From a virus, in the IMG/VR virus record IMGVR_UViG_3300009537_004357, positions 1 through 42,069 of that record: a DNA stretch of 42,069 bases; one strand, 5' to 3'. The number at the start of each line of letters is the position of its first letter. Within the stretch, counting starts at the first letter, position 1. This document shows positions 1 to 42,069 of the stretch, in pieces. The position numbers and the translations under genes were made by a program. The notes below the pieces were generated by a model, which was not told where the DNA came from, did not search any database, and was given only the letters and a program-made list of their open reading frames with translations.

Positions 1-795
1 TCAGATAGAATAGTTGGCGATGAGAAGTTCGTGCCCGATCTTGCCTTGCTTCGTCCCGCCGGCCACCGTGTACCTTGTTCTGACTCTAATAAAAGACACC
101 CCACGCCCGCGGTAGAGCCGCCGGATGAAAGGGTCGTCGTTGTAGGAAAGGAGCCACTGGCTGTGGCGGATGCCGCGCAACACATCAGCCAGGCGCGCAT
201 GGTCCTCGTCCGTGAACCAATGGCGGTACGACCTAGCGCCAGGCGCGCGGTACGGCGGGTCGAGGTAAAAGAAGGTCCGGGAGTGCTTGCGCGCAAATCG
301 CGCAATGCATTGCTCCCAGACTAGCCTTTCCACCCAGACCCCGCGCAAGCGCTCAATTACGCGCAGCACCTCGTCTTTTTCGGTGGCCCACCAGAGGTCC
401 GGCCGCCGCTTCAACTTGAAGCCGTAACTCGGATTGACCCGGCGGCCGCCGTAGGACAGACGCAGCACGTAGTAGAACTGCACGGCGCGCCGGATCTCGC
501 CACCGATTCCCGGCAAGTCCTTAGCCTCGTCGAAGAGCTCGCGCGAAGGCATCAACCAACTCACCGCTTCAGTGAATTCAGCCGGGCGGTGCTTGATGAC
601 GCGCCAGAAGTTGGCGAGCTCGCCATCGAGGTCGTTTAGCACTTCCGATTTCGAGATCCCCGGCGGCTTTCCAAAAAGAACCCATGCCGCGCCACCGAAG
701 ACTTCGACGTAACAGGTGTGAGCCGGGATCATGCTGACGATCACGTCGCGCAACCGGGACTTGCCTCCCACCCATGCTAACGGACTCCGAATCAT
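1..795 (-). CDS. dam: Phage DNA adenine methylase, D12 class (Dam-like)
   Basis: A 264-residue D12-class N6-adenine methyltransferase, expected to move a methyl group from S-adenosylmethionine to adenine in a short target. Visible motifs: WVGGKSRL (res 8-15, SAM-binding FxGGK type), EVFGGAA (31-37), NDLDGEL (54-60) and the catalytic DPPY (179-182). The ATG at 795 is chosen because GGAGG lies 6 nt upstream and motif I begins eight residues in; the frame stays open to 879 but without family resemblance. It is the last gene of the transcription direction, where Mu carries its DNA-modification gene mom, so protection of phage DNA against host restriction is the likely role (inference). The target (GATC or other) cannot be read from the sequence. 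Confidence 0.93.
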   Translation of the reverse strand: MIRSPLAWVGGKSRLRDVIVSMIPAHTCYVEVFGGAAWVLFGKPPGISKSEVLNDLDGELANFWRVIKHRPAEFTEAVSWLMPSRELFDEAKDLPGIGGEIRRAVQFYYVLRLSYGGRRVNPSYGFKLKRRPDLWWATEKDEVLRVIERLRGVWVERLVWEQCIARFARKHSRTFFYLDPPYRAPGARSYRHWFTDEDHARLADVLRGIRHSQWLLSYNDDPFIRRLYRGRGVSFIRVRTRYTVAGGTKQGKIGHELLIANYSI

Positions 796-844
796 CCACA
801 GCCTCCAGCTTGTGTTGGTTCCCTGCGTGGTGTAGCTTCCCGGC

Positions 845-929
845 GCTGCGCTGCGCAGCACAGGGGGAGCAGCCCACAAGGGTCATCTGGAGGTGTTTCC
901 AGGTGGTGTCCGGCGCCTGGCAGCGCCGG
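845..929. promoter_or_regulatory. Three short inverted repeats upstream of the methylase
   Basis: The spacer between the 113-aa gene and the methylase, with the start of the methylase open frame, holds GCTGCGC-T-GCGCAGC (845-859), CTGGA-GGTGTT-TCCAG (887-902) and CCGGCGC-CTGGCA-GCGCCGG (910-929, 7-bp stem). No T-run follows in the minus direction, so they are not plain intrinsic terminators. They could act as leader structure or protein-binding sites limiting methylase expression, by analogy with tightly controlled Mu mom, but this is inference. In such GC-rich DNA some of them may be chance. Confidence 0.35.
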
Positions 930-943
930 CATTGCTCTCCCTT

Positions 944-1285
944 CTAAGAATCCAGATCCACGCGAAAGCGAAATCCGAGCTTGTCGCGAACCGCGCGCAT
1001 CACGTTCAGCACGGTATCTCCCGGCTGAGGCGTGACCCCCAGCGTCTCAAGGCGGGCTAGGAGCTGTGGTCGCAACCGCGATGCCGGGGCGGTCAGGCTT
1101 GGCAGCATTTCAATCGTCTGGTCGGTCTGAGCGGCATCGAGTTCGCGCCCGTCCGCTTCAAACTCAGCGAGGATCAGCAGCTTTCCCCCGGGCAGCTCCC
1201 GACGATGGCGCCACGCGCGCGCGTAGCGGTCTACAGACGGAGAACCATCCGGCATGGTGTCGCAGATGCACCAGCGCTGGATCAT
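944..1285 (-). CDS. Small protein after the tail tip gene, function unknown
   Basis: A 113-residue protein that I do not recognise. It starts with MIQRWCICD, has a charged middle and a C-terminal alpha-helical half ending GFRFRVDLDS; there is no signal peptide or membrane segment. Its ATG overlaps the stop of the J-like tip gene as ATGA, so it is translated with the tail operon. The position at the distal end of the tail cluster suggests a small tail accessory or assembly protein, but no family motif supports a specific role. Confidence 0.7.
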   Translation of the reverse strand: MIQRWCICDTMPDGSPSVDRYARAWRHRRELPGGKLLILAEFEADGRELDAAQTDQTIEMLPSLTAPASRLRPQLLARLETLGVTPQPGDTVLNVMRAVRDKLGFRFRVDLDS

Positions 1286-3675
1286 TCAATGTTGGCCGGG
1301 GCCTGATCGGTGTACTTGACGTCGTCGAAGCTGGCCTCGACCGTTCCTCCTGTCAGCGTTGTCACTTGAGCCTGCACTTCGACTGTGATCACGGTTGGGG
1401 TGCCCGGTGAACTTGGGTTCACCCCGGGAATAGATACCTCCTGCGTGTCGCTGGAGGTCGGCTGGCTGATCGAGACCTCAGCGCTGACTTGGCTTCCCAC
1501 CCGGAGCCGCGCCTTCATCGTGTAGGTGCCGCCATCGGTAACCACCGTGATGCGGACATGGTCGATCCTCGCCGTTTCTGTTCCCGCTCCCCCATCGTTT
1601 TTACAGGCAATCCGGAGGCCCGCGTTCCCGTTGAAATCGGTGGACACCCAGGTCCCGCCCCACTGCGCCGCGGTGTAATCGTAAGACTTGTAAGCGTCCG
1701 CACCAGGCCAGAAGGCTCCCAGGTCCGCTTTGTTGTTTCCGGTCAGCGCCCCCGACTTCAACATCTGGACGGTCACATCCTTAATATCCGGACCGCTGCC
1801 ATGCCGCTCGATCTCAACCTTCCAGCTCAGTACCGTCTCGCCGGCGGGGATGCTCAACGACGCGAAAGAAATGTCGAGGTTGCTGCTTGTGTCGCTGGGG
1901 TCCAAGGCATGAGTCGCGCGATTGTCATCCGAGGAGAAGACGTTGCCAGGGCTCGACCATGCACCTCCTGATAAGACTCCGCTCGCACTCGCTGGGCCGT
2001 AAGCACTCGCCGGCCCCTGGATCTTCGTGCAGGTCAGCGGGCCCTTGAAGGTGATCGGCTGGGTGATCTTCTTCGTGAAAGAGGAAACACTCGTCCAGGA
2101 GGTCGACGTCGTCTGACCGCTTCGCGCCGTCGTGCTCTCCTCGCGCACCGCCGAGTTCACATACTTGTCCGGGTCCAGGTAGGTGTTGCCACCTGCATCC
2201 ACGGAATCGGTCGGATCCAGCCCCGCCCCAGGCGCAGGCGCCTCACCGCCCTGCTGCGCGGGATAGGAATCGCTGAAGGCGTTGGCGATCCATTCGAGGG
2301 CCTGATAGCGGATCCTCCCGTCCGGCATGACGCTCGGCTCCAGGACCTCATAGTCGCGATCGCCATGCTCCTCACTGATGCCCTTGTCGACGGTGACGCG
2401 CGTCCCGGGCAGCACCTTGATCGTCCGCTCGCTGCCAATCCATTCAGCGCGCAGCGGAGGCTTGTAGACCTCGCCCGGCGCAACGTCATCGCCGAGCTGG
2501 CGCCACAGCTCGAAGCGCAGACGGCGATAGACGTGCTCCTGGGTGCAAACTCCGAAATCGAACGTCGCCTCTTCGATGCTGGGGATCACAGAGAGCCCGG
2601 AGCCGCGCGCGCCCGTGGCGATCTGGTGCGCTTTGTGGTCCAGCGTGACCGTGGCCTCGGAATAGCGCGTCTGCTCTTCGCTCGATCCGCTCGCCAGGTT
2701 GAGGTCGCGGAACTTCCCGACGAAGCGGTTCTTCAACCCCTCCACGTCGCTCTCGTCGGCCTTGAAGCTCCCCGCCTCGATGTCCTGCGCGTAGAAGGTG
2801 AACTCGCTGGTCCGCGATTCGTCGGGGATCAGAGTGAGCACGCCGTTGATTTCCAGGTGGAAGCACTGGCAGTAGAGCAGCAGCTTTTCCAGAGCAGCCT
2901 GTGCGTCCATGTCGTCGGCGAACCAGATGCCGCCCTTTGACCAGCGCTTCACGCCGCCGCCGATGTCGGCATCGCACCACGCGGCCGCATCAACGAAGCT
3001 CTGCCAGTTGAACCGCGCCTTCTCCTCTGGCGTGAGCGGCTCATTCGCGCGCGCGCCCCGCTTGATGAACTTGCGGATCAGGAAGTCGGCGATCCACCAG
3101 GCCGGATTGTCGGTCCATTGGAAGGCCGTCTGCACGCCCGTGTTGTCGAAGATGCGGCATAACAAAGCCCTGTAGTGCGCGATCAACTCGAAGTCGGCCG
3201 TGGGTGCTCCCGGATCAGGGTCGAGCTTGACCGCGGTCCAGGAGTATTGGCTGAAGGTGGTCTTACTCAAACCTCCGGGAAGGTCCGCCCAGAAGGCGTC
3301 GACGCCCTGGTCGGGGCCGGTGGAAGTGGCGGCCAGTCCGCCGCCGATCGTGCCGTCGTAGCCCTGGTGGAAGTGGACGCGCGCCGTGTCGGGTAGCGCG
3401 ATCGCTTTCCGGTTGGCCGCGAGGTAGAGCAGGCTGTCCCACGGCCCCTGCCCGTTCATGATGAAGGCGACCTTCTTCTTGTCGCTCAGCTCGTGAAGTA
3501 GAGCCACGTTGCCGGCCACCGGCCCCACCGTCCCGTAGGCGATTACCTTCGGGAGGTCCAGAAAAGCTGTGAGGTCCGCCAGGTTCGTCGTGCGGATGCC
3601 GGGATTCACACCGCCCGGGAATCCGCCATGAATCGGCGGGAGGATGTCATTCAGATCTCGGAGATCGACGGACAT
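1282..3675 (-). CDS. J-like tail tip / receptor-binding protein
   Basis: A 797-residue protein at the end of the tail operon. The middle part (about 180-480) resembles the hub region of lambda J-like 'putative phage tail' proteins, including FADDMDAQAALEKLL and later EVLEPSVMPDGRIRYQALEW. The N-terminal 130 residues mention ordered loops around FIMNGQGPWDSLLYL. The last about 250 residues are rich in Ser, Thr and Gly with beta-strand periodicity (LSWKVEIERHGSG; TYTMKARLRVG), like a jelly-roll or carbohydrate-binding appendage. It begins one base after the stop of the BR0599-like baseplate gene. Known J-type proteins cap the tube and contact the receptor; assignment here rests on position plus the hub-like core. 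Confidence 0.75.
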   Translation of the reverse strand: MSVDLRDLNDILPPIHGGFPGGVNPGIRTTNLADLTAFLDLPKVIAYGTVGPVAGNVALLHELSDKKKVAFIMNGQGPWDSLLYLAANRKAIALPDTARVHFHQGYDGTIGGGLAATSTGPDQGVDAFWADLPGGLSKTTFSQYSWTAVKLDPDPGAPTADFELIAHYRALLCRIFDNTGVQTAFQWTDNPAWWIADFLIRKFIKRGARANEPLTPEEKARFNWQSFVDAAAWCDADIGGGVKRWSKGGIWFADDMDAQAALEKLLLYCQCFHLEINGVLTLIPDESRTSEFTFYAQDIEAGSFKADESDVEGLKNRFVGKFRDLNLASGSSEEQTRYSEATVTLDHKAHQIATGARGSGLSVIPSIEEATFDFGVCTQEHVYRRLRFELWRQLGDDVAPGEVYKPPLRAEWIGSERTIKVLPGTRVTVDKGISEEHGDRDYEVLEPSVMPDGRIRYQALEWIANAFSDSYPAQQGGEAPAPGAGLDPTDSVDAGGNTYLDPDKYVNSAVREESTTARSGQTTSTSWTSVSSFTKKITQPITFKGPLTCTKIQGPASAYGPASASGVLSGGAWSSPGNVFSSDDNRATHALDPSDTSSNLDISFASLSIPAGETVLSWKVEIERHGSGPDIKDVTVQMLKSGALTGNNKADLGAFWPGADAYKSYDYTAAQWGGTWVSTDFNGNAGLRIACKNDGGAGTETARIDHVRITVVTDGGTYTMKARLRVGSQVSAEVSISQPTSSDTQEVSIPGVNPSSPGTPTVITVEVQAQVTTLTGGTVEASFDDVKYTDQAPANIE

Positions 3676-3676
3676 G

Positions 3677-4783
3677 CTATCCCATCACCGCATTCGTCAC
3701 TTCCGACGTCAATTGGATCAGCCCCGGGAAGCGTTCCTGGACCCCACGGTCGCCGCAGCTCGCGTAGTCGAGCGGGCAGTCCTCGTAGACCACGATGAAG
3801 ATGCTCGTCCCATCGGGCGGCGTATCCCATGCTGGCGATACGGTCAGCGTGGTCGCGTCGTTGCCGGTGATCTTCCGCCGCTGGACCGCGCCGGTCTTGG
3901 CGATGACCACGGCATGCCGCCCCTTGAATTGGTCAGTGCTCCAGCCGGACCCCGTCTTGCCGATCGTCGTTGCCGAGAAGATGTCGGCCACCGTGGCGCC
4001 CACGAGCATCGTCCCGGCCCCGGTGAGGAGAAACTTCGACGTGCCGTCGGGATTCGTCGACCAGTTCGGAGCCACCGTCACCGTCGTGCCCGTGTTTCCC
4101 GTGATGATTCGCTCCTGGCCCGCGCCGGTCCCTTCGAGGATCATCACCACGCGCTGGATATGCATGTCGGTGACTTCCGCGAGCCCGGAGTTGCCGATCG
4201 TGCTGGCGCTGAAGATGTCCGCCGTGGTCAGCGGGACAAACACCTCGCCGCGCCGGTAGCCGCAGGCGCCCGAGGTGAAAAGGAAATGGCAGTTGCGCGT
4301 CTGCTTGTAGTCGTAGGCGCGCACCCGCGCGGGATTCAGAAGCTGCACCAGGCGGATCCAGATACTGGCCTGGCCCAGGTCGCCGCGGTCGGCCACAAAG
4401 CCGTGGACTTCAAACGAGGCTGCATCTGCCGGCACGTAAAACCGGCGATAGACCGCATAGGCCCCACGCCAGGCGTTCGCGCGCATCAGCGCATCGACCT
4501 CGCGGTCGATCGTGTTGCCACTCACGTTCTGGACGCGGATCTCCCCGTAGTCGGAGCGCAGCGACCGCGTGAAGTTGAAGGTAGGGAAAGGCTCGGCCAG
4601 CCAACCCTTATACTGCTGCGCGGCTGCATCGTTGGGCAGCCGGCGCGGCGCCACGATCTCATGCGAGCTCCAGTAGTGCCGCGTGCCATCGTGCAGCTCG
4701 AGGTCCAGCAGGTGAACGGCAATCTGCGGCGAGAAGTGCTTATCGAGTTCGGCCTGCAATCCCGCCGGCAGCGTCCGGATCAC
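3677..4783 (-). CDS. Baseplate/tail protein of the DUF2163/phage_BR0599 type, with duplicated insert
   Basis: A 368-residue protein with a GTG start overlapping the upstream stop (GTGA). The N-terminal half resembles DUF2163 tail proteins (HLLDLELHDGTRHYWSS, then QNVSGNTIDREVDALMR). The C-terminal Cys pattern CHFLF..ACGYRRGE plus DYASCGDRGVQERFPG is typical of phage_BR0599 domains, which normally follow each other closely. Here about 145 residues separate the two cysteine halves, and the insert is a tandem duplication: TADIFSASTIG...TGNTGTTVTVAPNWSTNPDGTS and VADIFSATTIG...TGNDATTLTVSPAWDTPPDGTS. It is expected at the tail tip beside the J-like protein. No signal peptide. Confidence 0.8.
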   Translation of the reverse strand: MIRTLPAGLQAELDKHFSPQIAVHLLDLELHDGTRHYWSSHEIVAPRRLPNDAAAQQYKGWLAEPFPTFNFTRSLRSDYGEIRVQNVSGNTIDREVDALMRANAWRGAYAVYRRFYVPADAASFEVHGFVADRGDLGQASIWIRLVQLLNPARVRAYDYKQTRNCHFLFTSGACGYRRGEVFVPLTTADIFSASTIGNSGLAEVTDMHIQRVVMILEGTGAGQERIITGNTGTTVTVAPNWSTNPDGTSKFLLTGAGTMLVGATVADIFSATTIGKTGSGWSTDQFKGRHAVVIAKTGAVQRRKITGNDATTLTVSPAWDTPPDGTSIFIVVYEDCPLDYASCGDRGVQERFPGLIQLTSEVTNAVMG

Positions 4784-6072
4784 CGCATCACCTCGATGGC
4801 GTCGGCCTCGATCGTGTAGCCCGATGAGGAACCATTCTTGCCGTTGTTCTGCAGGCGCACCCGGTAGAGATCGAGCGGCAAATCGCCCGTACTGAACACT
4901 GGCCCCGCATCCCCCAGGAAAGTGGCCGAGTAGAGATCAACGTCCGTGGGGCCGGCCACCACCGTGTTGTCGCGGACGCGGGTGATGGTGATCCGCATGA
5001 TGCCCAGATAAGAGTCTCTGATCGACCATATGCGGCAACCGCCGCCGAAGTACTGCCATTCCGCGATCCGGCTGCCGGGCGTCGCATCGGTGGCCTCGTA
5101 GCTCTTCTTTCCGTGACGGCCGCCTCCCGGGTCCGTCTGGATCGTCCATCCCCCCGTGACCAGCTTTACTAGATCCTCGCCGAGGCCATTGCGCTCATCG
5201 AGGAAAAAGGCGTCGCGGTTCCAGTTTGGATAGATCAGCCCGGCCTCCCAGGGCAGAATCAGATCGTCGAGCTGGGCATGCCAGGCATAGATCGTCTTCG
5301 CGGCCTCGTTCTGAGGGTTCACAAGCTCCGGTACCAGCACCGTGGCTCCCGCGCCTACCGTAGCCTCCAGGTCGAACCGCTGAGGAGTCGTAGTCAGGTT
5401 TCGGATGGCCTGAAACCCCGAGGCGCCATCGTAGAGCTGCTGCTTGATCGTTGTCGCCGAAGGCGCCCAGAGCCATACGCTCCACCGGAACTTCCTACCC
5501 TTGGGGCTCACCGGCGGCACGGAGAACGCGTTTTGTTGGATTTGATTCTCCTGGCCGGCCCCGGTAGCAGCGAAGTCAATCTGATCCGCAGATCGGCGGC
5601 CGTTCGGGTCAAGCGCGGCATTCGGGGTCACGACCGGCACAGAGGGAACGCCCACCTTGACCCATGCCGCATCGCCGAATTCCTCGGCCGGGGAGACCAG
5701 GTTGCGCCGCAGCACCGTTAGGCCCGGCAGCTCCTCGAAGACGGCTGAGGCGCCCCAGTGGTTGTTTCCAAGAGGAATGAATTCCACGTCTCCGCCGAAA
5801 CGCCCGGAGAAGTAGCGCCCCTTGGCCCAGTCCACCAGCGTGAAGAAGTCCATCAGGTACTGCTGCTCCCACTGCTCCAGCGCGAACTTCGAGACGTCAT
5901 CCAGATCCCAGGTGAGCTGGTAACTGATCCCCGCGCCCGCCTGCAGGCGCGCGCTCGCGATGCCCGCCAGCGGCTTAAACTGTTGAATCGCATGCTTGCG
6001 CGACGCCTGCCACCCATAGAGCGGATTCAGCAGCGAATCGGCTGTGGGATTCAGGATGTTCTGCTCGCTCAT
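4780..6072 (-). CDS. Distal tail / minor tail protein
   Basis: A 430-residue protein whose ATG overlaps the tape-measure stop (ATGA). The N-terminal 120 residues look like the DUF2460/Dit-like domain found just after tape measures: NPLYGWQASRKHAIQQFKPL, the WEQQYLMDFFTLVDWAKGRYFSG segment in two parts, then IPLGNNHWG. The central part (about 190-290) has a carbohydrate-binding-module-like beta pattern (FRWSVWLWAPS, LQQLYDGASG-like strands, YAWHAQLDDL), a common appendage on distal tail proteins. It likely forms the ring between tube and tip. The family is inferred from gene order and segment resemblance. Confidence 0.72.
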   Translation of the reverse strand: MSEQNILNPTADSLLNPLYGWQASRKHAIQQFKPLAGIASARLQAGAGISYQLTWDLDDVSKFALEQWEQQYLMDFFTLVDWAKGRYFSGRFGGDVEFIPLGNNHWGASAVFEELPGLTVLRRNLVSPAEEFGDAAWVKVGVPSVPVVTPNAALDPNGRRSADQIDFAATGAGQENQIQQNAFSVPPVSPKGRKFRWSVWLWAPSATTIKQQLYDGASGFQAIRNLTTTPQRFDLEATVGAGATVLVPELVNPQNEAAKTIYAWHAQLDDLILPWEAGLIYPNWNRDAFFLDERNGLGEDLVKLVTGGWTIQTDPGGGRHGKKSYEATDATPGSRIAEWQYFGGGCRIWSIRDSYLGIMRITITRVRDNTVVAGPTDVDLYSATFLGDAGPVFSTGDLPLDLYRVRLQNNGKNGSSSGYTIEADAIEVMR

Positions 6073-8537
6073 GCGCCTTCCCTCATCATTTTCCGCATCC
6101 CGCGGCGGATCTTCTCGGCGCCGCCATTCCGCAACCAGGCATCCACGCTGGGACCGTCCCAGGCCACGATCTGAATCGTGAGGCCGTCTCCGCCGCCCGG
6201 GGTCCGGCCCGTGGCGTTCATGTAGTCCAGGCGGCTGCGCCCGATCCGCGATGCCGCGCGCGCGCTGACCACGAACTCGCCTTCGTGTGCAACGATGCCC
6301 ACCGCGCCACCTCCCTGGAAGCGCGGCGCTACATTCGGAAGTTCTGGACGGAATCCACCCCCCGGGCCGGCCGCCGGTATTCCCCATGGCCCGATGGTTC
6401 GATGGCCCGATGGTCCGATCAGCCCGCCCTTCTCGAAGATGGGCGGGCTCGGCGTGATCCCCATGCGGCGCTGGCGTTCCTGCTCGATGGCGTTGATGCG
6501 CTGGATCGCGGCGTTGACGAGCTGGTTGATTACCGTGCCCTTGCCGCCCAGCGCGCGCACCTGCTCCAGGCCCTGCGTGCGAAGCTGTTCGAGCTGATTA
6601 CGCGCGCTCAGGTAGTCGAGCTGGTGGAAGCTGTAGGCGTCCTCGATGGCCTTCACCGCAGGCGCGAATTGCTCCCGCTCATAGCGTTCCCGCTGCCGCC
6701 GCCGCCGCCCCTTCGAGAGGAATCCGAAGAGCGCGCCAACCAGCGCGCCGATGCCGATGCCGATCGGCCCGAAGAGGAAACCGATCGAAGAGCCGAGCAG
6801 CGAAGGCGCTGCGGCCGCCGCGATCGAGAGCAATCCGCCCGCCGCCAGGCCTCCCGCAATTGCGCCGCGCGCTGGCGAACGGAAGCCCACGGCCCCGGCC
6901 CCGAGCAGCAGCGCCAGCGGTAGACCTGCCAGCAGTCCACCCACGCCGCCACGAGCCGTGCCCGCGATTGCCCCGCCCGGCAGCGCGGTGCCTACGCGCG
7001 CGCCTCCGCCCGCTGAGAGCGGGGCGCCAAACCCGAAAGATGGCGCCAGTGGCAGACCGCTCAGATCGAATCCGCCCGAGCTGAAGCCGCTGGTGATCCC
7101 GCCGGGGAACGTCGGCGCAGTTCCTCCGGGGCCCACGCCGATTCCGAAGCCACCACCACCGCCGCCGAGCAGGATGGAGCCGAGTGCACCGAGGAAGCCA
7201 CCGCCCGTCACGGGCGCCCCGGCAGAGACGGCGGCCATCTGCCGGTGGCCGAGCACCCAAGCCGCGATCATCTTTGAGATCCCGCTCACCCAGGTGCCTA
7301 CCATTTGGAAGACGAGCTGGCGCCAGACATCGCGGAAGCTGCGCGCGGTGAGGAACACCCGCTGGATAAAGCCCTCGATCGATTGCGCCATCGTCTCGAA
7401 TTGCTGCTGGCGGATCTGGGCGATCTCCTGCGCCGCCTTGCGTTGCAGGAACTCCTCCTGGTCGGTCGCCGCCTGCACCACCCCCGGGAAGAGTTGGTAC
7501 TGGTTCTTAATGACGTCCAGGACAGCCTGCTTGCGCTGCAACTCGGCGAGGATGCGCTGCTCGGCGGGAAGCGTGCTGATCAGTACGTCGAGATTCTGTT
7601 CCTGCACTTCGAGTAGTTTCTGTTGCGCCTCCGTGGAGCTGGTTATGCCCGCGAAAGGTGGAAGTCCCTCAATCGTGGGGACGCCGGCAACCCGCGCGAG
7701 TGATTCGCGGTTCGCCTTCCGCCACGCCTCCTCATTCTTTTTTAGCTGTTCCTCCTCTTTGCGGAGTCGCGCGATCTCGTCGTCATGCTGCTTTTTTCGC
7801 AGCGGGGCCAGGGCCTTGAGTTGCTCCGCACGCTGCGATTCCAGGACCGCCAGATCGCCTCGGATCTTCTTCTCCCGCTCGATCAGGCGATCCTGTTCGA
7901 GCGCCTGGCTAATACTGAATGCGGTGGCCTTGATGCGGTGCTGGACTAGATCGAGTTCCTTCTGCTTCGCGCTGATCTGCGCATTCGTCACCCGCAGGAG
8001 CAACTCGCCGGTCTTTACGTCGGAGAAACCGAGCAATCCGGCAGTGCTGGCGGCGACCGCCGCCTGCTCCAGATCGCGCATGGCCTTTGTATAGCCGCCC
8101 AGGGCCAGTGCGCCGTTCTTCAGGCTCTCTGTGAGCTGGTCGATCTGGCTGATGAGCAGGCCCACCGCGCTTATTGCGAAGCCCGCCACGCCGATCTTAA
8201 ACAGCGTGTTCACCGCAGCCTCTGCCGCCTTGCTGCGCACGATCATCCGCTGCATCGCGGTGGGAAGCGTGACACCGAACCGCTGGCCGAGCAGCACGGC
8301 CTTCGTCGCTGCTTCCGTCTGCGCCTTGGAGAGCCGCAGGCTGGCGTCTTCAGCCTGCCGGGTCGCCGCTGCGTTTCGCCGAGATTGATTTTCGAGGATT
8401 CTCTGCGCGCCGTTCAGCCGCTGCGCGGATTGCGTTCCTGTATCCGCCATCCGCTTGAAGCTCTGCTCTGTCTTGGCGAGCTCCTGCTGGACCGCTGCGT
8501 CACTGAGCTCGACCGTGACTCGGGCGACCGCGGGCAT
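6069..8537 (-). CDS. Tail tape measure protein
   Basis: An 822-residue protein of tape-measure architecture: helical, coiled-coil-prone N-terminus with many Gln, Ala and charged residues (1-120), a hydrophobic stretch LFKIGVAGFAISAVGLLISQ (about 113-132), a long charged helix region (185-275), a second helical region QSIEGFIQRVFLTARSFRDV (about 390), then Gly/Ala-rich hydrophobic segments (435-610) and an RRRRQRERYEREQ helix. It is by far the longest gene of the tail operon and lies between the chaperone-position ORFs and the distal tail gene. At about 1.5 angstrom per residue it would set a tail of roughly 120 nm (inference). A dispersed CGATGG repeat at 6384-6428 is translated inside it (HRTIGPWGI). 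Confidence 0.92.
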   Translation of the reverse strand: MPAVARVTVELSDAAVQQELAKTEQSFKRMADTGTQSAQRLNGAQRILENQSRRNAAATRQAEDASLRLSKAQTEAATKAVLLGQRFGVTLPTAMQRMIVRSKAAEAAVNTLFKIGVAGFAISAVGLLISQIDQLTESLKNGALALGGYTKAMRDLEQAAVAASTAGLLGFSDVKTGELLLRVTNAQISAKQKELDLVQHRIKATAFSISQALEQDRLIEREKKIRGDLAVLESQRAEQLKALAPLRKKQHDDEIARLRKEEEQLKKNEEAWRKANRESLARVAGVPTIEGLPPFAGITSSTEAQQKLLEVQEQNLDVLISTLPAEQRILAELQRKQAVLDVIKNQYQLFPGVVQAATDQEEFLQRKAAQEIAQIRQQQFETMAQSIEGFIQRVFLTARSFRDVWRQLVFQMVGTWVSGISKMIAAWVLGHRQMAAVSAGAPVTGGGFLGALGSILLGGGGGGFGIGVGPGGTAPTFPGGITSGFSSGGFDLSGLPLAPSFGFGAPLSAGGGARVGTALPGGAIAGTARGGVGGLLAGLPLALLLGAGAVGFRSPARGAIAGGLAAGGLLSIAAAAAPSLLGSSIGFLFGPIGIGIGALVGALFGFLSKGRRRRQRERYEREQFAPAVKAIEDAYSFHQLDYLSARNQLEQLRTQGLEQVRALGGKGTVINQLVNAAIQRINAIEQERQRRMGITPSPPIFEKGGLIGPSGHRTIGPWGIPAAGPGGGFRPELPNVAPRFQGGGAVGIVAHEGEFVVSARAASRIGRSRLDYMNATGRTPGGGDGLTIQIVAWDGPSVDAWLRNGGAEKIRRGMRKMMREGA
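6384..6428. repeat. CGATGG-type dispersed repeat inside the tape measure gene
   Basis: Four near-repeats of a CCCGATGG / TTCGATGG / CCCGATGG / TCCGATCA kind lie in a row. The same short unit recurs at 10940-10977, 24791-24824, 26992-27059, 37197-37227 and 38680-38712. Here the element is in frame and is read as part of the C-terminal third of the tape measure, between the GGLIGPSG and AAGPGGG segments. Confidence 0.8.
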
Positions 8538-8951
8538 CTATGCCGCTCCTCGTTGAGAGGCCTGGCGCCGCCATCCGCAGCGGCAGGCCAGCGCGTGGCG
8601 GCTGGCCAGCAGCTCGCCGCAGTCCGGACAGGGCGGGTGCTGCGCTTCCCACTGCGCGCGCGCGCTGCGCACCGCGCGCACGCCATGCCATTCCGCCAGC
8701 GTCAAGCTCGCGACCGGCAGGCCGCCCTGGACCAGCTCGTCCAGCTCCAGCAGGAAAATCGCGCGGGGGTAGTAAGCCTCCGGCAGCGTCCGGCTGCCGC
8801 CGAGCGAGGCTTCCAGCGCCTCGCGGTTCGCAGCGCCGGCGGCAACCTTCGCCAGGCGCTCACGCTCTTCGCGGGTGCGCCACTCCTCGAGCAGCTCCAT
8901 CGCCGCCTTCTCCAGGCCGGCCGTATCCCGCGAGATGAACGTCAGTCCCAA
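8538..8951 (-). CDS. Tail-chaperone-position ORF with C-terminal zinc ribbon
   Basis: A 137-codon frame between the 257-aa ORF and the tape measure. It follows the upstream ORF in the same reading frame: TAA (8954-8952) is followed at once by TTG (8951). It could be made by initiation at TTG, by start at the ATG at 8900 (GGAGAAGG about 7 nt upstream, giving 120 aa), or as a read-through extension. The N-terminal half is helical (MELLEEWRTREERERLAKVA). The C-terminus carries CPDCGELLASRHALACRCGW, a four-Cys zinc-ribbon-like knuckle. Many siphoviruses make a G and G-T pair of tail assembly chaperones in this place, usually by frameshift. The role is inferred from position. Confidence 0.68.
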   Translation of the reverse strand: MGLTFISRDTAGLEKAAMELLEEWRTREERERLAKVAAGAANREALEASLGGSRTLPEAYYPRAIFLLELDELVQGGLPVASLTLAEWHGVRAVRSARAQWEAQHPPCPDCGELLASRHALACRCGWRRQASQRGAA

Positions 8952-9725
8952 TTACGCCGCTTCTCTTGCCGGGGCCGCCGAATCGAGGCTTGTATTGAAA
9001 AGCACGCCCACCGCGGCCACCTTGTGGAAGGCGTCCATCTCCCGCTTGATCGTGTCCGGGTCCGCGAGCGCCTGGCCGGCCACGCTATACCCGTCGACGG
9101 CGCGGATCAGCTCGTCGTAGAGCCCGACGAGGATCTGGTTACGCGATCGGTAGAGTGTGCGGCCGCTGCGCGAGCCGCCGATGGCCACCGCCTCGGTGGC
9201 CATCGAATTGAACCGCTTCCAGTGCTCGACGGTGGGCGGCTGGAAGTGGTGGGCCAGCTCCCGGTACTGGAGCATCTGGTCGCCGTCTGCGCCCCATTTC
9301 GCATCGAGGAGCACAACATCGAATTCCGGCTCCAGCTCGCCGCCCAGGCTTTCCGATTCACGCACGTCGGTGAGTAGCTCCACCGCTGCCAGACGGTGCG
9401 CGCCCGGGATGCGTTCCTTCCACTGCGGCAGTGTTTCGAGTGCGGCGCCGCCGCGGACTAGGTAGCCCTCAGCGCGGACCGCCGCGGCGCCATAGAGTTC
9501 GAGCGCCGGCGTCGCGCCGTCGAAGCGCTGGGCCTGGTCGTCCTTGCCCACGCGCTCGGTCTCGAAGCGCAGCTTCGAGAAATACCGCTTCCAGTCGTCG
9601 GCGGTGATGCGGCGCAAGATGTGCCGGTAGACGCGGCCCTTGTCGCGGAACACCACCACGCGCTCTGTTCCATCGAGTGGGACCAAATTGTCACTTGCTG
9701 TCTGTTCGTGCTGGTTGCTGTCCAT
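8952..9725 (-). CDS. Tail-assembly-chaperone-position protein
   Basis: A 257-residue soluble protein between the tail tube gene and the tape measure. The ATG at 9725 is preceded by GGAGGGAGTA. It contains ERVVVFRDKGRVYRHILRRI near residue 20, an alpha/beta region and a long helical C-terminal half (EHWKRFNSMATEAVAIGGSRSG in two stretches), and no membrane or export signals. Position is the main evidence for a tail assembly role; the sequence itself is not one I recognise. It ends in TAA with the next ORF continuing in the same frame. Confidence 0.65.
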   Translation of the reverse strand: MDSNQHEQTASDNLVPLDGTERVVVFRDKGRVYRHILRRITADDWKRYFSKLRFETERVGKDDQAQRFDGATPALELYGAAAVRAEGYLVRGGAALETLPQWKERIPGAHRLAAVELLTDVRESESLGGELEPEFDVVLLDAKWGADGDQMLQYRELAHHFQPPTVEHWKRFNSMATEAVAIGGSRSGRTLYRSRNQILVGLYDELIRAVDGYSVAGQALADPDTIKREMDAFHKVAAVGVLFNTSLDSAAPAREAA

Positions 9726-9933
9726 TACTCCCTCCTTCGATTCAGTCTTGCGGAGCGGAAAGCAAGGGCCGCTCGTCTGAATCGCGGGGAGCAAGGCCCG
9801 CGAGGCTTCGCGCAGCGTGCAAGGGCTGCGCTTCTTACAATCCGTCAATCACAAAATCAGCCACTCCGCCAATCTCCAAATCTCTTCCTACGCCGCCACC
9901 ACCCGTTCGGCTTGCGCTCAGGGTCTCCGCGGC
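9726..9933. repeat. Repeat-bearing spacer between tail tube gene and next ORF
   Basis: A 208-bp non-coding gap, the largest inside the tail operon. It contains a GATT-type dispersed repeat (about 9841-9886, with AATCACAAAATCAGCC and CCGCCAATCTCCAAATC, related to 12264-12296 and 38148-38185), a palindromic GC stretch around 9775-9830 and a partial GCGCTCAGGGTC element (9914-9925) resembling 19208-19229. No convincing ORF is seen. It could separate the highly expressed tube gene from its followers. Confidence 0.55.
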
Positions 9934-10926
9934 CTAGGCCGCTACGAGGTACGTGGCCTGGTCGTTGATCACCACCACTTCCGCCAGCTCCAGCGCGGAG
10001 CCCTTGGTCACATCCTGCTCGCCGGCCGTCAGCGTCCATACTTTCTCCAGGCCGTCGAGGCTGGGCTCGGCAATGAACCGCAGGTTCGGGATCTTGATCT
10101 TGAGCTGCGCGTTCGCTCCCGAATTTGTGTTCACCTGCAGCTCCTGGAGCGTGTCGTTCAGGAAGAGCGTCTCGATGTCTTCGGTATCCTTGGCGGCCAC
10201 CACCAGCTGCACACTCACGCGCTGCAGCCCGATCTTGGCGAAGCTCGAATAAAGCCCGCCGCCCGGTGCGCGGTGATGGGTGACTCCGTTCGTGAACGTG
10301 AACGACCAGGACCTCACCCGCTCCTTGATCGAGGCCGCTGAGGACGGTGCGCCGATCAAAATGTCGGTATCGTTCCCGATCAGGTAGACGGGAGTGGCCA
10401 GCGCCGGCAATGTCACCGGGTCGGCAAAGAACTTGCCGGATCCCAACATCTCAAATTGCGCCTGCAGCGGGCCCTTCTCCGCGCCGGAAATCGTCAGGCT
10501 GGAAATCACCATGTCCGCCCACTTCCTCTGGATCCCGGCCAGGTCCTCGGTGTAGACGGTGGTCACCGGGGCAATCCGCGTGGCCTGCTCGAAGGTGAAG
10601 GTGTGCGTATAAGGCCCGCCTCCGGCCGTCGCCACTTTGTGCAGGCAGAACGCCGCGAGCCAGCCGGCCAGGAAGTTGTCCAGGTCGAGGGCGCCGGAGA
10701 GTCCCGTCTCTTCCGAAATCAGCTTCCGCACGGTGGGCCAGGGATGCTGCTTCCCGGAGAGGTTGACGTCCGAGTAGTATTCCTTCCCGTGCCGGGCGAA
10801 GATTCCGCCGTCGAAGCGCGGCCGGTAGAGCATTGCCCCATCGCCGAGCGCCGCCCCGAACGTGGTCTCCTTGTTCGAGCTCAGCAGGATCTCGCGCAGA
10901 TAACTGGGTTGCGATTCGTAGCTCAT
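9934..10926 (-). CDS. Major tail tube protein
   Basis: A 330-residue protein with features of siphoviral tail tube proteins: an N-terminal segment that recognises itself as a monomer to be stacked (SNKETTFGAALGDGAMLYRP), beta-rich two-domain body with PYTHTFTFE, VTTVYTEDLAG, DMVISSLTISGAEKGPLQAQFEM, and a repeat of the pattern in the second half (VRSWSFTFTNGV, RVSVQLVVAAKDTED). GAGGAG lies a few bases upstream of the ATG. It is placed just before the chaperone-position ORFs and the tape measure, the standard order. No sheath gene is present, so the tail should be non-contractile. Confidence 0.85.
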   Translation of the reverse strand: MSYESQPSYLREILLSSNKETTFGAALGDGAMLYRPRFDGGIFARHGKEYYSDVNLSGKQHPWPTVRKLISEETGLSGALDLDNFLAGWLAAFCLHKVATAGGGPYTHTFTFEQATRIAPVTTVYTEDLAGIQRKWADMVISSLTISGAEKGPLQAQFEMLGSGKFFADPVTLPALATPVYLIGNDTDILIGAPSSAASIKERVRSWSFTFTNGVTHHRAPGGGLYSSFAKIGLQRVSVQLVVAAKDTEDIETLFLNDTLQELQVNTNSGANAQLKIKIPNLRFIAEPSLDGLEKVWTLTAGEQDVTKGSALELAEVVVINDQATYLVAA

Positions 10927-10939
10927 GCGTCTCTCCTCA

Positions 10940-10977
10940 TCATCGGTCCGATGGCTCGATGGTCAGATCTTCCGATA
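10940..10977. repeat. CGATGG-type dispersed repeat at a gene 3' end
   Basis: CATCGGTCCGATGGCTCGAT followed by GGTCAGATC and TTCCGATAG. It supplies the last codons and stop of the 79-aa gene and part of the short spacer before the tail tube gene. Confidence 0.75.
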
Positions 10978-11179
10978 GTGCAATCTCAAACACGGCCTGG
11001 CCGTCCCGCCGCTCCCGGCTCAGGATTTCCTTCCACTCCCCGGCGGTCACTGCCTGGCTCTCCCCGGCCACGAAGCAGAATTCGTACTTCCCGCCGCAGA
11101 TCCGCAGCGGCCCGCCCGCTGCGATTTCTTCGCCCTTGGCGCTCAGCTTCACTTCCACGAAGTCATCTCGCTCGCCCAT
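10940..11179 (-). CDS. Small tail-cluster protein, function unknown
   Basis: A 79-residue protein read from the ATG at 11179, which has GGGAGGGA upstream; the frame remains open further upstream but overlaps the gp37-like gene. The body looks like a compact beta domain (FVEVKLSAKGEEI, KYEFCFVAGES, WKEILSRERRDGQAVFEIA). The C-terminal tail LTIEPSDR is the translation of a CGATGG-type dispersed repeat that contains the stop region. It lies directly upstream of the tail tube gene; unknown role. Confidence 0.65.
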   Translation of the reverse strand: MGERDDFVEVKLSAKGEEIAAGGPLRICGGKYEFCFVAGESQAVTAGEWKEILSRERRDGQAVFEIALSEDLTIEPSDR

Positions 11180-11192
11180 TTCGTCCCTCCCG

Positions 11193-11657
11193 TCAGGCCG
11201 CCGCGACCCCGCTGAATTGCGCCACGCTCTCCACCACGATCTGCCGGCCATACCAGGTGCCCTTCTCGTCGAACTGCCAGAGGTCGGCGCGCCCCAGGCT
11301 GACGATGGGCCTCTGGCTCGATCCCGGCAGCACGATTCGCGCGCCGGCCAGGATGTCGTCGCAATCGTTTAGCAGCTTGTGCCCCGCGCGCCGCTCATCT
11401 TCCGAGCCGCGGAGGTTCGACGTGCCCACAAGCACCGTGAAGACGATCCCCGATTGATAGGTCAGCCGCAGGTGATCCCGCCGCGGGTCCAATACTTCTC
11501 CGGTGAAGAGCAGAAGCACGGCAGGCGGCTGGACGATCACGTCGAGCGTGTCGTCCAGGTCGCCGGCGGTCAGCGCCTTCACCGTCTGCACGTTCTTGAG
11601 CTTCTTCTTCAGAAGCGCGCGCAGCGCCGCTTCTACCTCGTCGACTCTCGTTCCCAT
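11193..11657 (-). CDS. Gp37-like (DUF1834) head-tail / tail terminator protein
   Basis: A 154-residue protein resembling Mu gp37-type DUF1834 proteins: N-terminal helix (MGTRVDEVEAALRALLKKKL), then a beta-alpha body with VLLLFTGEVLDPRRDHLRLT, a YQSGIVFTVLVGTSNLRGSE strand and helix, and AGHKLLNDCDDILAG. In Mu-like phages this gene follows the gp36 and G-type genes, as here, and contributes to tail completion. The spacer upstream carries a REP-like palindrome. Confidence 0.8.
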   Translation of the reverse strand: MGTRVDEVEAALRALLKKKLKNVQTVKALTAGDLDDTLDVIVQPPAVLLLFTGEVLDPRRDHLRLTYQSGIVFTVLVGTSNLRGSEDERRAGHKLLNDCDDILAGARIVLPGSSQRPIVSLGRADLWQFDEKGTWYGRQIVVESVAQFSGVAAA

Positions 11658-11661
11658 TCTT

Positions 11662-11697
11662 TGGAGTGCGGCGGCTTGACGCCGCTTTGCCTTTCTA
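11662..11697. repeat. REP-like palindrome, copy 1
   Basis: TGGAGTGCGGCGGCTTGACG followed by CCGCTTTGCCTTTCTA. The arms GCGGCG and CGCCGC form a hairpin around CTTGA. It lies between the gp37-like gene and the G-like gene and includes the stop codon of the latter. A second GC palindrome CGCCGCTCCGGCGGCG (11699-11714) abuts it and encodes the last residues of the G-like protein. Confidence 0.9.
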
Positions 11698-12246
11698 CGC
11701 CGCTCCGGCGGCGTTTACCTGGCCCTGGATAATCTCCTCCGCCTGCTTGGCGCCCTCGATCTCAGCAAATTCCGGCGAAGGCAGGAATGGGCGCGCCGGC
11801 AGATGCATCCGGCGCGAATGCGCCGTCACCAGCGCGATGCCGCCGAGCTTCCGGTTCTTCCCGCGGCCGCGCGAGGGAATCGCACGCCGATGCGCCGGCA
11901 CGGCCACGGTCCCGCTGAAGCCGTACTGGTGCGCGGCGGCATAGGGCAGGTTCGAGCCCACGAACGCGGTGTCGCCTTCGACGCCCCTGATGATGCTCCG
12001 CACCAGATCGCCGCGGAGCTGCAGCATCGTCTTGCCCGGCCGCCGCTTCGCTTTCCAGGCCGCATACCGCGCACTGAGCGCCGGCCAGGGCGCGCCCTCG
12101 GGCGTGCCCTGCTTGCCGAAAGATTCCCGGGTCACCAGGAAGAGCCACTCCGCCAGGCCGGCCAGGATGGCGGGCTTCAGCCGCTCGCGCAGCAGCCCGA
12201 ACTTCCTGCGCACATCTTCCCAGTCGACCGTGATCTTCACCGGCAT
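11695..12246 (-). CDS. Mu G-like virion morphogenesis / tail completion protein
   Basis: A 183-residue protein of the phage virion morphogenesis family (Mu gpG, P2 gpS type). Signature stretches: LFLVTRESFGKQGTPEG, PWPALSARYAAWKAK, LQLRGDLVRSI, SNLPYAAAHQYGFSG, and a C-terminal RPFLPSPEF, all usual in this family. The ATG at 12246 (MPVKITVDW) is preferred; an upstream ATG at 12267 adds seven residues and lies in a repeat-bearing spacer. It sits between gp36-like and gp37-like genes, the expected order at the head-tail joint. The last codons are made by palindromic repeat sequence. Confidence 0.88.
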   Translation of the reverse strand: MPVKITVDWEDVRRKFGLLRERLKPAILAGLAEWLFLVTRESFGKQGTPEGAPWPALSARYAAWKAKRRPGKTMLQLRGDLVRSIIRGVEGDTAFVGSNLPYAAAHQYGFSGTVAVPAHRRAIPSRGRGKNRKLGGIALVTAHSRRMHLPARPFLPSPEFAEIEGAKQAEEIIQGQVNAAGAA

Positions 12247-12263
12247 TTCTCTGCCCCAGCCGG

Positions 12264-12296
12264 CCAATCAGGAAATCCGCCAATCAGAAAATGTCT
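12264..12296. repeat. GATT-type dispersed repeat
   Basis: In the minus sense: TTTCTGATTGGCGGATTTCC then TGATTGGCC. It has the same ATTGGCGGATT unit as 38148-38185 and the degenerate copy at about 9841-9886, and it occupies the spacer just upstream of the G-like gene. Confidence 0.65.
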
Positions 12297-12312
12297 CAAT
12301 TCTTCCTTCACT

Positions 12313-12422
12313 ACCACTCCCCGATCTTGTTGTCGTCGCTCATGGCCGCTTCGGCCATCCCTCGCGCGGTTCCGCAGCGCGAGAACATGAATCGCTCACC
12401 ACTCCCCGATCTTGTTATCGTC
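12313..12422. repeat. 85-bp-spaced direct repeat duplicating a gene 3' end
   Basis: A 25-bp sequence beginning ACCACTCCCCGATCTTGTT occurs at 12313-12337 and at 12398-12422 with one difference. On the minus strand both read DDNKIGEW followed by a stop: the second is the true end of the gp36-like gene and the first forms a mini frame, MSDDNKIGEW. Between them lie two hairpins, ATGGCCG-CTT-CGGCCAT (12342-12358) and CTCGCGC-GGTTCCGCA-GCGCGAG (12361-12383). The arrangement looks like an inserted hairpin element flanked by duplicated target, or a local slip duplication. Confidence 0.8.
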
Positions 12423-12824
12423 AAAAACATCAGGACTGCTCTCATGGTCCTTCGTGGCCGCACCGGTCCCGCTCGTTTGCGTCTTCCCGGGCTGATCCAG
12501 GCTCACTTTCCCGGTTGAGACATCGCGCAGGAACGAAATCGCCCGGTCGTAAATGGTTTGCAATTCCTCCGGCACTCTTCGGCGGCGCGCGAAGAGGTAA
12601 TAGACGGCCAGATCGAGAGCCAAGCCTTTGATCTGCTCGCTCACCACCAGCGGCAGCGCGTAGATCGTCCCCGCGTAGGAATCCAGAGTCGCGCCGGCCC
12701 GATCAATGGCCGCCGTGACCACGTCGGCATTCACTTCGCCGGCGCCGTCGTCGTCGGTCAGCTCGATCAGCTCCTTCTCGCTGAGCCGCGCCGGAACCAG
12801 GTCGTCTTGTGCGATGTAAGGCAT
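12396..12824 (-). CDS. Gp36-like (DUF1320) head-completion protein
   Basis: A 142-residue DUF1320/Mu gp36-type protein. Matching features are the opening MPYIAQDDLVPARLSEKELI, VVTAAIDRAGATLDSYAG, YALPL, and the helical LALDLAVYYLFARRRRVPEE, all standard in the family, whose members join the capsid to the tail. The C-terminus ends DVFDDNKIGEW, which is duplicated 85 bp downstream. The upstream spacer holds the elaborate nested palindrome at 12828-12904. Confidence 0.9.
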   Translation of the reverse strand: MPYIAQDDLVPARLSEKELIELTDDDGAGEVNADVVTAAIDRAGATLDSYAGTIYALPLVVSEQIKGLALDLAVYYLFARRRRVPEELQTIYDRAISFLRDVSTGKVSLDQPGKTQTSGTGAATKDHESSPDVFDDNKIGEW

Positions 12825-12827
12825 TAT

Positions 12828-12904
12828 GGAGTGCGGCGGTCCGGTTTTCGGACTCCGGTGGAGTCCACCGGACTCCCGAAACCGGAGCTAGACGCCGCTT
12901 TGCC
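12828..12904. repeat. REP-like palindrome, copy 2, with a nested palindrome inside
   Basis: The usual REP arms GGAGTGCGGCGG (12828-12839) and GACGCCGCTTTGCC (12891-12904) are pushed apart by about 50 bp that is itself a long inverted repeat: CCGGTTTTCGG against CCGAAACCGG, and inside it ACTCCGGTGG-AGT-CCACCGGACT. The whole can fold into one long hairpin. It lies between the gp36-like gene and the 74-aa gene. Confidence 0.9.
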
Positions 12905-12905
12905 T

Positions 12906-13130
12906 TTATTTCTTCTCTCCCGCCTTCTCCTGGCCGCCTTCCTTCTGCTTCTCGCCCTGCTCGGGCGGTTTCGGTGGTGCGGGCGGCTTCGGGGCCGCTT
13001 TCTCTTCTTCTGGCGCCGCGATGGCCCAGGGCATGGCTTCCGCGTCTCTCTTCGAGAGATCGATCGAATCGCCGGGCTCGTACGTCTTCCCGTTCATCTT
13101 GATCTGCGTTTTCACCTGGAACTTCGCCAT
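12906..13130 (-). CDS. Small beta-barrel-like phage protein with Pro/Lys tail
   Basis: A 74-residue protein. The first half, FQVKTQIKMNGKTYEPGDSI and DLSKRDAEAMPWA, matches a common type of small phage protein with an SH3-like fold placed between capsid and gp36-type genes. The second half is a low-complexity Pro, Lys and Glu tail (KPPAPPKPPEQGEK). ATG at 13130 has AGGAGAAATC upstream. Possible role in head completion or capsid surface; uncertain. Confidence 0.75.
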   Translation of the reverse strand: MAKFQVKTQIKMNGKTYEPGDSIDLSKRDAEAMPWAIAAPEEEKAAPKPPAPPKPPEQGEKQKEGGQEKAGEKK

Positions 13131-13151
13131 GATTTCTCCTTTCCGAGCCAA

Positions 13152-13197
13152 GGCTCAGGAGAAGGGGCCCGCCGCAGCAGGCCCTATCCTCTGAGCC
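13152..13197. promoter_or_regulatory. Hairpin between secreted-protein gene and 74-aa gene
   Basis: GGCTCAG (13152-13158) pairs with CTGAGCC (13191-13197), enclosing a second stem GGGCC/GGCCC (13165-13169 with 13180-13184). This is a two-part hairpin without a clear T-run. It may be an mRNA-stabilising or attenuating structure in the head operon. Confidence 0.5.
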
Positions 13198-13202
13198 CTG
13201 CG

Positions 13203-14093
13203 TCAGTTCGTCAGCAGCCGCGCCCCGGTTGACGTGCCATCCGTGATCACACAGACCGCTACGTTGGCCGGTGCGAGAATACCCAACGGGATGATCCCGA
13301 TGGGCGGGTTCGTGATGGGCCCCAGGATGGTGGTCGTCCCCGTGCCGCAATTCGTCCCCGTGCCATAGCGGACCGTGACCGTGCCCGTGCCACCCGCCGA
13401 CTTTTCAACGAGGATGGCGCGGATGTACGTCTGGTCGCCGCCGGAGGTTGCCGCCACCACTTCGGTAAGGGTCGCCGCGGCCACCGCCGCAGAGAGCGTC
13501 GAAAGCTGGCCGATCTGAAGCACGCCGGCGCCCAGCGCGCCGACGCCTTCATTCAAGTAAGCGGCATCAACCCCTGAACCGTTAGCAAGCTTTGTGGGCC
13601 AGGGGTCGGAGCTGTCGGCGGCTGCGCCGCCCTGCGTGACTTCGCTGATCGTGGTGTTGAACGTCTGCCCGATGCTGTTCGTAAGGGTGACGTACACCGT
13701 GACCGTGGGCGAAGAGCCGCCGGTGAGCGCCGTCAACTCCATATTGAAGTAATTATCGATGCCCGCGATCGACTTGTTCACCGCCGAGGTGCAGGTGATC
13801 GAGGCGTTCGCATCGTCGGCAACGATGGTGGCCAACGCCGCGGTGGGCCCCGTATAGAACTTCACCGTGCAACCCGAGGGCGAGCCGGTAGGCACCACGC
13901 GGATCAGGGCGCTCGTGAAATTAAGCGCCGGATTCCCTGAACTCCAGAAGAGCCCCGTGGTCGAGCGCGTCACCCCGGCATAGGAGTACTTCACGTTCAC
14001 GATCGGCGTCCGCGATTGCGCCGCCACCGGAGCCGCTGCCAGCAAGGCGAGCGGCACCAGCAGCAACGCGGCAAGCAGTTTCTCCTTTACCAT
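13203..14093 (-). CDS. Secreted protein of unknown function inside the head operon
   Basis: A 296-residue protein with a clear Sec signal peptide: MVKEKLLAALLLVPLALLAA then PVAAQS, with probable cleavage after AAQ or VAA. The mature part is beta-rich with Thr, Ser and Gly (ATIVADDANASITCTSA, FNMELTALTGGSSPTVTVYV, then an Ala-rich helix ALGAGVLQIGQLSTLSAAV, then GTGTVTVRYGTGTNCGTG). It carries few cysteines, possibly disulphide-bonded. It lies between the major capsid gene and the head-completion genes with a strong GGAGAAGGAAGAA leader, so it is expressed with structural genes. I do not recognise the family. An envelope or periplasmic role during late infection, or a decoration protein with a misleading signal, are both possible. 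Confidence 0.8.
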   Translation of the reverse strand: MVKEKLLAALLLVPLALLAAAPVAAQSRTPIVNVKYSYAGVTRSTTGLFWSSGNPALNFTSALIRVVPTGSPSGCTVKFYTGPTAALATIVADDANASITCTSAVNKSIAGIDNYFNMELTALTGGSSPTVTVYVTLTNSIGQTFNTTISEVTQGGAAADSSDPWPTKLANGSGVDAAYLNEGVGALGAGVLQIGQLSTLSAAVAAATLTEVVAATSGGDQTYIRAILVEKSAGGTGTVTVRYGTGTNCGTGTTTILGPITNPPIGIIPLGILAPANVAVCVITDGTSTGARLLTN

Positions 14094-14120
14094 TTCTTCC
14101 TTCTCCTTCTCCCCGGTTTT

Positions 14121-14137
14121 AGCCGCCGGAGCCGGCT
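14121..14137. promoter_or_regulatory. Short hairpin between capsid and secreted-protein genes
   Basis: AGCCG and CGGCT arms enclose CCGGAGC in the 60-bp gap after the capsid gene. It is weak alone, but is one of several hairpins in the head-operon gaps (13152-13197, 15158-15188, 15621-15665). Confidence 0.3.
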
Positions 14138-14153
14138 TCTGCCGCGCCGCCGC

Positions 14154-15092
14154 TTAGGCGACCGCGTTTTTGACCAAGTAGAGGGTCTGCACCGCCGTGA
14201 TCTTCTGGTGGTAGTAGTCGTCCGCGCCGACGATGTCGGACTTGGCGGTCGGATTCGGGTGGCGCGCCTTCACCACGCCGATGCCGCTGCTCGTGCCCGG
14301 CGCCGCGCTCCAGCGGAACGTCTTCACGCCGCTCACGTCCATCCGCCCGGCCGCCCGGTTGCGGTAGCCGATGATGGCGTGTTTGCCCCAGACAAAGCCG
14401 GGGACGCCGGCCGCCACTTCCACCGCGCGGCCCACCAGGAATTCCTCGACGCCGAACACGGCGGCCAGATCCTGCTCGTTCAGCCGGCCGCGCTGCACGT
14501 ATTTGAAGAGTTCCTTGATTTCCCTGTTCTGGATCAGCTTAGTGAAGACCGCCTCGCCGACGGCCATGAAGTTCGGCGCCACGCCGGACTCACGGATCTT
14601 CGACTTGCCGGTTTCCACCACGCCGATGGGGTCGGAGTTCAGCAGATCACTCCACTGATCGCCCCCGGCCAGCGTGATGTTGTTCGTCACCTGAGCGGTA
14701 TCGGTCAGCATGGTGGCCAGCTCCTTCTCCCGCTGGAGGAGGATCTTTTCCATCATGGTTTGCACGGCATCCTGCTCGATGTCGCCCGCCTCCGCGTAGC
14801 CCGGGCGGTCCTCGTCGGCGATGTTCGCGGCGAGCGCGTGGCTCCGGCAGAAATAGCTGTCGGTCGAGAGCGCGATGCGGATGGCCTCGGCCGGGGCGCC
14901 GGTGGCGCGGAGTTGCTGCTCGGTCAACTCCTGGCCCTCACGCCCATAGATGTAATACTTGTCCGATTGCCGGCCCACCAGAACGGCGGGCGCGATGCGG
15001 TCCGCGATCAGCTCATTATTGCTGAACTTCTTCGCGAAATTCGTCAACGCCGCGTCGAGGTGTCCGACAAGGGGAGCTGCAGAAGATCCCAT
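14154..15092 (-). CDS. Major capsid protein
   Basis: A 312-residue capsid-type protein: a short N-terminal helix (HLDAALTNFAKKFSNNELIA), a segment YGREGQELTEQQLRATGAPA, a long spine-like helix region (DIEQDAVQTMMEKILLQREKE split in two), then TLAGGDQWSDLLNSDPIGVV, a pattern common in HK97-fold capsids of Mu-like siphophages, and MAVGEAVFTKLIQNREIKELF. The C-terminus DYYHQKITAVQTLYLVKNAVA is the expected closing beta strand. GGAGGAAAACGAA precedes ATG. It follows the decoration gene and the protease/scaffold gene, the usual order. Confidence 0.9.
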   Translation of the reverse strand: MGSSAAPLVGHLDAALTNFAKKFSNNELIADRIAPAVLVGRQSDKYYIYGREGQELTEQQLRATGAPAEAIRIALSTDSYFCRSHALAANIADEDRPGYAEAGDIEQDAVQTMMEKILLQREKELATMLTDTAQVTNNITLAGGDQWSDLLNSDPIGVVETGKSKIRESGVAPNFMAVGEAVFTKLIQNREIKELFKYVQRGRLNEQDLAAVFGVEEFLVGRAVEVAAGVPGFVWGKHAIIGYRNRAAGRMDVSGVKTFRWSAAPGTSSGIGVVKARHPNPTAKSDIVGADDYYHQKITAVQTLYLVKNAVA

Positions 15093-15157
15093 TTCGTTTT
15101 CCTCCTGCCGTCTGCCCGATGGGGCGGCCGGCTATTCATTTCAGCGGTCCTTGCCGG

Positions 15158-15188
15158 CCCCGGCCGCCCCGCTGTGCGGCGGCCGGGG
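15158..15188. promoter_or_regulatory. 11-bp all-GC hairpin between decoration and capsid genes
   Basis: CCCCGGCCGCC (15158-15168) pairs perfectly with GGCGGCCGGGG (15178-15188) around a 9-nt loop. There is no T-run on the minus-strand side. This is the strongest hairpin of the head operon, placed 66 nt before the capsid ATG. It may block 3' decay of the upstream message or set a processing point that gives the capsid gene its own stable transcript (inference). Confidence 0.6.
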
Positions 15189-15199
15189 GAAAGAGGTGG

Positions 15200-15601
15200 C
15201 TAGTAGCGGCTGGCGCCGCGGAAGTTCAATACGAACTCGTCCCCGTCGGCCGCGGCCGGGCTCACGGCCTCGCCGTAGATCCCGTCATTGTCCGTGGTCG
15301 TCGGGGTGCCCTTGCCGTTCGCGTCGGCCGTCTTGATCTGGTCACCGGCGGCGACGACATCGTCGGCGATGTGGATGCATTCGCCGTCGACACAGACGGC
15401 GACCGGGGCGTCCTCAGCCGCGTCTTCCACCACGATCCCGCGGACCTTCAGGTTCCCTGTGGCCACCGATCCCGGTGCCTTCACCTGGTTGTCGGCCGTG
15501 CCCTGGACCACCGCCATCCCGCGGGTGAGGGCTCCACCCTCCGCGAGGAAGGTCCGGATCTCGGGAATCCCCGAAAGGCCCCTGGTTGCTTTTGCTCCCA
15601 T
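15200..15601 (-). CDS. Capsid decoration / DUF2190-like protein
   Basis: A 133-residue beta-rich protein resembling the DUF2190 family and related head decoration proteins: FLAEGGALTRGMAVVQGTAD, LKVRGIVVEDAAEDAPVAVC, VAAGDQIKTADANGKGTP and a C-terminus EFVLNFRGASRY. These proteins sit between protease and capsid genes in many siphophages and stud the capsid surface. AGGAGA lies upstream of the ATG. No export signal. Confidence 0.8.
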   Translation of the reverse strand: MGAKATRGLSGIPEIRTFLAEGGALTRGMAVVQGTADNQVKAPGSVATGNLKVRGIVVEDAAEDAPVAVCVDGECIHIADDVVAAGDQIKTADANGKGTPTTTDNDGIYGEAVSPAAADGDEFVLNFRGASRY

Positions 15602-15620
15602 CTTCGTTGTCTCCTTTTCT

Positions 15621-15665
15621 CCCGGCCTCGCCGGGGATTCTGATCAAAGCCCCGACGATTCGGGG
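15621..15665. promoter_or_regulatory. Two hairpins between protease/scaffold and decoration genes
   Basis: CCCGGC-CTC-GCCGGG (15621-15635) and CCCCGA-CGAT-TCGGGG (15650-15665), both 6-bp stems, lie in the 74-bp spacer. The first ends just before the AGGAGA site of the decoration gene. They may tune relative expression of scaffold and decoration proteins. Confidence 0.45.
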
Positions 15666-15675
15666 GAAGAGTGTT

Positions 15676-16371
15676 TCAGACCTGGCCGGCCGCGATGCCG
15701 CCGATCTTAGTCGTGGCGCTACCGATCTCCCTCCGCGCCTTGACGAGTCCTTCCTTGAAAGCCTGCAGCTCGGTCTTCTTCGGGTCTTGCTTGCGCAGCT
15801 CCCCGGCGATCTGCTCGGCGCGGGCGTTGATGGCCACCGAGGCCTGGTCCACCTCGAAGTTTTTGGCCGGGGTGAACTCCAGCACGTTGCCTGTCGCCTG
15901 GTGCTGCCCGCCGGCCAACTCGCCGAGCGGCACGATCTGCGGCAGCGCGTCGAGCTGGCGCAGCGCGTAATCGAGGACGGGCAGCTCCGCTTCCTTCGCG
16001 TCCTTGCCTGCGCCCTCGGTGAACTTGATGGTCCCGCCCTGCGCCACACGCTCGCGCATCAGCTGGATGGTGCCCGCCATCGCGGGCACAATCTTCCCCG
16101 CCGTGGTCAGGGCCTTCACGCGCTCGTCGAACCGCACCAGCCGTGCGTCGGCTTCCGTCCTGGCCGCGCGCTCGTTCGACTGCTTCACGCTTTCCTCGAA
16201 GGTCTTCGTGAGCTTGTCGAGCTTTTCCAGTAGCGGCTTCTGCGCGGCTTCGACCCGCTCCTGGAGTTCCTTCTCGGTGAAGCCCGCGTCGGCCTTCTTC
16301 GCCCCGAACATCTCGGAGAAGAAAGCGCGAATGCGCTCGTCCACCGTCTTGCCCACTTCTTTCAGATCCAC
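15676..16371 (-). CDS. Nested in-frame scaffold protein (Mu Z-like)
   Basis: An internal GTG at 16371 in frame with the protease gene is preceded by a near-perfect AAGGAGG (16377-16383) with a 5-nt spacer. It would give a 231-residue product starting VDLKEVGKTVDERIRAFFSE, with a long charged coiled-coil-prone segment (KELQERVEAAQKPLLEKLDK then LTKTFEESVKQSNERAA) and a helical C-terminus. The start falls in the linker right after the protease domain. In phage Mu the scaffold Z is made from an internal in-frame start within the protease gene I, so this layout fits. The independent product is inferred from the ribosome site and architecture. Confidence 0.7.
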   Translation of the reverse strand: MDLKEVGKTVDERIRAFFSEMFGAKKADAGFTEKELQERVEAAQKPLLEKLDKLTKTFEESVKQSNERAARTEADARLVRFDERVKALTTAGKIVPAMAGTIQLMRERVAQGGTIKFTEGAGKDAKEAELPVLDYALRQLDALPQIVPLGELAGGQHQATGNVLEFTPAKNFEVDQASVAINARAEQIAGELRKQDPKKTELQAFKEGLVKARREIGSATTKIGGIAAGQV

Positions 16372-16926
16372 TTCGTCCTCCTTCTCCCCCGCGGGGGAAT
16401 CCGAAAAATCGATGGCCACGAATTCGCCATCGGAAAACTTCACCGGCGTGAGCCCTTTCACCTCCGGGGGATTCGCCCCCAGAAACCCGACGTGCCGCAC
16501 CGCGGGCCCCGTACCCTTGGGGTCTCGGTAAATGGCCACGCTGCGGTTTGGGAAACGTCCGTCCTTCACATGCCCTTCGAGCTGCGGCTGTACCTTCTCC
16601 GCGCGCATCAATAGCCGGTCGCCATCGCGCTTCAGCTCCGCCGCCCAGCCCATCGCCGGCGAATCGTGCTCGGGATGGCCAAGCACGAGCGGCGGCTTCC
16701 AGGACGTCAGGTTCGACACCATGGCGTCCAGGTCGGCGCTGGTGTAACGGCCCTTGTCGCCGTAGTCGCCCACCTTGAAGATCTCGATCCATTGATTATT
16801 GAAGTCGGCCATGTGAGTCTCCTTTTCCATTTCTCCGCAGATCCTGCGCGCGGACTCTTCGTCGTGCCCCTTGCCCTGCATCGCCACCACGCAGGCATCG
16901 AATGTCTCGTAAGGTCCTACCGGCAT
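15676..16926 (-). CDS. Mu I-like head protease with C-terminal scaffold
   Basis: A 416-residue protein whose ATG shares a base with the stop of the F-like gene (TGATG). Residues 1-37 (PYETFDACVVAMQGKGHDEE, SARRICGEME) are a small helical Cys-containing lead often seen on phage head proteases and ChaB-like modules. Residues about 40-180 match Mu I-type proteases: WIEIFKVGDYGDKGRYTSAD, LVLGHPEHDSPAMGWAAELK, VKDGRFPNRSVAIYRD, HVGFLGANPPEVKGLTPVKF. Residues 186-416 are the scaffold region, with its own internal start. Expected action: cleave the scaffold and itself during capsid maturation. An ATG at the MADFNN position (res 38) is an alternative start. Confidence 0.85.
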   Translation of the reverse strand: MPVGPYETFDACVVAMQGKGHDEESARRICGEMEKETHMADFNNQWIEIFKVGDYGDKGRYTSADLDAMVSNLTSWKPPLVLGHPEHDSPAMGWAAELKRDGDRLLMRAEKVQPQLEGHVKDGRFPNRSVAIYRDPKGTGPAVRHVGFLGANPPEVKGLTPVKFSDGEFVAIDFSDSPAGEKEDEVDLKEVGKTVDERIRAFFSEMFGAKKADAGFTEKELQERVEAAQKPLLEKLDKLTKTFEESVKQSNERAARTEADARLVRFDERVKALTTAGKIVPAMAGTIQLMRERVAQGGTIKFTEGAGKDAKEAELPVLDYALRQLDALPQIVPLGELAGGQHQATGNVLEFTPAKNFEVDQASVAINARAEQIAGELRKQDPKKTELQAFKEGLVKARREIGSATTKIGGIAAGQV

Positions 16927-17918
16927 CAGTTCACGCTCCGAAACCCCGGATCCCGCCGGAAGCCGAAGGGGATCCCTTCGCGCAAATCCCGCGCCGCGCC
17001 GCTTTCGATCATCTTCAGCGCGCGCGCCTGGCTCACTCCGATCAGAACGCATCGGCAGTTGAATCCGAGCAGCGGGCGCAACTCGGCGCCCGTCGTCTCC
17101 CACCAGGCGGCCGGCGCCACGCCGTTGTCTCCGGCCAGATGGTTCGGCCGCGTCGAGCCGTCGTTCATGGCATCGAAAAGCCGCCAGTTGATGATGGCCG
17201 CCACCTGCGGATCTCGCAGCGCTTCTTCGCGGCCGTTGGCCAGCGCCTGGCCCACGTTCGTATTCCACACCACGCGCAGACGGCCCGCGCTGGTCTGGAA
17301 GTTCCGCAGCAGCTCGCGGGCGGCGCGCTCAAACTGCGTGGGCGTCAATCCCGATTCGAGCGACGTGGCGATCAGGTCGCGCATGCCCTCGAGCGCGGCC
17401 TGCTGGTTGACCCCGGCGATGCGGAAGGCTTGCGCCTGCTGCTCCGTCACGGCGCGCTCCCATTGCGCCTGCGTCATCACCGGGAGCCGCCGCAGATATT
17501 CCACGGCGCCGGCGGGAGAGACCTGGCTCAACTCGGCCATCTGCATATCCCGTTTCAGCGGCAGATCCGCATCGCGTCTCACCTGGGCCTGGCCGAGCAC
17601 GCGCGCGGCCGCCAGCAGCCGCGCGATGCGCCAGGCCGCGAGCTCGGTTTTCTGAGCTACTCGCCATTCGCCACTCATCACCCGCTCCGAAGCGCCAAAC
17701 GCAAATGCCTCCATCGCCGAGTCGAGCAGTTCGCCGGCAATGCTGCGGAGAAAGAGCGCCTGCTCGATTACTCCGGCGGTGAGCAGGACTTCGAGATCCC
17801 GCTGCGTGTCAACCGCTGCCTTGTGCGCCCGGCGCGTGACGCGGATTCGGGGCCGCTCGATGCGCCGGAGAATGCGCCGGCGGCTTTCCGCGTAATAACG
17901 ATGCGCCACTGCTCTCAA
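16926..17918 (-). CDS. Mu F-like minor head protein (head morphogenesis)
   Basis: A 330-residue phage head morphogenesis protein of the SPP1 gp7/Mu F type. The C-terminal domain has the diagnostic LRVVWNTNVGQALANGREEA, then WRLFDAMNDGSTRPNHLAGD and LRPLLGFNCRCVLIGVSQ. The N-terminal half is helical. It begins inside the portal gene end (ATGA) and ends into the protease start (TGATG). Around residues 80-95 the sequence RVMSGEWRVAQ is the translation of a dispersed ACTCGCCATTCGCCACTC-type repeat (17658-17687), which seems to have been inserted in frame. It would act in portal vertex assembly. Confidence 0.9.
   Translation of the reverse strand: MRAVAHRYYAESRRRILRRIERPRIRVTRRAHKAAVDTQRDLEVLLTAGVIEQALFLRSIAGELLDSAMEAFAFGASERVMSGEWRVAQKTELAAWRIARLLAAARVLGQAQVRRDADLPLKRDMQMAELSQVSPAGAVEYLRRLPVMTQAQWERAVTEQQAQAFRIAGVNQQAALEGMRDLIATSLESGLTPTQFERAARELLRNFQTSAGRLRVVWNTNVGQALANGREEALRDPQVAAIINWRLFDAMNDGSTRPNHLAGDNGVAPAAWWETTGAELRPLLGFNCRCVLIGVSQARALKMIESGAARDLREGIPFGFRRDPGFRSVN
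17658..17687. repeat. Dispersed CTCGCCATTCGCCACTC element inside the F-like gene
   Basis: The segment CTACTCGCCATTCGCCACTC and the following ATCACCCG resemble a short tandem CGCCA-TT/CT repeat family common between genes in bacterial chromosomes. Here it is read in frame within the F-like head gene, outside the conserved C-terminal domain. Confidence 0.5.
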
Positions 17919-19204
17919 TCCTCACCTCTCGCCGGCGGCAGCAGCTCCGGGACCAGGCCGGAAAGCGCGGAGGGTTGCAGCACTTCTTCCCCCTCGTCCG
18001 GCTGGCGAATGCCGCTCTGCTCGTAGACTTCCTGCTTGGGGACTCCCGCGCCCATGTTCCGCGCCTTGTCGAGCAGCGCGAGCTCGGCCATGCGGTCCTT
18101 CGGCGGCTGCTTGTCGGCGCGCCAGTAGGGACGGAAGGCGCGTTCCACGAACGCGGGCCCGAAGCGCCATATTCCCCAGGGCAGGATGAGCTGGTCGTTG
18201 ATCACTTCTTCCTGGTCAGCCAGGTCGTTGCGGATCCGCTCCCACAGCACCGCGAGATGGACGTCGCCTAACGAGCGCGACCCGGCGCCCTGCTCGGCGC
18301 CCCGCGAGGTCATCGTCTGGCCCAGGATGATGCGCGTCATCTCCGCATCGAAATAGTCGAACAGGCTCTTGAAGTCCTCCGCGTGGCGCACGCGCGCCTG
18401 CGCCAGCAGCGATTCCACCACCTGGAGTCCCTCCGGCACCCCGACCGCGATCTCGGAGTAAATCGCCTCCGCCACTTCGCGGGCCTTATCCTTGTCGGCA
18501 TCGTTCTGATATTGGACGGCGATCGTGCCCGGCCCCTTCTCGAGGAACTGCAGATGCAGCCGCAGCGCGTTGCGCTTGAACCAACTGGGCCAGTAGAGCC
18601 GCCGCAGCAGTGGCAGGCCGCGGCGGTCTCCGTCACGCGGCTGGTAGGTGGCCACCAGGAACTTCGCCGGGGGCGTGATTTGCCCTTCCGCGCCGGGGAA
18701 ATTTGATAGCCGCAACTCGCCGATCTGCGGGTCGTAGATCCTGCCGAAACGAAAGAGTTCCTGCGGCCGCCCGATCAGGCGCGCGCGGATTCCTTCGGTC
18801 TTGATGCTCCATAGGATTTCGAGCACCTTGTAGCCGTAGGCCGTGGCGCCGAGGATTTCCCATCGCGCCCATCGCCACTGCGGGATCGCTTCGATGAAGG
18901 CGGACGTCTCTTCCTGGAAGAGGTTGGCCTGGCCGTTGTTGGGGTCCGCGCTCACTACGTTCGAGTCCCGCGCCATGGCCAGGATCTTCCGGTCCTCGAG
19001 CGCGGATCCGATGGCCGTGTCTTTCTCTTCGAGCTCGCGGTATTTGCCGAAGACGCTCGGAGAGCCGTCCACCATCTCCTGGTAAACGGTGGAGGGATTG
19101 AAGCGGCCGCTGAAGGCCTGCGCGTTGAGCCCGGTGACGCGCAGCACTTCGAGCTTCACCATTTCCTCGATGATCGGCTTCACGTTGTTGGGCTGCGTCG
19201 CCAT
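17915..19204 (-). CDS. Portal protein (DUF935, Mu gp29-like)
   Basis: A 429-residue portal of the DUF935 family, the ring through which DNA enters and leaves the head. Typical features: FNPSTVYQEMVDGSPSVFGK near the N-terminus, DTAIGSALEDRKILAMARDS, a WEILGATAYGYKVLEILW segment, PRDGDRRGLPLLRRLYWPSW, then FKSLFDYFDAEMTRIILGQT and GSRSLGDVHLAVLWERIRND with VINDQLILPWGIWRFG. These are hallmark stretches of Mu-like portals. It lies between the large terminase and the F-like gene as in Mu. Confidence 0.95.
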   Translation of the reverse strand: MATQPNNVKPIIEEMVKLEVLRVTGLNAQAFSGRFNPSTVYQEMVDGSPSVFGKYRELEEKDTAIGSALEDRKILAMARDSNVVSADPNNGQANLFQEETSAFIEAIPQWRWARWEILGATAYGYKVLEILWSIKTEGIRARLIGRPQELFRFGRIYDPQIGELRLSNFPGAEGQITPPAKFLVATYQPRDGDRRGLPLLRRLYWPSWFKRNALRLHLQFLEKGPGTIAVQYQNDADKDKAREVAEAIYSEIAVGVPEGLQVVESLLAQARVRHAEDFKSLFDYFDAEMTRIILGQTMTSRGAEQGAGSRSLGDVHLAVLWERIRNDLADQEEVINDQLILPWGIWRFGPAFVERAFRPYWRADKQPPKDRMAELALLDKARNMGAGVPKQEVYEQSGIRQPDEGEEVLQPSALSGLVPELLPPARGED

Positions 19205-19207
19205 TAG

Positions 19208-19245
19208 GTCCTTCGACTCCGCTCAGGATGAATGCTGCGCATTCA
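19208..19245. repeat. Dispersed CTTCGACTCCGCTCAGGATG element with hairpin
   Basis: The stretch from 19208 to 19229 matches a widespread intergenic repeat of the CCTTCGACTCCGCTCAGGAT kind; a related piece is at 38211-38232. It runs into a perfect hairpin TGAATGC-TGC-GCATTCA (19229-19245) that includes the large terminase stop codon. It occupies the whole spacer between terminase and portal. Confidence 0.65.
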
Positions 19246-20841
19246 CCAACTCCTCGCCGCCGCGGCCGCGCTCCCCGCCGCGCGCCCGCCGAATCCCGCC
19301 TCGGCGGCCTGCTGCGCCGCCGTTGCCCGCGATCCCCGCGCCACGTCCACCCGAATAACCGCTCCGCTCGCCGCGAGCAGGGCCATCGCTACCGCCCAGA
19401 AAGCGTCGGCATGATGGAATGCCTTCTGAGCCTGTCCGCCCGCGGTGGGTCCCTCGATCTCGATGCGCGGAGCATCAAAGGTGATTGCGCCGCCAGCGGA
19501 GATTTCGCGCTTGATGGCCTGCAGCTCCTGGCGGATCTGCTCGTCGTAGGGGATGCGCAGCTGCGCCTTCTCGAAAAATTCCTTCAGGCGAACAGCCATG
19601 TCCGTCTTGATTTTCACGCTGTCGCTGCCCACGCTTTGCTGCTGCGTCTTTTCCTTCTTCACCGAGCCCCCGAAATTCACGCCCATCACCCGGCCGGGTA
19701 CTTCCGCCGCCAACCACTCGAATAGGCCGAGGCCCAGGCCGGTGGAATCCATCGCCGTGCGCGTGGCCAGCTTCACGTAGGGCAGCAGCTCGTGGGCCTG
19801 GTCCAGGTCGCCGCTGCCTTTCCGGGCGAAGAACGGCATGTTGTGGATCCAGCGCACCAGGCGCACCCAGAAGACGTCGCCGATCTTTTCGAGCAGCCAG
19901 ACGCAGGTGCGGTCGCCGTCGCGCGCCACGTCAATCCCGCAATAGATCGGATTCGTCGTCGCCCAGTTCGCGGGCAGTTCCGCGCTCGCGCCGGCGTTCT
20001 CGGCATGCGCAATCAGCTCCAGCGTGATCCACGCGTCGCCGCCCTTCAGAAACGCGCAGTTGAATTCCTGGTCCTCGGTGAGCGGATCGCCCTTGAACAG
20101 GTCGCGCAGCGCCGCCTTGTCGATCGGGCAGCCGTCGGCGATGGCCATATCCACATTCACGAAGTGGCAGGACCAGTTGCCCTCGCTCTTCGGATTCGGC
20201 TGCGGAGGAATCGCGTCAGTGAGCTTGAACTCGCGCGCCAGGTCGAAGAATTTCCCCTGCTGGCCGTTCGGCGTGGAGAGCACGCGCAGCTTGTGGCCGA
20301 GCGCCACCTGGCGGGAAATCGCCGCCCAGATCGCGTAGCTCTTTTCGTGGTGGCTGAACTCGTCGAGGATGGCGTTACCCGGGTAGCCGCGCGCGGTGCG
20401 CGGATTGGCCGGCAGTGCCAGGATGCGCGAGCCGTTCGGGAAGTCGGCGCGCGTCACAAGGATATCCTCCGCCTTCCCGAGCGCGTCCACGAAATCTTCA
20501 TTCGTGATGGAGGCGACTTCCTGCATCGCCTCGCAAATTTTCCGCACGCCCTCTTCAATGAACTCCACCGATTGCGGCTTCGACGCCGAGAGCACGGTCC
20601 AGGTGGTGTTCGGGTGTTGCAGGCAATCGAGCACGGCCTCAAGCGCGGTGGCGAATGAATAGCCGATGCGCGCGGACTTCACCGCCAGCTTGAACCGCGA
20701 GCGGTCGTCCACCCACCGCTGCTGGTACTTTCTAAGCTGAAGTACCGGGGGCGGGGCCGAGGCCGAAGACCTTCCACCGGATGCTGTTGATGTCGGCGAT
20801 GGTGAGGTCTTTGCCCTTGCCGAGTTTTTCCGCTGCTTCAC
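19243..20841 (-). CDS. terL: Terminase large subunit (Mu gp28-like)
   Basis: A 532-residue packaging motor. ATPase motifs: KSARIGYS (res 55-62, atypical Walker A), ILDEFSHH (158-165, Walker B with catalytic Glu), coupling motif STPNG (189-193). Nuclease: GIDVARDGDRT (302-312) and AMDSTGLG (363-370), plus FHHADAFWAVAMALL near the end. The start is uncertain. The needed N-terminal LRKYQQRWVDDRSRFKL has no ATG before it; the only upstream candidate is GTG at 20841, overlapping the small subunit by 110 nt. The C-terminal 30 residues are Ala/Gly-rich and low in complexity. It should cut and pump phage DNA in a headful mode. Confidence 0.93.
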   Translation of the reverse strand: MKQRKNSARAKTSPSPTSTASGGRSSASAPPPVLQLRKYQQRWVDDRSRFKLAVKSARIGYSFATALEAVLDCLQHPNTTWTVLSASKPQSVEFIEEGVRKICEAMQEVASITNEDFVDALGKAEDILVTRADFPNGSRILALPANPRTARGYPGNAILDEFSHHEKSYAIWAAISRQVALGHKLRVLSTPNGQQGKFFDLAREFKLTDAIPPQPNPKSEGNWSCHFVNVDMAIADGCPIDKAALRDLFKGDPLTEDQEFNCAFLKGGDAWITLELIAHAENAGASAELPANWATTNPIYCGIDVARDGDRTCVWLLEKIGDVFWVRLVRWIHNMPFFARKGSGDLDQAHELLPYVKLATRTAMDSTGLGLGLFEWLAAEVPGRVMGVNFGGSVKKEKTQQQSVGSDSVKIKTDMAVRLKEFFEKAQLRIPYDEQIRQELQAIKREISAGGAITFDAPRIEIEGPTAGGQAQKAFHHADAFWAVAMALLAASGAVIRVDVARGSRATAAQQAAEAGFGGRAAGSAAAAARSW

Positions 20842-21376
20842 GGGTCGCCTTGTCCGCCTTCGACTTCAATTGCTCGAATTTCTTCTGCGCCAGGTCTACC
20901 TTGCGCTCTTCGATCTCCGCGCGCTTCTTCTTGCTCTGCGCGTCGATTACCTTCGAGAGCAGGAAGGCTAAATTTGAGATCGCCGCCTGGCGCTCTGCCG
21001 AGTCCTTGGAGTTCGTCAGTGTGAAGACCTCGCCGGAGAGCGCGTTCATCGTGGCCTCGGGCAGCTTCTCGAATCCGAGCTCCGCGAACTTCTCGGCCAA
21101 TACCCGCGCTGATTCCGCCTGCGCCAGCGCCCGCTCGTTCATCTGCCGCACCCGAACGTCGTACCAGCGCTGCACCGCGTCTGTGGAGACGGACTGGCCG
21201 CTCATTTTGGAAACCATCTCGGCCACTTCCGAGTAGGGCGTGAATTTCGCCCGCGCGGCGATCACTTTTTGCTTGATGGCTTCCGGCAGCCGGTCGATCT
21301 TGAAGGGCTGCTGCGCGCGCCTCTTCTCCCCCGTCCTGGGCTTCCGGTAGCCTGCGCGATGCTTGCCTTGCGGCAT
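20732..21376 (-). CDS. Terminase small subunit (DUF3486, Mu gp27-like)
   Basis: A 214-residue DUF3486-family protein. It has the family pattern FKIDRLPEAIKQKVIAARAK, then YSEVAEMVSKMSGQSVSTDA (an HTH that would recognise the packaging site), followed by a long coiled-coil-prone helical region with SNLAFLLSKVIDAQSKKKRAE. ATG directly follows the stop of the Gp26-like gene without a gap (TGAATG on the minus strand). Its 3' end overlaps the large subunit by 110 nt if the latter starts at GTG 20841. Confidence 0.9.
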   Translation of the reverse strand: MPQGKHRAGYRKPRTGEKRRAQQPFKIDRLPEAIKQKVIAARAKFTPYSEVAEMVSKMSGQSVSTDAVQRWYDVRVRQMNERALAQAESARVLAEKFAELGFEKLPEATMNALSGEVFTLTNSKDSAERQAAISNLAFLLSKVIDAQSKKKRAEIEERKVDLAQKKFEQLKSKADKATREAAEKLGKGKDLTIADINSIRWKVFGLGPAPGTSA

Positions 21377-21703
21377 TCAATCCAGCTCCACCTCGACCAT
21401 GATGCCCTCGTCGGTCGCCGTGCCTTCCAGGATGTCGCGGCCATGCGGCCGGATTTCGATCTCGCTGATCGAGACCTCTCCAGTGATTTTGTCCTTGTCC
21501 TGTTTGGCTGCCAGGCAGCCGCGCTCCACGAGGTCCTGGACGAGCTCACGGACCAGGTTCAGATAGACGTTGAAATGCAGCGTGTTCAATACGTCCATCA
21601 AAGACCAGTCGTAATGACGGTGTTTCTGCTTGGCGTGCCGCTGCTGCACGAGTTTCAGGATCACGCCGCGCAGGCGCTTCCGCTGGGCTGGGCTAAAGGT
21701 CAC
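21377..21703 (-). CDS. Gp26-like winged-helix protein (ArsR-like annotation type)
   Basis: A 108-residue protein starting at GTG 21703, whose start overlaps the upstream stop (GTGA), with CCAGGAGGAGACGC in front. It contains SLMDVLNTLHFNVYLNLVRE, QDLVERGCLAA and ISEIEIRPHGRDILEG, a compact helix-turn-helix plus beta-wing pattern. In Mu-like phages a small protein of this kind, often labelled ArsR-family, comes right before the small terminase (Mu gp26). The role is unproven; DNA binding during packaging or late regulation is plausible. Confidence 0.8.
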   Translation of the reverse strand: MTFSPAQRKRLRGVILKLVQQRHAKQKHRHYDWSLMDVLNTLHFNVYLNLVRELVQDLVERGCLAAKQDKDKITGEVSISEIEIRPHGRDILEGTATDEGIMVEVELD

Positions 21704-22140
21704 GCGTCTCCTCCTGGCAGAGAGGATTTTTGCGGCATACTGTCCTTGATTTCTTTCAGCCGGCTCAAGATCTCTTCGTTCTGCTGGGCCACAAAACCAA
21801 CGGCGGCTTCGGTAGCCTGCGCGCGCCGGTCGTCCTTCTCGGCCATCTGATGGACGCTCGACGCCAGCTCCTGCATCGCTGCCGAGGATTTCTGCGTCGT
21901 TTCGATGAACTGGCCGAAGCGCCGGTCCACCAGCACCAGGCCCACCAGGGCCAGGGTGAAGACGGGGCCCCATTGCTCGACGATCCGCCAGGCCGCTGCG
22001 GGGTTGGCCTCGATCAGCTTCACCAACATGATGATCAGCGCCACTGTCATGCCGGCGCCGGTGCCGCCCAGGACGAAGCGCAGCACGGTGGCCAGCGTCC
22101 CGCCATTACTGAAGAGCCTGTGTTTTTCTTCCAGCTTCAT
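21700..22140 (-). CDS. Membrane protein with coiled coil (Gp25/DUF2730-like position)
   Basis: A 146-residue protein with two hydrophobic segments: TVLRFVLGGTGAGMTVALII (about 18-40) and WGPVFTLALVGLVLV (57-71), followed by a long charged helical tail (AMQELASSVHQMAEKDDRRA then QNEEILSRLKEIKDSM). This fits the DUF2730/Mu gp25 position just before Gp26. A holin or inner-membrane assembly role is possible; the tail suggests a cytoplasmic or periplasmic coiled coil, so an i-spanin is an alternative. Confidence 0.75.
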   Translation of the reverse strand: MKLEEKHRLFSNGGTLATVLRFVLGGTGAGMTVALIIMLVKLIEANPAAAWRIVEQWGPVFTLALVGLVLVDRRFGQFIETTQKSSAAMQELASSVHQMAEKDDRRAQATEAAVGFVAQQNEEILSRLKEIKDSMPQKSSLPGGDA

Positions 22141-22143
22141 CCC

Positions 22144-22383
22144 TCAATCGTTCCCGCTGGCGGCTTTCCGATGCTTCTCGCCTTCACTGGCTGCGATTTC
22201 GCCCATTCGGCCGGCGATGGCCTTGGCGATGGCGTCGCGCAGCCCGATGGATACCAGCCCTACCGCCACCAGCGTGGCCGCGTCGCCCGCGCCGAGGAAG
22301 CCGAACCACGCGCCCCACAGGCCCGCGGCAATCGCCAGCACGCCAAAGGTGTACGTCTTCCAGCCCTGTGCTTTCGCTTCCAT
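22144..22383 (-). CDS. Small two-pass membrane protein, holin candidate
   Basis: A 79-residue protein from ATG 22383. It has two hydrophobic spans, YTFGVLAIAAGLWGAWFGFL and AATLVAVGLVSIGLRDAIAK, with a charged C-terminus. This is a common type of small phage protein found near endolysins. Together with the 66-aa and 146-aa proteins it forms a set of holin-type candidates; which one makes the lesion cannot be read from the sequence. Confidence 0.7.
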   Translation of the reverse strand: MEAKAQGWKTYTFGVLAIAAGLWGAWFGFLGAGDAATLVAVGLVSIGLRDAIAKAIAGRMGEIAASEGEKHRKAASGND

Positions 22384-22445
22384 CGAGCTATTCCTTCTCC
22401 GGCCAGTGCCAGCTGCCGGGGAGCTTCTTCTCGTTAAAGAGCGCC

Positions 22446-22646
22446 TCACCAGGTATGTTTTTTGCGCCCGCGTTCGATCTCTTCTTTGAAGACGGGAGTC
22501 GAACGGAATGCGTCGGCCTCATCTGCTGTGGCCAGCAGTTCCGTGGCGAGCTTTTCGCCTCCGGTCCACTGCGGCACGAACTGCGCCGCCAGGCGCAGCA
22601 GGGTGGCCACGATGATCAAAATCGCGTCAATGGATGCCGCTTTCAT
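22446..22646 (-). CDS. Small membrane-anchored protein of the lysis cassette
   Basis: A 66-residue protein with one N-terminal hydrophobic helix (AILIIVATLLRLAAQFV) and a soluble charged C-terminus (EKLATELLATADEADAF). Its ATG overlaps the lipoprotein stop (ATGA). One span plus a soluble tail fits an inner-membrane spanin or a regulator of lysis, paired with the adjoining lipoprotein; this is an inference from order and topology. Confidence 0.68.
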   Translation of the reverse strand: MKAASIDAILIIVATLLRLAAQFVPQWTGGEKLATELLATADEADAFRSTPVFKEEIERGRKKHTW

Positions 22647-23143
22647 CGGATCGCCTCCTTAGCCGCGACGAGGGCGGCCAGGCCGTTGGCCATCAGTGAT
22701 TCCAGATTTCGCTCTGCACCCAGCACCGGGGCGCAGGGACCGCCGCGGCCGTCGCCGTCTTGGTCTACGCCGTATGGCTCGCTGCCCGGCAGCGGAACGC
22801 CCGAGCAGTAGACGTTGATGGCGTCGCCCAGCGCGTTCTGCGCGTCGATGCTGGAATGCAGCGCCGGACAAATCCCTTCCTTCGCGGCGGGCCGGTCCGC
22901 CGAGCATTCCGGGTGGTTCTTCTGGGCCTGTCCGATGAAGGCTCCCAGTTTTTCATACACCCCGCGCGCGAGTTGCTCGGTGGTCAGCGCACCCACGACC
23001 GGCGCGCGCGCCTGCTTGGGACCGCAGCCAGGCAGAGCGAAAGTTAGGAGGGACAGAACGATGAGCGCCACACTCCGCCTTCCTCCTGTCCCCCGGTTTT
23101 CTCTCCGGGATCCGCAGTAGGCCAGATTCGGGTTTGTCTTCAT
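22643..23143 (-). CDS. Lipoprotein of the lysis cassette
   Basis: A 166-residue lipoprotein read from ATG 23143 (GGAGGAGCAGG upstream); an ATG at 23170 overlapping the endolysin stop would add nine residues. The hydrophobic segment SVALIVLSLLTFALPGC ends in a lipobox with Cys40. The mature part includes a DQDGDGRGGPC motif of the calcium-binding Excalibur/EF-loop kind, and several cysteines. A gene just after the endolysin in the same operon is often an outer-membrane spanin, but this mature part is longer than usual for Rz1. Envelope location is well supported; the precise role is not. Confidence 0.78.
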   Translation of the reverse strand: MKTNPNLAYCGSRRENRGTGGRRSVALIVLSLLTFALPGCGPKQARAPVVGALTTEQLARGVYEKLGAFIGQAQKNHPECSADRPAAKEGICPALHSSIDAQNALGDAINVYCSGVPLPGSEPYGVDQDGDGRGGPCAPVLGAERNLESLMANGLAALVAAKEAIR

Positions 23144-23166
23144 CGTCCTGCTCCTCCGTTCCGTTT

Positions 23167-23511
23167 TCACGAGGCTCCTTCGCGCAGCCAGGCCTCGCCC
23201 TGCTTCGGGTCGTACTCGATGTGGATGTGGTCCGTCTCCAGCACCACATCGAAGCCCAGTGGTCCGAGCGCCGCTTCCAGGTCCGCGTGCACCTGGCAGA
23301 CCTGCGGCGCCGTCAGGTGGCGCGTGCGCAGGTCCGCGCCCAGCCCTTTGTTGTGGAGACTTTTCGGGCGTTTCGCGTGGCTGTCGGTGAGCGAGGTAAC
23401 TACAAGAGGTTTACGGAGCGCGCGATAGATCTCCTGCGCCACACCCAGCGCGAACCAGATCATCGCCTGCACGCCTTCGGTCCTTACTCCGCGTTTCAGT
23501 TGCAAGACCAT
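23167..23511 (-). CDS. M15-type peptidase endolysin
   Basis: A 114-residue zinc peptidase of the M15 kind. It has SLHNKGLGADLRT (res 51-63), the SxHxxGxAxD motif with H53 and D60 as zinc ligands, and DHIHIEYD (94-101) carrying the third His and catalytic-site Glu. The family cleaves peptide stems of peptidoglycan. There is no signal peptide, so it should depend on a holin. Small membrane and lipoprotein genes follow directly, forming a lysis cassette. The start is uncertain: ATG 23511 has a poor ribosome site and ATG 23463 is an alternative, though VVTSLTDSHAK is needed. Confidence 0.85.
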   Translation of the reverse strand: MVLQLKRGVRTEGVQAMIWFALGVAQEIYRALRKPLVVTSLTDSHAKRPKSLHNKGLGADLRTRHLTAPQVCQVHADLEAALGPLGFDVVLETDHIHIEYDPKQGEAWLREGAS

Positions 23512-23679
23512 TACTCGCTTATCAGTGCGGGCCGGCGCGGAAGGCGGGATCAGGGAGATACGCCCATGCGCCGGCGCAGGCTGTAACCGTCCGCCCCTGT
23601 CGGGGTGGGTGTCATCAGCCTGTAGTGTGCGGAAATGACGTGGCCGATGTGTCCGCTTTGGCCGGAATTCGTAGGTGGG
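23512..23679. other. Non-coding gap before the lysis cassette
   Basis: A 168-bp gap between the excisionase-like HTH gene and the endolysin. No convincing ORF is visible. It contains a small CCCC-TGTC-GGGG stem (about 23597-23608). In Mu the late region begins after the activator genes at a comparable place, so a late promoter would be expected here, but I see no sequence that proves one. Confidence 0.4.
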
Positions 23680-23877
23680 CTATTTACGCTTCAGGGACGC
23701 CAGGTAGCGGATAACGGACTCACGGTCCACGCGCCAATGGCCGTTGGGGCGCAACCGGTAGCCTTCGATCAGCCCTTCTTCGAGCATGCGCACCACCGTC
23801 TTCCGCGAGCAGCGGAACATCCGTGCTGCCCAGGAAAGCGGTGCCTCAGCCGAGCGAAGGTTTTCCTCGACAACCAT
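23680..23877 (-). CDS. Excisionase-type small HTH protein
   Basis: A 65-residue DNA-binding protein of the excisionase/MerR-like helix-turn-helix type: SWAARMFRCSRKTVVRMLEE, then GLIEGYRLRPNGHWRVDRES and VIRYLASLKRK. This is helix-turn-helix followed by a wing with the typical NGHWRV. ATG 23877 shares its A with the GemA-like stop; GTG 23880 has better distance (7 nt) to GGAGG and may be the true start. It lies where Mu has its middle/late regulators, so it may activate the lysis and late operon (inference). Confidence 0.82.
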   Translation of the reverse strand: MVVEENLRSAEAPLSWAARMFRCSRKTVVRMLEEGLIEGYRLRPNGHWRVDRESVIRYLASLKRK

Positions 23878-24434
23878 CACGCCGGGACCTCCTGCAGTTG
23901 CTTTGCCTCCGCGCGCTCCTGTTTCAGGATCCCCTTCAGTGCCCACTTCACCTTATTACTGTCGGCCTGAGTGCGGATCTGCATGCGGCCGCCGAGCGGG
24001 CCGGAGCGCGAGCGGAGAAAACCCTCGAAGCGTTCCTGGCTCCAGCCGAGCTGCGCGAGCAGCTCGCGGATCCGCGCCAGGTCGTCGGCGCTGGCCGGCC
24101 GCACCACTTTCTCTTCGTAGCCCCGCCGGCCGGCGCGCCCCATGCTGCGCGCCTCTTCTCTCGAGCGCCGGCGGCGCCGCTTCACCAAGTCCGCCGGCAG
24201 CTCCGCCTGGATGGCATCAATGGCCTGATCGAGCTGCTCCGGCGTGAGGTCTTTGAAGCTGGCCAGCTCCTCGAGCCCCAGCCGGCGCGCCACCCAGCCC
24301 AGCCGCAGATTGCGCTGGTATTCCTTCGAAGGCAGCCCGCCGGTTACGAACGGCAGGATGCGGTGCTTCCAGTAAAGGCCCCACAGCGTCTGCAGGCGTT
24401 GCAGCTTCTTGGCCGGTGGACGGCTGTCAGGCAA
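23877..24434 (-). CDS. GemA/Gp16-like regulatory protein (DUF1018 type)
   Basis: A 185-residue protein. KLQRLQTLWGLYWKHRILPF, YQRNLRLGWVARRLGLEELA and SFKDLTPEQLDQAIDAIQAE fit Mu GemA/Gp16 (DUF1018) domains; the C-terminal part (ADDLARIRELLAQLGWSQER) repeats a similar helix pattern. The start is taken as TTG 24434: AGGAGG (24441-24446) lies 6 nt upstream. Starts further upstream would translate a REP-like element. It overlaps the preceding small gene by 8 nt. GemA proteins modulate host and middle phage gene expression in Mu; here the family match is moderate. Confidence 0.72.
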   Translation of the reverse strand: MPDSRPPAKKLQRLQTLWGLYWKHRILPFVTGGLPSKEYQRNLRLGWVARRLGLEELASFKDLTPEQLDQAIDAIQAELPADLVKRRRRRSREEARSMGRAGRRGYEEKVVRPASADDLARIRELLAQLGWSQERFEGFLRSRSGPLGGRMQIRTQADSNKVKWALKGILKQERAEAKQLQEVPA

Positions 24435-24768
24435 CGGCCACCTCCTGTGTAGCGCCGGCATCTTGCCGGCCGTGAGGCAAAGCGGCGTCGAGCCGCCGCA
24501 CTCCAAAACGGCGGCCCTGGCGGCCGCCCGCCAAAACGAGTGCACGGCGGATTAGGCGCCGCATAGTCCTCTGGAAAGGCGGGTGGCTTACTGGAACGCG
24601 TTCTATCGCCCCAAACTGGCTCACAACGCGTTGTTGGGCCTTCCTACGCAGCATCTTAGCCTTGTGCTTACGCCACCGGCAGGACGCGGAAAAATGGCGG
24701 TGCCAGGGCCTCCGAGGTTTGAATACCCGGCGGCACGGACAGACGCATCTGCGTTCACCTGCGTTCAT
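24427..24768 (-). CDS. Small basic zinc-finger protein with repeat-derived tail
   Basis: A 113-residue basic protein. The first 40 residues, RRCVCPCRRVFKPRRPWHRH and FSASCRWRKHKAK, form a Cys/His cluster suited to bind one zinc, like small phage C2H2-type proteins. The middle is Arg-rich. The last about 28 residues (FGVRRLDAALPHGRQDAGAT) are the translation of a REP-like palindrome and a second GCCGGC hairpin. So the original gene probably ended earlier, or the stop is supplied by the repeat. Nucleic-acid binding is likely. Confidence 0.68.
   Translation of the reverse strand: MNAGERRCVCPCRRVFKPRRPWHRHFSASCRWRKHKAKMLRRKAQQRVVSQFGAIERVPVSHPPFQRTMRRLIRRALVLAGGRQGRRFGVRRLDAALPHGRQDAGATQEVAVA
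24454..24508. repeat. REP-like palindrome, copy 3 (inverted), with adjacent GCCGGC hairpin
   Basis: AGGCAAAGCGGCGTCGAGCC then GCCGCACTCCAAAA (24475-24508) is the reverse orientation of copies 1, 2 and 5. Next to it GCCGGC-ATCTT-GCCGGC (24454-24470) forms another 6-bp hairpin. Both lie within the 3' end of the 113-aa gene. Confidence 0.9.
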
Positions 24769-24774
24769 CTGCGG
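24744..24774. repeat. Dispersed CTGCGTTCATCTGCGG element
   Basis: CGCATCTGCGTTCACCTGCG and TTCATCTGCGG form a short tandem of CTGCGTTCA-type units, resembling a repeat commonly found between bacterial genes. It covers the start codon and first codons of the 113-aa gene (MNAGERRC) and the spacer before it. Confidence 0.5.
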
Positions 24775-25206
24775 CTACTCTTTTTTCTCTCCCGATGGTG
24801 CGATGGTCCGATGGGAAAATGTCTTGTCCTGGCTGCTATAGCTCCAGCCGGCATCCGCCCATTCCCGAGGATCCTCGGGGATGCCGTTGGCTTTCAGCCA
24901 GCCCGTGAAGCGCTGCCACTTCACCTGCGCGCGGCGCTGCAGCTCGTCGATGGAGATCGGGATCTCCACCTTGCCGGAGAGCGCGGAGATGCGGGTGATC
25001 TCGTTGATGATGAGCTGGCGGTCGTCGAGCGCTTCGGTAATTTCCGGCGGCAGAGGGATGGAGCGATTTTCGGATTTAGTGCTTGGTGGATTGGCGGCGG
25101 GAGATTCGCCGGAGGCCTTTGCACTCTGGCCCCAGCAGGGCGCAGCAAGCAGCGCCCCTACGAGGAGTAATCCGAAAATCAGATAATGGATCAATGGTCC
25201 TTTCAT
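24775..25206 (-). CDS. Secreted small protein, function unknown
   Basis: A 143-residue protein with a Sec signal peptide (IHYLIFGLLLVGALLAAPCW then GQS). GGAGG lies 6 nt upstream of ATG 25206. After a low-complexity linker, the folded part is LPPEITEALDDRQLIINEIT, then ISIDELQRRAQVKWQRFTGW with LKANGIPEDPREWADAGWSY. The tail SHRTIAPSGEKKE is the translation of a CGATGG-type repeat. It follows the two giant secreted proteins 13 nt downstream and may act with them in the envelope. I do not recognise the family. Confidence 0.75.
   Translation of the reverse strand: MKGPLIHYLIFGLLLVGALLAAPCWGQSAKASGESPAANPPSTKSENRSIPLPPEITEALDDRQLIINEITRISALSGKVEIPISIDELQRRAQVKWQRFTGWLKANGIPEDPREWADAGWSYSSQDKTFSHRTIAPSGEKKE
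24791..24824. repeat. CGATGG-type dispersed repeat at a gene 3' end
   Basis: CCCGATGGTGCGATGGTCCG followed by ATGGGAAAATGTCT. It encodes the C-terminal tail of the 143-aa secreted protein. Confidence 0.75.
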
Positions 25207-25219
25207 TGTGTTCCTCCTT

Positions 25220-28200
25220 TTACGTCGCTGGTCTGCCGCGCGGCACGGTGCGGCATCCCGGACCCACGCCCTGGTAGCAGTAGGGGTAGGGAGCTTCTTT
25301 GTAGTAGAGCGTCCAGGTATCCGTGGCCGTGCATTTATATGCCTGGCGCTCATCCGTGGCCCAGTAGAACACCTGGGCGTTCTCGGTTGACGCGGTACAT
25401 CCCGCGCGCTGGGCAATCGTGCCCACACAGACACCCGAGGGGCAACTGGTGCCCGGCGTCCACGACGTATTCTCGTTCACGAAATCGCGGTTCTCATTGA
25501 TGAGCGTGTCGGCAGACCGCGCATTTGCGCCGCCGCCGTGCTCCTCGATATTCGCAAAGGCCAGCGGCGGCACCTGCGGCTGATTCGGCCAAGCCGCCGG
25601 AGTGGGCGGGCTGCCGCTCATCAGATCGCCGCCCGCGCGGCCCACTTGGTCGAGCGCGGGATAGACTTTGTTGACCTGGTAGCTGTCGCCTGGGTCGATG
25701 CCGTGCGTGGTGGTCCCTTTCGAGGCGCAGATGGTCAGTGTGGTCGCTGTAGAGCTGCAAATCGTCGAGGCCCAATCCTGTGTGACGTTGCGGAACGTAT
25801 AGTCTCCTGTGCCGCAATTGCCGCCTGCGCAGGCAGTAGTGAAATCCTTGGTGGTATCTTCGAGCAGGTCCGTGCCCGAACCCGCCGTGGCCGTCCCGCT
25901 CACAAAGGGATTTGAGGCATCGTTTTTGTCGTAACTGCCCACGCCGCTCGCGCAGCCATAAGGGGTCCAGCAATCCGTGGCGCGGAACAACTGGAGCTTC
26001 ACCGGGTTCGGCTTGTAGTAATTCGTCCCGGTGTCCTCCCAGGTGATGTTGTAGAAAAGGCCGGTGCCGCCGCGAAGAATGCCGCCCGAATCGTGATTCG
26101 CGCTGGGCGGCGTAAAGGTACAATCGTGGACAATCAGCGCCAGGTGGCTGCGCCGGATGTTCGAGCTGTCTGTGCCGTGATTGGTGAGGTCACTGATGGC
26201 GATGCCGCTTGAATCCGCCACGCAGTAGCGCACGATGGCTTTTGCACCGTCGAAGCCGTCCACCGCGCCGGGTCCCACGGCCGGAGCCGTATCCCGCAGC
26301 GTGGAGTCCTCCACCACGATCCAGCCCGCGAGCGACCCGCTGGTCAGGTCGAGCGATTCTCCCCAGTTGCCCATGCCGTTCACTTCGCCGCCGCAGCCGC
26401 CTTGATGGAACTCCACGGGAATCTTGCCGGAGCCGACGTAGCGGATGTGGTCAATCACGCCTTCCAGACAAGAGTCCGAGCCGAAGACGACGCCCTTGGA
26501 GCGCGGGTTGGTCCAGTTCACATGGTCGATGCGGAAGGGCGTGCTGTTCACGCCGCCCAGGGTAATCACGCCGTTGAAGTGCGTGGCTCCCACGCCGACA
26601 ATCTCCAGATTCGTGATGCGGACGTGCCCGGAACTGATCCCGGAAACGGCAATCAGCGCCGTATTCGCTCCGGCGTCGTCGCCGATGATGGTGCGCGGCC
26701 CCGCGCCCATGGCGTTCCCTGAACCCATCAGCGTAATAGCCTTCGTGATATTGAGCTTACTCGACCAGTTTTCCTGCGTGGGGCAGACGGGGATCACCAC
26801 CGTGTCTCCAGCTGAAGCGGACCCCACCGCCGAATTGACATCCGCGAAGGCGCAACTGGCGGCTTCGATGCCCGCCGGCGGCTGGGGCGGAAAAGCGGCC
26901 ATAAAGCGTAGGCCCTCTTCCTCGAGGCCGGCGGCGATGCGCACCAGCTTCCAGGCCGGCACCGGCCAGCGCATGCGCCGCGGAAGATTTGTCCATCGCT
27001 CCATCGGATCATCGGGCCATCGCCCAGATCGATCGCCAGGTGGAAAGATCTTCCGATCAAATGATTGCCTGATGATGGCGGTAGTACGGCGTTTCGTGGG
27101 CGCAGCCGGCGCGGTGATCCATTCGATCATCATGTAGAGCGCGGTGGCGCGGCATTCCTGGGGACCGCCGAGAGATACGGTGGTATAGCCGATGTCGAAA
27201 CTCTGGATGTTGGCTTTGGTCTTGCCAGCCGTGTTGAGCGCCAGGAGGGAATGCTGCTCGGGGGTGGACCAGGAAGCAGTATCGCACATGGCCGTAACCG
27301 TGCCCGAACTGCTTGAGCCGCCCTCGTCCCACACTTCCCATGCGGCAGTGCCCGAGCCGGAGGTTGACGAGCCCCCCATTTTGCCGAGCACATGCACCAG
27401 GCGGATCACGGCGTCGCTAGGCACCTCGGTGGGAATCGTCGAGATATTGAAGCGGTCAGTAAGGCCGTTTGTCGCCCCTGCGTTGTAGCCCGAGGCGTCG
27501 TCCGGGGTTCCCGGCAAATCGTCCACGCAGTCGGTGTTCGTGGTGCCGCTGCAATTCGCCCCCGTCTTGGTGAAGGCCACCGTGTCGTCAGACGCCGGCT
27601 TCACAAAAGCCATGTTGCGCCCGCAGGCCGGGACCCCATTCTGAAAGCTTCCCGCCTCGTCATTTACTGCTAAATCGTCATAGCTGAGCACGCCGGCAAC
27701 GCTTGAGCCTTTGCCGACTCGCAGAAGCAGGATATTCGTGGGCAGGGTATCTTCCCCGGTGATGGAGACCGAATCGAGCAGCGTGCAGGAATCGTCGTAG
27801 AGGCGCAGGGCCATCGAACCGCCTGAATCGGCGATCACATGGTCGAGCTGCACCTCATACCAGGTGGAGGCGGAAAGCGATGCCGTGGTGTCCGCCGTTG
27901 TGGCGGTTACCGCATTGGTGAGGCGCAGCTTCCCGGTGGTCAGCAGGGTGGCCTGCAAGGCGTTGGCGGCGGCGTTCGACTGGTCGGCAAAAAATATAAT
28001 GTCGGCTCCCGGCGTGGCCGTGCTGGTGGTGAAACGCATGGCCACGAAAAGCGTGCCGGTGGTCTTCTGGGCGGCAAGTTGCGCCCGGGCGATGGAGCTG
28101 GACGCCGCGTTATTCGTATCCATCCGGTAGGTGCCGGAATGCGGGCTGGTGGTGCCGCAGGTGGGCGCATTGCCGATCGCTGTGTTGAAGGCAACGAGGA

Positions 28201-28312
28201 TATTGTTCGTTTCGCATCCGAAGCTGATCAGGCGGTCGGCGCGCGCGGGCGGCACGCACAGCAGAATCACGCCGCAGATCAACGCAGCCGGGATGTGGCG
28301 TAGGAGGCTCAT
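25220..28312 (-). CDS. Giant secreted LamG-like plus beta-helix protein
   Basis: A 1030-residue protein starting at ATG 28312, overlapping the upstream stop (ATGA), with a Sec signal peptide (LLRHIPAALICGVILLCVPP then ARAD). Residues about 60-210 look like a LamG/concanavalin-type beta sandwich (LFVAMRFTTSTATPGADIIF; STWYEVQLDHVIADSGGSMA; LSYDDLAVNDEAG). About 330-430 is another beta domain with CRATALYMMIEW. A proline/Arg-rich linker from a CGATGG-type repeat follows, then a right-handed beta-helix-like region with ITLMGSGNAMGAGPRTIIGD, VRITNLEIVGVGATHFNGVI and IDHVNWTNPRSKGVVFGSDS. Many paired cysteines fit an exported location. Possible glycan-binding or depolymerase role; no catalytic residues identified. 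Confidence 0.82.
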   Translation of the reverse strand: MSLLRHIPAALICGVILLCVPPARADRLISFGCETNNILVAFNTAIGNAPTCGTTSPHSGTYRMDTNNAASSSIARAQLAAQKTTGTLFVAMRFTTSTATPGADIIFFADQSNAAANALQATLLTTGKLRLTNAVTATTADTTASLSASTWYEVQLDHVIADSGGSMALRLYDDSCTLLDSVSITGEDTLPTNILLLRVGKGSSVAGVLSYDDLAVNDEAGSFQNGVPACGRNMAFVKPASDDTVAFTKTGANCSGTTNTDCVDDLPGTPDDASGYNAGATNGLTDRFNISTIPTEVPSDAVIRLVHVLGKMGGSSTSGSGTAAWEVWDEGGSSSSGTVTAMCDTASWSTPEQHSLLALNTAGKTKANIQSFDIGYTTVSLGGPQECRATALYMMIEWITAPAAPTKRRTTAIIRQSFDRKIFPPGDRSGRWPDDPMERWTNLPRRMRWPVPAWKLVRIAAGLEEEGLRFMAAFPPQPPAGIEAASCAFADVNSAVGSASAGDTVVIPVCPTQENWSSKLNITKAITLMGSGNAMGAGPRTIIGDDAGANTALIAVSGISSGHVRITNLEIVGVGATHFNGVITLGGVNSTPFRIDHVNWTNPRSKGVVFGSDSCLEGVIDHIRYVGSGKIPVEFHQGGCGGEVNGMGNWGESLDLTSGSLAGWIVVEDSTLRDTAPAVGPGAVDGFDGAKAIVRYCVADSSGIAISDLTNHGTDSSNIRRSHLALIVHDCTFTPPSANHDSGGILRGGTGLFYNITWEDTGTNYYKPNPVKLQLFRATDCWTPYGCASGVGSYDKNDASNPFVSGTATAGSGTDLLEDTTKDFTTACAGGNCGTGDYTFRNVTQDWASTICSSTATTLTICASKGTTTHGIDPGDSYQVNKVYPALDQVGRAGGDLMSGSPPTPAAWPNQPQVPPLAFANIEEHGGGANARSADTLINENRDFVNENTSWTPGTSCPSGVCVGTIAQRAGCTASTENAQVFYWATDERQAYKCTATDTWTLYYKEAPYPYCYQGVGPGCRTVPRGRPAT
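26992..27059. repeat. CGATGG-type dispersed repeat inside the 1030-aa gene
   Basis: A 68-bp stretch of CATCG/GATCG units (CCATCGCTCCATCGGATCAT, CGGGCCATCG, AGATCGATCGCC, AGATCTTCCGATC). It is in frame and encodes an Asp/Arg/Trp-rich linker (SGRWPDDPMERWTNLP) between the two halves of the secreted protein. It may mark a fusion point of two formerly separate genes. Confidence 0.65.
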
Positions 28313-31300
28313 CGCGTCCCTACGATCACCACGCGCAGGTTGGTGGCGGTTCCGCCTGCTGTGGCGGTGTTGGCATCCACTGTGCTCGTAGACGTAAGCG
28401 TGGGCGCGCCGTTCAGCGTGCCGTTGGCAAATGAGCCGGTGCCGCAGGTAAGCGCGCCGGTCAAAATAGAGTCCGAGGCTCCGCCGGTGAGAATGGGAAG
28501 CACCGTGGGCGACCCCGCATCGGCCCAACAGCGCACCGCCGTGATCGTCACGGTGACTCCCGTTTCGTTGCGACACGAGGCAGCCTCATCGTCCGTATCC
28601 TGCAGGACGCCCGAAGCACCGCTGCCCCAGATATGCAGCTCGCAGGTCCAGATGGCGTACTTCGCAGCCAAGGTGGTGGCATTTGACCCGCTGGTGGTCA
28701 CGGCGCCCGAAAGCTCGGCGGCCGACCAGGTGCCCGTGGAGACGCGCAGCACACCCGTTGAGCCGCTGGTATCAATCCCCGTGCCGCCGCGCGCCGCTTC
28801 GATCTGTCCGGCACTGAAAAAGGCGGTGGCGGAATCGCCGGTCAGGGCATTGCCCGCTTCCCCATCGCCGGCCGCGTAGTTTCCTGTCGTGTCCGTGGTA
28901 AGCGCCACGGAATTCGCCGCCACAGCGGTAGCCTGGCCGGAGGAGTTGCCGTAGGCGGCGTACTGCAGCGCGGGGGTGGCCGCGTTGTCGCAGTATTGCA
29001 GCGGCGTGGTGTGGACTTGGATCTTGCCCTGCGTCGAAGCGCCGCAAGTAAGGGCCCCGGAGGCCAGGAAATCGGCCTCGCTCGAGGCGGTGACCAGCTC
29101 GGCGCCGGATACCCCGATGCCTGCGCCGTCAATCGACGTCAGCAGCAGATGCGCGGAAACGTTGTTCGGCGTCAGCGCATCCTTCTGCCAGATCACATTG
29201 ACGGCATTCGCCGGAGCGGCGGGCGTGGCATCGTCGAAATCGGCGTCGCTGGCGGCCGCCCCGTTGACGCTGATATTGTCGCCCGAGCCTCCGCCGCAGC
29301 CTGCGCCGGAATCGCCGAGCTTGCCTCCGGTGACCCAGGTAACGCAGTTGCCGTTTGTGGGATCGGCGCCCAGCGAAGTGGTGGCCAGCTTCGTATCCGG
29401 AGCGGAGCCGTAGCGCGACCAGGCAAAGCCGATGTCTCCGGTCGTGGCGCTGAGCGTGACCGGCGAGCTGGCGCTGACGGCCATGGTGCCCGCCGCAGAA
29501 GGCCATTTCACGGTCACCACGGTAGCCGTGGGCACGTTTGAATCCACGTCAAATTCGCCTTCCTTATCAGGGTCAACGGAGCCTTCCACGCGGAAGGGGT
29601 CGGCGGCACCGGAATCTTTGAACGTGCTGTTCAGTGTGATGAGGCCAACGGTTTCCGCTCCGCCGGTGATACTGGTGATCCCCAGAACCTGATTGACCGC
29701 GGCGCCGGAGAAATTCACACGGGGAACGACGCCCGTGGTCCCGTATTCGTCGCTCAGCACGCCCACCAACTGCGCGGAGGTGGTGGCCGCAAAGAAGCCG
29801 AGATTGTCGGTGGCGTTGGGAACGGCATTGCCGCCTTCGGTAAGCGTGGTGGCGGCCGCCGTGCCGGTAACCGTGAGTGTGGAGCCGTCGAAGGTAAGAT
29901 TAGTTTCCGAAACGCAGCCCCCCGCGCCGTCGTCGGTCACCACCTGATTATTCGAACCGCTGACCGTGCAGCCGGAGCCGCCGGGCGGTACGGCCCAGGT
30001 GGCGTCGGCTTTCAGAAACTTTCCGGCGGCCGCATCGCCCGCCGCAGGCGCGGGCACAGCGCCCTTGGTGCCTCCGGCGCCGGAATCACCCACCATGGTG
30101 GGATAATCGGCGGCCTGGATGGAGGACGAAACGAAATTCGTTCCATTGCCGCGCAGGTATTCGCCGGAACTGGCGGCGCCAGAAATCTGATAGCCCACCG
30201 TGGAATTCACGGACGTGAAGAAATTGCCGCCTTGGAAAACCCCTGCGCCCGTGGTGGTGCCGCCGCCTCCTCCGAATTCGTTTCCACCTAGATCGTAGAA
30301 GCTGCCTGCATTGTTCACGGCGAAGCCTGTGCCCGTCGAACAAAGCTGTGAACCGCTCACATAGGCTTTACCGCCCGCGACCACTCGGACCCCTGTGTAA
30401 TTCGCAGCCGCCGAACATTCCTTGTTCCCGCCGACCGTGGAGCCGATCACCCAAACCCGTGCCCCGGATACGGCTACATCGATCGCCGTGCCGCCGGCCA
30501 GGGCCTGGGTGGCGAAACCGTGCAGCCAGATCGTGCCGTAAGGCGTCTGAAAAGCCACATAGAGCGCCGTGGGCGCTGTCGACAATCCGCCGATGAGCTG
30601 CGTATTCGCGTCGAAACTCCAGATGCCGCGGTTCAGGGCACTGACAATGGGCCGTAGGAACGAAATCCCTGTAGCGGAAATTTTCAGGCCCACGTCGCAG
30701 CCGATCGATTCTACGTAGAGATGCTGGCTGCCATCCGTGCCAAAGAGAATACAGGGCCTGTTCGAGACCAGCCAATTCGAGACGCGGATATGCCGGCTGT
30801 ATTTGGCATTCAGGCGAATCAGCGATTCCGTGCCTCCGGGAGGCGAGGGGGCGCCGGGGAATTCGTTGTCCACCGAGAAGCCTTCGTAGGTGTTCTTTTG
30901 GGACGAACTATCGATCAGGTAGATGCTCGTGGCATAAGGAAAATCAAAGGGTGGAAAAACGAATTGGGTCAGGTCGGGCCCGTCGCCGCGATAGGCCACG
31001 CGCTGAGTGGTTCCAGAAAGGATTTTATCAGTGACTAGATATTTCCCCCCGGGCAGGTAGAGCACCGCGCCAGATGTGAGCGCCGCCTCGGCGGAATTTA
31101 TGGCCGCTGTGTCGTCCGTGCCGATCCAGGCGCCCACGGCCGAATTGTTGACTACCGCATTCCCGGAGAGCGTGATCTGGGTGTCTGACTGAAAAGAACT
31201 GACAGTGAGAAGAGGGATGGCATTTGATCCCCCCGAGGTGAGCGTACCGAAAATCTTTTTCCCCACGTCGCTGCTCTGAAAGCTGCCGGCGGGACCGGTG

Positions 31301-32808
31301 ATAATCGGCGAACCGTTCACGGTGGTAAGGCCCGTCGCCTTGCGGGCATCCCCCAAGGCTCCGTAGTTCTTCACGTTGATCAGCGCGGAAGTGAACTCGC
31401 ATGTCAGCGCCCCATTGGCGGCGATGCCAATAGCGCGCTGGCCCGCAGGGCAGTCGGCGGGATCGGCAGCCAGGGCGCTGGCTGTGGCGGCGTTGCCGGT
31501 GATGTTTGAATCCGTATAGGCAAGCGTCTTGCGCGTGGGCCCGGTGGCCTGAGTGATGAAAAGGTTCGTGCCGTCCCATTCGAAGGCGTGGGCTTCGGCT
31601 GCGGTCAGCGCCGCTCCGGCCTGGAAATATACCGGCGCAGTGCCCGCCGAAGCGGTGCCAGCGCGCACGGTCAGGCTTCCCGTCAGCGTGCCTCCGGCAA
31701 GCGGCAAATAAGAAAGGCTGGGGATCCAGCCGGCGTCCAGTGTGCCGCCGGCGCCGGCTTTGGGGATGGCGTTGGCGGCGGCCGTGGCGGTGGCTACTTC
31801 GTCGCCGCCGGCATTCTGATGCGTGGAGGCGTGCGCGGTGGGCGTGCGGGCATCGGAATTGCGCGGGTCGGAATTCGTGACGTACTTATTGCTCGCCGAT
31901 GGCGCGCCGTTGGTCCCGGCCAGGGCCGCCTTTTCGTCGGTGCTGGGATCGTTGGCATTTGAGTGCGTCGCGAAATTCAGCGCCAGCTTCGATTCAGAGA
32001 TGGCCGCGGCGGCGTCCACGTCGGCGTTGCTGACGAGCTGTGCCGTGCCATCTTCGACGCCGTCGGTGACGTGCCGGAAGCCCGTCCCGCCGGGCACGCT
32101 GCCGCCGCCGGCCGGGTTGCAATCTGTGCCGGTCTCATCTTTGCACTTCATTTTTCCGGTGGCCGTATCGAACCACCAGTGCGCGCGGCCCGCAGGCGCA
32201 TTGCCGGGATCCGCGCTGGCGACATAGATTTCTTTATCCAGGATGATGCCGTTCGACTGGAACTGGACGGCACTGGCCTGGTTCGAAGGCGCGGCCGGCG
32301 CCAAGTCGGCCCAGTCCACCGAGCCCTGGTCGGGCACCACCTTTACCTGCTCGACCTCCACCTTGCCCAGCTTGAGGGGCTCGGTGGCGGCGGATGGGTT
32401 GAGCTCGAGTTTCAGCTCGGTGGCCAGGCCCGAAGGCGAGCAGCCGGAGTTCGGCACGCGCGGGATGCCCAGGTTGCCGGCGGAGTCGATCCATTTGCCA
32501 TCGCCGCGGATCCAGCCCTGCGACGGGCCCACGTAGGTGACGCCGCCGCAGGTGACTTCGCGGTAGCGGACACAGCGCGTGCCGGTAGCGTCTGTCTCGC
32601 AGGCTTGGAGCTGCACGCGCCCATAGACGTTGGCCGCGGCGATCTGCGTCGAATAGGGACGAATGCCGGCCGCCAGAGGGGTGCGCTTGTCCTGGGTGAG
32701 CGTGGTCCCGGTAATCGTGGTGCCGGTCTGCGCCCGCGCCGCCGGTGCGGCCAGCGCGAGCGCCAGCAGAATAAAAATATTGCAACGTCGTAACGTCACA
32801 GTCTTCAC
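28309..32808 (-). CDS. Giant fibre/tailspike-like protein with Sec signal peptide
   Basis: A 1499-residue protein beginning MKTVTLRRCNIFILLALALA then APAARAQT, a textbook signal peptide with AxA cleavage. The start overlaps the zinc-finger gene stop (ATGA). About 200-400 resembles phage fibre shafts (PTAHASTHQNAGGDEVATAT; SYLPLAGGTLTGSLTVRAGT). About 480-800 is a pectate-lyase-like beta helix as in tailspikes (INVKNYGALGDARKATGLTT; LYLPGGKYLVTDKI; YEGFSVDNEFPG; IRVSNWLVSNRPCILFG). The rest is repetitive Ala/Thr/Gly fibre sequence ending in a beta domain. Normal tailspikes lack signal peptides, so either export is real or the fibre is a secreted form. It is unclear whether it enters the virion. 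Confidence 0.85.
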   Translation of the reverse strand: MKTVTLRRCNIFILLALALAAPAARAQTGTTITGTTLTQDKRTPLAAGIRPYSTQIAAANVYGRVQLQACETDATGTRCVRYREVTCGGVTYVGPSQGWIRGDGKWIDSAGNLGIPRVPNSGCSPSGLATELKLELNPSAATEPLKLGKVEVEQVKVVPDQGSVDWADLAPAAPSNQASAVQFQSNGIILDKEIYVASADPGNAPAGRAHWWFDTATGKMKCKDETGTDCNPAGGGSVPGGTGFRHVTDGVEDGTAQLVSNADVDAAAAISESKLALNFATHSNANDPSTDEKAALAGTNGAPSASNKYVTNSDPRNSDARTPTAHASTHQNAGGDEVATATAAANAIPKAGAGGTLDAGWIPSLSYLPLAGGTLTGSLTVRAGTASAGTAPVYFQAGAALTAAEAHAFEWDGTNLFITQATGPTRKTLAYTDSNITGNAATASALAADPADCPAGQRAIGIAANGALTCEFTSALINVKNYGALGDARKATGLTTVNGSPIITGPAGSFQSSDVGKKIFGTLTSGGSNAIPLLTVSSFQSDTQITLSGNAVVNNSAVGAWIGTDDTAAINSAEAALTSGAVLYLPGGKYLVTDKILSGTTQRVAYRGDGPDLTQFVFPPFDFPYATSIYLIDSSSQKNTYEGFSVDNEFPGAPSPPGGTESLIRLNAKYSRHIRVSNWLVSNRPCILFGTDGSQHLYVESIGCDVGLKISATGISFLRPIVSALNRGIWSFDANTQLIGGLSTAPTALYVAFQTPYGTIWLHGFATQALAGGTAIDVAVSGARVWVIGSTVGGNKECSAAANYTGVRVVAGGKAYVSGSQLCSTGTGFAVNNAGSFYDLGGNEFGGGGGTTTGAGVFQGGNFFTSVNSTVGYQISGAASSGEYLRGNGTNFVSSSIQAADYPTMVGDSGAGGTKGAVPAPAAGDAAAGKFLKADATWAVPPGGSGCTVSGSNNQVVTDDGAGGCVSETNLTFDGSTLTVTGTAAATTLTEGGNAVPNATDNLGFFAATTSAQLVGVLSDEYGTTGVVPRVNFSGAAVNQVLGITSITGGAETVGLITLNSTFKDSGAADPFRVEGSVDPDKEGEFDVDSNVPTATVVTVKWPSAAGTMAVSASSPVTLSATTGDIGFAWSRYGSAPDTKLATTSLGADPTNGNCVTWVTGGKLGDSGAGCGGGSGDNISVNGAAASDADFDDATPAAPANAVNVIWQKDALTPNNVSAHLLLTSIDGAGIGVSGAELVTASSEADFLASGALTCGASTQGKIQVHTTPLQYCDNAATPALQYAAYGNSSGQATAVAANSVALTTDTTGNYAAGDGEAGNALTGDSATAFFSAGQIEAARGGTGIDTSGSTGVLRVSTGTWSAAELSGAVTTSGSNATTLAAKYAIWTCELHIWGSGASGVLQDTDDEAASCRNETGVTVTITAVRCWADAGSPTVLPILTGGASDSILTGALTCGTGSFANGTLNGAPTLTSTSTVDANTATAGGTATNLRVVIVGTR

Positions 32809-33203
32809 CTCCGGAACTTTCTGTGGGCCTTCTTCAGGTGGTCGCTCAGCTTGTCGAAACCGCGGGCCTTACAGCGGGACACTGGGCACCGCCCGCGTTT
32901 CAGACGCTTCACGCGGCGTTCGAGTTTGCGGATGGCCCGATCCCGCTGGCCGCGCGCCTGCAGTTTCAACTCCTGTTCTAGCGTCGTTTGTGATTTTTGC
33001 CAGGCGAGGGCCTCCTGGAGCTTCTCTTCTTTTGACTTCACTACGAAGGCTTGGCTATGCCCATGCGGGCAATAGAAGGACGCGTGCGTGCGGCGCAATT
33101 CCTCTTCGAGCCGTTCCGGGATGGCGAAACTGACACCGCAGTCCTCCTTGTAGCAGCAGATCGTCGTCATTCGCTGTGTCAGGAACAGCGGATTTGCGCT
33201 CAT
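32805..33203 (-). CDS. Multi-zinc-finger basic protein
   Basis: A 132-residue protein from ATG 33203 overlapping the upstream stop (ATGA). N-terminal CCYKEDCGVSF and CPHGHSQ suggest one zinc site; a charged coiled-coil-like middle (KEEKLQEALAWQKSQTTLEQ) leads to an Arg-rich run, then CPVSRCKARGFDKLSDHLKK and AH, a clear C2H2-type finger. It likely binds nucleic acid. It directly precedes, and is coupled to, the 1499-aa secreted protein. Unknown family; early/middle regulator is a guess. Confidence 0.75.
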   Translation of the reverse strand: MSANPLFLTQRMTTICCYKEDCGVSFAIPERLEEELRRTHASFYCPHGHSQAFVVKSKEEKLQEALAWQKSQTTLEQELKLQARGQRDRAIRKLERRVKRLKRGRCPVSRCKARGFDKLSDHLKKAHRKFRR

Positions 33204-33403
33204 GTCTGGTCCTCCTTCTTCGGGTCGAACAGCGTCGGCTCGGTGTTGGCGGCGCGACCTTTCTTCTTCCGCTCGACAATCGGCGTCTGATGCTCCAGGC
33301 AGGCGCCGCGGCGCCCGCCGGAGACGCTGTGGCGCGTCACGCGGCCGCAGCGGTTGCACCACGCCGAGCATTCGTAGGTCGCCTGCGTGTAGTGCTCGGT
33401 CAT
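33200..33403 (-). CDS. Small zinc-ribbon protein
   Basis: A 67-residue protein from ATG 33403. It has CSAWCNRCGRVTRHSVSGGR then ACLEH, four Cys/His positions apt for zinc, and a charged C-terminus. It is the first minus-strand gene after the plus-strand toxin-antitoxin cassette, only 56 bp from the toxin start, so it must have its own promoter in that AT-rich divergent spacer or be read through the cassette. Function unknown. Confidence 0.68.
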   Translation of the reverse strand: MTEHYTQATYECSAWCNRCGRVTRHSVSGGRRGACLEHQTPIVERKKKGRAANTEPTLFDPKKEDQT

Positions 33404-33424
33404 GCCGCGGCCCCCCGATTTTGC

Positions 33425-33453
33425 TTGACAATATATTCCCTCTGTGGCATATT
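33425..33453 (+). promoter_or_regulatory. Toxin promoter, apparently leaderless
   Basis: A perfect -35 TTGACA (33425-33430), a 17-bp spacer and -10 CATATT (33448-33453). Transcription would start about 6-7 bp downstream, exactly at or one base before the toxin ATG (33460), giving a leaderless mRNA. The spacer contains palindromic AATATATT (33430-33437), and ATATTCC occurs twice 16 bp apart (33433-33439, 33449-33455), suitable as operator half-sites for the antitoxin. Functional role is inferred. Confidence 0.65.
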
Positions 33454-33459
33454 CCAGGC

Positions 33460-33873
33460 ATGGCATCCTACAGCCGCAATGAGCTGAAGGGCTACAACCC
33501 GCCCCCGTTTCTTGTGGAAACGACGGATGAGTTTCGGGGCTGGTACGAAAGACAGGCGCAGGATTTGCAGGACGCCCTGGATGCCGCCATCGAATTGCTG
33601 GCCGAGCAGGGGCCTCAGTTGGGGCGTCCCTACGCGGAGACGATTACTGTGGTGGCGGGCTATAAAACGCGCCATGCGAACCTGAAGGAGCTGCGGGTGA
33701 CTCATCGCGGAGACGCCTACCGGGTGTTCTTCGTCTTCGACCCGCGCCGTGTGGCTATCCTGCTCTACGGCGGGCGCAAGCCGAACGAGAAGTGGTACAA
33801 GAAGGCGACGCCGCTGGCCGAAAAACTTTACGACGAGTACCTGGTCGAATTGCGGGAGGAGGGCTGGCTGTAG
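33460..33873 (+). CDS. higB: HigB/RelE-like toxin (Gp49 family)
   Basis: A 137-residue protein of the Gp49-like (DUF891) RelE/HigB toxin superfamily, mRNA-cleaving on the ribosome in characterised members. Features: FRGWYERQAQDLQDALDAAI, EQGPQLGRPYAETI, KELRVTHRGDAYRVFFVFDP and RRVAILLYGGRKPNEKWYKK. The core strand pattern LKELR..YRVFFVFDPRR..LLYGG.K is diagnostic. It is on the plus strand, against all phage genes, and precedes its antitoxin by 39 nt. The promoter places the start at the first base of the message. Confidence 0.92.
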   Translation: MASYSRNELKGYNPPPFLVETTDEFRGWYERQAQDLQDALDAAIELLAEQGPQLGRPYAETITVVAGYKTRHANLKELRVTHRGDAYRVFFVFDPRRVAILLYGGRKPNEKWYKKATPLAEKLYDEYLVELREEGWL

Positions 33874-33912
33874 GAAATTACTGTCGTCGAAGCAAAACCC
33901 TTGGAGGCGACT

Positions 33913-34239
33913 ATGGCGGGACATACGAAATGGAGCGAAGTGCAGGGCCGGGTGCCGCCGGAGCGGCGGGCCCGGATCGATGCGGTCAAGGCACAGATGC
34001 GCGAGGAGTTGGCTCTGGAGGAGCTCCGCGTCGCGATGGACCTGACCCAGGTGGACCTGGCGAAGCGGCTCAAGACGAACCAGGCGAACATCTCGAAGCT
34101 GGAACGCCGAACCGACATGCTGCTTTCCACCCTGAGCGGTTACGTGGCAGCGTTGGGCGGCAAGCTTCAGCTTACCGCGCAGTTCAAGACCGGAGAGGTG
34201 CGTTCGGTGCGCCTGAAGGGGTTGGCGCGTAGCTCGTAG
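33913..34239 (+). CDS. higA: HigA-like XRE antitoxin
   Basis: A 108-residue antitoxin. It has an XRE helix-turn-helix: ELRVAMDLTQVDLAKRLKTN and QANISKLERRTDMLLSTLSG, then YVAALGGKLQLTAQF, the standard ending of HigA-like partners of Gp49 toxins. ATG 33913 has GGAGG 5 nt upstream; an in-frame TTG at 33901 is less likely. It should neutralise the toxin and repress the shared promoter. Confidence 0.92.
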   Translation: MAGHTKWSEVQGRVPPERRARIDAVKAQMREELALEELRVAMDLTQVDLAKRLKTNQANISKLERRTDMLLSTLSGYVAALGGKLQLTAQFKTGEVRSVRLKGLARSS

Positions 34240-34305
34240 TTTTTCTCTCTGACGCCCTTCCCTCGATGGTAAACTCCGCGCCAGCTCGGTCGTGGAGGTT
34301 ATGAG

Positions 34306-34521
34306 ATGGACCCAAGCCTGAAAGAGCAGATAGACGAGGTGGGGCGAGAATTCGATGCGGTGAACAGCGAATATAGAAAATGCTTCCCCGCTGAAATTGG
34401 ATTCCGAGAACTGACAGAACAAGAGTTCTCCAAGATCCAGGCCTTCTACGAACACATGGAGGGCTTGAGAATCCGATGGGAAACTCTCTGGATGTGCCTT
34501 CAGCGCGAGCGGTCTAGGTAA
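34306..34521 (+). CDS. Small plus-strand protein behind the TA pair
   Basis: A 71-residue acidic helical protein (KEQIDEVGREFDAVNSEYRK, then EQEFSKIQAFYEHMEGLRIR). GGAGG is 7 nt upstream of ATG 34306. It ends 5 nt before the convergent winged-helix gene stop. It may be a third member of the TA cargo or a separate small cargo gene. A weak TGGTAAACT extended -10 lies at 34267-34275. Unknown function. Confidence 0.65.
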   Translation: MDPSLKEQIDEVGREFDAVNSEYRKCFPAEIGFRELTEQEFSKIQAFYEHMEGLRIRWETLWMCLQRERSR

Positions 34522-34526
34522 GGAGG

Positions 34527-35225
34527 TCATGCGGCCTCCGTGTCTCCGCGCCTCCGTGGCGCTTCATTGAAGACGAGCGCGTACTGGCCGCCGAGTTCCT
34601 GGATGGCGTGGCGCAGCTTGTAGCGCGCTCCGAAGCGGCCCACCATCGCTTCCAGGACCTGCAGGTGCGTGAGCGTCTCCCGCCAGTAGGACTGGGCCGC
34701 AGCCAGCGCCTCGTCTGCGGTGAGCGCGAAGAAATATCCCGGCTCGCCATTTCCTCCGCGGCAGGAGCTCAGCGGCAGGCCCAGATCCGTGAGGCGGTGG
34801 ACCAGGCGAAGATGCTGCGCCATCTGCTTCACCTCGCGAGGATCCATCCCTGTCAGCCGCTCGATCTCTGAGATCCGCACGGCGTGCTCCGCGCCCCAGG
34901 CTTCCGAGAGGCAGGAGACGAAGGCGCGCTCCTTCTCCTCGTTGCGGCGGTGGGGACACTTCCACGCCTTGATCAGTCCCTCGAGTATGCGCCGGCGGTC
35001 CTCGATCGATGCCAGGGCCTTCTGATCGACCAGGCGCAGCCGGTCGAGCTCGCGCTGCGCGACGACCCCGGGCGGGCGGTCCGGACCGCAGCAGACGCAG
35101 ACTTTGCGGAATCCGCCATCACCCGGGCGGACAGGCCCGCCGCCGGCATCCTCGAAGCCGGAGCCACCGCAGCGGGTGCAACCCGCCTGCCGGCGCGAGC
35201 GCACGAATTGGAGCAGGTCGATCAC
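34527..35225 (-). CDS. Zinc-finger and winged-helix early protein
   Basis: A 232-residue protein starting at GTG 35225, overlapping the upstream stop (GTGA). The N-terminus has CTRCGGSGFED...CVCCG, a DnaJ-like zinc knuckle. Residues about 95-150 look like a winged helix (RAFVSCLSEAWGAEHAVRIS, EIERLTGMDPREVKQMAQHL). The C-terminal tail APRRRGDTEAA is the translation of a dispersed CTCCGTGTCTCCGCGCC element. Its first nine codons are duplicated in the 39-aa ORF at 35710-35829. Early regulator or replication accessory; unproven. Confidence 0.75.
   Translation of the reverse strand: MIDLLQFVRSRRQAGCTRCGGSGFEDAGGGPVRPGDGGFRKVCVCCGPDRPPGVVAQRELDRLRLVDQKALASIEDRRRILEGLIKAWKCPHRRNEEKERAFVSCLSEAWGAEHAVRISEIERLTGMDPREVKQMAQHLRLVHRLTDLGLPLSSCRGGNGEPGYFFALTADEALAAAQSYWRETLTHLQVLEAMVGRFGARYKLRHAIQELGGQYALVFNEAPRRRGDTEAA
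34535..34560. repeat. Dispersed CTCCGTGTCTCCGCGCCTCC element at a gene 3' end
   Basis: CCTCCGTGTCTCCGCGCCTC followed by CGTGGC. It resembles a widespread intergenic repeat of CTCCGTG units. It supplies the last residues of the winged-helix gene. Confidence 0.55.
35199..35224 (-). repeat. 26-bp direct repeat, copy 1 (start of winged-helix gene)
   Basis: The minus-strand TGATCGACCTGCTCCAATTC and GTGCGC is identical to 35803-35828. Both copies start at the stop codon of the preceding gene and encode IDLLQFVR. See the 39-aa ORF. Confidence 0.9.
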
Positions 35226-35713
35226 AGTTCAGGCAGTTTGTTCAGCAGCGCCGCTTGCTTCTCCAGCGAGAGTGTCTGGAAGATGGCCGCGCACAGTTCC
35301 GGCGTGGCAACAATTGTTGGCATGCCGTTCGAGGGCGCCGGGGCCGCGCGCCGCATGCGGCCCTTCCTTCCGCTGCCCTTGGAAACCTTTGTCACGTTGT
35401 AGACCGTGGCGGCGCTGACCTGGTGGCTCTTCGCGATCTCGTGCACGGTTATTCCCTTCGCGCGGTCGGCCTGGATCTTCTCGATGATGTGTTCATCTAG
35501 ACGTTTCGGCATTGCTTTCTCCTTTTTGGGCGCAGCGAGCCGCGCCCTTCCTTGGGAAACCTTGCCCGCTTCACGTTCCTTCCGGAGCTCATCGGGATGC
35601 GGCTGCTTCGACCAGCACCACCGGCACATTGGCGGATGGCTCTGATAGTGCGCGGGCTGGACGCGGCCCTTGTCTTTACATGGCACGCAGAACAGAGCCG
35701 CCTCGCGCGTCAT
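35222..35713 (-). CDS. Helix-turn-helix early regulator with zinc ribbon
   Basis: A 163-residue protein from ATG 35713 (GGAGGATC upstream). An N-terminal zinc ribbon (CVPCKDKGRV...PPMCRWCW) is followed by a basic linker and a resolvase/transposase-type HTH: HIIEKIQADRAKGITVHEIA, KSHQVSAATVYNVTKVSKGS. The tail LSLEKQAALLNKLPEL is helical. This is typical of small site-specific DNA-binding regulators. It overlaps the next gene as GTGA. Likely an early-operon regulator. Confidence 0.78.
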   Translation of the reverse strand: MTREAALFCVPCKDKGRVQPAHYQSHPPMCRWCWSKQPHPDELRKEREAGKVSQGRARLAAPKKEKAMPKRLDEHIIEKIQADRAKGITVHEIAKSHQVSAATVYNVTKVSKGSGRKGRMRRAAPAPSNGMPTIVATPELCAAIFQTLSLEKQAALLNKLPEL

Positions 35714-35829
35714 GGCAGATCCTCCAGGCTGGTATCGCCGGGGAGAGGCGCGACACGGGGGCATCCGGGAACCGGGCAGCGGAGAATTATTCGCCTCCGC
35801 GCGCGCACGAATTGGAGCAGGTCGATCAG
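35710..35829 (-). CDS. 39-aa zinc-knuckle ORF with probable CTG start
   Basis: A 39-codon frame, LIDLLQFVRARRRIILRCPV then PGCPRVAPLPGDTSLEDLP, lying exactly between two early genes. It begins with CTG overlapping the upstream stop (CTGA) and ends in TGA overlapping the next ATG (ATGA), the same coupling used by its neighbours. No ATG, GTG or TTG exists upstream in frame before a stop. Its first codons are a 26-bp copy of the start of the winged-helix gene, where the first base is G (GTG). Expression from CTG is inferred; the zinc knuckle CPVPGC fits the local protein style. Confidence 0.5.
   Translation of the reverse strand: MIDLLQFVRARRRIILRCPVPGCPRVAPLPGDTSLEDLP
35803..35828 (-). repeat. 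26-bp direct repeat, copy 2
   Basis: Identical to 35199-35224; forms the first codons of the 39-aa CTG-start ORF and overlaps the stop of the 79-aa gene. Confidence 0.9.
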
Positions 35830-36065
35830 ATCGTCACCTTGGCGCGGTGTGCCTTGGTCTGCGCTTCACAGAAACCGGCTATGTCGCGGAGGCACTGCTT
35901 CTCGAAAACCGTGTCGAGATGCGGATAGAAGGCGTAGCAGCGCCATCCGCCATACCAGCAAACTACTCCGAGAAGCTCCTGGCCATCCTTGCCGGCGACG
36001 GTCCAACGCCTCGTTTTCTTGGCCGGTGGGCCTTCAACGAAACGGATATATTTCGGCTCGCTCAT
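35826..36065 (-). CDS. Small early protein, function unknown
   Basis: A 79-residue alpha/beta protein: KYIRFVEGPPAKKTRRWTVA, GQELLGVVCWYGGWRCYAFY and FEKQCLRDIAGFCEAQTKAH. A compact beta sheet followed by a helix, without membrane or export signals. It resembles many unknown single-domain early phage proteins. The start ATG 36065 has only a weak ribosome site; a REP element sits just upstream. Confidence 0.68.
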   Translation of the reverse strand: MSEPKYIRFVEGPPAKKTRRWTVAGKDGQELLGVVCWYGGWRCYAFYPHLDTVFEKQCLRDIAGFCEAQTKAHRAKVTI

Positions 36066-36079
36066 TCAACTTCCAAGTA

Positions 36080-36107
36080 AAGCGGCGTCGAGCCGCCGCA
36101 CTCCAAA
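36080..36107. repeat. REP-like palindrome, copy 4 (inverted)
   Basis: AAGCGGCGTCGAGCCGCCGC followed by ACTCCAAA, the inverted form, occupies nearly all of the 43-bp spacer between the 104-aa and 79-aa genes. Confidence 0.9.
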
Positions 36108-36108
36108 C

Positions 36109-36423
36109 TCAGCATCGGCCACACCAGGGCACCAGCGCCCAGACGGTGCCGGGCCCGGGAAGCTGGACCTGGCGCGCGACGAATTGCGCGCGGCGCTGCC
36201 GGCACCATGCGCAGACGAGCAGCCGCGTGGTTGTATCCGGCTGGCGCAGCGCGTGGCGAACCTGGCGCTCACGCCGGCGATACTCGGCCTGCTGGTCCAG
36301 CTCGCGATTGCGGTATTCCTGGTCTTTACGTTTCGCCCGCATCCAGTCGCGCTTGTAGCGGCGGCACGATCCTGGGCGCCGCCAATTCAATCCGAGCCGC
36401 GCGTTTTGGCGGTGCCGGCTCAC
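36109..36423 (-). CDS. Small very basic zinc-binding protein
   Basis: A 104-residue Arg-rich protein (RPGSCRRYKRDWMRAKRKDQ, EYRNRELDQQAEYRRRERQV) with C-terminal LLVCAWCRQRRAQFV...WALVPWCGRC, a two-pair zinc ribbon. ATG overlaps the upstream stop (ATGA). A nucleic-acid binding early protein is likely. No known family assigned. Confidence 0.7.
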   Translation of the reverse strand: MSRHRQNARLGLNWRRPGSCRRYKRDWMRAKRKDQEYRNRELDQQAEYRRRERQVRHALRQPDTTTRLLVCAWCRQRRAQFVARQVQLPGPGTVWALVPWCGRC

Positions 36424-36839
36424 GCGGAGGCCTCTTGTTTCAGGCCAAAGGCAATGGGCCGGGCCGGGTCGAGCGGATAGAAAATGGTGAAGTCTTTAAT
36501 GGGCCCGTCTAGGCCGCCTCGGGACGGATGGGGGTCATGAACAAGCTGGCCATCGAAGACCACCACCGAGTGGTCGAAGTGGCCGCGCGGAGACTTACCG
36601 CCGCCCAGCGCGTACCCCTTCGGATAAGGCCAGTCCTGGCCAGGCTTGGTCAGCAGTAACCCGCAGTTGGCCTCCTGTAGCCAGTCGATCCAGAGCTGCC
36701 ACCATTTAGAGTCGTTGGCCCAATCTTGCTCAGTGAGGTCGGGCGTGGCTTCGAGTGGGATCTCAAAGATAGAGGCCACGCAAGCGGCGAAACAATTCCC
36801 GCCCGGGTAGCCGAACCGTGTCTGATCCACTGGCTTCAC
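36420..36839 (-). CDS. C39/papain-like cysteine peptidase-fold early protein
   Basis: A 139-residue protein starting at GTG 36839 (GGAGG upstream; GTGA overlap). KPVDQTRFGYPGGNCFAACV then ASIFEIPLE, GGGKSPRGHFDHSVVVFDGQ and LVHDPHPSRGGL give a Cys, His, Asp order typical of small papain-like/C39-like phage proteins: Cys in GNCF, His in HSVV, Asp in VHDPHPS. Similar small proteins are common in early regions of temperate siphophages with unknown role. It could be a protease or inactive fold; substrates unknown. Confidence 0.75.
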   Translation of the reverse strand: MKPVDQTRFGYPGGNCFAACVASIFEIPLEATPDLTEQDWANDSKWWQLWIDWLQEANCGLLLTKPGQDWPYPKGYALGGGKSPRGHFDHSVVVFDGQLVHDPHPSRGGLDGPIKDFTIFYPLDPARPIAFGLKQEASA

Positions 36840-37099
36840 GCGGAGGCCTCCTGCCTGGCGATGATGGCCCGGACGTTGGCGGGCAATTGCGCGAGTTGGT
36901 GCGCGCGATCGCAATCGGCGCAGCGGATCTCGCCGCCGCGGATGATCAGCCAGAAGCTTTTGCGGCCGCAGCGCGCGGGGCAGTCCACGTCAAGCTTGAG
37001 GAAGACGTGCGTGCCGCCCTCCGGTGAGAAGTCGGCCACCTGCTCGATGGCGCGCAGGCGGTAGAGCTCGGCGATGCGCTGCTTGAGAATAGGATTCAC
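36836..37099 (-). CDS. Small zinc-ribbon early protein
   Basis: An 87-residue protein. GTG 37099 is the chosen start, with GGGAGGA 5 nt upstream; a longer frame from an upstream ATG lacks a ribosome site. It has NPILKQRIAELYRLRAIEQV, then VDCPARCGRKSFWLIIRGGE and IRCADCDRAHQLA, a CxxxC plus CxxC zinc ribbon. Its start overlaps a preceding micro-ORF stop (GTGA). Confidence 0.75.
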   Translation of the reverse strand: MNPILKQRIAELYRLRAIEQVADFSPEGGTHVFLKLDVDCPARCGRKSFWLIIRGGEIRCADCDRAHQLAQLPANVRAIIARQEASA

Positions 37100-37167
37100 T
37101 GCTTCCTCCCGCTTTGGTTGGGAATATGGACCAGGTCCTGCCCCGCGTTCTTCGCGTCCCATTTCAC
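37096..37167 (-). CDS. Possible 23-aa coupled micro-ORF
   Basis: VKWDAKNAGQDLVHIPNQSG then RKQ. GTG 37167 overlaps the stop of the upstream gene (GTGA) and its own TGA overlaps the GTG of the next gene (GTGA), so it continues the chain of coupled starts. An in-frame GTG at 37188 would make it 30 residues. It may serve mainly to carry ribosomes to the next gene. Coding potential is uncertain. Confidence 0.4.
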   Translation of the reverse strand: MKWDAKNAGQDLVHIPNQSGRKQ

Positions 37168-37556
37168 CGCCGCCTCCGTCTGAGCCACGTCAATGGGTCA
37201 ATGTTCAGATGACGCGATGGCCTGATGCTCTCGGTCCACTCGGCGCGGGCCTGCTCGATGAAGCGCTCGGCGTAGGCGAACGAATCGAACGCCTCACTGT
37301 GCGTGAGCGCGTGGTTCGCGGCACGCTCGAGTCCGCGGAAGACCACCCGAAGCGGTACGGTGGTGGCGCGCGCCCAGTCGGCGGCCTTCAGCTCGTCGAA
37401 GCGTGAGCAGGCCGCGCGCGCCGATTCGGCGCGGAACTTCGCGGTCAGCTGTGTGAAGCGCTCGTCGGGCGTGCAGCCTTCGAGATCGCGCGGCGGCTGG
37501 CCGTCGCCGGAGGTGAGGCCGGGGCTCAGTGGCCGGAATTCAGGCGCCAGGGTCAC
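37164..37556 (-). CDS. Small early protein, function unknown
   Basis: A 130-residue protein. It starts ATG 37556, overlapping the previous stop (ATGA). Helical: DERFTQLTAKFRAESARAAC, VPLRVVFRGLERAANHALTH, AYAERFIEQARAEWTES. The end HLNIDPLTWLRRRRR is basic. A CGATGG-type repeat (37197-37227) lies within its 3' part and codes RPSRHLNID. No known motif. Confidence 0.6.
   Translation of the reverse strand: MTLAPEFRPLSPGLTSGDGQPPRDLEGCTPDERFTQLTAKFRAESARAACSRFDELKAADWARATTVPLRVVFRGLERAANHALTHSEAFDSFAYAERFIEQARAEWTESIRPSRHLNIDPLTWLRRRRR
37197..37227. repeat. Degenerate CGATGG-type repeat
   Basis: GTCAATGTTCAGATGACGCG followed by ATGGCCTGATG. Weakest member of the family; in frame in the 130-aa gene. 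Confidence 0.45.
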
Positions 37557-38116
37557 GCAGCTCTCCGATGTGGAGTGCGGCGGCTCGACGCCGCTTTCGC
37601 CTGACGCACGGTGATGCGGCTGACGCGCCAGTGGCGCTTCCTGGAGATTGACCGAATGAGGAATCGGCGGATTTTCTGATTCTGGGCAAATCCCTCAGCC
37701 AAGTCTTTATTCCAGTCGGACAGTTTCCAGAGAGCCTTCAGATTTGCTGAAGGTTTGAAGATTCTTTGCAGGTAGGCGCGCCGCCAGGAAAGCGGCAGCG
37801 CGGCGGCGGCGGCCTGGTCGGTGATCACCAGGTCCACCACGCGCTCGATGAGAACGGAATTTAAGAAGCCGGCAAGGAGTAGCGAGCTCCCCTTCCGAAA
37901 CCCCTCCTTCCGAGCGAGCGGGATGAGGATCTTTCGGCGGAACGTTTCAAGTAGTTTGGCTTTGGCATCGACCTCGCGCTTCATCTCGTCGTAGCGCAAG
38001 ATGATTTCGTCGAAGGCCGCCAGGCCGGATTTGCGGCCGGCGAGTTCGTCGAGGGCAATTGCGGCCCAGCCGGCTCGACGCGTGCCGCGCATGCAGGACA
38101 CTTTTTTCTTACGCAT
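37553..38116 (-). CDS. Basic early protein with REP-derived C-terminus
   Basis: A 187-residue mostly helical basic protein. N-terminal FDEIILRYDEMKREVDAKAK, then LIPLARKEGFRKGSSLLLAG, a hydrophobic helical SVLIERVVDLVITDQAAAAA and QNQKIRRFLIRSISRKRHWR. The last dozen residues (AASSRRTPHRRAA) are a translation of REP copy 5. It overlaps the 136-aa gene by 8 nt. Unknown function. Confidence 0.62.
   Translation of the reverse strand: MRKKKVSCMRGTRRAGWAAIALDELAGRKSGLAAFDEIILRYDEMKREVDAKAKLLETFRRKILIPLARKEGFRKGSSLLLAGFLNSVLIERVVDLVITDQAAAAALPLSWRRAYLQRIFKPSANLKALWKLSDWNKDLAEGFAQNQKIRRFLIRSISRKRHWRVSRITVRQAKAASSRRTPHRRAA
37571..37601. repeat. REP-like palindrome, copy 5
   Basis: TGGAGTGCGGCGGCTCGACG followed by CCGCTTTCGCC. 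It lies in the 3' end of the 187-aa gene and supplies its C-terminal residues. Confidence 0.9.
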
Positions 38117-38519
38117 GTTTCTTCTCCTGTCCGGTAGAGGAGGAGGGATTGTCTGATTGAGAGATTGGCGGATTGCCGGATTGAGGAGACGAGACCGGCC
38201 GGGCGCTCCCTTCGACGGTGCTCAGGGTCGGCGCAGAAATTGGTCGGGCCGAGGGGGGCTCGAAGCTGCGGGTAGTCATGAACCGCTCGGCCAGCTTCAA
38301 CGCGCATTCCATGCCGCAGGCATGGCGTACAAGAAGGTCTGCCAGGGCCTCATGCCAAGCCACGATCATCAGCCCGTGGTGGTTCACGAACTCAGCTTTG
38401 AGCGGATTCTTCCCATTCGGTGGGAACCAAGCGTCGAAAAGGATCCACCAGTGGTTGGCGTCGCTCTCGCGCAGCTTTCCGCAATGATCGCAGCGGTATG
38501 GTTCGCGCAGCTTGCTCAT
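38109..38519 (-). CDS. Small zinc-binding protein with repeat-derived tail
   Basis: A 136-residue protein. The folded part is about 85 residues: PYRCDHCGKLRESDANHWWI, LFDAWFPPNGKNPLKAEFVN and LLVRHACGMECALKLAERFM; the Cys pairs CDHC and CGMEC fit a zinc ribbon. The tail of about 50 residues (SFEPPSARPISAPTLSTVEG; SPQSGNPPISQSDNPSSS) is the translation of two dispersed repeats, a CTTCGAC..GCTCAGG piece and the GATT-type repeat. ATG overlaps the upstream stop (ATGA). Confidence 0.7.
   Translation of the reverse strand: MSKLREPYRCDHCGKLRESDANHWWILFDAWFPPNGKNPLKAEFVNHHGLMIVAWHEALADLLVRHACGMECALKLAERFMTTRSFEPPSARPISAPTLSTVEGSARPVSSPQSGNPPISQSDNPSSSTGQEKKHA
38148..38232. repeat. GATT-type and CTTCGAC-type dispersed repeats side by side
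   Basis: GATTGTCTGATTGAGAGATT then GGCGGATTGCCGGATTGAGG (38148-38187), followed at 38211-38232 by CTTCGACGGTGCTCAGGGTC. Both families recur elsewhere (12264-12296; 19208-19229). Together they encode the C-terminal tail of the 136-aa gene. Confidence 0.75.
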
Positions 38520-38698
38520 GCATGCCTCTCTATAGCTAGCGGCCGCAGATCCTGGCCGGTCAGGCGGCGGTGGTTCGTCGTCTTCTGGCAGACCGAGCAG
38601 TAGCGCTGAAATACTTCAGGCTCGTCGGTGACGACGACCAGCTTCACCACTTCACAGCCCAGGCAGACAATCATCGGAACATCTTTCCATCGGGCCAT
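38516..38698 (-). CDS. Very small zinc-ribbon protein
   Basis: A 60-residue protein (MARWKDVPMIVCLGCEVVKL then VVVTDEPEVFQRYCSVCQKT). Two CxxC pairs, CLGC and CSVC, form a classic zinc ribbon. The second Met (VPMIVCLG) at 38674 may be the real start, since the first eight residues fall in a CGATGG-type repeat. Coupled to the next gene by ATGA. Confidence 0.68.
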   Translation of the reverse strand: MARWKDVPMIVCLGCEVVKLVVVTDEPEVFQRYCSVCQKTTNHRRLTGQDLRPLAIERHA

Positions 38699-38712
38699 CG
38701 GGCGATCTGAAG
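38680..38712. repeat. CGATGG-type dispersed repeat
   Basis: AACATCTTTCCATCGGGCCA followed by TCGGGCGATCTGA. It lies at the start of the 60-aa zinc-ribbon gene and the spacer before it. Confidence 0.65.
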
Positions 38713-38741
38713 ATGAGCACGTCGCACGATGAGCCGATTCT

Positions 38742-38933
38742 TCACAAGTTGCCGATCACGAGGCCCACGACGCAGGCCAGCGCGATCACGAAAAAGATGA
38801 ACGCCGCATCACGCAAGCGCAGGTTCGGGGACCGCCAGCGGCGCTGCAGGCGCGCCAGGCGTGCCCGGCGCTCTTCAGCAAACATTTCAGGCGTCGGATG
38901 CCATGGTCCGTGATCGCGAGAATAAGGACTCAT
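38742..38933 (-). CDS. Small single-pass membrane protein
   Basis: A 63-residue protein whose ATG overlaps the MuB-like stop (ATGA). The first 40 residues are Arg-rich and soluble; the C-terminal AAFIFFVIALACVVGLVIG is a membrane helix, giving a tail-anchored topology. It is the first small gene after A and B. A role in recruiting replication complexes to the membrane or in exclusion is imaginable but not shown. Confidence 0.72.
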   Translation of the reverse strand: MSPYSRDHGPWHPTPEMFAEERRARLARLQRRWRSPNLRLRDAAFIFFVIALACVVGLVIGNL

Positions 38934-39916
38934 GCTGCGGACTCCTTTCGTTCCTTTACCTGGGCAAGGAACTTCACCAGGCGGCGGACGCTGAGATACT
39001 TCCTCGTGCAGGGTTTCCCGGCGGCGTCGCGGGCGAAGACATCGTCCACCTGGCAGGCGGCTACGATCTTGCGGGCCTGCTTCTCGCCGATGCGCGTGGG
39101 CTGGCCGTTGCCCAGCTCGCGCGCGGCAATCTCGGCGACTTCCTCTTCCTGCAGGCCGGGCAGCGGATCCTTGTGGTCGATGCGGGAGAGCCATTGCTCC
39201 AGGTGCTGCCGCCCGCGCAGGAAGTTCTCGAAGAGATTGTGGGAGCCGGCCAGGACCAGGCCGCAGCCGGAGCGGTCGTGCAGCTCGCGGAGTACTTCGA
39301 GCGCCTCGATGGAGAGGTGTTGGGCCTCGTCCACGATGATCGCGGCGCGGCGCGAGCGCAGGTGGCGCACCAGGCCGTTGACGAGCTGGTCGTTCGACTG
39401 AACGGAGATCACGGCGCCGGAGGCCCGCGCGACGCGCTTCAGCAGCGCGCGCGTGCGCATATTCACCGAGGCGTAGACGTAGAGCGCGTCGTTTTGCTTC
39501 GCGCGATTGCGTTCAGCCACCAGGTGCTCCAGCACGAAGGTCTTCTGCGTGCCGGGCGGACCGTAGAGCAGACAGATCTCGCCGCGGGCCACGCCGGCCA
39601 GGAAGTAGCGGCGGATGCGCCGGTAGTTCTCCGTTTGGAAGAGGCGGCCGCCATCGCGCGCCGGGACCTCCACGGGATTCTTGTCGAGGTAGTCCTCCGC
39701 GGCCGCCCGCAAGTAGACGTCCGTGGCCGCCAGGCGGCTGTATCTGCCGCCGAGGAACTTATTGACCGCCACGTAGGAGTAGCCGATGCGGTCGGCAAAC
39801 TCGGGAATGCTCATGTCGGAGACGCTCAAGTAGCGCACGATCCGCTCGCGCGTTTCGCGGCCCGTGGGCAGGGTGAGGTTCTTGACCCGCTTCCGCTCTT
39901 CAGAGGAGATCGCCAT
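38930..39916 (-). CDS. MuB-like transposition target-choice ATPase
   Basis: A 328-residue AAA+ ATPase of the MuB/TniB type that would bind target DNA and activate the transposase. It has an N-terminal HTH (about 30-60: DMSIPEFADRIGYSYVAVNK), Walker A GPPGTQKT (about 119-126), Walker B IIVDEAQ (193-199), sensor-like VLAGSH, and a C-terminal helical domain with RKIVAACQVDDVFARDA. ATG 39916 shares its A with the transposase stop (TGATG); a TTG one codon upstream is possible. The gene order A then B is diagnostic of Mu-like phages. Confidence 0.95.
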   Translation of the reverse strand: MAISSEERKRVKNLTLPTGRETRERIVRYLSVSDMSIPEFADRIGYSYVAVNKFLGGRYSRLAATDVYLRAAAEDYLDKNPVEVPARDGGRLFQTENYRRIRRYFLAGVARGEICLLYGPPGTQKTFVLEHLVAERNRAKQNDALYVYASVNMRTRALLKRVARASGAVISVQSNDQLVNGLVRHLRSRRAAIIVDEAQHLSIEALEVLRELHDRSGCGLVLAGSHNLFENFLRGRQHLEQWLSRIDHKDPLPGLQEEEVAEIAARELGNGQPTRIGEKQARKIVAACQVDDVFARDAAGKPCTRKYLSVRRLVKFLAQVKERKESAA

Positions 39917-42069
39917 CAATCCTTCCCTTCTTCGGCCAGGAAGTCGCGCACGGCGTCGTCCACAAACGGCGAGCTGATTTCTCGCGGCGCGCGCGCCGCC
40001 AGGGCTTTGGGAGGCGCGGGCGGCAGTGGATCTGTGCCGGTGGCGGCCAGGGCCGGCGCGCCTAGAAACGAAAACGGCTCAGCGGCGTTCTGCGAAACGT
40101 AGCCGGCCAGCAGCGCGTGATATGTATCCACCGCTTTGCGGGCGTGGCGCTGATGGCGCATCGCCGCGCGAATTTGGTCGCGGGTGGCCCCCCACGCCAG
40201 CAGTTTTTTCGACTGCAGCGCGGCGATGAATTCCCCAGTCTCCGGGTGGATGGCAATCGCGTCGCCGAGATTGTACGGATCGGCGGCGATGAGTACCTTG
40301 CGGTCCTGCCAGACGCGCAGCCGGGCCAGGGATTCCGCGTCTGCAGGTTCGTACTCGGAGTTATACATGCGCACACATTCGTTGGAGACGACGCGGAGCT
40401 GGCGGTCCCACAGCAGCTCATCGAGAGCTCGCGGCGAAAGCTTGGCGCGCGCGGCGCGCTCCGCCTCGACGGACCAGGCGGTCCGCAACACCTGCTCGGG
40501 CGTGCGGCGGCCCATGGCGTGCCCCGTGTGGTGGTGTTCGCGGTTGTAGACCTGCTCAATCCAGTAAACGGTGGCCAGGATGGCCTGGCTGGCGCGCGGC
40601 AGGTCTGTCGTCTCGCGCTTCTTCAGAAGGTAGGCGTGATGCTGGTCGAGCAACTGATCACAGGAGTCGGGCCGGTTCTCCGGTTTGTTCCCGCAGTAGG
40701 AAATTACCTGAGAATCGAAGCCCAGGCGTTTCGTCTTGAACCACGACTCGATGGGCTTCGATTGGGGATGTTCGCCGACGGAAAACACAACTCCGTTTTC
40801 GATCTGTGTTCCCCATTGCTCCCGAATCAGCCGCGCGAAGGCGCCGGCGTGGGCCAGCGGCGCGCCGGGCTTGATCAGCCCCATCTTCTTCATATCCTCG
40901 CCGCGGTCGAGTAAGCCGCGGCGCGGTACACGCCCGCTGCGCAGCACCGCCATGCGCAGCGCCGAACAGATCGCCACTGAGGAGGGATTGACAGAAAAAG
41001 CGTAGCCGAGAATGTAGCGGGACCGAATGTCCATGAACGACGTGAGCCACATGCGCAACTTTACGTGGTGCGGCAGATCTGGAAAGGCCCAGCGGTCGAG
41101 TGGCTCGATGAAATCGTTGTAGGCGAAGAAATCGTCCTGGCCGTGATCGAGTACCCACCATTCATGCACCTTGGCTGTGGTGTAATCGCGCAGCACGTAT
41201 GGTGCGCAATGATCATGGAACTGTTTCTCACCCGAGCGGCGGTGGTGAAAAGGCATCGGGAAAGCGTCGAGGAAAGCGGCTACGGCGCTGTAACTCGGAG
41301 CGCGCTGGAATCCGTACAGCGCGAACTCCGAGGAGAAGATGCGCTGCGCCTGCTGATAATCCTTCTTCTCGATCAGGTAGAGCGCGGCCAGGCGGCGGCC
41401 GGCGGGCGTGAGTTTGGCGATTTCTGCGGCGAGCTCGACCGGATCGTCGGGGATGCGCTCCGGCGGACGGCCGAAGTAGCGGGAGACGCCTTTGTCGCGC
41501 CGCGCGCGATCAGCCAGGGCCTCGAAGCCGCCCTTGTCGAATCGAGCGAGCCAGCGGTAGAGGTTGCGGGCAGAGACGCTATGCTGCCGGGAAATCCAGC
41601 GCACCAGGTCGTCGAGCTTGCTGATCTTCACGCCGCCGGCGAGCCGGAACTTCGGGCGGTGGCCATTTGTGCGCGAACGGTAATCGAGCAGCGGAGTGAT
41701 GGCCCCGAGGCGCTCGCGGGCCTGGCGCTCGTCTTCAGGCGCGAGCGCGACGCGCGTCCCTACTTCGACCGGCGCGATCTGCGCCGCCGGCGTCTCGAAT
41801 AGCGGAAGCGATGAAGGCTCGAGGAAGGCGTCGGAGGTGACCCGCGCGAGCGACTTGTCCTGGTGCGCGTAGCGGAGCTGGGCCGCCGCAGGTAATGACG
41901 CCAGCGCATATAGCCGCTCACGCTTGCCGTTCCGCGCGCGCTTCTCACTCTCCGACGTCTTCACCTTCCCTTGTGCCGCCAGGCGCCGCGCGTGCTGCGC
42001 GCTCCAGCCGGTCACCTCGCAGACCTTGGCGAGCGGAAGTAGGATCAGTTCATCGGATGATCGGGTCAT
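39916..42069 (-). CDS. MuA-like DDE transposase
   Basis: A 717-residue transposase starting at the window edge (MTRSSDELILLPLAKVCEVT; the true start may lie beyond). Its layout: N-terminal HTH (about 10-35, CEVTGWSAQHARRLAAQGKV), further helical DNA-binding domains (about 115-260, SARNLYRWLARFDKGGFEAL), then the RNase-H-like catalytic core with D308 (WWVLDHGQDD), D388 (LLDRGED) and E441 (SKPIESWFKTK), the DDE triad. A C-terminal beta barrel and basic region follow (YNLGDAIAIHPETGEFIAAL). It performs strand transfer for integration and replication. The first codons resemble the CGATGG-type repeat. Confidence 0.95.
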   Translation of the reverse strand: MTRSSDELILLPLAKVCEVTGWSAQHARRLAAQGKVKTSESEKRARNGKRERLYALASLPAAAQLRYAHQDKSLARVTSDAFLEPSSLPLFETPAAQIAPVEVGTRVALAPEDERQARERLGAITPLLDYRSRTNGHRPKFRLAGGVKISKLDDLVRWISRQHSVSARNLYRWLARFDKGGFEALADRARRDKGVSRYFGRPPERIPDDPVELAAEIAKLTPAGRRLAALYLIEKKDYQQAQRIFSSEFALYGFQRAPSYSAVAAFLDAFPMPFHHRRSGEKQFHDHCAPYVLRDYTTAKVHEWWVLDHGQDDFFAYNDFIEPLDRWAFPDLPHHVKLRMWLTSFMDIRSRYILGYAFSVNPSSVAICSALRMAVLRSGRVPRRGLLDRGEDMKKMGLIKPGAPLAHAGAFARLIREQWGTQIENGVVFSVGEHPQSKPIESWFKTKRLGFDSQVISYCGNKPENRPDSCDQLLDQHHAYLLKKRETTDLPRASQAILATVYWIEQVYNREHHHTGHAMGRRTPEQVLRTAWSVEAERAARAKLSPRALDELLWDRQLRVVSNECVRMYNSEYEPADAESLARLRVWQDRKVLIAADPYNLGDAIAIHPETGEFIAALQSKKLLAWGATRDQIRAAMRHQRHARKAVDTYHALLAGYVSQNAAEPFSFLGAPALAATGTDPLPPAPPKALAARAPREISSPFVDDAVRDFLAEEGKD

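Follow-up and report, generated by a model that had tools for sequence, protein, structure and literature searches.

A predicted Sec-exported protein encoded directly behind the major capsid gene in a Mu-like phage

Results

A predicted exported protein in the head operon

In a Mu-like transposable phage, the gene directly behind that for the major capsid protein encodes a 296-residue protein whose export through the host Sec machinery is predicted and well supported by its own sequence and by those of its homologues. In tailed-phage head operons one would not expect a gene fixed in place after that of the capsid to bear such a conserved export signal. The reading that we favor, tentatively and by analogy, is that the product is a disulfide-bonded late protein, similar to XepA of the Bacillus subtilis prophage PBSX, that acts in the host envelope.

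The window (the whole stretch of DNA analyzed, an IMG/VR virus record of 42,069 bases) carries homologues of transposases A and B (phrog_310 and phrog_296) and a head and tail gene set that comprises terminase, Mu-type portal, cement, phage_cap_E-type capsid, gp36 and tail-completion genes. All of the features located here lie on the minus strand. The gene (13203..14093, an open reading frame [ORF] with an ATG start and with homologues) follows the major capsid gene (14154-15092; phrog_1005, E 3e-63) after a gap of 60 bp, and an ordinary capsid cement gene (15200..15601; Phage_cement_2) lies further upstream. Downstream are a small DUF7210-like ORF (12906-13151; E 1e-4, under the Pfam cut-off) and the gene for a Mu gp36-like head-completion protein (12396-12824; Pfam E 2e-28). 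A purine-rich, ribosome-binding-like stretch (14094..14114) stands just 5' of the ATG, and a search of the 60-bp gap for promoter-like or terminator-like sites found none. The transcript is probably shared with the capsid gene, and the protein would thus be made in large amounts at assembly time.

The N-terminus reads as a textbook Sec signal, MVKEKLLAALLLVPLALLAAAPVAA|QS (residues 1-25, 14019..14093; called by a home-made rule with controls), with a lysine in the n-region, a 10-residue hydrophobic core of mean hydropathy 2.9 and the predicted cleavage site VAA|QS. This bears out the initial annotation, which had placed a protein with a Sec signal between the major capsid and head-completion genes.

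Family members, gene order and probable hosts

The 296-residue protein has no match in Pfam, PHROGs, NCBIfam, the PDB sequences or cultured-phage records. Searches of cultured phages by tblastn, with this protein (E up to 1) and with a short-form homologue (E up to 10), likewise returned no match, and a distant relative (L130) gave a chance-level match alone. A scan of viral sequences with the 296-residue protein as the sole query found no relative, and the family was reached by way of the capsid: a capsid search gave 80 loci, the nearest of which (L002, capsid identity 69%) encodes in the same place a signal-bearing protein of 163 residues, homologous to the C-terminal part of the 296-residue protein. 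With the L002 protein as query we obtained 25 loci, and a search with the family alignment gave 32 viral loci (several of them re-fetched records) and two bacterial contigs. In literature listings we found no description of a signal-bearing protein beside a capsid gene, and on sequence grounds we regard the protein as representing a new family.

The family takes two forms. Both have a signal; the short form has a single beta-sandwich after it, and the long form has two sandwiches with a disordered linker between them. The window encodes the long form, and its nearest capsid relatives (L121, L002, L107 and L083) encode short forms. More distant proteins related to the C-terminal domain (L103, L106, L124-L126 and L130; profile E 5e-18 to 3.5e-10) also bear signals, and their genes do not adjoin a capsid gene of this type.

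The family gene stands directly after the capsid gene in all 20 loci in which this was measured, at a distance of 57-195 bp. We also started from the capsid side, where 63 loci of the wider capsid family extend far enough downstream to be judged (17 more loci were too short). In just one of them, L002, does a signal-like ORF with 90 residues or more start no further than 400 bp past the capsid gene, indicating that the arrangement marks a subset of the phages with this capsid rather than all of them. Further capsid scans added few loci, including two (L140 and L141) with no signal gene after the capsid.

The two bacterial contigs with a homologue are labeled Terriglobia (L107) and Acidobacteria (L108). 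Among 396 genomes from the phylum of the L107 genome, that genome alone gave a strong match, with two others weak and broken. From the contigs and this search we conclude that the hosts are probably soil bacteria of the Acidobacteriota and that the family gene is uncommon.

Conservation of the signal and of paired cysteines

The initial annotation had named absence of the signal region from homologues as the finding that would speak against export. The home-made rule, which asks for the features of a Sec/signal-peptidase I substrate (n-region, hydrophobic core and AxA-like site), is positive in 32 of 32 homologues as against 656 of 6,400 whole-protein shuffles, indicating, as far as sequence can, that the signal is not a chance trait of one ORF. 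A stricter rule selects all 20 family genes. Applied to 158 homologues of 13 virion genes from the same loci, it selects six, five of which belong to one cement family. The type of signal is kept although its residues change, and AxA-Q-like sites occur in most homologues. In the three pairwise comparisons of L086, L087 and L091, dN is 0.29-0.50 over the first 30 codons (whole gene, dN 0.06-0.08 and dS 0.42-0.73), and the N-termini nonetheless stay signal-like; such fast change with the character preserved is the pattern of cleaved signals. Two observations weigh on the other side, namely that three pairs involving L096 show no faster change of the signal region in the same dN comparison, and that two short forms (L002 and L083) have a poor site, with proline at position -3 of the likely cleavage point.

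The cysteines of the mature proteins are paired. The pair in the C-terminal domain is invariant in 22 of 22 alignment rows and that in the N-terminal domain in all nine long forms. The mature part has an even number of cysteines in 31 of 32 homologues (the exception, L103, has five), a count for which positions were read by eye against the likely cleavage site and in which rows include close relatives and so are not 32 independent events. Among capsid homologues, 16 of 20 have an odd number. The pairing fits predicted disulfides formed outside the cytoplasm.

Predicted structure

An AlphaFold2 model built from 17 sequences (mean pLDDT 72.7) consists of two beta-sandwiches and an unstructured stretch. 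The N-terminal sandwich (residues about 31-140, 13674..14003, with Cys75 and Cys101) is followed by a low-confidence, probably disordered linker (residues 142-197, 13503..13670, pLDDT <50) and by the C-terminal sandwich (residues about 198-296, 13206..13502, with the motif GTGTNCGTGT and Cys249 and Cys281). In the prediction, the N-terminal domain is a C2-like beta-sandwich of the type found in the C-domain of XepA (Z 12.2 over 100 residues, root mean square deviation 2.2, 16% identity, model residues 31-139) and in YomS of the SP-beta prophage (Z 11.7, model residues 26-139); the next match has Z 9.8. The C-terminal domain, modeled alone with mean pLDDT 84.8, reaches a best Z of 8.6 that is tied, or nearly so, among unrelated folds (nucleoplasmin cores, Ena pili, phage cement and PHM), and its weak matches to phage head proteins (KHP40 cement, Z 8.2; a pentameric phage capsid protein, 7.1; HFTV1 turret base, 7.0) are part of that tie. 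Matches in BFVD were set aside, being mostly long, poor superpositions. Neither phmmer nor domain profiles run against the PDB sequences matched XepA or YomS by sequence.

According to the available text of the report on these two proteins (PMC6834076), XepA (PDB 6i56) is late, exported and absent from virions, and is built of two beta-sandwiches and a linker; YomS (PDB 6i5o) is the one-domain form, and the domain that best matches ours is the one through which both form pentamers. The same text describes plaques on several Bacillus species with full-length XepA, leaves open a transient role of XepA in the capsid, places the xepA gene in the lysis cassette and reports no signal peptide for it (PMC6834076). 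The 296-residue protein resembles XepA in being a late phage protein with predicted export. Its model also has two sandwiches and a linker, but the second sandwich is not clearly XepA-like. The protein differs from XepA in its Sec signal, its capsid-side gene and its conserved cysteine pairs. We did not assign it to the XepA family, because no sequence homology was found and because gene place and signal differ. With YomS the family shares the fold of the N-terminal domain and the existence of one-sandwich forms, but its one-sandwich members retain the C-terminal domain rather than the YomS-like one, and they bear a Sec signal, to which the text available on YomS makes no reference.

Independence from the capsid

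A decoration protein would be expected to follow in its sequence the capsid that it binds. Pairwise identities within L094-L101 do not behave in this way. L094 compared with L096, L097, L098 and L100 has capsid identities of 37-39% and exported-protein identities of 79-82% (39% and 79% with L100), with gp36 at 96-97%; L099 compared with the same four has 33-34% and 84-88% (33% and 84% with L100), with the tail tube, where present, at 27-29%; and L094 and L099 have 33% and 76%. Conversely, between L099 and L101 the capsids are 93% identical and the cement proteins 91%, yet the exported proteins are 63% identical. Over all loci, distances of the exported protein correlate with those of the capsid at Mantel r 0.55 and with those of gp36 at 0.75, as against 0.91 between capsid and cement. 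From these identities and correlations it appears that the exported protein travels with the operon yet swaps freely against capsids. This argues against tight decoration of the capsid, and is behavior that a host-facing protein could show.

The same loci display shell-block swapping: in L094, L099, L100 and L101 capsid and cement differ strongly, and neighboring genes are about 80-97% identical.

Discussion

Candidate functions

Action on the envelope was among the guesses of the initial annotation, and it is the one that fits best, by way of the XepA-like fold; the interpretation in that annotation is, as a whole, partly upheld. The late protein would leave the cytoplasm through the host Sec machinery and lose its signal peptide by cleavage, and its one or two beta-sandwiches would fold in the periplasm with one disulfide each; the mature product, perhaps as an oligomer, would then act on the envelope of the host in the late phase of infection or at lysis, just as XepA is exported late and is absent from virions. 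Fold, layout and timing make this, in our judgment, the most likely function, with a probability a little short of even. The protein is probably not a regular part of the capsid. Several points count against the envelope reading: in the text available on XepA no signal is reported and its gene is in the lysis cassette, no sequence match to it was found, the C-terminal domain has no clear fold match, the fixed place beside the capsid gene is also what one would expect of a decoration protein, and genes for lectin-like fibers come right after the family gene in L099 and L102. If the reading is true, the protein represents a new phage factor exported late in infection, and the role of exported late proteins that are absent from virions, the question posed by XepA, becomes testable in Gram-negative hosts.

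An unlikely alternative is that the protein is exported, folds with its disulfides in the periplasm and binds heads as an outer decoration when lysis mixes the compartments. The invariant place of the gene, the jelly-roll-like C-terminal domain with its weak, tied matches to head proteins, the adjoining lectin-fiber genes of L099 and L102, and the relative of the C-terminal domain that forms the end of a fiber-like protein in L124 all favor it. Capsids of 33-39% identity accompanied by copies of 76-88%, and capsids of 93% accompanied by copies of 63%, weigh against it, as does the ordinary cement gene already in the window, and an export detour is unusual for the head parts of tailed phages. 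Known cement and decoration proteins, such as KHP40 cement and the HFTV1 turret base, share with the 296-residue protein a jelly-roll-like sandwich and a capsid-adjacent gene, but the fold match is at background level, and these proteins are, to our knowledge, virion parts without a Sec signal, which here is called in 32 of 32 homologues and by the stricter rule in 20 of 20. The suggestion that the protein coats released particles is weakened: its place beside the capsid gene would fit, and the independence of its sequence from the capsid's does not. Were it nevertheless found on particles, tailed phages could be said to make virion parts using the oxidizing periplasm.

We also give little credence to the possibility that the protein is a factor at the surface of a lysogen or an infected host cell, where it would change adhesion or cause superinfection exclusion by blocking receptors. 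Predicted export and conservation across differing capsids, and in the L099 pairs across differing tail genes as well, would suit such a factor. The gene, however, belongs to the late head operon and no promoter-like site precedes it, so it is probably silent in a lysogen, and it keeps one place, whereas genes of this kind usually move about.

A broader proposal, two-compartment virion assembly, in which tailed phages would send surface proteins through Sec to acquire disulfides and have them join virions at lysis, would take in the 296-residue protein together with two signal-bearing fiber-like proteins of the window (1,499 and 1,030 residues); we consider it improbable. Least probable of all is that the hydrophobic N-terminus does not act as a Sec signal and that the protein is a virion component of the ordinary kind, a reading that the gene position and the passing of the loose rule by 656 of 6,400 shuffles would allow, but that sits poorly with the paired cysteines, the AxA-Q-like sites in most homologues and a signal type kept in all of them though residues change.

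Other signal-bearing genes

The view of the protein as a fourth member of an exported set is a fair one, since three other products of the window, also on the minus strand, begin signal-like. The first (28309-32808, GTG start) is the 1,499-residue fiber-like protein, with a Sec-like signal, a weak pectate-lyase match and 23 cysteines, unusual for a phage fiber; the second (25220-28312; phrog_14065, E 2.5e-12) is the 1,030-residue fiber-like protein, with a Sec-like signal and 28 cysteines; and the third (24775-25206) has 143 residues. The last of these and a 175-residue protein with a lipobox-like LPGC (22643-23170, minus strand) are encoded near small membrane ORFs, one of which has a weak holin match.

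In other loci, the main genes inserted after the family gene in the head operons of L099 (4622-5716) and L102 (8024-9655) were considered as carriers of a second signal and rejected; they encode lectin-like (Laminin_G_3) fibers without a signal, the match in L099 being just under the Pfam cut-off. In L103 (4712-8679), five consecutive genes with signal-like or lipobox-like N-termini, one of them a distant relative of the C-terminal domain, follow a gene for a 1,009-residue protein that is perhaps the tape measure. The fiber-like protein of L124 (2581-6318) has 1,245 residues and bears a signal, and it is its C-terminal end that is related to the C-terminal domain of the family.

Follow-up and report, generated by a model that had tools for sequence, protein, structure and literature searches.

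Predicted signal peptides and paired cysteines in fibre proteins of a Mu-like phage and of cultured phages of Acidobacteriota

Fibre- and tailspike-like proteins with predicted Sec signal peptides and paired cysteines were found in a Mu-like transposable soil phage, known from a 42,069-base virus record that was analysed over its whole length (the window). Such signal-bearing fibres are not unique to this phage, as they were also present in several further lineages and in the cultured phages Tunturi 1, 2 and 4. The reading that we lean towards, in preference to exported proteins that never enter a virion, is that these are fibres of the virion, folded in the periplasm and added to the particles when the cell lyses or later. 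The wider proposal, that tailed Acidobacteriota phages of podovirus, siphovirus and Mu-like type finish their virions outside the cytoplasm, through the attachment at or after lysis of Sec-exported and periplasm-oxidised fibres, is regarded as evenly balanced. An earlier reading made from the sequence alone (the sequence-only reading) had pointed out that virion fibres are normally cytoplasmic. This is right for most phages, whose fibres carry no export signal, and hence the signals in the window and in the signal-bearing set of its relatives make this group unusual.

The Mu-like nature of the phage, which had been claimed from the letters alone, was confirmed by matches to a transposase (phrog_310, 4e-66), a transposition ATPase (phrog_296), a portal (phrog_113) and a minor head or DNA pilot protein (phrog_220), with a weak match to GemA. 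A protease (phrog_976) and a major head protein (phrog_1005) were also present, so that the window holds a DDE transposase, a transposition ATPase and Mu-type head genes. Being transposable, the phage is probably temperate. On the minus strand the gene order begins with the transposase, the transposition ATPase, the early region, the fibre cassette and the weak GemA, continues with the terminase, portal, minor head protein, protease and major capsid, and ends with the head-tail connectors, the tail and tape measure genes and a DNA methyltransferase. The three consecutive signal-bearing genes of the cassette (the triad) are situated between the early region and GemA, outside the structural operon, and their remoteness from the tail genes had been seen correctly before.

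Three further elements of the window were recorded. A HigB/HigA-like toxin-antitoxin pair (phrog_3445 toxin and HTH antitoxin; 33460-33873 and 33901-34239) is encoded on the plus strand just upstream of the cassette. A short repeat (translation ECGGSTPLCLTAGKMPAL...) occurs twice in opposite orientations, at 24430-24545 (minus) and at about 11630-11730 (plus), and is possibly a host-type interspersed repeat. Between GemA and the terminase, a 175 aa protein (22643-23170) with the lipoprotein-like signal LSLLTFALPGC is possibly a lysis protein of the spanin type.

The cassette is a tight operon of translationally coupled genes. Its first gene encodes a 218 aa early-type protein (phrog_33336; 32805..33461, minus strand), and the coupled starts argue that this gene and the triad form one operon. 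The triad was found on the minus strand in the place reported by the sequence-only reading, and the lengths given for the first and third genes (1499 and 143 aa) were correct; the second gene encodes 1029 and not 1030 aa. The 1499 aa fibre/tailspike-like protein (28309..32808, minus strand) is predicted to be exported. The first GTG of its gene (32808) is overlapped by the stop of the 218 aa gene, and the GGAGG at 32812-32808 best fits the second GTG (32799), which is the more likely start. From this codon, the predicted signal peptide MTLRRCNIFILLALALAAPAARA (32731..32799) leads to a putative cleavage site before QTG. It is followed by a conserved mature N-terminal part (residues 27-470; 31399..32730), which is 46% identical to a 1452 aa fibre of another phage, L002. 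The pectate-lyase-like beta-helix proposed earlier was matched at the start of the pectate-lyase/rhamnogalacturonase-like family PF12708 (31012..31119), though barely, with 27.1 bits against a gathering score of 27 over the short stretch of residues 564-599. This was the only homology of the 1499 aa protein itself to a virion family.

The 1499 aa and 1029 aa genes overlap as ATGA. The 1029 aa protein (25220..28309, minus strand), also predicted to be exported, begins with the predicted signal peptide MSLLRHIPAALICGVILLCVPPARA (28235..28309), called by the scorer described below, and carries a virion-type domain that matched phrog_14065 at 2e-12. The third gene (24775..25206, minus strand) is preceded by the ribosome site AAAGGAGG and encodes a small protein of 143 aa, predicted to be exported and with no cysteine after the signal. 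No family match was obtained for it in Pfam or the PHROG profiles; an EFL1 identity was rejected, the match being weak and below the cut-off. A fourth signal-bearing gene, absent from the sequence-only reading, was found directly after the major capsid gene (14154-15092, minus strand) and thus within the structural region. It encodes 296 aa (13203..14093, minus strand), with a predicted signal ending in LAAAPVAA before QSRTP and four mature cysteines.

Signal peptides were called with a rule-based scorer written for this analysis (a heuristic, not SignalP) with a cut-off of 6. When applied to 40 E. coli genes (50 kb), it flagged all six known signal peptides and lipoproteins, and the only hit among the other 34 was the signal anchor of TolA. 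Shuffled phage N-termini passed in 1.9% of cases. The three triad genes scored 8.1, 7.5 and 7.4, which upheld the earlier claim that each begins with a Sec-type signal. Clear n-, h- and c-regions with an AxA-type cleavage site, as expected of Sec-exported proteins, were seen in the triad and in the 296 aa gene, all above the cut-off. A fifth hit in the window, at an internal GTG of the transposase, was judged spurious. The predicted cleavage site often falls between A and Q or between G and Q. The same ending is seen in several signal peptides of the acidobacterium Granulicella, which is only suggestive of an acidobacterial host for the window phage.

A single close relative of the 1499 aa protein was identified, the 1452 aa protein of L002, with 46% identity over 469 residues. 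This homologue keeps the signal peptide, where the sequence-only reading had envisaged that the prediction might fail. The identity begins at AQTGTT, the predicted cleavage site, and the hydrophobic region of the signal is kept while its sequence is not conserved. The L002 gene comes after a major tail gene and has three more signal-bearing genes around it. In the terminase relatives of the window phage, L005 and L006, which are nearly identical to each other, signal-bearing genes of 190, 758 and 558 aa were located between head genes. Signal-bearing genes were also found in the structural operon of L002, G002/G003, L097-L099, Tunturi 1/2 and Tunturi 4. Outside the window phage, such genes were usually seen at the fibre or structural locus, with as many as five side by side. 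Homology to virion fibre, spike or minor tail families was found for the 1029 aa protein and for these relatives, which matched a tail fiber family (phrog_16641, 7e-16), a tail spike family together with PF12708 (phrog_2234) and the virion families phrog_341 and phrog_215. Two scans of genome contigs gave no relative, and a PDB sequence search gave nothing useful. AlphaFold2 models built with few relatives, for residues 25-880 of the 1499 aa protein and for the 1029 aa protein, had pLDDT values of 30 and 31 and were not interpretable.

The 1499 aa protein has 22 mature cysteines, which form 11 sequential pairs. The members of a pair are separated by 8-36 residues, and most pairs lie far from the next. 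Similar pairing was observed for the 28 cysteines of the L002 homologue and for the 26 mature cysteines (13 pairs) of the 1029 aa protein. In permutation tests, the pairing had p values of 5e-5 for the 1499 aa protein, 2.5e-4 for the L002 homologue and 0.008 for the 1029 aa protein, and of 0.001, 0.001, 0.006 and 0.0005 for gp12, gp13, gp14 and gp17 of Tunturi 1. The combined p for 22 signal-bearing proteins of all lineages was 3e-21, or 1e-18 when two homologous partners were left out, and the number of cysteines was even in 22 of 28 signal-bearing proteins. Some pairs are common to the 1499 aa protein and its L002 homologue, and others have been gained or lost as whole pairs: C70 and C79 of the window protein are both absent in L002, as are C289 and C306 of the L002 homologue in the window protein. 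Pairing combined with the gain and loss of whole pairs is the mark of disulfide bonds, which are predicted here, and the cysteine pattern is that of a Sec-exported protein. As disulfide bonds need an oxidising compartment, the pairing supports export, and the prediction of export into such a compartment is well supported.

Ordinary phage fibres carrying the shaft module of the L002 homologue (VTDPTA..RT.T.PDA.G; 80 loci in IMG/VR) were used as a control, and 61 distinct complete fibres of at least 200 aa were drawn from these loci. Their cysteine content (median 0.0%, maximum 0.5%) did not overlap with that of the 24 signal-bearing proteins of at least 200 aa (0.9-2.7%). A few control fibres scored above the signal cut-off, and all of these except L040 look false. 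L040 (IMGVR_UViG_3300025289_000049) is a shaft-module fibre with a signal-like N-terminus and only one cysteine, which perhaps reflects a different kind of host. A reciprocal search with the Cys-pair module retrieved three new phages (L097-L099), and the fibre concerned had a signal in all three. In L097 and L099 it lay among structural genes, with additional signal-bearing genes for fibres or spikes beside it. Overall cysteine content, when set against all other phage genes, was not significantly different (p 0.24), because small DNA-binding and zinc proteins are rich in cysteine; the valid tests are the one for pairing and the comparison with matched fibres.

The tailspike of L099 led to the Tunturiibacter phages Tunturi 1 and 2, which the main text of PMC11924767 presents as isolates from an acidobacterium. 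Predicted signals were found in Tunturi 1/2 on gp12, gp13, gp14 (annotated as tail spike or as pectin lyase), gp16 and gp17 (annotated as virion structural protein). The predicted mature proteins begin with QTAAYPNG in gp12 and with QTCTQTF in gp17. The signal of gp13 is of the same plain form and its score of 5.9 is just below the cut-off. The large signal-bearing proteins of these phages have paired cysteines. In Tunturi 1, 3 and 4 the remaining structural genes that were scored all fell short of the cut-off, and no candidate for a fibre or tailspike without a signal was found in Tunturi 1. In the siphovirus Tunturi 4, signals were seen on gp113 and gp114, and also on gp111 once its start is corrected. 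The annotated start of gp111 (L106 36074-39172, PP885687) is 360 bases too late, and the in-frame sequence upstream of it specifies a signal peptide similar to the one on gp113. Tunturi 1 gp17 (L101 19474-23028) and Tunturi 4 gp114 (L106 41019-43325) share about 47-50% identity over 590-745 aa, although Tunturi 1 is a podovirus and the two phages are, in the main text of PMC11924767, otherwise not similar. This likeness is the kind of exchange that would be expected of receptor-binding modules. The fibres of Tunturi 3, which infects the same host strain as Tunturi 1, are free of signals and poor in cysteine, and signals were likewise absent from the fibre genes inspected in the jumbo phage Tunturi 5. 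Export would thus be a property of some phages and not a demand of the host. The main text of PMC11924767 contains no mention of signal peptides or mass spectrometry.

No direct homology was found between the window proteins and the Tunturi proteins. They are linked by shared modules only, from the window 1499 aa protein to L002, L099 and Tunturi gp12, and L099 takes part in this chain through two different proteins. Part of the case is consequently one of architectural likeness and not of homology.

Tailed-phage capsids and tails assemble in the cytoplasm, so exported fibres would not reach the particles before lysis. In the favoured reading, the receptor-binding proteins, one a long fibre that includes a beta-helical tailspike part and the other a spike resembling a minor tail protein, would be made with cleavable Sec signals and leave the cytoplasm. 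In the host, most likely an acidobacterium, many local disulfide bonds would form in the oxidising environment of the periplasm, and the fibres would attach to the particles where they meet them. A podovirus needs a receptor-binding protein, and the only candidates found in Tunturi 1 are signal-bearing, which favours exported virion fibres. Counting against this reading are the position of the window triad apart from the tail genes and the infection by Tunturi 3 of the host strain of Tunturi 1 with fibres that have no signals.

The alternative that survives best is that the proteins are exported and have no place in the virion, being extracellular or surface glycan-active proteins (free depolymerases, or agents of receptor masking or superinfection exclusion) built from borrowed tail-fibre modules. 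The signal peptides and cysteine pairs fit this too, a PF12708 beta-helix is present, and the early-to-middle, moron-like position of the cassette beside the HigB/HigA-type pair favours it somewhat. A lipoprotein-type, hydrolase-like protein in the early region of Tunturi 1 is also in keeping with it. This is gp78 (L107 31745-32947, PP887698), annotated as a tail protein, with the lipoprotein signal MNTKILLLSLLLTGC and the look of an SGNH-type hydrolase. Elsewhere, however, the signal-bearing genes occupy the fibre or structural locus in runs of up to five and match virion families, and the podovirus Tunturi 1 would be left without a recognisable receptor-binding protein. We therefore consider this alternative possible and the less probable of the two.

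The same data bear on the form of export suggested by the sequence-only reading. Its view of exported proteins stood, as the signal is conserved in relatives, the cysteines are paired and the virion homologue is signal-free. A coat made by the lysogen has become less likely, because such genes sit at fibre or structural loci, including those of Tunturi 1/2; the main text of PMC11924767 gives predicted integrase or recombinase genes only for Tunturi 3-5, and none for Tunturi 1/2. The virion's own receptor-binding fibres, made through an exported route, are the more economical reading.

An improbable third possibility is that the proteins are tethered to the membrane or held on the cell surface, and that particles assembled at the envelope collect them on exit. 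It draws on the same sequence data, and the h-regions are hydrophobic enough to serve as anchors if left uncleaved. The residues of the cleavage site (AxA followed by Q) are nevertheless kept across lineages, and the conservation between the window and L002 starts exactly after them, which counts against tethering. That the signals are artefacts of chance or of wrong start codons on ordinary cytoplasmic fibres was rejected as very improbable, since, despite the ambiguous start of the 1499 aa gene, they are conserved in homologues and present in isolates annotated by others, the other scored structural genes of Tunturi 1, 3 and 4 all fell below the cut-off, and cysteine pairing does not depend on the start codon.

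The assembly of tailed phages is taught as a process confined to the cytoplasm. A recurrent class of signal-bearing, disulfide-rich fibres would imply one of two things: that virion assembly includes a second step outside the cytoplasm, or that a large class of glycan-active phage proteins is secreted under the guise of fibres. Either would change the prediction of receptor-binding proteins, their expression for study and their annotation, and the start of one Tunturi 4 fibre has already been mis-called. With Tunturi 1, 2 and 4 in culture, and with Tunturi 3 on the host strain of Tunturi 1 as a natural control, the question can be tested now.

We know of no tailed phage that builds its fibres by export. 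Among known systems, signal-bearing genes in or near phage tail regions are represented by lysogenic conversion proteins of the lambda Lom type, which are small outer-membrane proteins made by the lysogen and not giants of the fibre or tailspike kind. In the literature searched in full text, no report of signal-bearing tailed-phage fibres was found. Among the closest counterparts are gp12-gp17 of Tunturi 1/2 and gp111-gp114 of Tunturi 4, which are signal-bearing, Cys-paired fibre or tailspike proteins like those of the window; the Tunturi genes are at the fibre locus, whereas the window triad is elsewhere. Ordinary shaft-module fibres share a module with the L002 homologue, but mostly have no credible signal and almost no cysteine. 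The minor tail protein gp13 of the Streptomyces phage Hiyaa (phrog_14065), encoded among head and tail genes, is about 27-30% identical to residues 24-400 of the 1029 aa protein. Unlike the latter, it has the shared domain at its very start, with no signal peptide before it, and it contains 5 cysteines in 1110 aa compared to 26 in 1004. In the 1029 aa gene, the predicted signal thus precedes a protein of virion type.
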